A DNA stretch of 39,424 bases. Origin: Hyphococcus sp. Its GTDB lineage: Bacteria > Pseudomonadota > Alphaproteobacteria > Caulobacterales > Parvularculaceae. Every line of letters begins with the position of its first letter. Position 1 is the stretch's first letter. The translations under genes were made by a program, and so were the position numbers. The notes under the pieces are model-generated. The model was not told the origin of the DNA and searched no databases. It was given only the letters and a program-made list of their open reading frames with translations. Below are positions 1 through 39,424 of the stretch, piece after piece. The stretch is from contig JAJFGE010000155.1 in the NCBI GenBank assembly GCA_021776295.1, positions 1 to 39,424 on the forward strand. Direction: 5' to 3'.

Positions 1-172
1 TGGTCAATTGATGAAACACGCTATTTTGATGGCGCATGACGTTGATCTCCATTCGTGTCCAAAACATCGCTAAATGCTTGGAAACGAGTAGAATCAATGT
101 CGTGCAACCAGTCCACTAACTTAAACCGGACACCAGTGCATCGCGTCCGGGATGACGGCTGAGCAAAAGGGC
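1..172. other. Left-edge segment without a supportable gene
   Basis: This stretch is visibly richer in A+T than the genes beside it. Short open stretches run through it: on the plus strand a frame entering from the left edge stops at 37-39, and on the minus strand about 30 codons end at 21. None has a recognisable domain or can be followed far enough to call. Either could be the tail of a gene outside the window or a decayed remnant. At about 138-158 a piece of the GTCATCCCGGA-type repeat (tccgggatgacg) sits just downstream of the glycerol kinase stop codon. Confidence 0.4.
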
Positions 173-1663
173 CTACCCAAGCGTCTTGCGCAAGGCCTCG
201 CTCCATCCGGCGAGATTACGGTTTCGTTCTTCCGGCGCCATGGCCGGCTGGAAGCGGGCGTCGAGGCGCCACCGCTCAGTGATGTCGCTGACATCGTTGA
301 AAGCGCCGATGTGCAGGCCGGCGAGGTAAGCAACGCCCAGCGCGGTGGTCTCTAATATGCGCGGGCGCTCAACCGGCAGGTTCAAGATGTCGGCGAGAAA
401 CTGCATCACCCAATCATTGGCGACCATGCCGCCATCGACGCGCAAGGTGCGGGGGGCAACTCCGTCGGCTGCAAACGCGTCGATGAGGTCGGCGGTCTGA
501 TAGGCCACCGCCTCCAACGCGGCGCGGGCGAGATGGGCGCGGCCGGCGCCGCGGGTGAGGCCATAGATGGCGCCGCGCGCGTCAGTGCGCCAATGCGGCG
601 CCCCGAGGCCGGTGAAGGCGGGAACCAGATAAACGCCTTCATTGCTCTCGAGCGTATCGGCGAGGGCGGCGGTGTCGCCGGCGTTTTTGATTATCCCCAA
701 CTCGTCGCGCAGCCATTGCACTGCGGCGCCGGCGATGAAGATTGAACCCTCCAGCGCATAACGCGTCTCGCCCCCGAGCCGATAGGCGATGGTGGTTAAG
801 AGCTTGTTGTCGGATATCAGCGCCTCCTTACCGGTATGCGCCATCACGAAACACCCCGTACCGTAGGTGCTCTTAATGTCGCCAACCGCAAAGCAGGCCT
901 GGCCAAACGCCGCCGCCTGCTGGTCGCCGGCAACGCTGCAAATCGGTATTGGCCGGCCGAACAGTTCCGCATCGGTGCGGCCAAAATCATCAGCGCTGTC
1001 ACGCACATCGCCCAGGCATTTGCGCGGTACACGAAATTCTTCCAGCAGCCCAACGTCCCATTCATTGGTATGGATATTAAAAAGGCTGGTGCGACTTGCA
1101 TTGGTGGCGTCGGTTGCGTGCACCGCACCGCCGGTGAGCCGCGCGATGAGGAAACTGTCGACCGTGCCAAAAGCGATTTCGCCATTTTCTGCGCGGGTGC
1201 GCGCGCCCTCGACATGGTCTAAAATCCATGCCGCTTTTGATGCAGAGAAATACGGATCAAGCACCAGCCCGGTGCGGGCGGTAATCCCCGCCTCCAGCCC
1301 GTCGGCGCGCATCTGCTCGCAAATGTCGGCGGTGCGCCGGTCCTGCCAGACAATGGCGTTATAGATCGGCTTGGCGGTGGCGCGGTCCCACAATATCGTC
1401 GTCTCGCGCTGGTTGGTGATGCCAATCGCGGCGATCTCGCAGCCGGCGCCTTCGACTTTTTGAAAAACCTCGCGCGCGGTCGCGAGCGTCGTTCGCCAGA
1501 TGTCTTCCGGGTCATGCTCAACCCATCCATCGGCGGGATAGTGTTGCGCAAACTCCTGTTGCGCAGAGGCGACCGCTTTACCGGCGCCGTCAAACACAAT
1601 CGCCCGGCTTGACGTTGTGCCTTGATCAATGGCGAGAATATAGGGAGCTTCAAAATCCGTCAT
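173..1663 (-). CDS. glpK: Glycerol kinase
   Basis: Predicted to phosphorylate glycerol with ATP to sn-glycerol 3-phosphate in the cytoplasm, the entry step of glycerol catabolism. The 496-residue product has the normal family length. The N-terminal phosphate-binding motif of the FGGY sugar kinases is present ([10 protein letters not shown], about residues 13-22), as are the second nucleotide-binding motif (STYGTGCFV, mid-protein) and the C-terminal [12 protein letters not shown] motif. The ATG at 1663 matches the usual N-terminus. The Shine-Dalgarno sequence is weak. It is transcribed away from the DUF188 gene, with only 53 bases between them, so the two promoters must sit in that gap or overlap the genes. 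No glpF transporter or glpD dehydrogenase is visible nearby, so regulation and uptake are not explained here. Confidence 0.96.
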
Positions 1664-1716
1664 GGCATCTTTCTATGTTATTTGATAACGCCGTACATGA
1701 ACGATCCTAACGCGAA

Positions 1717-2190
1717 ATGGCTGCAATGAAAAAGCCGGAGATTTTTGTCGATGCGGACGCCTGTCCGGTGAAGGACGAGGTTGTGCGTGTGGCTGACCGC
1801 CACGGGCTTTGCGTTCATTTTGTCTCCAACGCTCGCATGCGCTTGCCGGTGGGGTTTGATGTGCGCCGGGTGATTGTCGCCGATGGGCCCGATGTCGCCG
1901 ATGACTGGATCGCCGAGCGGGCAGGCGAGGGCGATGTTGTTATCACCAGCGATATTCCGCTCGCCGAGCGCTGCCTGAAATCCGGCGCGCAAGTTGTGGG
2001 CTCAACCGGTAAGCCGTTCACCGCCGACAATATCGGCATGGGGATGGCGATGCGTTCGCTGTCGCGGGACTTGCGCGAAATGGGAGAGATTTCCGGCGCC
2101 GGTCCATCCTTTTCAAAGAAAGACCGTTCGCGTTTTCTCGAAGCGCTGGAACTGGCGGTGCGCCGGGCGGGGTGTATCCCCCTCCCTTGA
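1717..2190 (+). CDS. DUF188 (YaiI/YqxD, UPF0178) family protein
   Basis: A 157-residue protein of the YaiI/YqxD family. The diagnostic N-terminal DADACPVKDE motif (about residues 12-21) and the later TSDIPLAERCL and GKPFTADNI segments are clear. The family fold resembles PIN-like nuclease domains and its conserved aspartates suggest metal binding, but no firm biochemical role is established, so none is assigned. Two possible ATG starts lie three codons apart (1717 and 1726); neither has a strong ribosome binding site, and the second gives an N-terminus closer to the family. It is divergent from glpK and followed by a repeat-rich gap, so it is probably transcribed alone. Confidence 0.9.
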   Translation: MAAMKKPEIFVDADACPVKDEVVRVADRHGLCVHFVSNARMRLPVGFDVRRVIVADGPDVADDWIAERAGEGDVVITSDIPLAERCLKSGAQVVGSTGKPFTADNIGMGMAMRSLSRDLREMGEISGAGPSFSKKDRSRFLEALELAVRRAGCIPLP

Positions 2191-2573
2191 AAAGACTATC
2201 GTCTCCTCGTGTCACCTAAGGAAACAAAAACGTCAGTGCATGTTGAACGCCACAAGCCCCCCTTCGACCGCTTCGCGGCCACTTCCCCCGTAAACGGGGG
2301 AAGGATTACCCCGCCCAAAGCATGGCCTAATTCCTCCTCCGCCCCGACCGCGAAGGCGGTCGAATCATAATTAGCGCGCCTTCGCGCGCGGGCGGGGGAG
2401 GTGTCGCCGAAGGCGACGGAGGGGGCGACGGCGCTGAAGGAAATCAAAACGTCAAAGTATAGGAAATTCAACGTCCATGAAATGTGCGAGTACTATCGCC
2501 ATCCTTTACCGATTGCGCCGCCGCAAAACTTCACTAGATTGTATGGCTTGTTTTGCCATCGGGGATATACGCC
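2191..2573. repeat. Mosaic intergenic repeat flanked by near-identical 18-bp direct repeats
   Basis: This 383-base gap holds no credible gene. It contains several short inverted repeats: gaccgc-ttcg-cggccac near 2269, a cccccgt-aaa-cggggg hairpin near 2285-2300, gaccgcgaaggcggtc near 2346-2361, and gtcgccgaaggcgac near 2403-2417. The block is bounded by two direct repeats differing at one base: aaggaaacaaaaacgtca at 2218-2235 and aaggaaatcaaaacgtca at 2437-2454. The layout resembles the palindromic mosaic repeats scattered between genes in many alphaproteobacteria. The last 100 bases before 2574 should hold the promoter of the downstream lipoprotein gene; no clear -35/-10 pair was found. Confidence 0.6.
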
Positions 2574-3464
2574 ATGAAAAATTTCATTCTCATTGCCGCC
2601 TTTGGGCTTGTCGCTTGTATGCCGGGCGAGGAGGCGCACGAAGCGGCGCCCGCTGAAGATGCGATGGCCTCTGCGCCGGCGCCAGTAACCAGCGATGAGG
2701 CCTTGCGGCTTTATGCATTCGACTGCGGGCGCATCGACATGCTCGATCTCGGGTTGTTTTCCAGTAAAGGCGAATATGCCGGCCGTCAGAACAAAGCCGC
2801 AGATATGTGTTTCCTTATTCGCCACCCCAACGGTGATCTGATGTGGGACGCAGGGCTTCCTGATGCGCTGAACGAACAGGCCGATGGCGTCACCAACGGT
2901 CCGTTCCATGTCGCGGTCCCGACGACGCTCGCCAGCCAGCTTGCCAGCATAGACGTTGCACCCGCTGACATTGAGTATTTCTCAATCTCGCATTCGCATT
3001 TCGACCATGTCGGTAATGCTGCAATGTTCACCGAATCGACCTTCCTCGTCGATAAAGACGAGCGCGCGCATATGTTCCGCGATGAGGCGCGTGCGGATGA
3101 ACAGAGTTTTCCGCTTGTGGCGGCGCTTGAAGACGCGACAACGATACAGTTCGACGGCGACTATGATGTGTTTGGCGACGGCTCGGTAACCATCCTCGCC
3201 ATGCCCGGCCACACGCCCGGCCATACATCGCTGATGGTCAACCTTGAGAATACAGGCCCGGTGCTGTTAACCGGCGACCTCTATCATCTGCTGGAATCGC
3301 GCGAAAAACGTATCGTTCCCGTGTTTAATACCGATGAGGAAGAAACCCATCGCTCAATGGACCGGTTCGAAGCGTTCGCGGAAGAGACCGGTGCGCGGGT
3401 CGTCGTTCAACATGTGCTGGAGCATATGGCAGCGCTGCCCACGGCGCCGGAATATTTGGATTAA
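2574..3464 (+). CDS. MBL-fold hydrolase lipoprotein, N-acyl homoserine lactonase-like
   Basis: A 296-residue metallo-beta-lactamase-fold hydrolase with a lipoprotein signal peptide: a short hydrophobic segment followed by GLVAC, so Cys16 is the likely lipidated residue and the enzyme is probably anchored outside the cytoplasmic membrane. The start is set at the ATG at 2574 because it begins this signal; a TTG at 2553 would add seven residues ahead of it. The di-zinc motif HSHFDH is present, followed by GHTPGHTS, the LLTGD aspartate and a C-terminal histidine in VVQHVLEH. The overall pattern (FDCG near the start, CFLIRHPNGDLMWDAGLP) resembles the AttM/AiiA-like lactonase group. The substrate is not shown by the sequence; quorum-signal lactones are only one possibility. 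It is convergent with hemF across a palindromic repeat. Confidence 0.85.
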   Translation: MKNFILIAAFGLVACMPGEEAHEAAPAEDAMASAPAPVTSDEALRLYAFDCGRIDMLDLGLFSSKGEYAGRQNKAADMCFLIRHPNGDLMWDAGLPDALNEQADGVTNGPFHVAVPTTLASQLASIDVAPADIEYFSISHSHFDHVGNAAMFTESTFLVDKDERAHMFRDEARADEQSFPLVAALEDATTIQFDGDYDVFGDGSVTILAMPGHTPGHTSLMVNLENTGPVLLTGDLYHLLESREKRIVPVFNTDEEETHRSMDRFEAFAEETGARVVVQHVLEHMAALPTAPEYLD

Positions 3465-3481
3465 AGCCCTCGACTCAATAA

Positions 3482-3546
3482 AATTCGTCATCCCGGACCA
3501 GCAGTGCATCACTGCGTGACGCAATGCATCCGGGATGACGAAAATT
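3482..3546. repeat. GTCATCCCGGA-type palindromic repeat between convergent genes
   Basis: The arms aattcgtcatcccgga (3482-3497) and tccgggatgacgaaaatt (3529-3546) are near-perfect inverted copies around a centre that is itself partly palindromic (gcagtgcatcactgcgtgacgcaatgcat). This is one of the common dispersed families of alphaproteobacterial intergenic repeats. Lying between the stop codons of two convergent genes, it may also end transcription from both sides. Confidence 0.75.
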
Positions 3547-3566
3547 CTATTTATAGGTAGGCGCCC

Positions 3567-4457
3567 CTAGGGCCACTTCGCTTCCGGCGGCAGCGAGGAG
3601 AGAATTGAATCTACATTGCCGCCGGTTTTAAGGCCAAAGGTGGTGCCGCGGTCATAGAGCAGGTTGAATTCCGCATAGCGTCCGCGCTGGATCAGTTGCG
3701 CCTCGCGGTCGTCTTGGGTCCAGGGCTGGTCCATGCGTTTGCCAACGAGCTTTGGATAGGCGCTGAGAAAAGCGCGGCCGACATCTTGCGTGAAGGCAAA
3801 ATCTTTGTCCCAGTCGCCGGTGTTGTGGCGGTCATAGAAAATACCGCCGACGCCGCGCGGCTCGTTTCTGTGTGGCAGGAAGAAATAATCGTCGCACCAT
3901 TTTTTGAATTTCGGGAAGTAGTCTGCATCATGGGGCTCGCAGGCATCGCGCATTGCCGCTAGAAATTCTTGTGTGTCCTCGTGGGTCTCGGTGCGATAGG
4001 CCGGATGCATCGGATTTAAATCACCGCCGCCGCCGAACCAGCTTTTGGTGGTGACGATCAGCCTGGTGTTCATATGGGCAGCCGGCGCGTGCGGGCTGCG
4101 CGTATGCGCGATCAGCGAAACGCCCGACGCCCAAAATCGCGGGTCTTCCTCCGCCCCCGGGATCTGGGCGCGAAACTCTTCGGAGAATTCACCGTGTACG
4201 GTTGATGTGTGGATTCCGGCTTTTTCAAACACGCGGCCATGCAGCATCGACATGACGCCGCCGCCCTGATCTTCTGTGCCGTCACAGCGTGTCCACGGCG
4301 TTCTTTCAAACCGGCCGGCGGGCATATCGCCATAGAGGTCGCCGGCGTCCTCCTCGAGCTGTTCAAATGCAGCGCAAATATCGTCGCGCAGTTTTTCAAA
4401 CCAGGCGCGGGCGATTTGTTTTTGCTTGTCCAGGAGTTCTGTTGATTGATTTGACAT
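3567..4457 (-). CDS. hemF: Oxygen-dependent coproporphyrinogen III oxidase
   Basis: Predicted to convert coproporphyrinogen III to protoporphyrinogen IX by two oxidative decarboxylations that use O2, late in haem synthesis. At 296 residues it matches the usual HemF length. Family signatures run through the whole protein: the [10 protein letters not shown] segment (about residues 65-74), the histidine-rich [12 protein letters not shown] stretch, [10 protein letters not shown], and the C-terminal [16 protein letters not shown] segment. The start is ATG at 4457. It lies close to trmL and petABC, a neighbourhood seen in other alphaproteobacteria, and its product supports the haem proteins encoded there. 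Dependence on O2 fits an aerobic respiratory lifestyle. Confidence 0.97.
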
Positions 4458-4576
4458 TTTTTGCTTGCTCTATTGTTTTGACGTGTAAGTTATGCGTTGA
4501 ACCAATATAACATTTGCGGGGGCGATATGTGGGAACAATTTGGCGCAGCGGCAATTTATGGCGCAACAGTGTCTGG

Positions 4577-4990
4577 TTATGTGGCGAGCGGATGCTCCTT
4601 GTTTAACTGCAACAAATCCCAGCGGTTGCCATAGAGGTCTTCAAACACCGCCACCATACCGTAATCGGCTTCTTTCGGCGGGCGCATAAACCGCACGCCT
4701 TTAGCTTTCATCTCGTTATAATCGCGCCAAAAATCGTCGCTATTGAGAAACAGGAACACCCGGCCGCCGGCCTGGTTGCCGATAAACGGTTTCTGCTCGG
4801 GCTTAGACGCCCGCGCCAACAACAGCGTCGTTCCGGCTGAGCCCGGCGGCGCCACCACCACCCAGCGCTTGTCCTGTTCGGGTTGGTATGTGTCTTCGAC
4901 CAGGGTGAAATTCAAAACCTTGGTGTAAAACTCAATCGCTTCATCATAGTCGCGCACGACCAATGCGATATGGACGATGGATTGTTTCAT
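4577..4990 (-). CDS. VOC-superfamily (glyoxalase/dioxygenase-like) protein
   Basis: A 137-residue single-unit vicinal oxygen chelate protein. The two beta-alpha-beta-beta-beta modules are visible: IVHIALVVRDYDEAIEFYT at the start, with His7 in the usual first metal-ligand position, and a second module ending VAVFEDLYGNRWDLLQ, whose glutamate is the likely last metal ligand. These proteins form dimers and act on varied substrates such as methylglyoxal adducts, antibiotics and catechols; nothing here fixes the substrate. It starts at ATG 4990 and is read in the same direction as hemF, 119 bases upstream of it, and as trmL, from which a repeat block separates it. Confidence 0.88.
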   Translation of the reverse strand: MKQSIVHIALVVRDYDEAIEFYTKVLNFTLVEDTYQPEQDKRWVVVAPPGSAGTTLLLARASKPEQKPFIGNQAGGRVFLFLNSDDFWRDYNEMKAKGVRFMRPPKEADYGMVAVFEDLYGNRWDLLQLNKEHPLAT

Positions 4991-5004
4991 ATTGATCGTC
5001 TTGT

Positions 5005-5111
5005 TTGTCTCGCGGCGGGTCGCTTCGCGACCGCCTCCGCCCCCGTTGGAAGAGAGGGGGCGCGCTGATTGCGCGGCGCGCAGTCGCGCTTTTCGAACAC
5101 TTGCGTGTTCG
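5005..5111. repeat. Mosaic palindromic repeat between trmL and the VOC gene
   Basis: The block contains ggtcgcttcgcgacc near 5017-5031, gcgctgattgcgcggcgcgcagtcgcgc near 5060-5089, and a perfect hairpin cgaacac-ttgc-gtgttcg at 5094-5111. Its style and some of its words (cttcgcg within a ggtc/gacc stem, then a run of C and later G) resemble the block at 2218-2454, so the two may belong to one repeat family. The 5094-5111 hairpin resembles a GAAC/GTTC dyad, but the 8-base spacer does not fit a LexA site. Confidence 0.5.
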
Positions 5112-5138
5112 ACTGGCTCTCATATATGCCGTGGTGCA

Positions 5139-5585
5139 TTATTCCCATCCAACCTGCCGCCTTGCTTCGGCTAACGCTACTGACGCGGCCACAGTGACAT
5201 TTAGCGAGCGGGCGCCCGGCGCCAAGGGGATTGAGAGCCGCGCAGCGGCGGCGGCGTGTACTGCTTGCGGCGCGCCCTGGCTTTCGCGGCCCATCAGGAG
5301 GGTGTCGGTTTCGCGAAATTCGAACTCCCAGATCGACTGGTCCGCCTTTGTCGTCAGAAGAATCAACCGTGTCTCACCGAGGGTTTGGGTATAGGCCTGC
5401 CAGCCACTATGGGCGAGCGGCGGGGCGAGGGCGCCATAGTCCATTGCGACCCTTTTGATCTCCCGCGAATCAAGCGGAAAGCCGCAAGGCTCGACAATAT
5501 CCAGTCCGGCGCCGAAACAGGCCGCAGCCCGAATCGCTGCGCCGACATTTTGGGGAATATCAGGTTGATACAAAGCCAGCCGCAT
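5139..5585 (-). CDS. trmL: tRNA (cytidine(34)-2'-O)-methyltransferase TrmL
   Basis: A minimal SPOUT-class methyltransferase of about 148 residues. It is predicted to methylate the 2'-O of the wobble base 34 in leucine tRNAs using S-adenosylmethionine. The N-terminus (MRLALYQPDIPQNVGAAIR) aligns with the family, and the knot-forming motifs LLMGRESQGAP and SLNVTVAASVALAEARR bind the cofactor. The start is placed at the ATG at 5585, where family similarity begins; an in-frame ATG at 5603 would add MCKNSP, and neither has a strong ribosome binding site. It is transcribed away from petABC. The TrmL-petABC-HemF cluster is common in alphaproteobacteria. Confidence 0.93.
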   Translation of the reverse strand: MRLALYQPDIPQNVGAAIRAAACFGAGLDIVEPCGFPLDSREIKRVAMDYGALAPPLAHSGWQAYTQTLGETRLILLTTKADQSIWEFEFRETDTLLMGRESQGAPQAVHAAAAARLSIPLAPGARSLNVTVAASVALAEARRQVGWE

Positions 5586-5649
5586 GGGGCTGTTTTTGCA
5601 CATGTTTCCGGTCCTGTCGCCTACTCCCTCGCGACGCCCCGCGGGGCGT

Positions 5650-5796
5650 ATTTGAAATTCTCATTAAAGGCGGTCGTGTTGCACGAATTTCAAATCCTTT
5701 AAGCCCAGCTTGGTTCATTTAATTGAAGTGTCCCAAAATCCGAAATTCGTTTCGAGGATTTGAAAAGGTTGACGAATTTCGGATTTTGGGACACTT
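5650..5796. repeat. Nested inverted repeats upstream of petABC, including a perfect 25-bp dyad
   Basis: Positions 5726-5750 and 5772-5796 are perfect 25-base reverse complements separated by 21 bases. A second inverted pair, atttgaaattc (5650-5660) and gaatttcaaat (5685-5695), lies just upstream. The spacer of the first dyad carries aggatttgaa (5755-5764), the reverse complement of ttcaaatcct (5688-5697), so the two structures could also pair with each other. The block fills most of the gap between divergent trmL and petA and ends about 95 bases before the petA start. It may be a mobile palindromic repeat, a regulatory structure, or both. Confidence 0.8.
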
Positions 5797-5892
5797 GGAC
5801 GCAGCGCTTTGCCGCCTAGACTTTGTACAAGAGACATGCAAAACAGCCTCGCGATTCTTGCTCTCGGGCGCATTCCTTAAGGCGAAACACCC

Positions 5893-6501
5893 ATGACGAC
5901 GGAAATTTCAGACGCGGGACCATCTGATGATGGTGAGCCGACCCGGCGTGACTTTATTCATATCTTCGCGGCAGCGACTGCTGCTGTCGGCGCCGGCGCA
6001 ACGATTTGGCCGCTGGTGCACCAGATGAACCCGGACGCCTCGGTGCTGGCATTGTCGACCAGCGAGGTTGACCTTTCCAGCGTTTCGGTTGGCCAGGCGA
6101 TTAAGGTTATGTGGCAGGGCAAGCCGGTGTTTATCCGCCGCCGCACCGAAGCGGAAATCGCTGAGGGCGCGGCGACGTCATTGGGTGCGCTGAAAGACGA
6201 TGCCGCGCGCAACGATAATCTTTCCGGCAAGGCTGACGCGACTGATGATGCGCGCGTCACCTCGCGCGACGGCAAGGCGCGACCGGAGTGGCTAATTGTC
6301 GTCGGCATCTGCACCCATCTCGGCTGCATTCCGCTGGGCACGTCTTCGGGGGAAAATCGCGGCGACTATAATGGCTGGTTTTGTCCCTGCCACGGATCGC
6401 ATTACGATATTGCCGGGCGCATCCGCAAAGGACCGGCGCCAGAAAATCTTGAAATCCCGCCCTATGAGTATCTTTCCGATACTGTCGTGAAGATCGGTTA
6501 G
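5893..6501 (+). CDS. petA: Ubiquinol-cytochrome c reductase Rieske iron-sulfur subunit
   Basis: A 202-residue Rieske protein of the cytochrome bc1 complex. It takes the first electron from ubiquinol at the Qo site and passes it to cytochrome c1 in the periplasm. The N-terminus has a twin-arginine motif (TRRDF, residues 17-21) followed by a hydrophobic segment (about 22-40) that stays as the membrane anchor. The [2Fe-2S] ligands lie in CTHLGC (140-145) and CPCHGSH (164-170), which also provide the disulfide cysteines. The insert around residues 90-130 is typical of the alphaproteobacterial form. It is the first gene of petABC, with 13 bases before petB; the promoter should lie between the palindromes ending at 5796 and the ATG at 5893. 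Confidence 0.98.
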
Positions 6502-6514
6502 GGGAGAAACAATC

Positions 6515-7810
6515 ATGAGCCATCCGTCTACATACAAACCCACATCCGGCTTCGAGAAATGGCTGGACGACCGGCTGCCGATTGTGCGCCTCGCCCATGA
6601 CAGCTTTGTCGATTTCCCAACCCCGAAAAACCTCAACTACTGGTACACGTTTGGCGGCATCCTGGCGGTTTGCCTGGTCATCCAAATCATCACCGGCGTC
6701 ATTCTGGCGATGCATTATGTGCCGCATACGTCGATGGCGTTTGACAGCGTCGAGCATATCATGCGCGACGTTAATTATGGCTGGCTGATGCGTTATGTGC
6801 ACGCCAACGGCGGGTCGATGTTCTTCCTTGCAGTTTATATTCACATGTTCCGCGGCGTCTATTACGGCTCTTACAAAGAGCCGCGCGAAGTGTTGTGGAT
6901 GCTTGGCGTTGTTATCTACCTGTTGATGATGGCGACGGCGTTTATGGGTTACGTTCTGCCCTGGGGTCAGATGTCTTATTGGGGCGCGACGGTGATCACC
7001 AATTTGTTCTCGGCAATCCCGCTGGTCGGCGAAGAGATCAGAGCGCTTTTATGGGGCGGGTTCTCGGTCGATAACCCGACCCTCAATCGTTTCTACTCGC
7101 TGCACTATCTGTTGCCGTTCGCGATTGCCGGCGTAGTGATGTTGCACATCTGGGCGCTGCACATTCCGGGTAACGCCAATCCGACAGGCGTTGAAGTTAA
7201 AGATGTCAAGAAAGACACTGTGCCGTTCCATCCCTATTACACGGTCAAGGATAGCTTCGCGATTGTGGTCTTCATGATCCTGTTTGCCGCATTTGTGTTC
7301 TTCAACCCGGACGGGCTTGGCCATCCGGACAATTATATCGAAGCCAACCCGCTCGCGACGCCGGCCTCGATTGTGCCGGAATGGTATTACCTGCCGTTCT
7401 ACGCGATCTTGCGGGCGATCACTTTTGACATTGGACCGATCTCGTCGAAACTCGGCGGCGTGATCGCGATGTTTGGCTCGATCCTGGTGTTGTTCATCCT
7501 GCCCTGGCTCGACACTTCCAAGGTGCGCTCAATGCGCTATCGCCCGGCGGCGAAGATGTTCTTTTTCATCTTCATCGCGGCTTGCCTGGTGCTCGGCTAT
7601 CTCGGCGGCAAACCAGCGGAAGGCTCCTACGTCCTGTATGCGCAGATCGCGACGGCGTATTATTTTTCATTCTTCCTGCTCATCCTGCCTTTGCTTGGGT
7701 TTATGGAAACGCCCAAACCGTTGCCGCGTTCGATTTCCGAATCCGTTTTGAAAACACCCAAACCCGGCGGCGCTGCGCCCGCGGGCGCACAATCCGCGCC
7801 GGCGCAATAG
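6515..7810 (+). CDS. petB: Cytochrome b of the bc1 complex
   Basis: A 431-residue polytopic membrane protein that carries hemes bL and bH and forms both quinone sites. It has the full fused cytochrome b layout with eight hydrophobic helices. Heme-ligand regions are clear: [10 protein letters not shown] and HANGGSMFF in helix B, and the paired histidines in [11 protein letters not shown] and MLHIWALH in helix D. The Qo-site PEWYY motif is present ([10 protein letters not shown]). The C-terminus ends in a Pro/Ala-rich tail. A good Shine-Dalgarno (ggggagaaac) precedes the ATG at 6515. It is co-transcribed with petA and petC, with gaps of 13 and 15 bases. Confidence 0.98.
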
Positions 7811-7825
7811 GGGAAAAGGCATCCG

Positions 7826-8740
7826 ATGAATATGATCCGAACTGTTCTGATTGCCGCGATTATAGGTTTGCTCGGCATATCCGGCGCTGTGGCCAGCACG
7901 GGCGGCGCGCATAAACCAGAGGCGCGTGACTGGCATTTTTCCGGCCCTTTCGGAACCTATGACAAGGACGCGCTGCAACGCGGCTATCAAGTCTACGAGA
8001 CGATATGCTCCAGTTGCCACGGGCTTGAGCAGGTCTCGTTCCGCAATCTCGGACAAAAAGGCGGCCCGTTTCATCTGGATAGTTGCCCGGCCGGCATTCC
8101 CGACACGGTTGATTGCGCCAATCCCAACCAGAACCCGGTGGTGAAAGCCCTGGCGGCGCAATATCGTTTTAAGATTGTCGATGGACCGGACGATAGCGGC
8201 GATATGTTTGAGCGTGCGGCGCTGGCGTCGGACCGTATTCCGGGGCCGTTTGCCAACGAGGTCATAGCGCGGCTGGCGAACAATAATGCGCTGCCGCCGG
8301 ATCTGTCGCTGATCACCAAAGCGCGCCATTACGGTCCGGATTATATCTATAGCCTGCTGGTTGGCTATGAAGAAACGCCGGCGACCGTCGAGATCGATCC
8401 CGGCCAATATTTTAATCCGTATTTCCACGGCGACATGTCGCAAGCGCTGCGGCCGGAATTTCTCGACGCGCACGGGCATCCGCTAGAAGGCGTTGAGGTG
8501 CCGGTTGGCGGCGTCCTCGCTATGGCTCCGCCGCTGTTCGATGGTTTGATTGAGTATGCCGACGGCTCGCCAGCGACGGTTGAGCAATATGCCGCCGACG
8601 TGACAGAGTTTTTAGTGTGGGCGGCCGATCCAAAGCTGGAAGCGCGCAAATCGCTCGGCGTGATGTCGCTGATTTATCTGATCATCCTCGCCGGCCTGCT
8701 TTACTGGTCCTACCGCAAGGTGTGGTCCGACCAGCACTAG
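7826..8740 (+). CDS. petC: Cytochrome c1
   Basis: The 304-residue c-type cytochrome of the bc1 complex, which accepts electrons from the Rieske centre and passes them to soluble or membrane cytochrome c. A Sec signal peptide covers about residues 1-24. The heme-binding CSSCH motif is at 61-65, the axial methionine probably lies in VLAMAPPLFDG, and a single C-terminal helix (VMSLIYLIILAGLLYW) anchors the protein. The extra cysteines in DSCPAG and DCANPN may form the disulfide-bonded loop known from Rhodobacter cytochrome c1. It is the last gene of petABC; a strong intrinsic terminator follows at 8784-8815. Confidence 0.97.
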   Translation: MNMIRTVLIAAIIGLLGISGAVASTGGAHKPEARDWHFSGPFGTYDKDALQRGYQVYETICSSCHGLEQVSFRNLGQKGGPFHLDSCPAGIPDTVDCANPNQNPVVKALAAQYRFKIVDGPDDSGDMFERAALASDRIPGPFANEVIARLANNNALPPDLSLITKARHYGPDYIYSLLVGYEETPATVEIDPGQYFNPYFHGDMSQALRPEFLDAHGHPLEGVEVPVGGVLAMAPPLFDGLIEYADGSPATVEQYAADVTEFLVWAADPKLEARKSLGVMSLIYLIILAGLLYWSYRKVWSDQH

Positions 8741-8783
8741 GCTGGATTTAGGCTCGATCACAGAATTGCGTATTGAGATTAAC

Positions 8784-8815
8784 CCGGCGCTGCGTAAACT
8801 GCAGCGCCGGTTTTT
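8784..8815 (+). terminator. Rho-independent terminator after petABC, just before mtnP
   Basis: Perfect 10-bp stem ccggcgctgc (8784-8793) / gcagcgccgg (8801-8810) with a 7-base loop, followed directly by TTTTT (8811-8815). It ends 17 bases before the mtnP start codon, so it separates petABC from mtnP or allows only partial read-through. Confidence 0.85.
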
Positions 8816-8832
8816 CATGTCTGGAGAGCAAA

Positions 8833-9747
8833 GTGACGGATCAACAAAAACGCGTGCTCGGCGTCATCGGCGGTTCCGGTGTTTACGCCATGGATGCGCT
8901 TGAAGTTATTGAGCAGGTCACGATTGAAACGCCCTCGGGCGCGACGCCATGGGGCGCGACGCCATGGGGCGCCCCGTCGGACCCGTTGGTGCGCGGACGG
9001 CTTTGCGGGGTTGAGGTAGTTTTCCTGGCGCGCCATGGCGAGGGGCACGCCATTCCGCCCAGTCAGGTAAATTACCGCGCCAATATCGACGCCATGAAGC
9101 GCGCCGGTGTTACCGATCTGATCTCGCTTTCGGCTTGCGGTTCGTTTCGTGAAGAGTTGGCGCCCGGAACTTTTGTCATCGTTGATCAGTATATTGACCG
9201 CACGACTAAGCGGGCGTCGTCGTTTTTCGGCGCCGGTTTTGTCGCCCATGTGTCGATGGCGCATCCGGTTTGTCCGGCATTGGGCGATGCGGCGGAAGCG
9301 GCCTGTAAGGCGCTCGATATTTCCCACGCGCGCGGCGGGACCTATCTGGCGATTGACGGGCCGCAATTTTCATCACTTGCAGAGTCGACCCTTTATCGCT
9401 CCTGGGGCTGCGACGTCATCGGCATGACCAATATGCCCGAGGCAAAGCTCGCCCGCGAGGCGGAGCTTCCTTACGCGACCATCGCGATGGTGACGGATTA
9501 TGATTGCTGGCATGAGAAGGCGGGGCCGGTGGAAGTCTCGCATATCATTGAGGTCATGAAACAGAATACTGCCAACGGTGCGCGGCTGATCGAAAAGCTG
9601 GCGGCGCTATTAGGCCCAACACGAACGCCATCGCCGCTCGGGATTGAAACCTGCCTTGACTACGCGGTGATCACCCCGCCGGAGAAGCGCGATCTGGCGA
9701 TGATAAAAAAACTATCCGCGGTGGCGGGACGGTTTTTGAGGGGGTGA
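8833..9747 (+). CDS. mtnP: S-methyl-5'-thioadenosine phosphorylase
   Basis: Predicted to cleave 5'-methylthioadenosine with phosphate to adenine and 5-methylthioribose 1-phosphate, a purine and methionine salvage step. The 304-residue product has the phosphorylase signatures GVIGGSGVY at the start, FLARHGEGH, NYRANIDAMK and IGMTNMPEAKLARE. The GTG at 8833 is chosen because GGAGAG stands five bases upstream and homology starts there; the TTG at 8773 would run the gene through the terminator hairpin. An in-frame tandem 15-bp duplication at 8941-8970 doubles the ATPWG segment next to the conserved SDPL stretch. Promoter position is unclear because the terminator ends 17 bases upstream. It is convergent with ychF. 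Confidence 0.93.
   Translation: MTDQQKRVLGVIGGSGVYAMDALEVIEQVTIETPSGATPWGATPWGAPSDPLVRGRLCGVEVVFLARHGEGHAIPPSQVNYRANIDAMKRAGVTDLISLSACGSFREELAPGTFVIVDQYIDRTTKRASSFFGAGFVAHVSMAHPVCPALGDAAEAACKALDISHARGGTYLAIDGPQFSSLAESTLYRSWGCDVIGMTNMPEAKLAREAELPYATIAMVTDYDCWHEKAGPVEVSHIIEVMKQNTANGARLIEKLAALLGPTRTPSPLGIETCLDYAVITPPEKRDLAMIKKLSAVAGRFLRG
8941..8970 (+). repeat. 15-bp perfect tandem duplication inside mtnP
   Basis: gcgacgccatggggc occurs twice in a row (8941-8955 and 8956-8970), in frame, giving ATPWG twice. Related phosphorylases normally have one copy of this TP-[WF]-G segment ahead of the SDPL phosphate-site neighbourhood. Confidence 0.9.
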
Positions 9748-9821
9748 GGGCGGCATGCGTGTGCGGATGAGAGTCGTTGAGTAGGCGCTTGTGGCCATCT
9801 TTTGCGACACGGTCTTACGAC

Positions 9822-9898
9822 CGCTCCTCAGGATGGGGGGGTGTTGAATTGCATTAAGACCGTTCACCCTCATCCTGAGGAGCGAACCAAAGGTTCGC
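9822..9898. repeat. CTCATCCTGAGGAGCG-type palindromic repeat, probable bidirectional terminator
   Basis: The arms cgctcctcaggatgggg (9822-9838) and ccctcatcctgaggagcg (9867-9884) are inverted copies. They are followed by a perfect 7-bp hairpin gcgaacc-aaa-ggttcgc (9882-9898). This is another common alphaproteobacterial intergenic repeat family. It lies between the convergent mtnP and ychF genes and is well placed to end both transcripts. Confidence 0.75.
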
Positions 9899-9946
9899 AT
9901 CGCGAAGGGTATGCGTTTCGTGCAATCGCCAGCAATAACCCGCCCC

Positions 9947-11044
9947 TCAAGTATTAAACCGGAAATGCATCACGTCGCCGTCCTGGACGATGTAGTCCTT
10001 GCCTTCCAGGCGCATCTTGCCGGCTTCCTTGGCGCCTTGTTCTCCGCCGAGGGAGACGTAATCGTCGTAGGTTATAGTTTCCGCCCGGATGAAGCCGTGT
10101 TCGAAGTCGGTGTGGATGACGCCGGCGGCTTGCGGCGCCGTGGCGCCGCGTTTGATGGTCCAGGCGCGGGTTTCTTTGGGGCCGGCGGTGAAATAGGTCT
10201 GTAGGCCGAGGAGGTCGTAGCCGGTGCGGATGAGGCGGTTGAGGCCGGGCTCTTCCAGGCCAAGCGATTGAAGGTATTCCACCTGTTCATCATCGGCGAG
10301 CTGCGCCAGTTCGGATTCGATCTTCGCTGAAATCACCACCGTCGCCGCGCCTTCCGCACCCGCGCTTTTTTCAACCGAGCGGGAATACGCATTGCCGTCA
10401 GCCGCCGCATCTTCATCAACATTGGCGACAAACAATACCGGCTTGGAGGTGAGGAGCTGCAAGCCCTGCCAGGCTTTTTCGTGGTCAGCGTCAATTGCCA
10501 CCGTGCGCGCCGGCCTGCCTTCACGCAAGACCTCCAGCGCCTTATCGACCAGCACCAGCATCGCCTTGGCTTCTTTGTCTTGGCCCCGGGCTTTTTTCTC
10601 AAGATTGGCGCGACGCTTTTCCAGACTTTCAAGATCGGCCAGCATCAGCTCGGTTTCGACAATTTCAAAATCCGCAATCGGATCGATGGTCCCGGTGACA
10701 TGGGTGACATCGTCATCGTCAAAGCAGCGCAGCACATAGACCACCGCATCAACCTCGCGAATATTGGCGAGAAACTGATTGCCTAGGCCTTCGCCTTTCG
10801 AGGCGCCTTTAACGAGGCCGGCGATATCGACAAACTGCATGCGGGCGGGGAGGATTTCCGCGGAACCGGCAATCTCGGCGAGTTGTGTCATCCGTGGTTC
10901 CGGCACGGCAACGTCGCCGACATTTGGCTCGATGGTGCAGAACGGATAATTTGCCGCTTGCGCTGCGGCGGTTTTCGTCAACGCATTAAACAGCGTCGAC
11001 TTGCCGACATTCGGCAGCCCAACAATGCCGCATTTAAAACCCAT
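9947..11044 (-). CDS. ychF: Redox-regulated ATPase YchF (OLA1-type)
   Basis: A 365-residue Obg-related P-loop NTPase that hydrolyses ATP better than GTP and binds ribosomes. The P-loop GLPNVGKST is at residues 9-17, and the DIAGLVKGASKGEGLG switch II region follows. The central coiled-coil-rich part (about 130-200) and the C-terminal TGS domain (QTYFTAGPKETRAWTIKRGATA onward) are complete, ending in the usual DVMHFRFNT. It is the last gene of a minus-strand set, 12 bases after pth; rplY, pth and ychF all serve translation. The ATG at 11044 gives the standard N-terminus MGFKCGIVG. Confidence 0.97.
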   Translation of the reverse strand: MGFKCGIVGLPNVGKSTLFNALTKTAAAQAANYPFCTIEPNVGDVAVPEPRMTQLAEIAGSAEILPARMQFVDIAGLVKGASKGEGLGNQFLANIREVDAVVYVLRCFDDDDVTHVTGTIDPIADFEIVETELMLADLESLEKRRANLEKKARGQDKEAKAMLVLVDKALEVLREGRPARTVAIDADHEKAWQGLQLLTSKPVLFVANVDEDAAADGNAYSRSVEKSAGAEGAATVVISAKIESELAQLADDEQVEYLQSLGLEEPGLNRLIRTGYDLLGLQTYFTAGPKETRAWTIKRGATAPQAAGVIHTDFEHGFIRAETITYDDYVSLGGEQGAKEAGKMRLEGKDYIVQDGDVMHFRFNT

Positions 11045-11056
11045 GAATTCGTCTTT

Positions 11057-11806
11057 CTATTTTTTGCGGCCGAAGAGATTTTGCAGTGCGTCGGCAAACG
11101 GATTTTGCGACGGCGGCGCGGCGTCTTTGGTTTTGTCTGGTTGTTTTTGATCGGCGCTGGCGGCGCCATCGCCCGATGGTTTGGATTTGCCGGAATCGGT
11201 ATTGGCGCGGCGCGGTTTTTCGGGCCGTATCGGCGCCGTTCGCTGGCCGACTTCCGATGCAAAGCGTTGGTCGTCAGTCGTGAGGTAAGGCGCCGCGCTG
11301 GCGATCGCATCGAGCATCAACCCAAGCCATTCCTGATCGGCCTTGGCGAAGTTGCCGAGCACATGGCTGGTGACCTTTGAGCGGTCGCCGGGGTGGTCGA
11401 TGCCGATGCGCACCCGCCGGAATCCGTTTCCGAGATGCGCGTCAATCGAGCGGATGCCATTATGCCCTGCCGCGCCGCCGCCGGTCTTGATGCGCAGCTT
11501 GCCGGAGGCGAGGTCAAGCTCGTCATAGAAGACGACGAAATCTTGCGGCTCCAGCTTGTAGAAATCGGCAACCTGGCGAACCGCGAGACCGGACTCGTTC
11601 ATATAGGTCTGCGGTTTGACAATCAGCGCTTTAACCCGGCCGCTATCGCCGGTGAGGAAGCCTTCGCGGATTTCCGCGTTAAACTTTGCACGGGCAGGGC
11701 CAAAGCCATGGGCGTCGCCGATCGCGTCCGCCGCCATAAAGCCGACATTATGGCGATGGCGCGCATGTTTCTCCCCGGGATTGCCGAGGCCTACGAGAAC
11801 GATCAT
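11057..11806 (-). CDS. pth: Peptidyl-tRNA hydrolase
   Basis: Predicted to release peptides from peptidyl-tRNA dropped by stalled ribosomes. The core (about residues 1-190) has VGLGNPG at the start, the catalytic histidine in HRHNVGF (His19), the substrate-binding NESG motif, the FYDELDLASGKLRIK segment and AGHNGIRSI. The total of 249 residues is longer than the usual 185-200 because of a polar C-terminal tail rich in Pro, Ser, Lys and Asp (about 195-249), which often differs between alphaproteobacteria and looks disordered. It sits 59 bases after rplY and 12 bases before ychF, forming an operon-like run. Confidence 0.96.
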   Translation of the reverse strand: MIVLVGLGNPGEKHARHRHNVGFMAADAIGDAHGFGPARAKFNAEIREGFLTGDSGRVKALIVKPQTYMNESGLAVRQVADFYKLEPQDFVVFYDELDLASGKLRIKTGGGAAGHNGIRSIDAHLGNGFRRVRIGIDHPGDRSKVTSHVLGNFAKADQEWLGLMLDAIASAAPYLTTDDQRFASEVGQRTAPIRPEKPRRANTDSGKSKPSGDGAASADQKQPDKTKDAAPPSQNPFADALQNLFGRKK

Positions 11807-11865
11807 GACGCGCTCCGTTCAAAGCAGCGCAAAAACCAGGTGAAAACCTGTGCGATGCGACAGCG

Positions 11866-12543
11866 CTACTCCGCCTTCGCGCCGTCTTCTTCTGTTTCCG
11901 CCTCGGCCTCTTCGCCCTCGGCCGCTTCCGCCTCGGCTTCGTCCTCTTCGTCTTCGCCAGCCGAACGCACTGCAGACGGCGCCGCGATGGTTGCCACAGT
12001 AAAGTCGCGGTCCGTCGTCACCAGCTTAACCCCGACCGGCATCGCCACGGCGGAGATATGGACCGCATCGCCGATATCGATTTCGGAAATATCGAACTCG
12101 AAAAATTCCGGGATTGCGGTCGCCGGCGCATAGACGTGAATGGTGTGGCGCACAATATTGAGAACGCCGCCGCGTTTCAGGCCGGGCGATTCCTCTTCGC
12201 CGACAAAACGCACCGGGATTTCAACGTCGATCCGCGTATTGTCGTCAACCCGCATGAAGTCGACATGGATAGGCGTGCCTTTGACCGGGTGGATCTGAAA
12301 ATCACGCGGGATCACCGGCTGGTGTTTGTCTTGGCCCGGAACATCGATCATCGCCAGCTGCGGGCGCAAGCGGCCGCTGAGATAGGCTTTGGTGATCTCG
12401 TTGAGCTTCAGCCGGACCGGTGTCGGCTCCTCGCCGCCGCCGTAAAGAACGCCAGGAACCCAGCCATCGCGCCGGACCGCCCGGGCGCCGCCGGTGCCGG
12501 TGCGTTTACGCGGTTCACAATAAAATACGTCTGCGTCGGCCAT
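11866..12543 (-). CDS. rplY: 50S ribosomal protein L25, long (Ctc/TL5) form
   Basis: A 225-residue L25 protein that binds 5S rRNA in the large subunit. The N-terminal L25 domain (about residues 5-95) includes the GTGGARAVRRDGWVPGVLYG stretch typical of RNA contact, and a C-terminal beta domain (about 100-190) makes this the long Ctc/TL5 type. The tail from about residue 195 is almost pure Glu, Asp and Ala, an acidic extension frequent in alphaproteobacterial L25. Start ATG 12543. It is the first gene of the rplY-pth-ychF run; its promoter should lie in 12544-12728. Confidence 0.96.
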   Translation of the reverse strand: MADADVFYCEPRKRTGTGGARAVRRDGWVPGVLYGGGEEPTPVRLKLNEITKAYLSGRLRPQLAMIDVPGQDKHQPVIPRDFQIHPVKGTPIHVDFMRVDDNTRIDVEIPVRFVGEEESPGLKRGGVLNIVRHTIHVYAPATAIPEFFEFDISEIDIGDAVHISAVAMPVGVKLVTTDRDFTVATIAAPSAVRSAGEDEEDEAEAEAAEGEEAEAETEEDGAKAE

Positions 12544-12728
12544 GGATAGGGCATCCTCAATGCAAAAAGCAGCCGCGGGCGTCGGGCCCTCACGGCGGCT
12601 GAAAATTCCTGAATGAGCGGCGGTCTATAGACGAAACTAAAGCCGCGCGCAAGCGGCTGAGGGCAAGGGTCTTGGGGCCCTTCAGCCCATCCAATCGGGT
12701 CCTGGCCGCGAAGACCTTGCAGGTTGGT

Positions 12729-13554
12729 TTAGGCGCTGAGACGGGGGGCTATCGGCCTAAAAAGAAGTCGATATATTCCAGGGATTTCCGCCCGCTGCGG
12801 GGTCTGTGTGGCGATGGCGTGCGCTGCGACCGGCTCGGGGCTGGCGAGCGTGCACCAGAATTTATAATCCTTCTCGCATGCGCAAGGCGGCTCCCACGCG
12901 CCATAATCCAGCGGCGCGACGGAGATGTTGGCGGCAATGAGCATGCTTTGGTCACGCACGCGGCAGGTAATCTGGACCGTTGTTGCATTCCCGGAGCTGA
13001 GATTGATGAAATAGAGCGTGTTTTTAACGCCAAGCGCATTGCCCTGTTCGGTCGTGACGGTGACGCGCCGTCTGACGCTGCTCGGTTCTATCTTCGTGCG
13101 ACTGAAGCTTAGTTGCGTCGTCGATGCTTTGAATGCGGGTATTGTCGCCGCTGTTTTGTTGTGTCGCGAGTTGCGCTGCGCTGCTTGCACTGGCGCCGAG
13201 TTGTTGCCCGCCGAGCTGTTCTTGTAGAATTTCTCTGTCCGTTTTGCCGCTTTCATCACCGGGATTGGCTGGCCTGACACTCACTCTTGCGCCTGTAACG
13301 CCGGCGCCGGACGTGGCTCCGCCGCCAGAGTGTTGAATCAAAACAGGCGTTACCCACAACCGCCCGACATGTGCATTTGCTGCCGGCTGGTTGAGCACAG
13401 GTTCGGTAAATTCAATTTCAGGAACCGGTAGGCGCGGCGCTTGCGGGTTGACAAGTTCGGTTTGAAACTGTTCATCGATTTGCGCGGCGCCTGGTCCTGC
13501 AAAAAGACCCATCACGGGCAGCAAAGAGACGGTAATGATGGTCCTGATTTTCAT
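12729..13554 (-). pseudogene. Frameshifted gene for a secreted protein of unknown function
   Basis: An ORF starts at ATG 13554 behind a good Shine-Dalgarno (ggggagag), with a signal peptide (MKIRTIITVSLLPVMGLFAGPGAAQ). It reads sensibly to about residue 145 and then runs into an Arg/His-rich tail ending at 13024. From about 13140 onward the next frame (+1 relative to it) continues as a sensible protein without a start of its own: TVTTEQGNALGVKNTLYFIN, then two cysteine-bearing segments (QITCRVRD, PPCACEKDYKFWC), to a stop at 12729. Joining the frames gives about 275 residues with a proline-rich N-terminal part and a Cys-containing C-terminal part. One extra base around 13090-13140 would explain it: a real mutation, a sequencing error, or less likely programmed frameshifting. 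No family was recognised. It lies next to the palindrome-rich region at 13.8-14.0 kb. Confidence 0.6.
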
Positions 13555-13706
13555 GATTTCTCTCCCCGTTATCGCTCAATCATAACAGCTATAAGGCCAT
13601 GACGTTATGGGCCGCGCCGCGAACGCTATGGGCGCGATCGCGCAGTCTGGAAGGCGGCTTGCGCAATTGTTGCAGCGGCGCCGGGCGACGGCGCGTTGTG
13701 CGGGTG

Positions 13707-13730
13707 TCACTTCTCGCGCTGCATTTTCAT
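13707..13730 (-). other. Possible 7-codon mini-ORF with its own ribosome binding site
   Basis: A minus-strand ATG at 13730 follows aaggagcgagaaatc and encodes MKMQREK before a stop. The bases around its start (gagaaatcatgaaaat) are repeated exactly at the start of the secreted-protein gene at 13554. It could be a leader peptide or a leftover of a duplicated gene start. The support is only the ribosome binding site and the shared sequence. Confidence 0.25.
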
Positions 13731-13796
13731 GATTTCTCGCTCCTTCAATAATTCTTTTATAGTCGAGTACAAGCTGTAGCAGTTTGCACAGATGGA

Positions 13797-13813
13797 TTAG
13801 CGTATTAATACAT
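13797..13813. promoter_or_regulatory. Operator-like palindrome, copy 1
   Basis: ttagcgtattaatacat contains the dyad GTATTAATAC at 13802-13811. This 17-base sequence is the exact reverse complement of copy 2 at 13887-13903, so the two stand in opposite orientation, 87 bases apart centre to centre. Confidence 0.55.
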
Positions 13814-13886
13814 AAATATAAGATGACTGGCGTCATTCTTTTAATCACCACGATGGTTTGTCGGTTTGTTTGCATGGTGCGTGTTC

Positions 13887-13903
13887 ATGTATTAATACGC
13901 TAA
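13887..13903. promoter_or_regulatory. Operator-like palindrome, copy 2
   Basis: atgtattaatacgctaa has the dyad GTATTAATAC at 13889-13898 and is the exact reverse complement of copy 1. It lies about 330 bases upstream of the minus-strand secreted-protein gene and about 220 upstream of the TrpR-like gene. Confidence 0.55.
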
Positions 13904-14007
13904 AATAGAAGAGCAATACCGGATATCTCCACGATCGCGTATCCTGAGCGCTCACGACAATTCATTCGCACTCACAATATTTCATTTGCCGCTTGCCTGG
14001 GATGGCC

Positions 14008-14025
14008 TAATGTATTAATACATTA
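14008..14025. promoter_or_regulatory. Operator-like palindrome, copy 3, before the TrpR-like gene
   Basis: TAATGTATTAATACATTA is a perfect 18-bp palindrome, with the core at 14012-14021. It ends 95 bases before the ATG of the TrpR-like regulator, a usual place for an autoregulatory operator. Confidence 0.65.
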
Positions 14026-14120
14026 AACAGTAAAGCCGGCGCCGCCTGTCTAAACTTTATCGCAATCATAGATTTCGGCGGGCGTATCTGAACAGCAGCG
14101 GAGTGAAGGAGGTTTTGAAC

Positions 14121-14435
14121 ATGCGCGGACCGGCAAGCAGAAATTTCAGCGCCAGGCGCGCGAAGGATGAAAAGGCTTTGTTTAGCGCTTTTGCCAAATT
14201 AAACACCGGCGCAGAGGCGGCGCGGTTCCTGCGCGACCTGGCGACGCCGGCGGAATTGGAGGCTTTTGCGGAGCGCTGGCGGATTGCGAAAATGCTGGAC
14301 GCGGGCGGGCATTCTTATCGCGATATCGCCGCAGAAACCGGCGCCTCGACAACCACCATCGGCCGGGTCGCGCGGTTCCTCCGCGAGGAGGCGCATCAGG
14401 GATATCGTCTCGTTCTGGACCGCTTGCGCCGATAA
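14121..14435 (+). CDS. TrpR/YerC-family transcriptional regulator
   Basis: A 104-residue member of the TrpR-related YerC/YecD group. It is all-helical, with DEKALFSAFAKLNTGAEAARFLRDLATPAELEAFAERW followed by a helix-turn-helix (HSYRDIAAETGASTTTIGRVARFL, about residues 63-86) that corresponds to the TrpR reading head. TrpR proteins bind palindromic DNA as dimers; the ligand of YerC-type members is not well established. The ATG at 14121 is chosen over a GTG at 14103 because a strong aaggagg stands eight bases before it. Four copies of one palindrome lie within about 820 bases around it, and hisG follows on the same strand, so control of itself and of histidine synthesis is a reasonable inference. 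Whether L-histidine or another small molecule is the corepressor cannot be told. Confidence 0.88.
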   Translation: MRGPASRNFSARRAKDEKALFSAFAKLNTGAEAARFLRDLATPAELEAFAERWRIAKMLDAGGHSYRDIAAETGASTTTIGRVARFLREEAHQGYRLVLDRLRR

Positions 14436-14459
14436 CACGGCCCCGGGAAGGCTGCAATC

Positions 14460-14507
14460 CTATGGCGATGCTGGCCTATGGCGATGCTGGCCTATGGCGA
14501 TACTGGC
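14460..14507 (+). repeat. Three tandem copies of a 16-bp unit
   Basis: ctatggcgatgctggc at 14460-14475 and 14476-14491, then a copy with one change (ctatggcgatactggc) at 14492-14507. It begins 24 bases after the TrpR-like stop codon and lies in the 323-base gap before hisG. Confidence 0.9.
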
Positions 14508-14600
14508 CGTTTCAGGTTCTTTCTCAGCCTGTTTCCCGGTTCATTTTGTTAGCCGCCTGTCCAAATTACCGGGCGATTTTATAGAACACGAATTTGTGTA

Positions 14601-14628
14601 TTGTATTACTGTATTAATACAGTATATC
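14601..14628 (+). promoter_or_regulatory. hisG: Operator-like palindrome, copy 4, with overlapping possible hisG promoter
   Basis: TACTGTATTAATACAGTA (14607-14624) is a perfect 18-bp palindrome around the shared core GTATTAATAC (14611-14620). A weak promoter match, TTGTAT (14601-14606) and TATATC (14623-14628) with a 16-base spacer, would place the dyad exactly between the -35 and -10 boxes, the classic position for repression. The promoter call is tentative, with 3 of 6 and 4 of 6 consensus matches. The operator is about 135 bases before the hisG start. Confidence 0.55.
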
Positions 14629-14721
14629 AGACCCGATAACTGACGCAAACTAAGCGGGAAGGCTCGGAAAAGTGATACCGACAGGAGCGGCGCAATTTAG
14701 TGGTGTAAGTATCGGCATGCG

Positions 14722-14737
14722 GTGCTGCGTGCAGCAC
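14722..14737 (+). promoter_or_regulatory. Hairpin just before the hisG ribosome binding site
   Basis: gtgctgc-gt-gcagcac is a 7-bp perfect inverted repeat (two-base turn, so the top pair would open) ending 21 bases before the hisG ATG. It could limit ribosome access or mark a leader structure. No U-run follows, so it is not an ordinary terminator. Confidence 0.3.
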
Positions 14738-14758
14738 GAGACCAAGGGAAAATAAACG

Positions 14759-15643
14759 ATGGAAGAGCGGTTGCGGATTGCGATCCAGAAATCTGGGCGC
14801 CTGTCGGAGGGCAGTATCGAGCTTTTAAAAAGTAGCGGCCTGTCGATTTCGCGCGGCAAGGACAAGCTTTATGGCCGGGTGCAGGAAATGCCGATCGACG
14901 TGCTGCTCCTGCGCGACGACGATATCCCGGAATTCGTTTCCGACGATGCTTGCGATATCGGCATTGTCGGGCAGAATGTTTTTCAAGAAGAGGGCCTGGC
15001 GCAATCGCGCGATGCGCCGGCGCGTGAAGTGCGCACGCTCGGCTTTGCGCGGTGTAATTTAATGCTGGCTGCGCCGAAGGACTGGACCTTTGACGGCGCC
15101 GGCATGCTCGAGGGCAAACGTATTGCCACATCTTATCCGGGCCTCACCAAAGCCTGGCTTGAAAGCCATGGCGTCAGCGCCTGCGTGGTGACGATGAAGG
15201 GCTCGGTCGAGGTTGCGCCGCGGCTAAAAATCGCCGACGCGGTTTGCGATATCGTTTCCACTGGCGCAACGCTCGACGCCAACGGGCTAAAACCGGTGGC
15301 GACGGTGTTTGAGAGCCAGGCGCTTTTGATCCGGAATGCGAATGACTTTTCCGCCGCCAAGCAGGCGATCTTTGACGCGCTGATGAAACGCATCAACGGC
15401 GTTCTGACATCGCGCGACGCAAAATATGTGATGATGAATGCGCCGCGCAGCGCGGTCGCTGCGATTACGGAGTTCCTGCCGGGAGCGGAGGCGCCGACCG
15501 TTCTCGATCTTGCGGGCAATCCCGACAAAGTCGCCATTCACATGGTGTGCCGCGAAAGCGTCTTCTGGGACACTCTTGAAGAGTTAAAAAAACTCGGCGC
15601 CAGCGCTATTTTAGTCCTGCCAATTGAAAAGATGATGGTGTGA
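14759..15643 (+). CDS. hisG: ATP phosphoribosyltransferase, long form
   Basis: Catalyses the first committed step of histidine synthesis, joining ATP and PRPP to give phosphoribosyl-ATP. The 294-residue length and a C-terminal region from about 215 that matches the ACT-like HisG_C domain mark the long, homohexameric, HisZ-independent type, which is normally inhibited by histidine. The catalytic part has RLRIAIQKSGRLSE at the start, CDIGIVGQNV, and the PRPP-binding segment ADAVCDIVSTGATLDANGL. The start is ATG 14759. No other his gene adjoins it except the regulator upstream; hisD is about 4 kb downstream. The leader between the operator at 14607-14624 and the ATG is about 134 bases. Control by the TrpR-like protein is inferred. 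Confidence 0.95.
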   Translation: MEERLRIAIQKSGRLSEGSIELLKSSGLSISRGKDKLYGRVQEMPIDVLLLRDDDIPEFVSDDACDIGIVGQNVFQEEGLAQSRDAPAREVRTLGFARCNLMLAAPKDWTFDGAGMLEGKRIATSYPGLTKAWLESHGVSACVVTMKGSVEVAPRLKIADAVCDIVSTGATLDANGLKPVATVFESQALLIRNANDFSAAKQAIFDALMKRINGVLTSRDAKYVMMNAPRSAVAAITEFLPGAEAPTVLDLAGNPDKVAIHMVCRESVFWDTLEELKKLGASAILVLPIEKMMV

Positions 15644-15701
15644 GCAGGCATGCTGCTTTCGATACGGCGGTGCAATCGGATGCTCGGCGCCGGCAGCGTT
15701 A

Positions 15702-16868
15702 TCACAGAGCCTTATATTCGCGAAAGCTGATCAACCGGCGGCGGTCTTCATCCCAAAGCGCCAGCCGCCAGCATTTCAAACTGCCGCGCAATGTTATGCG
15801 TTTCGCGACATTGCGTAATTCCGGGAAATCTTTGAGACACACTTGTAGGCGATAATTGGGAATTTTACTGCACAGATGGTGGATGTGATGAAGGCCGATA
15901 TTGCCAGTGAACCACCGCAATACTGGTGGAAGCACGAAATAGGAACTGCTCTCTATCGCCGCCTGATGAAAATTCCAGTTTTCGCCGCGCTCCCAATAAG
16001 TCCCCTCGAACTGGTGCTGGATGTAAAACAACCATCCGCCGATCCATGCGGCGATTATCAGCATCGGCAGATAGGCGGTGAGCACCGGCCAGACGCCAAT
16101 CATCGCTATCGGCAGCCCGAAGGCGATCAGCAAAGCCAGGTTCAGCCCCATGATGCTGCGCATTGACGGGCCATCGCGAAAGGCGCGGCCGAGGGGCAGG
16201 CGCTGTAGCAGAAGGAAATTTACCGGCGCGCCCAATGCAATCATGATGATCGGATTGCGGTAAAGCCGATAGCCAAGCCGCCGCAATCGCGGCGCCGCCC
16301 CATATTCACGCGTCGTCATGACCGCAACATCGCCTTGCCCGCGGCGATCCAGATCGCCGCTTGCGGCGTGATGATAAGCGTGGGACCGCTTCCATTGGTC
16401 ATAAGGCGTGAAAGTCAGGACACTGATAAAACGGCCGAGAACATCGTTGGCGGTGCGCGAGGGGAAGTAAGACCCGTGTCCGCAATCATGTTGGAAGATA
16501 AATAATCGCACCAGAAGGCCTGCGGTCACTGGCGCCAGCAACAAGCTCAGCCAATAGATGTGTTGGGCGGCGGCGACAGCCATAATGGCGAGCAGCGCAA
16601 AGAACGGGATGATGGTAAAGGCCAGCTGTAGCAGGCTGCGTTTTGTGTCCGAGCCGTAGACCTTCAAAAGTGGGGAAAGCCGTAAGGCAAGCGTCCGTGT
16701 ATCAACAGCGGCAGAACGCTCAGCCGGGCGGTCGTTGGCGCCGGATTGGTTGCTGTGTGGGTTGGAAGCGTTAGAGGGCACTGGTTTCGCCTCATTTGCT
16801 GTGAGAATTCGATCAAAGCGCGGTCCCCAATATCGCCTATATCTGAATCGGCGGTTTTCACCAATCAC
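15702..16868 (-). CDS. Membrane fatty acid desaturase (acyl-lipid delta-12/omega-6 type)
   Basis: An integral membrane di-iron desaturase of up to 388 residues. The three histidine boxes are HDCGHGS (127-133), HAYHHA (163-168) and HHIHHL (327-332), set among four or more hydrophobic helices. The pattern and the C-terminal LWDEDRRRLISFREY resemble bacterial acyl-lipid omega-6 desaturases that introduce a second double bond into fatty acyl chains; the exact position is not provable here. The start is uncertain: the GTG at 16868 gives a basic N-terminal extension, while the GTG at 16781 would begin closer to the conserved part. It is convergent with hisG and stands alone. Confidence 0.87.
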   Translation of the reverse strand: MIGENRRFRYRRYWGPRFDRILTANEAKPVPSNASNPHSNQSGANDRPAERSAAVDTRTLALRLSPLLKVYGSDTKRSLLQLAFTIIPFFALLAIMAVAAAQHIYWLSLLLAPVTAGLLVRLFIFQHDCGHGSYFPSRTANDVLGRFISVLTFTPYDQWKRSHAYHHAASGDLDRRGQGDVAVMTTREYGAAPRLRRLGYRLYRNPIIMIALGAPVNFLLLQRLPLGRAFRDGPSMRSIMGLNLALLIAFGLPIAMIGVWPVLTAYLPMLIIAAWIGGWLFYIQHQFEGTYWERGENWNFHQAAIESSSYFVLPPVLRWFTGNIGLHHIHHLCSKIPNYRLQVCLKDFPELRNVAKRITLRGSLKCWRLALWDEDRRRLISFREYKAL

Positions 16869-16968
16869 ATTGTAGAGATATGACGGAAACCGGGAATTTG
16901 AGGCGGCAGGCCTGTGGCGATTGGGCCTAACGGCCGCCGGAGGCGCACCTCCGCGCCGCGAGGCAAAA

Positions 16969-17043
16969 TGGTGCTGCCGGAGAGATTCGAACTCTCGGCC
17001 TCTCCCTTACCAAGGGAGTGCTCTACCCCTGAGCTACGGCAGC
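16969..17043 (-). tRNA. tRNA-Thr (anticodon GGT)
   Basis: The minus strand folds as a complete cloverleaf: acceptor GCTGCCG/CGGCAGC, D-arm GCTC...GAGC, anticodon stem CTCCC/GGGAG with loop TTGGTAA (anticodon GGT), and T-arm GAGAG-TTCGAAT-CTCTC. The terminal CCA is encoded (75 bases with CCA). It lies between the desaturase and thioesterase genes. Confidence 0.96.
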
Positions 17044-17145
17044 GTCTGGGTGGGGCGTAATGGAGCGCCCAAAAGTGGCGGCGGTATAGCGCGGGTGCAG
17101 ACGGATGGGAAGCAGTGGGCGGCAAAATAAGCGGGCGGCCCGCCG

Positions 17146-17595
17146 TCAGCCCGAAAACCCGAACGGCTCGAGAATTTCCGGTCCGACGCGCCGGGGTTTG
17201 CGGCTGTCGGCGTCAATCAGGCACCAGATGGTCAGGACCTTTGCGGCCGGGCGCGCCGCGCCGGGTTTTCGGATATCGACATGGCGTTCATAGCGCGGGC
17301 CGGTCGCGGCGCCGAGCCAGGTACGGATTTCGACAGTCTCGCCGGCGAAAGTCTGGTCGCGATAGTCAATCTCGTGGCGCAGCGCGACCCAGACATATTT
17401 CTGTATGTGGGCCGGGCTTGCCAGACGGCGCCAATGGGCGGTGGCGATATCCTGCGCCCAGGAGAGGTAGACCGCATTGTTGACGTGGCCGAGTTCGTCA
17501 ATATCGCTCGTAGCCGCGATGCGGGTCAGCATCGCAGCGGTCTCGAACGAGTGCGCGCCGGATAGGTTGCCGCCCAGCGGGGTTGGTTCGCTCAT
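17146..17595 (-). CDS. Acyl-CoA thioesterase, hotdog fold (4HBT family)
   Basis: A 149-residue hotdog-fold thioesterase. The 4-hydroxybenzoyl-CoA thioesterase-type motif is clear (SDIDELGHVNNAVYLSWAQD, about residues 30-49), with the active-site aspartate and the HVNN stretch, and the strand EIDYRDQTFAGETVEIRTWL follows. Such enzymes hydrolyse acyl-CoA esters in the cytoplasm; chain length and natural substrate are unknown. The start is ATG 17595 behind aaggcgc. It is divergent from the small-protein/murA genes with 77 bases between them. Confidence 0.9.
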   Translation of the reverse strand: MSEPTPLGGNLSGAHSFETAAMLTRIAATSDIDELGHVNNAVYLSWAQDIATAHWRRLASPAHIQKYVWVALRHEIDYRDQTFAGETVEIRTWLGAATGPRYERHVDIRKPGAARPAAKVLTIWCLIDADSRKPRRVGPEILEPFGFSG

Positions 17596-17672
17596 ATGCG
17601 CCTTCCTGGCAAATCCTCTAGCATGAGGGTCTCAACTTGACCGCGCTGCGCCTCGGACTATGGTCCGCCGCC

Positions 17673-17849
17673 ATGCCAACCGATATGCCTGAAGACGAAC
17701 AATCACAAGCTCGCCCCGCAGCCGCCGCGAAAAAGACCAAGCCGGCGGCTAAGCCAGGCGGTGAGCGCGAGGACCGCCTCGCCGAAGCGTTGCGCGAGAA
17801 CCTGCGCCGGCGCAAAGCGGCAAAGCAGACGCAAGACAAGAAAGAGTAA
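17673..17849 (+). CDS. Small conserved basic protein upstream of murA
   Basis: A 58-residue protein: an Ala/Lys/Pro-rich disordered first half and a basic helix EDRLAEALRENLRRRKAA (about residues 33-50). Short proteins with this RLAEALRENLRRRK signature are often found in alphaproteobacteria; their function is unknown to me. The ATG at 17673 is preferred over the in-frame start at 17637, which would add 12 residues that look untypical. It ends three bases before the murA ATG and is surely co-transcribed with it. Confidence 0.75.
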   Translation: MPTDMPEDEQSQARPAAAAKKTKPAAKPGGEREDRLAEALRENLRRRKAAKQTQDKKE

Positions 17850-17852
17850 TCC

Positions 17853-19112
17853 ATGGACAAGCTGGCGATCATTGGCGGACGACCGCTTTACGGCGAGGTT
17901 GCGATCAGCGGTGCGAAGAACTCCGCGCTTAAGGTGATGGCGGCGGCGCTGTTGACCGATGAGAAGCTGACGCTGACCAACGTCCCGCATCTGGCTGATG
18001 TCGATATGCTGGCGCGGCTTCTGACCCAGCACGGGGCGCTGATCGACTTCACCGATGGAACGCTGACGCTGCACGCCAAAGACATCGTCTCAACCGAGGC
18101 GCCATATGATCTGGTGCGTAAAATGCGCGCGAGTTTCAATGTGTTGGGACCTTTGCTTGCACGAGAGGGTAAGGCGAAGGTCTCTCTGCCCGGCGGCTGC
18201 GCTATTGGCGCCCGGCCGGTCGATCTGCATCTGAAAGCGCTGACGGCGATGGGCGCGCAAATTGAGCTTGATGAAGGCTATGTCATCGCCGAAGCGCCGG
18301 ATGGGCTGAAAGGCGCCGACATCACCCTGCCATTCGTATCGGTTGGCGCCACTGAGCACACCATGCTGGCGGCAGTGCTGGCCAAGGGCGTGACGGTGAT
18401 TGAAAACGCCGCCCGCGAGCCGGAGATCGCCGATCTTGCCGCTTGTCTTGCCGCCATGGGCGCGAAGATCGAAGGCGCCGGGCGCTCGACCATCCGCATC
18501 GAGGGCGCCCGCCGTCTTCATGGCGCCGAACACCGGGTGTTGCCGGACCGGATTGAGACCGGCGCTTATGCCATGGCGGTGGGCGCGACCGGCGGCGAGC
18601 TGACGCTGACCGGAACGGATGGTGAGCTGCTTGGAACCGCGCTGGCGGCGCTGAAAGAAGCCGGGCTTATCATTGACGACACCGATAAGGGTTTGCGTAT
18701 CAAGAAGACCGAGGCGCGCTGCAAGGCGGTGGATATTGTCACCCAGCCCTATCCCGGCTTTCCCACCGATCTTCAGGCACAGTTTATGGCGCTGATGGCG
18801 ACGGCGGAGGGGGCGGCGTCGATCAAGGAAACGATTTTTGAAAACCGCTTCATGCACGCGCCGGAATTGTCGCGAATGGGCGCTAAAATCTCCGTTGACG
18901 GACAAAACGCGACCGTGCGCGGCGTCGCCCGCCTCAAAGGTGCGCCAGTGATGGCGACCGATCTGCGCGCCTCGATGTCGCTGGTGATTGCAGGCCTTGC
19001 CGCCGAAGGCCAGACCATGGTCAATCGGGTCTATCATCTTGACCGCGGCTTTGAACGGCTGGAAGAAAAGCTGCAAAATTGCGGCGCGCTGATTGAGCGC
19101 GTGAAAGATTAG
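17853..19112 (+). CDS. murA: UDP-N-acetylglucosamine 1-carboxyvinyltransferase
   Basis: Catalyses the first committed step of peptidoglycan precursor synthesis, transferring enolpyruvate from phosphoenolpyruvate to UDP-GlcNAc. The 419-residue product has the expected length. Key features are the SGAKNSALK substrate-binding segment (about residues 19-27), the catalytic cysteine in [11 protein letters not shown] (Cys116, the fosfomycin target), and the repeated inside-out alpha/beta barrel pattern. Because cysteine rather than aspartate is present, the enzyme is expected to be fosfomycin-sensitive in principle. The start is ATG 17853 behind aagaaagag. It is followed after 11 bases by the DUF2948 gene. 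Confidence 0.97.
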
Positions 19113-19123
19113 AAAGGGCTCCC

Positions 19124-19579
19124 TTGGCGACCTCCCTTAAAGACTATGCGCCCTTAGGCTTGATGGCGGGCGACGCGTCGGATCTAGATGTGATTTCCAC
19201 GGTATTGCAGGACGCGGTCGCCAAGCTCGGCGATTTTGCCTGGCTGCCGGACACTCGTCGGTTTGCATTTGTCGCCAACCGGTTTGCCTGGGAATGCGTC
19301 GGCGGGCGCCGCGGTGGTCCTTTCGCGCGGGTCCGCGCCGGGGTTCATTTTGATGATGTTGCAGCGGTGAAATATCAAAATTTGCGCGCGGGCGCCAAGG
19401 ACGCGGTGGTGGAGCTGTTGGCGATCCGGTTTGAGACGGGCGAAGACGGCGCCGGCGCGATTATGCTGGACTTTGCCGGCGGCGGCGCGGTGCGCCTGGA
19501 GGTGGAGAGCATCAACGCCTATATGTCGGACATATCCGAGCCCTGGCGCACACGGGCGAAACCGAAGCATAAAGTGTAG
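19124..19579 (+). CDS. DUF2948 family protein
   Basis: A 151-residue member of DUF2948, a family largely limited to alphaproteobacteria and regularly placed between murA and hisD. Family marks are ISTVLQDAVAKLGDFAWLPDTRRFAFVANRF and DFAGGGAVRLEVESINAYMSD. It has no known function, signal peptide or membrane segment. The start is a TTG at 19124, supported by agaaaggg at the correct distance and by the family N-terminus; no ATG fits as well. It is 11 bases from murA and probably in the same transcript. The repeat at 19586-19717 then separates it from hisD. Confidence 0.9.
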   Translation: MATSLKDYAPLGLMAGDASDLDVISTVLQDAVAKLGDFAWLPDTRRFAFVANRFAWECVGGRRGGPFARVRAGVHFDDVAAVKYQNLRAGAKDAVVELLAIRFETGEDGAGAIMLDFAGGGAVRLEVESINAYMSDISEPWRTRAKPKHKV

Positions 19580-19585
19580 ATTTCC

Positions 19586-19717
19586 CGTCATCCCGGATGC
19601 ATTGCAGCATCTTTGATGATGCAATGCTGGGCCGGGACCGGTATCAATTTGTAGAAGGGTAAGAAGATCGCGTGTCTGCAACGCAACACTACGTGTTGCG
19701 CCGCGCACGCGATGACG
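19586..19717. repeat. GTCATCCCGGA-type palindromic repeat, extended form
   Basis: It begins cgtcatcccggatgc (19586-19600) and includes inverted gatgcattgcagcatc/gatgatgcaatgc segments. Further on there is a perfect hairpin cgcaacac-tac-gtgttgcg (19682-19700), enclosed by atcgcgtg (19667-19674) / cacgcgat (19706-19713), ending in gatgacgg. The opening word matches the repeat at 3482-3546, but this copy is about twice as long and fills most of the gap between DUF2948 and hisD. Confidence 0.7.
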
Positions 19718-19727
19718 GTGAGTTACT

Positions 19728-21020
19728 ATGATCAAAAGACTCAATGCCCATGATGAAGGCTTCAAACAAGCCTTCGACGCCTTCGTCATGCAGGAACGCG
19801 AAGGCGGTGCAGACGTTGCGGAAGTGGTGCGCGATATTATCAAGGCGGTGCGCGCCGACGGGCTCGCGGCTGTCAAAACTTACACCCAGAAGTTTGACGG
19901 GTTTGAACTCACCGATGACAACATCAAAGTCAGCGCTGACGAGATTGATCGCGCCGAGGCGGCTTGCGAGCCGGACGATTTGACGGCGCTGGATTTCGCC
20001 GCCGCGCGCATTCGTTCCTATCACCAACGTCAAATGCCGCGCGATGAGCGCTATACCGATGATATGGGCGTGACGCTCGGCTGGCGCTGGACCTCAGTCG
20101 ATGCAGCGGGGCTTTATGCACCGGGCGGGCGGGCGGCTTATCCGTCGAGCGTATTGATGAACGCGATCCCGGCGAAGGTTGCGGGCGTCGGACGCCTCGC
20201 TATGGCAACACCGGCGCCCAAAGGCCAGATGAACCCGTTGGTGCTGGCGGCTGCCAAACGCGCCGGTATTGATGAAATCTACCGTATCGGCGGCGCGCAA
20301 GGCATTGCCGCGCTGGCGTTTGGCGCGGGGCCCATTGCGCCGGTCGATGCTATTGTCGGGCCGGGCAACGCCTATGTCGCAGAAGCCAAGCGTCAGGTGT
20401 TCGGCCATGTCGGCATCGACAGCATCGCCGGTCCGTCGGAGATTCTCGTTGTCGCGGATGGCAAAAACAACCCCGAATGGATTGCCGCGGATTTGCTGTC
20501 GCAGGCCGAGCATGACCCGTCGTCGCAGAGTATTCTGATTACGGATGATGGAGGCTTTGCCGACAAGGTCAGCGCGGCGGTGGACGAGCAATTAGCGGCA
20601 AGCGCGCGCAAGACGATCGCTGACGCCGCGTGGCGCAACAATTCCGCAATCATCACTGTGGCGTCGTTGGAAGACGCGCCGGCGTTGGTTGACCGCATCG
20701 CACCGGAACATCTGGAGCTGGCGGTTGATGAGCCCGAAGCCCTGCTCGCGAAAGTGCGTCACGCCGGCGCCATCTTCCTTGGCCGTTTGACGCCGGAAGC
20801 GGTCGGCGATTACGTCGCCGGGCCGGACCACGTTCTGCCGACAGCGCGCGCCGCACGTTACGCCTCCGGCCTGTCGGTCATGGATTTTATGAAGCGCAGC
20901 TCAATCATCGGCTGCGATGAAGCAGCGCTTGCCAAAATCGGCCCCGCTGCGGCGCGCCTCGCCGACGCAGAGGGGTTGCCGAGCCATGCGAAGTCGGTGC
21001 GGGTGCGGTTGAAGCAGTAG
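19728..21020 (+). CDS. hisD: Histidinol dehydrogenase
   Basis: Catalyses the last two steps of histidine synthesis, oxidising L-histidinol to L-histidine with two NAD+ and one zinc ion per subunit. The 430-residue product shows the NAD/substrate segments DAAGLYAPGGRAAYPSS, VGPGNAYVAEAKRQVFG and the GIDSIAGPSEI stretch, and the histidine-rich part RIAPEHLELA near the C-terminus. The ATG at 19728 follows ggtgag. Unlike hisG it has no GTATTAATAC site that I could see upstream; its promoter may lie in the repeat-bearing gap, or it may be transcribed from murA. Confidence 0.97.
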   Translation: MIKRLNAHDEGFKQAFDAFVMQEREGGADVAEVVRDIIKAVRADGLAAVKTYTQKFDGFELTDDNIKVSADEIDRAEAACEPDDLTALDFAAARIRSYHQRQMPRDERYTDDMGVTLGWRWTSVDAAGLYAPGGRAAYPSSVLMNAIPAKVAGVGRLAMATPAPKGQMNPLVLAAAKRAGIDEIYRIGGAQGIAALAFGAGPIAPVDAIVGPGNAYVAEAKRQVFGHVGIDSIAGPSEILVVADGKNNPEWIAADLLSQAEHDPSSQSILITDDGGFADKVSAAVDEQLAASARKTIADAAWRNNSAIITVASLEDAPALVDRIAPEHLELAVDEPEALLAKVRHAGAIFLGRLTPEAVGDYVAGPDHVLPTARAARYASGLSVMDFMKRSSIIGCDEAALAKIGPAAARLADAEGLPSHAKSVRVRLKQ

Positions 21021-21055
21021 AGTGCCGGGCGCTTCCACTTTCTCGCCCGGCGCTC
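21020..21055. terminator. Hairpin between convergent hisD and gltA
   Basis: Stem gagtgccgggcg (21020-21031) / cgcccggcgctc (21044-21055) with one G-T mismatch and a 12-base loop. There is no clear U-run on either side, but its place between two converging genes 41 bases apart makes termination its likely job. Confidence 0.6.
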
Positions 21056-21061
21056 TAGGCG

Positions 21062-22375
21062 TTATTGTGACGGTCGCTTTTCCATCTGCGTATAATCGCG
21101 TTGCGGCGCGCCGGTATATATCTGGCGAGGGCGGCCGATTTTTTGGTTCGGATCGACAACCATCTCCGACCATTGCGCGATCCAGCCGACGGTGCGTGCA
21201 AGCGCGAATAGAACCGTGAACATATCGGTCGGAAAGCCGAGCGCGCGCAGCGTGATGCCGGAATAAAAGTCGATATTCGGATAAAGCTTTTTCGCAACGA
21301 AATATTCATCCTCAAGCGCAATGCGCTCCAGTTCCATCGCCACCTGCAATAACGGCTCATCGCGAATGCCGAGCGCGTCCAGCACTTCATGGCAAGCTTT
21401 ACGCATGACTTTGGCGCGCGGATCGTAGTTTTTATAGACCCGGTGGCCAAAGCCCATCAGCCGGAACGGGTCGTCCTTGTCTTTGGCGCGGGCGATGAAC
21501 TCCGGAATGCGGTCGACCGAACCGATTTCCTCCAGCATGTTCAACGCCGCCTCATTGGCGCCGCCATGGGCTGGGCCCCATAGCGAAGCGATGCCGGCGG
21601 CGATGCACGCAAACGGGTTGGCGCCGGACGAGCCCGCCAGCCGCACCGTTGAGGTCGAGGCGTTCTGCTCATGGTCCATATGTAAAATGAAAATCTTGTC
21701 GAGCGCATCGCATAGGATCGGATTGCACTCATAATCGTCGCTGGAAACTGCAAAACACATGCGCATAAAGTTCGACGTGTAGTCGAGATCATTGCGCGGG
21801 AAGACGAAAGACTGACCGATTGAATATTTATACGCCATCGCCGCAATCGTCGGCATTTTCGCGATCATCCGATGGCTGGCGACCAGGCGTTGCTTCGGAT
21901 CGGTGATGTCGGTGGAGTCGTGATAAAACGCCGACAAGGCGCCAACCACGCCAACCATAATCGCCATCGGATGCGCATCGCGCCGAAAGCCGTTATAGAA
22001 GTTCTTCAGCTGCTCATGCACCATGGTGTGCATGGTGATCGAATTTTCAAACCATTTGAGCTTTTCCGGGTTGGGCAATTCGCCATTCAACAACAGATAG
22101 GCGGTCTCGATAAAATCGGAGTTTTCCGCAAGTTGATCGATAGGGTAGCCGCGATAGAGCAAAATGCCTTCATCACCGTCGATAAAGGTGATTTTAGATT
22201 CGCAACTTGCTGTCGAGGTAAAGCCTGGGTCGAACGTAAAAGCGCCGGTTTCTTTGTAGAGGCTGCGAATGTCGAAAACATCGGGTCCGTGGACTGCCTT
22301 ATAGACGGGAAACTCGACGGTCTGACTATTATGCGTGAGGGATATGGTTCCGGACGTGTTCAGATCGCTTTTCAT
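21062..22375 (-). CDS. gltA: Citrate synthase (type II)
   Basis: Condenses acetyl-CoA and oxaloacetate to citrate at the entry of the TCA cycle. At 437 residues it is the long, hexameric, gram-negative type, with an N-terminal beta-rich domain (about 1-60). The catalytic histidines are visible in the helical core: [29 protein letters not shown] and [14 protein letters not shown]. The start is ATG 22375, behind gagg, rather than the TTG one codon earlier. It is convergent with hisD and downstream of gltX on the same strand, with 83 bases between them. The NADH-sensing residues of the enterobacterial enzyme were not compared in detail. Confidence 0.97.
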
Positions 22376-22458
22376 CAAATCAGCCTCTTATTTTTGCGGT
22401 GCATCATTTATGTTGCAGCGCATTATACGGCAATATTTCCGCTATTCCAGCACTAGTG

Positions 22459-23880
22459 TCAGTGAATTTGATCGCCAATACGCGCCAGCGACTCTACGCG
22501 ACCGAGGCTATATAACACCTCGCCGATGGAAGGCGAAGGCCGCCCGGCTGTAATGGCCGCGCGTAATGGCGCGCCTATGGCGCCAAAACCGGTATTTTTT
22601 TCCGCCGCAAGGGCTTGCAGCCGCTGTTCCAGCGCCTCAGGCGTTACCCATAGGGCGTCCTCGCTCAAGATGTTGTGGATGTCTTTTAAAATCTCCACAA
22701 CACCGTCTTTTCGTAACGGCTTTGCCGCTTTGCCTTCAAGTGTGAAAGGCCGGGCGAGGAACAGGAATTGGCTAGCGGCGACGATGTCGGCGAGCGTTGC
22801 GCAGCGGGTTTTTAAAAACGGCGCAGCGCGCTCCAATTGCGCGATATTGTCTGCATCAAGATGAATACCGGAGTTTTCAAGAAACGGCCGCGACAGAGCG
22901 AGAAATTTTGCGTCCTCAAGCGCCGCCACATAATGGGCGTTGATGTGTTTTAGCTTGTCGTAATCCAGCCTTGCCGGGGCTTTATTGACGCCGGAAATAT
23001 CAAACCACTCCAGCGCTTTGTCACGCGGGATGATTTCGTCGTCGCCATGCGACCAGCCGAGGCGCATGAGGTAGTTGGCGAGTCCGTCGGCGAGGTAGCC
23101 CATATCACGATAAGCCTCAACGCCGAGGGCGCCGTGGCGTTTGGAAAGCTTGGCGCCGTCGCCGCCATGGATCAGCGGCACATGCGCAAACACCGGCGCC
23201 GGCCAGCCGAGTGCGGCGTAAATCTGTTGCTGGCGCGCGGCGTTGTTAAGGTGGTCGTCGCCGCGAATGACATGGGTGACTTCCATATCGTGATCATCGA
23301 CGACAACCGCCAGATTATAGGTCGGATCGCCATTGCTGCGCAAAATAATCAGATCGTCGAGCGCGGCATTTGGAAATGAGACATCACCCTGGACGGCGTC
23401 GTTGATGGTCGTGGCGCCATCGTGCGGCGTCAGAAAGCGGATGGCGAACCGCGCGCCATCCGGCGCCGTTGCGGGGTCGCGCTCACGCCACGGGCTTTCA
23501 AAGCGAACGCCGTCGGCGCGGGCTTTATCGCGTGCTGCGTCAAGCTCGTCTGGCGTCAGATAACAGCGATAGGCCTTTGCCTCAGTGAGAAGCTGATTGG
23601 CGATTTCTATATGGCGGTCGCGACGCGAAAACTGCGATACGAGATCGCCATCCCAGTCCATCCCGAGCCAGGCGAGCCCGTCCAAAATCGCCTCGACCGC
23701 TGCTTGGGTATGGCGCGCGCGGTCTGTGTCTTCGATCCGCAACAGAAATTTACCGCCGCGCCCACGCGCATAAAGCCAGTTGAACAGCGCCGTGCGGGCG
23801 CCGCCAATATGTAAGTAGCCGGTCGGCGAGGGGGCAAAGCGAGTGATGACGGGCGGCGTATGTTTGGCGACTTGCGGCAT
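22459..23880 (-). CDS. gltX: Glutamyl-tRNA synthetase
   Basis: A class I aminoacyl-tRNA synthetase of 473 residues, predicted to charge tRNA-Glu. The HIGH-type motif is HIGG within SPTGYLHIGGARTALFNWL (about residues 18-36), and the KMSKS-type motif is KLSKRHG (about residue 247). The zinc-cysteine cluster of E. coli GluRS is not seen, as in other zinc-free enzymes. Two GluRS copies exist in many alphaproteobacteria, one of them charging tRNA-Gln for later amidation; which one this is cannot be decided here. The start is ATG 23880. It is divergent from comEC. Confidence 0.96.
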   Translation of the reverse strand: MPQVAKHTPPVITRFAPSPTGYLHIGGARTALFNWLYARGRGGKFLLRIEDTDRARHTQAAVEAILDGLAWLGMDWDGDLVSQFSRRDRHIEIANQLLTEAKAYRCYLTPDELDAARDKARADGVRFESPWRERDPATAPDGARFAIRFLTPHDGATTINDAVQGDVSFPNAALDDLIILRSNGDPTYNLAVVVDDHDMEVTHVIRGDDHLNNAARQQQIYAALGWPAPVFAHVPLIHGGDGAKLSKRHGALGVEAYRDMGYLADGLANYLMRLGWSHGDDEIIPRDKALEWFDISGVNKAPARLDYDKLKHINAHYVAALEDAKFLALSRPFLENSGIHLDADNIAQLERAAPFLKTRCATLADIVAASQFLFLARPFTLEGKAAKPLRKDGVVEILKDIHNILSEDALWVTPEALEQRLQALAAEKNTGFGAIGAPLRAAITAGRPSPSIGEVLYSLGRVESLARIGDQIH

Positions 23881-23974
23881 GGCTTGCAGACCGGCTCCGA
23901 TTGCTGTGAGATGATAAGAATCAAGCTTCCGTGCGGCGTTGTTAGCACATCAATCTAACCGGCGCCTATGTTTC

Positions 23975-24016
23975 CATGCGCAACTTTCCATGCCCAATTT
24001 TTCATGCCCAATTTTT
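23975..24016 (+). repeat. Three tandem 14-bp units, each carrying an ATG, at the start of comEC
   Basis: catgcgcaactttc (23975-23988, diverged), catgcccaattttt (23989-24002) and catgcccaattttt (24003-24016, exact copy), then catg. The ATGs at 23976, 23990, 24004 and 24018 shift frame with each unit because 14 is not a multiple of 3; only the first and the last are in the comEC frame. Confidence 0.9.
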
Positions 24017-24017
24017 C

Positions 24018-26174
24018 ATGACAGTTAGAGCCGTAGAACAGTTTGCCGATCCGGATCTCAGCGCCAGCGTGCTGCGGCGCGCTTATCGACGTTTGGCCTA
24101 TCTTGTTCTGGAGCGGGCCGGCGCGTGGGCAAGGGCTGGCCTTGAACCGGTCGGGGTTTGGGCGCCGGTGGCTATTGGCGTCGGCGCCGGCGTTTACTTC
24201 GGGCTAAAAACTGAGCCGCATGCAGCGCTCGCTATCGGGCTCATGCTTGGCGCTTTGAGCGTTGCAGTTTTTGCGCACAACCGCCACGGGCCGAGCAGCA
24301 AGGTGCTTGTCGGACTGGTTTTGATGGCGCTCGGCTTTGCCTCTGCGGACTGGCGGACATCGCAAGTTGCAGCGCCGGTTCTTGACCGCGAGCTTGGCAT
24401 CGGATGGGTGACGGGCGAGTTGATCAGCATTGAAGATCGCGCGCGTATGCGGCGCATGATTGTTGCGCTCCATGGCGTGGACGGGCTTGTCGAGGACGAT
24501 TTGCCGGCGCGGGCGCGCATCAGTTGGCGTGGCGCGGAATTGAATGCCGCGCCCGGCGACATCATCCGTCTGCGCGCCGGGCTTGGCCCGCCGCCGCCGC
24601 CGGCCGCGCTCGGGACGTTCAATTTTTCGCGGCGGCTATATTTTCAAAGAATTGGCGCACTCGGCTTCGCGGTAAGCCCGCCGCAAGTTGTCGCCAAGGC
24701 TGAAACGGGGCGAGGTTATGTGCTCCGCACACAAATTGAAACCATTCGCGCCAGTTTATTACATAGAATAACCAAGGCTGCGCCGGGGGAAGGGGGCGCG
24801 ATTGTCGCCGCTATCGTCACCGGCAAGCGCGATGCCATCACGCCGCGCTCAAAGGCTGCGTTGCGCGATGCGGGACTGGCGCATATGCTGGCGATTTCCG
24901 GGATGCATATGGGGATTGCTACGGGGCTAATATTTTTCACAGTGCGTTTTGGCCTGGCGGCGATTGAGCCTTTGGCGCTGCATTATCCGATAAAAAAATG
25001 GGCGGCGTCGGCGGCGTTATTATCCGGTTTTGCCTATCTGATATTGTCCGGCGGCGGATGGTCAGCGCGGCGCGCGTTCATCACGACGGCGATTATGTTT
25101 GCGGCCATATTGGTGGGCAGGCGCGCATTATCGCTTCGAAATCTCGCCATCGCCGCCTCTATCATCTTGTTGACGACGCCGGAGGCGCTCTTTCACCCGG
25201 GCTTTCAAATGTCGTTTGCCGCGGTTACCGCCTTGGTCGCCGGTTATGAATGGTATGGCCGCCGCGCTGATCGCGATCGCAGTTTTTCCGTGCTGGCCCG
25301 GGTCAAGCGCTATGCAATTGCGCTTGGCCTCACCGACACAATCGCTGCAATCGCGACCGCGCCTTTTGCGCTTTATCATTTCAACCGGGTTGCGCTTTAT
25401 TCACTGCCGGCCAACGTTTTGGCGATGCCGCTGATGGGCTTCTGGGTGATGCCGGCGGCGATGATGGCGTTGATGCTGGCGCCGTTTGGGCTTGATGGCT
25501 GGGCTTGGCGCGTGTCGGCAGAGGGTGTTGAGGCGATGTTGGCGATTGCAACGGAGGTCTCCAGCTGGCGCGGTGCGGTGTCGCTGACTTGGCAATGGCC
25601 GCACGGCGCTTTGCTGGTGATGACCTTTGGCGGTTTATGGCTTTGTCTGGCGCGCTCGCCATTGCGACTGGCCGGCATCGCCGCCATCCCGCTCACCGCG
25701 TTGATAGTTTTGACGGCGCCGCCGCCGCAGGTTTTTGTCGCCGCATCGGGCTTGAACGCCGGCGTGACTTTGCCGGATGGCAAACGGATGGCTGTCTTCA
25801 GCACAAGGCGCGACCGGTTTTCAGCGTCGGTCTGGGGCGAGGCCGCAGGTTTTGACGGCGAGGGCGCGCGGCCCCTGGCCATGAATGAGATTGGCGCCTG
25901 TGATGCGCGGGGCTGCGTTTTAACCATCAACACGAAAGTCGCGGCGTTTATAGCGGACCGCCGCGCGCTCGGCGAAGATTGCGCCCGCGCGGATTTGGTG
26001 GTGGCGTTCTTCCCGGTTAGTTCGGCTGATTGGCGCAGATGCGATGCGGTTCTTATTGACCGTCGCTCAGTGTGGCGGCGCGGCGCGCATGCAGTGTGGC
26101 TAAAGCCCGACAGCGCGATTAAAATTACCACCGTAGTCGAGCAATCCGGCCGTCGCCCGTGGACGGGAAATTAG
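24018..26174 (+). CDS. comEC: ComEC/Rec2-type DNA uptake channel protein
   Basis: A large inner-membrane protein (718 residues from ATG 24018, 732 from ATG 23976) of the channel family that carries single-stranded DNA across the cytoplasmic membrane during natural transformation. Order of parts: N-terminal helices (about 45-110), a DUF4131 beta-rich domain (about 120-215), then the polytopic Competence domain (about 235-520) with ISGMHMG near 292, and a soluble C-terminal part with two cysteines (CDARGC). The metallo-beta-lactamase signature HxHxDH, usual at the end of many ComEC proteins, is missing, as in a number of alphaproteobacterial homologues. Neither start has a good ribosome binding site. 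No other competence genes are visible, so DNA uptake is not proven. Confidence 0.9.
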   Translation: MTVRAVEQFADPDLSASVLRRAYRRLAYLVLERAGAWARAGLEPVGVWAPVAIGVGAGVYFGLKTEPHAALAIGLMLGALSVAVFAHNRHGPSSKVLVGLVLMALGFASADWRTSQVAAPVLDRELGIGWVTGELISIEDRARMRRMIVALHGVDGLVEDDLPARARISWRGAELNAAPGDIIRLRAGLGPPPPPAALGTFNFSRRLYFQRIGALGFAVSPPQVVAKAETGRGYVLRTQIETIRASLLHRITKAAPGEGGAIVAAIVTGKRDAITPRSKAALRDAGLAHMLAISGMHMGIATGLIFFTVRFGLAAIEPLALHYPIKKWAASAALLSGFAYLILSGGGWSARRAFITTAIMFAAILVGRRALSLRNLAIAASIILLTTPEALFHPGFQMSFAAVTALVAGYEWYGRRADRDRSFSVLARVKRYAIALGLTDTIAAIATAPFALYHFNRVALYSLPANVLAMPLMGFWVMPAAMMALMLAPFGLDGWAWRVSAEGVEAMLAIATEVSSWRGAVSLTWQWPHGALLVMTFGGLWLCLARSPLRLAGIAAIPLTALIVLTAPPPQVFVAASGLNAGVTLPDGKRMAVFSTRRDRFSASVWGEAAGFDGEGARPLAMNEIGACDARGCVLTINTKVAAFIADRRALGEDCARADLVVAFFPVSSADWRRCDAVLIDRRSVWRRGAHAVWLKPDSAIKITTVVEQSGRRPWTGN

Positions 26175-26218
26175 AGCATCTGGTGATTACTCAGGTTCAG
26201 GTCCAAACCTACTTCCCG

Positions 26219-26294
26219 CTCATCCCCGCGAAAGCGGGATCCAGAAGAATGCGCGCCGGATGTGGCTCTGGGTCCCCGCTTTCGCGGGGATGAG
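26219..26294. repeat. CCCCGCGAAAGCGGGG-type long inverted repeat between comEC and lexA
   Basis: The arms at 26219-26245 and 26267-26294 are near-perfect inverted copies, with one insertion and one mismatch. Each arm includes its own ccccgc-gaaa-gcggg hairpin. This is a well-spread alphaproteobacterial repeat family. It sits between convergent comEC and lexA and could end transcription from both sides. Confidence 0.8.
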
Positions 26295-26335
26295 TGGAAA
26301 TGTTAGTGCATGGCTCAGGTTTATCGCTCGGCGCT

Positions 26336-27043
26336 TTAATAACGCCGCATCAGCGCCACTAGCTTGCCCTGAACCGAGACCCGGTCCGGGCCGTAGATGC
26401 GGGTTTCATAGGCGGGATTGGCCGCTTCCAGCGCAACCGAGGCGCCTTTTTTGCGCAGCTGTTTCAGGGTTGCTTCTTCCTCGTCAACCAGCGCGACTAC
26501 GACATCGCCACTGGAGGCGTCATCGCAGCGTTTGATGATCGCCAGATCGCCATTGTGGATGCCGGCATTGATCATCGATTCACCCTGGACTTCGAGAATG
26601 TAGTGCTCGCCGGGCCCCATCAGCGCAGCGGGAGCAGGAATGCGGTCAACCTCGTGCTGGATGGCTTCTATCGGCGTACCGGCGGCGATACGGCCAAGCA
26701 CCGGCAGTTCGCTCATGCCTTCGAGACTGGCGGTTGCAGCGGGCGCAGGGCGGGTCCGGCTCTTGAAATTGCCAGCGACGACGGAGGGCGAAAATCCGCG
26801 CGGCTGCGGCGTGTTTGCGGCTGCCATCTCGTCGGGCAGGCGCACAACCTCCAGCGCACGGGCGCGATTGGGTAGGCGGCGAATAAACTCGCGCTCCTCA
26901 AGGGCGGTAATTAGCCGGTGGATGCCGGATTTTGACCGCAGCCCGAGCGCGTCCTTCATCTCGTCAAAGGACGGCGACACCCCGGTCTCAACAATCCGGT
27001 CATTGATGTATATCAGCAGCTCATGTTGTTTCTTCGTAAGCAT
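26336..27043 (-). CDS. lexA: LexA repressor, SOS regulator
   Basis: A 235-residue SOS repressor. The N-terminal winged helix (about residues 1-70) has the [29 protein letters not shown] stretch that contacts the alphaproteobacterial GTTC-N7-GTTC operator. The autocleavage parts are complete: the Ala-Gly bond in [11 protein letters not shown], Ser in GESM and Lys in EATLKQL. The ATG at 27043 is chosen because ggagag stands just upstream and [10 protein letters not shown] is the family N-terminus; the longer frame up to 27151 would pass through this ribosome binding site. An SOS box at 27164-27178, about 120 bases upstream, indicates autoregulation. It is downstream of trpC on the same strand. 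Confidence 0.97.
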
Positions 27044-27163
27044 CATCTCTCCTCGACAGAGTAGTCGCGCCTTGGCCATTGTTTTTGGCCCGTTGTTATT
27101 GCTGGCCCTCAACCAAAGGCTGTTTCCACCGCCGAAACGACAGAAGAACAAAACAACAACGAT

Positions 27164-27178
27164 GTTCTATGCATGTTC
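27164..27178. promoter_or_regulatory. SOS box (LexA operator) upstream of lexA
   Basis: GTTC (27164-27167), 7 bases (tatgcat), GTTC (27175-27178): the exact direct-repeat operator known for alphaproteobacterial LexA. It is in the 180-base gap between trpC and lexA and supports feedback control of lexA. Confidence 0.88.
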
Positions 27179-27227
27179 TAATTGCGCGTCAACAGGGTTA
27201 AGGCCCGGGCGTGGGCGCGGTCCCGGT

Positions 27228-28022
27228 TTAGACGACAGCAGGGGGCATTAGCAGCGTCCGGGTTGCGGCTTCAACATCGGCTTGGCGCATCAGGCTCTCG
27301 CCGACCAGGAACGCCTTCGCGCCATAGCCGCGAAGTGTGACGAGGTCTTGGTGTGCGGCGATGCCGCTCTCGCTGACCAGGACAGCGCTGCGCGGCGCAG
27401 TAGCACACAGCTCAGAGGTTACCTGAAGTGAAGTCTTAAATGTATTTAGGCTTCGGTTATTTATGCCGATTAAGTTCGCATTAAGGTTAATGGATCGGTC
27501 CATCTCGGCGCGATTATGAACCTCGACCAGCGTATCGAGCCCTGATTCGCCCGCGGCCTTATACAGCTCGCAGGCCTGTAGGTCTGACAGACAGGCCATA
27601 ATCAGGAGGATACAGTCCGCGCCCCAGGCCCGTGATTCGATAATTTGATAGGGGTCGATGATGAAATCCTTGCGCAGGACCGGCAAGGAACAGGCAGCGC
27701 GCGCGGCTTTGAGAAAGTCTGGCGAGCCTTGAAAGCTTGGACCGTCGGTTAAGACGGAAAGGCAGGCCGCGCCGCCGGCGGCGTATGCGCGCGCGTGGTC
27801 GGCGGGATTGAAATCCCGCCTAATCAGTCCTTTGGACGGGCTGGCCTTTTTAATCTCCGCAATCAGCGCGAATCCGTCAGCGGCCTTTTTAATGAGCGCA
27901 TTGCGAAACCCGCGCGGCCGGGTCTGTTTCGCAAGCGTCTCCAGCGCGCCAATCGGCGCATTGGCTTTTGCGGCGGCGACCTCCTCACGCTTATAGACGA
28001 TGATGTCGTCAAGAATACTCAT
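27228..28022 (-). CDS. trpC: Indole-3-glycerol phosphate synthase
   Basis: A 264-residue (beta/alpha)8-barrel enzyme that closes the ring of carboxyphenylaminodeoxyribulose phosphate to give indole-3-glycerol phosphate. Active-site marks are [12 protein letters not shown] (lysine and phosphate contacts), [13 protein letters not shown], and the later [10 protein letters not shown] and SESGI segments. It is monofunctional, with no fused TrpF. The ATG overlaps the trpD stop by 4 bases (ATGA), so translation is probably coupled. The moaC/moeA genes that follow trpC in several related genomes are absent; lexA comes next. Confidence 0.97.
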
Positions 28023-29038
28023 GCCGGCCCGTTTGAAAGTGCGACAAGCTTTGCAAGCGCGGCCTTAGCGGCGCCATCGTCAATCGCGCGTTCTGCCAGC
28101 CTTGCCGCTTCCTTTAGATTCTGCGCTTTGTCGGCGATAGTTAACGCCGCAGCGGCGTTGAGGACGGCGATGTCGCGATAGGCGCCGGCCGCGCCATCAA
28201 GCAGGCGGGTAAGCGCGGCGGCGTTCTCTTCCGGGTCGCCGCCTTTTAAATCTTTGATTGTTGCGCGCTTCAGTCCCGCCTGTTCCGGCGTCACTTCAAA
28301 TTCCTCGACCACGCCCTCACGCAACGCCGCCACATAAGTCGGCCCAGTGGTAGTCAATTCATCAAGACCGTCCGCGCCATGCACCACCCAGGCGGCCTCA
28401 ACGCCAAGCCGGGGCAGGGTTTGCGCTATGGGGAGAATGAGGTCGCGGGCAAACACGCCCATCAACTGGCGCTTGGCGCCGGCGGGGTTTGAGAGCGGGC
28501 CGAGAACATTAAACATCGTGCGCACGCCCAGACCTTTGCGCGCCGCAGCGGCATGGCCTACTGCCTTGTGGTGCAGAGGCGCGAACATGAACCCCACCTT
28601 GGCTTCATGGATGCAGCGGGAAATCAAGTCCGGCCCAATCTCCAGCTTGACGCCGAGGGCGGCCAGCACTTCCGACGAGCCGGATTTCGAAGACGCCGCC
28701 TTGTTGCCATGCTTGGCGACCGGCACGCCGCAGCCGGCGACAATCAACGCGGTTGCGGTTGAGATATTGTAAGTCCCGGCGCCATCGCCGCCAGTGCCGC
28801 AAGTGTCGATGGCGTCCGCCGGCGCATCGACCCGCACGGCCATCGCCCGCATTGCTTCCGCCGCAGCGGTGATTTCCGCAACCGTCTCGCCGCGCGCGCG
28901 CAGAGCGGTGAGGAAGCCGGCAATTTCGATATCGCTTGCCGCGCCGGACAAAATCGCGTCCATGGCGGCACGCATTTCATCCGGGGCGAGCGGCGCGCCG
29001 GAAACCGCCAGACTCAAAAATGGCGTAAACCCGCTCAT
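28019..29038 (-). CDS. trpD: Anthranilate phosphoribosyltransferase
   Basis: Transfers phosphoribosyl from PRPP to anthranilate, the second step of tryptophan synthesis. The 339-residue product carries the PRPP-binding DTCGTGGDG motif (about residues 79-87), the [12 protein letters not shown] stretch and [19 protein letters not shown]. It is monofunctional, with no glutaminase domain fused. It overlaps trpG upstream and trpC downstream by 4 bases each (ATGA), giving a tight trpG-trpD-trpC unit. Confidence 0.97.
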
Positions 29039-29613
29039 CGCGTCGCCATCTTCATGAAGTTGGCGAAAATCTCCGTGCCATAGTCAGAAGCGATGCTTTC
29101 GGGATGAAACTGTACCCCGACGATCGGTAAATCCTTATGCACCACCGCCATTAGCTCATTATCGTCTTCAGCAGACGCCGCGGCAATAAGGTCTGACGGC
29201 AGTCTGGCGCGTTCAGCGACCAGCGAATGATAGCGCGTCGCGATGAAAGGCGAGGCCAGGCCTTCGAACAATTCGCCGTCGTCATGGAGGATGTTGCATG
29301 TCTTGCCATGCATCAAATGTTCAGCCCGGACGATGCGCCCGCCGAAATGCTGGACGATGGCCTGCATGCCGAGGCAAACGCCGAACACCGGTTTGCGCGC
29401 CGCCGCTGCGGCAGCGATGAGATCAAGGCATATGCCCGCTTCATTTGGCGTGCGCGGCCCCGGTGAGATGACGATGGCCCTGGCGTCAGAGCCGACCGCC
29501 GCCTCAGCGCTGATCACATCATTGCGCTTGATCGCCACCTCTTCACCGCTCGCTCCAACCAGATGAACGAGGTTGTGGGTGAAGCTGTCATAATTATCGA
29601 TCAGCAAAATCAT
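29035..29613 (-). CDS. trpG: Anthranilate synthase component II (glutamine amidotransferase)
   Basis: The 192-residue class I glutaminase subunit, which supplies ammonia to TrpE. The catalytic triad is visible: Cys in GVCLGMQ, and His and Glu in QFHPES. The N-terminus MILLIDNYDSFTHNLVHL is typical and fixes the ATG at 29613; the open frame extends much further upstream but without homology. It is the first gene of trpG-trpD-trpC. Its partner trpE lies 3.3 kb away, beyond two unrelated genes, so trpG must have its own promoter in or near 29614-29716, where no clear promoter or attenuator was recognised. Confidence 0.97.
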   Translation of the reverse strand: MILLIDNYDSFTHNLVHLVGASGEEVAIKRNDVISAEAAVGSDARAIVISPGPRTPNEAGICLDLIAAAAAARKPVFGVCLGMQAIVQHFGGRIVRAEHLMHGKTCNILHDDGELFEGLASPFIATRYHSLVAERARLPSDLIAAASAEDDNELMAVVHKDLPIVGVQFHPESIASDYGTEIFANFMKMATR

Positions 29614-29715
29614 TGAAATCCCGAGAATCAGCGAATGTAGAAGATTGGCAGGTTTAACGCCGCAGCGCGAGGGCGCAAGCGGTCCCGCAGCGTATGGCGG
29701 GACGGCGGATATGCG

Positions 29716-30798
29716 TTGAACCCATGCCGGCGGACGTATGATAGTTTGAAATACAGGCGAGGACATAATTTCGAGGCGCGCAAGCCGGCCATAATCCGGC
29801 TCCGCCGGCCCAATGCAGGGGTCGTGGCTTCTGTCGCCATCGCCCTTACCGGCGTCTTGATTGGCGCAATTTCCTCTTATGTCAGCGAGCTTGGCGCGGT
29901 GGCGAACGCGGCAAAAATTTCCGCCCTCAATGCACCGCTGCGCGACGACCGGCTGTTTGATATGGCCTATCACGCGCGCGCCAAAATTGTCCGCCAGGTT
30001 CTGGCGAGCGCTGATATTACCACTCATGGTCTTGAGCGTTTGGCGGCGCCGCCAATGACGCCGAATCCTCCCACCGGCGAGAAGCCGAAAATCATCATCA
30101 TCTTTGACGATATGGGGATTGATAAGCGCGCCTATGAAAACACCGTTGCGCTTCCGGGCCCGTTGACATTGTCATTTTTGCCGTATGCGAACGATGTCGA
30201 CGTGTTGGCGGCGGCCGCACGTAAGGCGGGCCGCACGGTGATGTTGCATTTGCCGATGGAGCCGGAGGGCGCGGCTGACCCTGGACCGGCGGCGCTGACA
30301 ACAAAGATGACGGGGGTTGCGTTTGTCGATACGCTGATGTGGAACCTTGAGCGGTTTGACGGCTATGTCGCGGTGAACAACCATATGGGCTCAAAGCTGA
30401 CCGCAGACGAAGCGGCGATGAAAACCGTGCTTGCCCACCTTAAACAAGAGGGCGTGTTTTTTCTGGACAGCGTCACAACCGGCGACACAAAAGTGCGCAG
30501 CGCCGCCGCGCGGCTCGGCGTTGATGTGTTCGCGCGCGATGTGTTTCTGGACGCCGAGGCCGGCGACAAAATCGCCATCATAAAGCAGCTTCGCCTGGTT
30601 GAGAGGATCGCAAGACAGACCGGATACGCCGTCGCCATCGCCCATCCGCGCAAGGAAACCCTTGAAGTGCTGGGCCCATGGCTCACCTCCGCCCCGGAAC
30701 GCGGCTTTGAACTGGCGCCAGTGACGGCGCTGGCGGAAATCAGGCGGTGGGAAAAATATCAGGCGCTAGCAATCAAGGCGCCGGCATTGCGCCTGTAA
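29716..30798 (+). CDS. Divergent polysaccharide deacetylase family protein (YibQ-like)
   Basis: A 360-residue envelope protein. A single hydrophobic segment (about residues 35-52) anchors or exports it. The catalytic-like domain (about 125-345) begins with KIIIIFDDMGID, whose paired aspartates match the metal-binding start of the polysaccharide deacetylase fold, and continues with MLHLPMEP, NNHMGSKLT and FFLDSVTTGDTKV. Proteins of the YibQ/DUF610 group often stand near cell-wall hydrolase activators; the substrate is not established. The start is uncertain: TTG 29716 (used) or TTG 29746, with no ATG near. It points away from trpG and is convergent with the DUF885 gene, inside what is normally a continuous trp cluster. 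Confidence 0.85.
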   Translation: MNPCRRTYDSLKYRRGHNFEARKPAIIRLRRPNAGVVASVAIALTGVLIGAISSYVSELGAVANAAKISALNAPLRDDRLFDMAYHARAKIVRQVLASADITTHGLERLAAPPMTPNPPTGEKPKIIIIFDDMGIDKRAYENTVALPGPLTLSFLPYANDVDVLAAAARKAGRTVMLHLPMEPEGAADPGPAALTTKMTGVAFVDTLMWNLERFDGYVAVNNHMGSKLTADEAAMKTVLAHLKQEGVFFLDSVTTGDTKVRSAAARLGVDVFARDVFLDAEAGDKIAIIKQLRLVERIARQTGYAVAIAHPRKETLEVLGPWLTSAPERGFELAPVTALAEIRRWEKYQALAIKAPALRL

Positions 30799-30825
30799 TC
30801 GCGAAGCCATCGTCAAAATCGCGCA

Positions 30826-30855
30826 TAAAATAGGGCGCAGCATGTTGCTGCGCCC
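30826..30855 (-). terminator. Rho-independent terminator of the DUF885 gene
   Basis: Perfect 10-bp stem gggcgcagca (30833-30842) / tgctgcgccc (30846-30855) with a 3-base loop. Read on the minus strand, it is followed by TATTTTAT, which suits termination of the DUF885 transcript. It may also stop the converging deacetylase transcript. Confidence 0.8.
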
Positions 30856-30875
30856 AAAGTCATAAGGCGCACCGG

Positions 30876-32729
30876 TTACGCCGCTTCAGCTTTTTGCTCC
30901 GCGATGTAAGCGTCGATGAGTTCTTCCAGGATCGGAAGCGCGACGGCGCCGCTTTTCAAGACGACATCATGGAAGTCGCGAATGTCAAAATCATCGCCAA
31001 GTTCGGTTTTGGCTTTGTCGCGCAGTTCCAAAATCTTGATCATGCCGATCTTATAGGACAGCGCCTGGCCCGGCAGATCAATATAACGCTCGATTTCCTT
31101 GGTTGCGTCTTCTTCGGTCATCGGGTTGTTGTCTAGCATAAATTTGATGGCTTTCTCGCGCGACCACTTTTTCGAGTGAATGCCGGTATCAACCACCAGA
31201 CGGGCGGCGCGCAACATTTCGTTTTGCAGCCGTCCGAAATCCTGCATCGGATCGGTAAACCGGCCCTGTTCCTTGGCGAGGCGCTCGGCGTAAAGACCCC
31301 ATCCTTCTGTATAGGCGCCAAAGAATGCAAATTTCTGGAACATCGGCACGCCGGTCAATTCCTGTTGAATGGCAATCTGGAAATGGTGCCCCGGCGCGCC
31401 CTCATGATAGGCGACGGTTTCCATTTCGTGTTTTTGCTTTGTCGTCATATCTTTGAGATTGACGTAGTATATCCCCGGGCGCGAACCGTCCGGCGTCGGG
31501 CGGTTATAAAATGCGATGGGCGCCGTTTCCTCGCGCCATTCTTCAACCGCCTTCACTTCCAGTGGCGCTTTTGGCAGGACGTTGAAATATTTATCCACGT
31601 CGGCGTAGATCGCATCGATATAAGCCTTGGACTGATCAAGATAGGCTTGTTTTCCTTCCGGCGTATTGGGAAAGAAATTAGACGGATCGGTTCGCAGAAA
31701 CGTGAAAAATTCCTGCAACGAATCCCCGAAGCCGACCGTCGCCATGATCGCTTTCATTTCGCCGCGAATGCGTTTGACGTCTTTAAGGCCGGTTTTATGA
31801 ATTTCTTTCGCCGTCAGGTCTTTTTCGGTCGTCCAGAAGCTCATCTGGTTTTCATAAAACGCCTTGCCGTCTGGCAAAGCCCACACGCCGTTAGCGCCTT
31901 TAGATTGATCGCGTAGGGATTCAACTTTGGCGATGAACGTCTTCACGGTTTGCTGGAAAGGGCCTGCAAGCGCGGCGACAGCCTCATCTATCAATCGCTG
32001 TTTTTCTGAAGCGTCAATCTCCAACGCATCAACCTTGCCGCGAAAGTCAGCCAGGATCGCGCTGTCTTCATCACTATCGTCGAATGGCGCGCCGGTTATG
32101 ACGTTTAGCGCATCCTTGATGACCGGATCGAATGAGAAAGATGTTGGAACCACGCCGCGCTCTGCGGCCATATCGATTCCTTCACTCAATTGCTCGCCAG
32201 CGACTTTAAGGCCGTTAAGGCGCGAGATATACGCCTCTGCATCGGAGACATTATCGACGCGGTGAATGTTCTGCATGAACGTGACCGGGAAGGTCATCGG
32301 ATTGTTCATGGTGGAAAAAGCATAGCCATGAAAACGGTATCGATGCCCGGCGATGGCGCGCTCCTGAAGAAACTCAAAGATTCGGTAGCTGACTTGTGAC
32401 GCTTCGGAGAGCTTTTCACGGTTGATGTTCGCGCGAAGGCGCACAAGGTCTTGTTTGGTTTCTTCGTGCTGACGAATAGCTTCCGTGTCGGAAAAGTCAT
32501 CCCATTCGCCGTAGCGCTCGGTCTTCATGCCGAGCTGGGCCTGAAACAGTGGCGAATTGGCAATGTTACGCTGGAAGATTTCTGCAAAGAAGGCCTCGAG
32601 CTTTTGGTCTTCTGTTTGCTCTGCTGCTTGCTGTGTCGCTTGCGCTGTGTCTTGTGCATAAACAAGCGGATTGGCGAACATCACAAGCGCGCTCGTCGCG
32701 GCGAGCCAGGTTTTCAAATTGTTGGTCAA
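30876..32729 (-). CDS. DUF885 family secreted metalloprotease-like protein
   Basis: A 617-residue DUF885 protein. The zinc-binding motif VAYHEGAPGHHFQIAIQ is clear (His, Glu and His-His), and the helical surroundings fit M32/thimet-like peptidases, so a periplasmic or outer-membrane peptidase is plausible; the substrate is unknown. The TTG at 32729 is chosen because it begins a Sec signal peptide (LTNNLKTWLAATSALVMFANPLVYA) and follows aggggac; the upstream start at 32789 would put 20 polar residues ahead of the signal. It follows trpE on the same strand after about 150 bases and ends at a strong terminator. It interrupts the usual trpE-trpG neighbourhood. Confidence 0.88.
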   Translation of the reverse strand: MTNNLKTWLAATSALVMFANPLVYAQDTAQATQQAAEQTEDQKLEAFFAEIFQRNIANSPLFQAQLGMKTERYGEWDDFSDTEAIRQHEETKQDLVRLRANINREKLSEASQVSYRIFEFLQERAIAGHRYRFHGYAFSTMNNPMTFPVTFMQNIHRVDNVSDAEAYISRLNGLKVAGEQLSEGIDMAAERGVVPTSFSFDPVIKDALNVITGAPFDDSDEDSAILADFRGKVDALEIDASEKQRLIDEAVAALAGPFQQTVKTFIAKVESLRDQSKGANGVWALPDGKAFYENQMSFWTTEKDLTAKEIHKTGLKDVKRIRGEMKAIMATVGFGDSLQEFFTFLRTDPSNFFPNTPEGKQAYLDQSKAYIDAIYADVDKYFNVLPKAPLEVKAVEEWREETAPIAFYNRPTPDGSRPGIYYVNLKDMTTKQKHEMETVAYHEGAPGHHFQIAIQQELTGVPMFQKFAFFGAYTEGWGLYAERLAKEQGRFTDPMQDFGRLQNEMLRAARLVVDTGIHSKKWSREKAIKFMLDNNPMTEEDATKEIERYIDLPGQALSYKIGMIKILELRDKAKTELGDDFDIRDFHDVVLKSGAVALPILEELIDAYIAEQKAEAA

Positions 32730-32879
32730 AGCGTGTCCCCTATATTTTTGTGTCCGTCTAAGCCGCGCAAGCCATTTTGGCCCGCACATGACCCTACCTC
32801 ATAGTCTAGTTGAGAGGCTCTGTTTGCGGCTTCGTCGCACATATTGGTCGCCTCGTCGCAAACAAAGTGATGCGCCGTC

Positions 32880-34397
32880 TTAATTCCCATTGCGCTCAAG
32901 CGCCGCTTTTGCTGCAAAGAACAGGGCCTGCGCTTTGTTCTCACATTCGCGCTGTTCCATTTCCGGATCGGAATCAGCGACAATCCCGGCGCCGGCCTGG
33001 ACATACATGCGCCCGTCTTTGACGATAGCAGTTCTAAGCGCAATGCAGGTATCGACATTGCCATCGGCCGAAAAATACCCGATCGCTCCGCCATAAACGC
33101 CGCGTGCGGCGCTTTCCAGCTCATCGATGATTTCCATGGCGCGGATTTTTGGCGCGCCGGTCACTGTGCCGGCGGGAAAGCCGGCGGCGACCGCATCCAC
33201 CGGATGCACATCCTCGCGCAAATCACCAATCACATTGGAGACGATATGCATGACGTGGCTATAGCGTTCGATGTTAAAGCTCTCTGTGACTCGCACCGAA
33301 CCGATTTTCGCCGACCGGCCGACATCGTTGCGGCCAAGGTCCAAGAGCATCAAATGCTCGGCCCGCTCTTTGGGGTCGGCGAGCAATTCAGCTTCCAGCG
33401 CTTTGTCCTGCGCCGGCGTCGCCCCTCGCGGCCGGGTGCCGGCAATCGGGCGGATCGTCACTTCGCTGTCGCGGACGCGAACCAGAATTTCCGGGCTGGA
33501 GCCGACTAGCGCGAAATCATCGAACTTCAGATAAAATAGAAACGGCGACGGGTTCGACCGGCGCAGCGCCCGGTAAAGTTCAAACGGTGACGCGGTGAAC
33601 TCTGCCGAGAAGCGCTGGCTCAACACCACCTGAAAGATATCGCCGGCGGTGATATAGTCTTTGGCGCGCGCGACCATATTTCGAAATGTGGTTTCATCCG
33701 TATCCGATGTAATGTCGATGTTTTGATGAGCGGCCGGCCGGTCGGCGGCCGCAAGCGCCAACGGCGCCGTGAGGTTCTCGGCGGCGTCGGCCAGCCGCTC
33801 GCCGGCTCTGGCGTAGGCTGCCCGCGCCGAAACGCCTGGCTCCGGGCGCACCGGCGCGAATAGCGAGATTTCCTGGCAAACATTGTCAAACACCGCAACC
33901 AGCGTCGGGCGCATGAAAATCGCGTCGGGTGCGTCAAGACCGCCAGCGGGGCGCGGGCCCAGATGTTCCATCTGGCGCACCATATCGTAGCCGAGGTAAC
34001 CGAAGACGCCAGCGGCCATCGGCGGCAGGCTAGGGGACGACAGTCCGGGCGGCGGCTCAATCTCGGATTCAGCGAACAGGCGCTTCAAATTCACCAACGG
34101 CGCGCCTTCCTCGTCGACAAACACGGATGCATCGCTCGCGGCATTGCGGTTGATCTGTGAGCGACCGCCAAAACTACGCCATATAATATCCGGCTTGAAG
34201 CCGATGATGGAATAACGCCCGAGCTGTTCGCCGCCTTCCACTGATTCCAGCAGGATGGCATTGCTGCGCGAGCCGGCAAGCTTCAAAAACGCCGATACCG
34301 GCGTTTCGAGATCACTCACCAGACGGCGCTGGACAAGTTGGGCGCGGCGTTCCCGGTAGTTGTTTTCAAATTCCGGAAATTGCGGCGTCAGCTTCAC
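32880..34397 (-). CDS. trpE: Anthranilate synthase component I
   Basis: The 505-residue chorismate-converting subunit, which makes anthranilate using ammonia from TrpG. The tryptophan feedback motif LLES-x10-S is intact (LLESVEGGEQLGRYS, about residues 49-63), so allosteric inhibition is expected. Catalytic segments are IRPIAGTRPRG, LMLLDLGRNDVGR and GTVTGAPKIRAMEII. The start is GTG 34397, overlapping the ppiD stop (GTGA), so it is translationally coupled to ppiD, an arrangement known in alphaproteobacteria. No TrpL leader was seen, because ppiD occupies the upstream region; promoter control would come from ahead of ppiD. Confidence 0.97.
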   Translation of the reverse strand: MKLTPQFPEFENNYRERRAQLVQRRLVSDLETPVSAFLKLAGSRSNAILLESVEGGEQLGRYSIIGFKPDIIWRSFGGRSQINRNAASDASVFVDEEGAPLVNLKRLFAESEIEPPPGLSSPSLPPMAAGVFGYLGYDMVRQMEHLGPRPAGGLDAPDAIFMRPTLVAVFDNVCQEISLFAPVRPEPGVSARAAYARAGERLADAAENLTAPLALAAADRPAAHQNIDITSDTDETTFRNMVARAKDYITAGDIFQVVLSQRFSAEFTASPFELYRALRRSNPSPFLFYLKFDDFALVGSSPEILVRVRDSEVTIRPIAGTRPRGATPAQDKALEAELLADPKERAEHLMLLDLGRNDVGRSAKIGSVRVTESFNIERYSHVMHIVSNVIGDLREDVHPVDAVAAGFPAGTVTGAPKIRAMEIIDELESAARGVYGGAIGYFSADGNVDTCIALRTAIVKDGRMYVQAGAGIVADSDPEMEQRECENKAQALFFAAKAALERNGN

Positions 34398-36289
34398 TGG
34401 CCGTCACTGAAAATCGCATCGAGCCGCGTCTGATTGATTTTTACATCAAAATCGTCACGCACAGCGACAATGAATGCATCGACCAGTTCCTGATCAAGTT
34501 GATAACCCAGATATTGTTCAAACGCATTGACCTGCTCTGGCGGGACCTGGTTTGGCGAATAGCCAATCTGACGGATTTCGGCGATGATTTGCGCTTCGCC
34601 CAAAGCCGCCGGGCCGGAGACCAGATCGCCCTTGGTCGCGGTGAAAATCTGTTGGTTGAAGGCTGAAGAGATCGCTTCATTTTCAAACCGCCGGTCGATC
34701 AACAATTGCGTCGGCGTGCGGTCAAACTGACTGGCCGCCTCATCTAGGCTCTGGCCGCCAGAGACAGCCTCGCGAATGCCGCGCACCGTGTCGGAAATGC
34801 GTTGCAGACGTTCCTGCTTGCGCCAGCGCTGGTCGATATCATTTTGCACGTCAGCAAAGGGTTTGATTGCCGGCGGTTTTATTTCCCGCAAGGCAACGAA
34901 AAAATACCCGTCGCGGGCGGCAAGGTCGAGCGCTTCGGATTCTTCGCCCTCATCCAGCGCGAAAACTTCCGACAACGCTTCGCCAGGAACCTTGTCGATA
35001 ATTGCGCCGCCGGGGGTAAAGCTATAGCGGTCAATCGGGCCGATGGTTTGCACTTCGAAACCGGCCTCCTCGGCGGCGGCGAGCAGACCCGCGCCGCTGT
35101 CGCGCACTTCCTCAATCGTATCGACGGCGCGCAACAGCGCGCGTCTTGTATCCTGATCGAGATATTGCGCTTCAATATCCGCGCGGACGTCTTCAAATGT
35201 CGTGGTCTCGGGCGGGGTGATGTTGGCTATTTGCACCACAGTCCAGCCGAAGGAACTGCGCACCGGATCGGTTATGGCGCCGGCTTCCAGCTCTGCGCCA
35301 AAAGCCGCATCGGCAACAGCCGGGTCGAGAATATCGCGCTTTTGCGCATCGGTGAACGTCACCGCAGCCAGATCTAGCCCGCGTTGGCTGGCGATGTTTT
35401 CAAACGGCTTACCCTGGCGCAGCGCTGCGCTTGCGGCCAAGGCCTCTGCTTCGGTTTTGTAAGTAATCTGATAGACCGTGCGCCTTTCCGGCTTGTCGTA
35501 AAGGCGCTCTTTGTTGAGATCGTAAAGCCGCCTGATTTCTTCTTCCGGTGCTTTGAGGGTTTCACGGAAATCTTCGTTCTTCAACACCAGAACATCGAAG
35601 CTGCGATATTCCGGGGCAGTAAAAGCGGCCGGATTTTCCTGATAATAGGTTTCCAGATCCGCTGGCATTGGCTCAGCGGCTTTGCCGGACATTTCGTCGG
35701 TGACAATCAGATACCCAATATCGCGGCGCTCAGTGTCGCGCAGCAACATCGCTTCAACAAACGGGTCAGGCGCAGGCGCGCGCGCGACGAGCGCGTTGAT
35801 GAGTTGGTTGCGCTTTAAATCTTCGCCGACACGGCGTTCAAAGTCGCTAACCGTTAGGTTGTTTTGTTGAAGAATGCTCTGCAGGGTCGCCGGATCGAAT
35901 TTGCCGGTCGCCGGATTTTGAAAATTCTCATTTTCCTGCAGAAAGTCCCGCACCAGTGCGCGCGGCATGGACAGCTGCATTTTGTCGGCGAACTGATCGA
36001 GCGCCGAGGTGGTGGTGATGGCGGTGACGATCTGGTCGTTGAGGCCTGAAGCAAGGGCGTCTTCACGCGTATAGGAGCCGCCGGATTCATTGCGCTGGGA
36101 CTGAATGGCGCGGTTGAACTCACTTTGCACATATTGTTGTGAAAAGCTCTGGCCGCCGACACTAACCGCAGCGGTTCCCGAAAGCTGCCCCATATCCGGC
36201 ACGCCCCAAAGCGCGAAGGCCAGGATCAGCAATATCACCACAACCCACGCCCCTGCGCCTTTCAGCATATTGCGCACCTGACTAAGCAT
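34394..36289 (-). CDS. ppiD: PpiD-like periplasmic peptidyl-prolyl isomerase/chaperone
   Basis: A 631-residue membrane-anchored folding factor. One N-terminal transmembrane helix (WVVVILLILAFALWGV, about residues 15-30) is followed by a SurA_N-like chaperone domain (about 40-190), a parvulin-type PPIase region (about 250-380, RTVYQITYKTEAEAL onward) and a long helical C-terminal part. Alphaproteobacterial PpiD proteins often have a weak parvulin active site, which was not checked residue by residue. It assists outer-membrane and secreted proteins at the periplasmic side. The ATG at 36289 follows gagg at good distance. It overlaps trpE by 4 bases and is divergent from tpiA. Confidence 0.9.
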   Translation of the reverse strand: MLSQVRNMLKGAGAWVVVILLILAFALWGVPDMGQLSGTAAVSVGGQSFSQQYVQSEFNRAIQSQRNESGGSYTREDALASGLNDQIVTAITTTSALDQFADKMQLSMPRALVRDFLQENENFQNPATGKFDPATLQSILQQNNLTVSDFERRVGEDLKRNQLINALVARAPAPDPFVEAMLLRDTERRDIGYLIVTDEMSGKAAEPMPADLETYYQENPAAFTAPEYRSFDVLVLKNEDFRETLKAPEEEIRRLYDLNKERLYDKPERRTVYQITYKTEAEALAASAALRQGKPFENIASQRGLDLAAVTFTDAQKRDILDPAVADAAFGAELEAGAITDPVRSSFGWTVVQIANITPPETTTFEDVRADIEAQYLDQDTRRALLRAVDTIEEVRDSGAGLLAAAEEAGFEVQTIGPIDRYSFTPGGAIIDKVPGEALSEVFALDEGEESEALDLAARDGYFFVALREIKPPAIKPFADVQNDIDQRWRKQERLQRISDTVRGIREAVSGGQSLDEAASQFDRTPTQLLIDRRFENEAISSAFNQQIFTATKGDLVSGPAALGEAQIIAEIRQIGYSPNQVPPEQVNAFEQYLGYQLDQELVDAFIVAVRDDFDVKINQTRLDAIFSDGQ

Positions 36290-36595
36290 ATTCGCCTCAC
36301 TTTTTGCGGCCTTGTCGCGCCGCCGTTCAAATCGGCGCGTAACCTAGAGCGCATTCGCAAAAGTAGGAACCGTTCGGCGCTTAAAAAACGCCTCACTTGC
36401 GAAAAAATGCGCGGTAAACAAAAAACCAGGCCACGTTCTGCGATCCCACGATTGTCAACGTGGTCTTGGCGCGCCCTCGTTTGGGGACAAGCGGCAATGG
36501 CCACAAGATGGGATTAGAAGCGCCGGTTTCAACGGGATGCTCTGGACAGGCTTCAAACCATCGCCTAACCCGGGCGTTCAATTCTGGAGGCTTTA
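36290..36595. other. Divergent promoter region between ppiD and tpiA
   Basis: A 306-base gap that must hold the promoters of ppiD-trpE and of tpiA. It contains an imperfect inverted repeat: gcgcattcgcaaaagt (36349-36364) against acttgcgaaaaaatgcgc (36395-36412), differing by a 4-base insertion, around a small ggcg-n9-cgcc dyad (36376-36392). No clear -35/-10 pair or known operator was recognised. The tpiA ribosome binding site (ggagg, near 36583) ends the region. Confidence 0.5.
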
Positions 36596-37324
36596 ATGCG
36601 GGCTTTGATTGCCGGAAACTGGAAAATGCATGGCCTCGCCGGGTCCAGGCGCGAGGTCGCGGCGCTGGCAGACAAGATGAAGGCCTCAGCGCCGGCGGAT
36701 TGCGACGTCTTGATCTGTCCGCCGGCGACGCTGGTGGCGGCTTTGGCAAAGGACTTTTCCACTACAGCCATCCATTTCGGCGGCCAGGACTGCCACGCCG
36801 AGCCGAGCGGGGCACATACTGGTGATATCAGCGCGGAGATGTTTGCCGACGCTGGCGCCGCCTATGTGATTGTTGGCCATTCCGAACGACGTGCAGACCA
36901 CAATGAGAGTGACGCTGACGTCCGCAGTAAAGCCGAGGCGGTCTTACGCGCGGGGCTGGCGCCAATTATCTGCGTTGGCGAGAGCGAAGCCGAACGCAAA
37001 GCCGGTAAAGCGCTCGATATTGTCGGCGCACATCTGGAACGGTCCTTGCCCGAGACCAGCGCAGACTTTGTCATTGCCTATGAGCCGGTCTGGGCGATCG
37101 GCACAGGATTGACGCCAACGCTGGCGGACATCGCCGAGATGCACGGATTTATCAGAGAGAAGACCCGCAACGATGTGCGTATTGTCTATGGCGGTTCGGT
37201 CAAGCCGGGCAATGCAGCGGAAATCCTCGCCATCGACAATGTCAACGGCGCCCTGGTCGGCGGCGCCAGCCTGAAGGCGGACGACTTTTATGAAATCGTT
37301 ATGGCCGGCGGCGGCAAACAATAA
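36596..37324 (+). CDS. tpiA: Triose-phosphate isomerase
   Basis: Interconverts dihydroxyacetone phosphate and glyceraldehyde 3-phosphate in glycolysis and gluconeogenesis. The 242-residue barrel has AGNWKMHG with Asn and Lys at the active site, the electrophilic histidine in VIVGHSERR, the catalytic glutamate in [11 protein letters not shown], and the phosphate loop YGGSVKPGN. The ATG at 36596 follows ggaggcttta. In many alphaproteobacteria secG comes next; here a lipoprotein hydrolase follows after 10 bases, so the three plus-strand genes to 38692 probably form one transcript. Confidence 0.97.
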
Positions 37325-37334
37325 TGGACAGATT

Positions 37335-38288
37335 ATGCATGTGACACCTCTTTTCGTTTTCGTCGTTCTGTTGCTAGCAGTTGCCGGGGTCTCCGGCTGT
37401 GCGACCTGGAATGCAGAACACAAAGCGCCGATGGTTGGTGAGTGGATCGACGTCGAGGGCGAGCGCATCCACGCATTTACCGCAGGCCCGCGCGACGCAG
37501 ACAAGCCGCCGGTAGTGCTCATTCATGGCGCGAGCGCGAATTTGCTCGATATGAAGATGTCGCTCGGCGGGCCGTTGTCGCGCGACCGGTTTGTGGTGAT
37601 GGTCGACAGGCCCGGACGCGGCTATTCCGGACGCCCGAAGGACGGTTATGCGCTGGATGTGCAGGCGCGCTTTATTCACGGCGTCGTTAAATCCTACGGC
37701 CTCAAAAATCCGTTGATTGTCGGACAGAGCCTTGGCGGCGCGGTGGCATTGAATTACGCTCTTCAGTACCAGGAAGAAATGACGGGTTTGGTTTTGCTGG
37801 CGCCGGTGAGCCATCAATGGCCGGGCGGCATTGCCTGGTATAATAGCGCCTCGCAAATTCCGGTGGTCGGTTTCGCGTTACGCCGGCTGATTATTCCGAT
37901 TTATGGCCAGCTTGCCGCCGAAGACGGTATTGAGGAGACATTCCTGCCGGATGCGGCGCCGGAGAACTATTATCAGCGCTCCGGCCTGGCGCTGCTGTTT
38001 CGGCCCGGCGACTTTAAAAGCAACGCCGCCGATATCGCCCATCTCAAGCGGGAAATCATCCGCCAACAAGACCGCTATGGCGCGTTGCAATTGCCGGTGG
38101 CGATTATGACCGGGACCAGCGACACAACCGTCAGCCCTGAAATCCATTCGAAAACACTTGTAACGCAAATCGACGGTGCGACGCTGACGCTGTTTGCCGA
38201 TACCGGCCATGCGCTACATCATTCGCAAACCGAAAAAATCATCGAGACCATCGACCAGCTTTCAGTTGCTGATACAACGGCGCATTGA
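37335..38288 (+). CDS. Lipoprotein alpha/beta hydrolase
   Basis: A 317-residue alpha/beta-fold hydrolase. It opens with a lipoprotein signal (MHVTPLFVFVVLLLAVAGVSGC, Cys at residue 22), which decides the start at 37335 over the in-frame start at 37290 inside tpiA. The oxyanion segment VLIHGASAN, the nucleophile elbow VGQSLGGAV, an acid in TGTSDTTV and the histidine in ADTGHALHH form a full catalytic triad. The substrate is unknown; the position at the membrane points to lipid or ester breakdown at the envelope. It is 10 bases downstream of tpiA and 11 bases upstream of the next membrane protein gene. Confidence 0.9.
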   Translation: MHVTPLFVFVVLLLAVAGVSGCATWNAEHKAPMVGEWIDVEGERIHAFTAGPRDADKPPVVLIHGASANLLDMKMSLGGPLSRDRFVVMVDRPGRGYSGRPKDGYALDVQARFIHGVVKSYGLKNPLIVGQSLGGAVALNYALQYQEEMTGLVLLAPVSHQWPGGIAWYNSASQIPVVGFALRRLIIPIYGQLAAEDGIEETFLPDAAPENYYQRSGLALLFRPGDFKSNAADIAHLKREIIRQQDRYGALQLPVAIMTGTSDTTVSPEIHSKTLVTQIDGATLTLFADTGHALHHSQTEKIIETIDQLSVADTTAH

Positions 38289-38299
38289 GGCGATAAGAA

Positions 38300-38692
38300 A
38301 TGCTTCGCTCGCTCCTTTCCATCATCGTTGCGGTCATTATCGGGCTGACTACGGCGAAATTTGTTGAAGGCGCCGGCGCGGCGTTATTGGGCGAAAAAAC
38401 AGCATCACTGTCTTATTACCTGCTGCTTAGCGTCGGCTGGTTGGCGGGCGCTTTTGCGGCGGCAGCGATTGCGTTAGCGCTCGGCAGACGCTGGGCGCCG
38501 CTTGGTTATCTTGCTGGCGCATCGATGTTTTTTTCCGCCGTCATGACGCTGCTGTCGTTTTCCCTGAGCTGGTTTTTATGGCCAGTCTCTGCTTTGGCCA
38601 CCGGCGCCGGCGCGTTGGCGGCGGTCATGCTTTTAAAGGCGCAGATGGCTTATCCGGGCGCGACGGAGCGAAAGGACTTGTTCGGTGACTAA
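38300..38692 (+). CDS. Small membrane protein of unknown function
   Basis: A 130-residue protein with four probable transmembrane segments (about residues 3-20, 38-60, 68-90 and 93-114) and a short polar C-terminal tail. It has no recognised domain. It is separated by 11 bases from the hydrolase upstream and overlaps the NUDIX gene by 8 bases, so it is part of the same operon. Its composition (Ala, Leu and Gly in the helices) fits a small integral membrane protein. Confidence 0.75.
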   Translation: MLRSLLSIIVAVIIGLTTAKFVEGAGAALLGEKTASLSYYLLLSVGWLAGAFAAAAIALALGRRWAPLGYLAGASMFFSAVMTLLSFSLSWFLWPVSALATGAGALAAVMLLKAQMAYPGATERKDLFGD

Positions 38693-39424
38693 CCAGACCA
38701 TTCCGGCGGCGACCATATTGTTGTTGCGCGATCAGCCAGCTTTTGAAGTGCTGATGATTGAGCGCCACGCCAATATCGCCTTTGCCGGCGGCGCGCTGGT
38801 GTTCCCGGGCGGGCGCATCGCCAGGGGCGATTACGATCCCGCATGGGCGGCAAGGGTGAGCGGCTTTGACGCGATTGCCGAGGAACAGCGCGCGCCGCGT
38901 ATCGCCGCGATACGCGAGGCGTTTGAGGAAACCGGGATATTGCTGGCGAGACGCGAGGACGAGGCGGCTTATGTTGATGATGCGTATGTCCAAACGCTGA
39001 CGCTGCAACGCAAAATCGTTGAAGATGATGACGCCAGATTTCTCGACCTTGTCAAAGCCGAGAAACTTGTTCTCGCATGCGATCAATTGCACCTCTTTGC
39101 GCGCTGGGCCCCGCCGGCAAGCGCGCGTCACCGCCGCTTTGACACTTGGTTCTTCGCTGCAAAAACGCCGTCAGGACAAAACGCGCGCGAAGACGGCAAC
39201 GAGGCGACCGATGCGCTTTGGACAACGCCCAGCGCCGCTGTTGCGGCGCGCGATAGTGGTGAGCGCAAGATGATCTTTCCGACATCTCGCAATGTTGAGT
39301 TGCTCGGCGCCAGACAGAGCGCCGACGCCGCCATTGCTTTTGCCGGCGAACGGACAATAGAGCTGGTGCAACCTGAAATCATCGAGCGCGACGGCAAGAA
39401 ATATGTCACCATTCCGGACAATCT
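38685..39424 (+). CDS. NUDIX hydrolase, cut by the window end
   Basis: A reading frame open to the right edge (at least 246 codons). The start is the GTG at 38685, overlapping the previous gene by 8 bases. An atypical NUDIX box is visible: FPGGRIARGD, an insertion of about 30 residues, then AAIREAFEETGILLA, with the conserved REAxEExG glutamates. The longer spacing between the halves matches the larger NUDIX group related to mammalian NUDT19, which often acts on CoA derivatives; the substrate here is not shown. Its C-terminus is outside the window. Confidence 0.85.
   Translation, partial: MTNQTIPAATILLLRDQPAFEVLMIERHANIAFAGGALVFPGGRIARGDYDPAWAARVSGFDAIAEEQRAPRIAAIREAFEETGILLARREDEAAYVDDAYVQTLTLQRKIVEDDDARFLDLVKAEKLVLACDQLHLFARWAPPASARHRRFDTWFFAAKTPSGQNAREDGNEATDALWTTPSAAVAARDSGERKMIFPTSRNVELLGARQSADAAIAFAGERTIELVQPEIIERDGKKYVTIPDN

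Follow-up and report, generated by a model that had tools for sequence, protein, structure and literature searches.

The hisR-hisG locus of Hyphococcus sp., lying in a window of 39,424 nucleotides (the whole stretch of DNA that was analysed), very probably functions at its core as a switch with which HisR, itself autoregulated, controls entry into histidine synthesis. It is a histidine repressor locus ordinary in kind and unusual in its operator layout: hisR and hisG have separate predicted operator modules, three and one, whose boxes overlap at an 8-bp stagger (Table 1). As a regulator class, the main idea of the original prediction is already in print. In the part of the paper available to us, HisR (YerC) is described for Firmicutes, Actinobacteria, Synergistetes, gammaproteobacteria and alphaproteobacteria, with 11 alphaproteobacterial genomes included and Rhodobacterales and Caulobacterales named, and is predicted to be autoregulated and to repress his genes in response to histidine (Ashniev et al., 2022; PMC9413887). 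The same portion of text reports that histidine improves DNA binding by R. gnavus HisR, and a HisR regulon has been proposed for Clostridium acetobutylicum, as far as the accessible text of PMC3828012 goes. The nearest named relatives of the organism studied here are MAGs called Marinicaulis, which the taxonomy gives as Hyphococcus, Parvularculaceae.

Table 1. Features of the hisR-hisG region and predicted operators; mismatches are to GTRTTA-N6-TAAYAC, for the first and second 18-mer, and spacers run from the TTG element to TAATAC.
Feature	Position	Strand	18-mers or palindrome	R1 score (bits)	Mismatches	TTG element and spacer (bp)	Basis or remark
Operator pair 1, distal to hisR	13794..13819	+	18-mers 13794-13811 / 13802-13819	21.2	1 + 2	TTGCAC 13784-13789, 16	
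Operator pair 2	13881..13906	+	18-mers 13881-13898 / 13889-13906	17.8 on -, 15.4 on +	1 + 2	TTGCAT 13870-13875, 17	
Operator pair 3	14004..14029	+	18-mers 14004-14021 / 14012-14029; palindrome 14008-14025	22.4	3 + 3	TTGCCT 13993-13998, 17	Ends 91 bp ahead of hisR ATG; poorest 18-mer fit among the four
hisR (YerC/YecD-type, TrpR family), 104 aa	14121..14435	+					Profile and PDB relatives
hisR-hisG gap, expanded, 323 bp	14436..14758						Close relatives likewise; HisG tree
Operator pair 4, between hisR and hisG, serving hisG by position	14603..14628	+	palindrome 14607-14624	28.0	0 (14603-14620) + 3	TTGTGT 14594-14599, 15	Best R1 score in the window
hisG, long form (HisG + HisG_C), first histidine-synthesis enzyme	14759..15643	+					
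hisD	19728..21020	+					TIGR00069; 4 kb from hisG here
Operator arrays away from the his locus							L001, L036, L108-L111, L113, L121, L122, L125, L127, L159 (own genome and relatives)

The identity of the regulator is clear from its profile matches. Its sequence, with the ATG start picked by alignment with relatives (MRGP...), scores 67.7 bits against the HisR/YerC model TIGR02531 (cut-off 42.2) and 73.3 bits against PF01371, which bears out the TrpR/YerC-family assignment made from the sequence alone; PDB entries 3kor, 3frw and 3g1c are solved relatives found by sequence. Among the conserved recognition residues named in the accessible part of PMC9413887, Thr81 and Arg84 are kept and Ala80 is replaced by Thr in an alignment made by eye. 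Family membership, together with an operator that resembles the TrpR motif, could also fit a tryptophan-sensing TrpR that lies beside hisG by chance, but the probability of this is close to negligible: the trpR equivalog model TIGR01321 gives 27.4 bits, below its cut-off of 67.25, and the neighbours are his genes. Same-strand hisG lies downstream of hisR in 56 of the 58 fetched relative loci, the his linkage that marks HisR, and hisD accounts for six of the eight frames tested downstream of hisG (five of them in other genera and one in G020; the remaining two, from core genus members, have no family match). Among the flanking genes that were inspected at a part of the sites, in a look at neighbours rather than a dedicated trp search, no trp gene was recognised. 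The hisG product itself is above the cut-offs of TIGR00070 and TIGR03455 and matches PF01634 and PF08029.

Exact copies of the decamer GTATTAATAC stand at 13802, 13889, 14012 and 14611, as the original prediction had it, and a scan of the whole window, with one mismatch allowed, found no fifth. Not one of 100 dinucleotide shuffles of the window held at least four copies at up to one mismatch, and the expectation per window is 0.012 from base composition or 0.005 from a dinucleotide model, so that the earlier estimate of about 0.01 was right. Two copies can be read directly from the sequence as perfect 18-bp palindromes, again as first noted: 14008-14025, 95 bases ahead of the ATG at 14121, and 14607-14624, ahead of hisG. 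What we correct is the view of the decamer as a single operator. Judged from the sequence comparisons below, it is best read as the junction, or overlap, of two predicted 18-bp HisR boxes (GTRTTA-N6-TAAYAC) staggered by 8 bp.

An 18-mer of this form is found upstream of hisR at p<=0.05 in 48 of 59 loci, the window included (60 shuffles each). In genus loci a second good box often starts 8 bp on, for example GTATTAGCGTATTAATACAGTGATAC in G022. We scored outer half-sites at each offset beyond the anchored 18-mer, weighting each genus equally and comparing 26 offsets, with 1, 2, 7 and 9 left out. Among the 48 sites with at most two mismatches (the window among them), offset 8 ranks first of the 26 on both sides (z 4.5 right, 5.8 left); it is also first on both sides outside the genus (z 4.5 right and 5.6 left; 24 sites, 10 other genera), and reaches z 3.8 on either side within it (24 sites). 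Offset 2, which stood outside the ranking, is the next best after 8 in the full sets, and on the right side of the nine genus sites lacking an exact decamer it lies slightly above offset 8 (-2.5 against -3.0). This statistical footprint suggests the geometry that tandem dimers would need. Tandem TrpR binding involves boxes 8 bp apart; a 1993 title by Lawson and Carey reportedly concerns such tandem binding of TrpR dimers.

The simpler arrangement would be one HisR dimer centred on the decamer palindrome, the flanking half-sites being mere decoration. Two of the four window copies are indeed perfect 18-bp palindromes about the decamer centre, and the alignment behind our operator profile (R1), whose sites were largely chosen for holding the decamer, is best conserved at this core. 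We nevertheless consider a single dimer unlikely. The decamer is absent from the 500 bp upstream of hisR in all 33 fetched non-genus loci, 24 of which have an 18-mer with at most two mismatches, typically one strong copy such as GTGTTAGCGCGCTAACAC; the proteobacterial motif printed in PMC9413887 is likewise of this long form; and the half-sites 8 bp outward are conserved. From these comparisons, occupancy of the staggered boxes by HisR dimers in tandem seems the better supported expectation, one that we hold to be reasonably probable.

Conservation among relatives agrees with an operator function. TIGR02531 has a match in 60 of the 119 genomes searched, own genome included, and 58 relative loci were fetched, leaving out G031, whose match is a fragment lying at the edge of a contig. 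Of the 11 loci (out of 59) without a significant 18-mer upstream of hisR, seven have a different palindrome, and in G003 the decamer stands before hisG rather than hisR; no recognisable operator was seen upstream of hisR in L037, L088 and L094. For profile R1 we took 28 of the 33 candidate sites, selected largely by presence of the decamer, from his-locus arrays of 20 genomes, own genome excluded; the five left out by judgement of register (L042, L050, L051, L085, L087) all lack the decamer. R1 finds only the four sites in the window (Table 1; better strand), the next match scoring 3.6 bits. Across the genus it has a match at E<=1 in 26 of 28 genomes, and the only genomes that have none, G005 and G024, are also the only ones lacking a hisR match. 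Six matching genomes gave R1 no sequence (G000, G002, G009, G010, G012, G017), and each of the six has its best match immediately ahead of hisR or, in G000, of hisG, although three of these best matches are weak (E 0.16 in G002, 0.36 in G017, 0.40 in G012). The palindrome that the original prediction proposed to trace in relatives is thus conserved ahead of hisR or hisG, by both the 18-mer counts and the held-out R1 matches, and, as expected of a HisR system, his genes are preceded by a palindrome of roughly 20 bp that is specific to the lineage.

The position of the operators suggests an overlap with promoters. On the gene strand, 20 of 29 his-locus decamers have a TTG 15-17 bp ahead of TAATAC, against 4 of 29 on the other strand (Fisher p 4e-5, only a guide, since related genomes do not count as independent). 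This spacing is shared by all four window copies and by at least one copy in 12 of 18 genomes. Among 13 scattered operator-like decamers it occurs in none of the 26 strand-views; this set omits 9 of the 22 outside decamers as not operator-like (L112, L114, L116-L120, L123, L124), of which three (L117, L119 and L120) do show the 15-17 bp TTG spacing, in each case on one strand. A scan with the standard sigma-70 consensus called no promoter at any of the four window sites. From the TTG spacing we infer a promoter at the operators.

In the model that we propose, a HisR dimer with histidine most likely binds 18-bp boxes of the form GTRTTA-N6-TAAYAC. Given that the centres of a box pair are 8 bp apart, neighbouring dimers would sit in tandem, sharing GTATTAATAC. 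Each array would span a putative promoter spacer and -10 element (TAATAC), and bound HisR would then exclude RNA polymerase from hisR at three modules and from hisG at one. When histidine falls, HisR would come off, and hisG and hisR would be made; rising HisR and histidine would close the loop again. HisR binding, histidine as co-repressor and the direction of control are deduced by comparison and from the accessible text of PMC9413887, which together support the original proposal of an autoregulated repressor of histidine synthesis with histidine as its likely signal.

Decamers also occur away from the locus. The own assembly (3.08 Mb, 186 contigs, 85.5% complete) has nine copies of GTATTAATAC versus three of the reversed control pattern, and five of the nine are outside the window; at two mismatches the search is uninformative, the control pattern giving 264 matches and the motif 91. 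In the 28 genus genomes there are 52 decamers versus 43 of the reversed control, with 29 of the 52 at the his locus, in 18 genomes. Where a genus genome has exactly one decamer, nine times out of ten the copy is at hisR/hisG (the tenth genome is G027), so the motif is not an ordinary genome-wide repeat. The original prediction had named such a repeat as its undoing: copies elsewhere do exist, yet the single-copy genomes favour the his locus.

Operator-like sites outside the his locus are confined to few genomes. At E<0.1, R1 finds 13 such places, all in G000, G006, G007, G014, G019 and G026 (leaving aside a further place some 1.3 kb ahead of hisR in G006), and none in the other 22 genus genomes; at E 0.1-1 there are six more, G001 and G016 contributing three. 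Judged by open reading frames, convergent genes flank 10 of the 13 and genes of the same direction flank one, while two are at contig ends. Four places in three genomes represent one orthologous locus, and the 10 convergent places therefore amount to seven distinct loci. Pfam names both neighbours at three convergent loci and one neighbour at two; at L125 it names neither. One locus differs between genomes: G000 and G007 have the stretch of DNA that contains the site, and G006, G019, G026, G008 and G022 lack it. In L149 (G000:C3), between a gene and a scattered operator, there is an inverted repeat built on CCCCGCTTTCGCGGGGATGAGCG, recognised by eye. A mobile element shared by the scattered sites was sought and not found; the three longer stretches in common are not located at the operators (61 bp at 85% between the region upstream of hisR in G026 and the gap in G006, 42 bp at 88% between C136 and C12 of the own genome, and 27 bp between L108 and L115).

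These sites bear on whether the palindrome is a dispersed repeat or the dyad of a bidirectional terminator, such that the hisR copies would not be operators at all. The convergent setting of most operator-like copies, in six genomes, would suit such a dyad, and the own genome is rich in another one, CTAGACCATCGGGCGATT...AATCGCCCGATGGTCTAG, with 37 forward and 38 reverse half-copies at up to two mismatches (control 0); two of the five scattered decamers, L127 (C12) and L036 (C136), are near a copy of it. However, similarity among non-orthologous scattered copies stops after about 28 bp at the sites, longer shared pieces being elsewhere; a terminator was called at none of three scattered sites scanned, the one call in L125 being about 76 bp off; and both the TTG spacing, a property of the his-locus copies and not of the scattered ones, and the placement of the decamer in most single-copy genomes speak for operators. 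We therefore regard the repeat or terminator explanation as very unlikely, and take the hisR and hisG copies to be probable HisR operators. A more adventurous idea, to which we give little credence, is that HisR in a small Hyphococcus-like group gained a non-repressor role via operator arrays between convergent 3´ ends. If true, HisR with histidine at convergent sites would act as a roadblock or a chromosome-organising point, and transcription ends or chromosome layout would be tied to histidine supply.

The wide spacing of hisR and hisG belongs to a subclade. Among 57 loci with both genes on one contig, the distance is at most 100 bp in 50 (L048 counted as close) and 151-546 bp in seven, the window among these at 323 bp. 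In G019 hisG is on a separate contig with an operator ahead of it (L115); in L065 hisG was not found within 3 kb of hisR. All eight genomes in which more than 100 bp separate the two genes, or in which these lie on different contigs, retain a decamer ahead of hisG. The HisG tree places the window with G006, G007, G019 and G026 (99/97) and then with G011 (98/91), and all five have a wide or split arrangement. Three decamers lie within 560 bp upstream of hisR in G000, G006 and G007, and G006 has an additional one at -1268. Its hisR-hisG gap (L069) also holds a 47-codon remnant of a second hisR, which groups with the hisR of G027 and not with the intact one of G006 (97/91; just 44% of the columns are filled) and has an operator on each side, one just before hisG. 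The two genes have moved apart in this subclade; an operator of its own has stayed with hisG, and hisR has three here.

Further HisR targets were sought with R1 across the 28 genus genomes, in which hisC was also located. Neither the window hisD nor 22 of 23 genus hisD loci has an R1 site; the one match is in G017, where hisD follows hisR-hisG. In the sister lineages checked hisD adjoins hisG. These patterns suggest a regulon that is apparently shrinking to the regulator and the first pathway enzyme. Two other features of the region deserve mention. Within the hisR-hisG gap, at about 14462-14510, there is a short tandem repeat of about CTATGGCGATGCTGGC, in nearly three copies by eye. On the minus strand at 12729-13554 are two overlapping open frames without a Pfam match, the first with a signal-peptide-like start, which may be one frameshifted gene; since they are divergent from hisR, the distal operators could serve them too.

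A sister genus, g11 (L045, L049, L052, L053, L058, L066, L073), offers a comparison of protein and operator. All seven of its HisR sequences read [QH]ASPTTVV in place of the [SC]T[AT]T seen in nearly all others, and all seven loci have another palindrome upstream of hisR, about TTCCACTGTTACAGCATAGTGGAA with variants, as judged by eye. The altered recognition segment and altered palindrome are consistent, at the level of sequence, with a co-change of protein and operator. With both changed, this genus may represent a natural specificity swap.

Compared with the HisR systems in the available text of PMC9413887, the locus shares a TrpR-family protein, his linkage, an upstream palindrome of about 20 bp and autoregulation (predicted here), and the proteobacterial motif printed there, TGTAnTArnnnnyTnTTACA, is close to our 18-mer; it differs in its separate modules, in a hisD without a site and in boxes staggered by 8 bp. 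With TrpR of gammaproteobacteria it shares the family and, by the passage of PMC9413887 that cites a TrpR half-site, an eight-bp spacer, whereas TrpR itself is set apart by the failed equivalog cut-off and by its neighbours. The portions of the HisR literature available to us contain no report of staggered sites, which does not prove that there is none. What is new here, then, are the overlapping boxes 8 bp apart and the scattered operator-like sites in a few close relatives. The latter raise a concrete question for ChIP-seq. The overlapping boxes would provide a testable operator model like that of tandem TrpR binding, and the locus places a repressor class known mostly from Gram-positive bacteria in a further alphaproteobacterial group.
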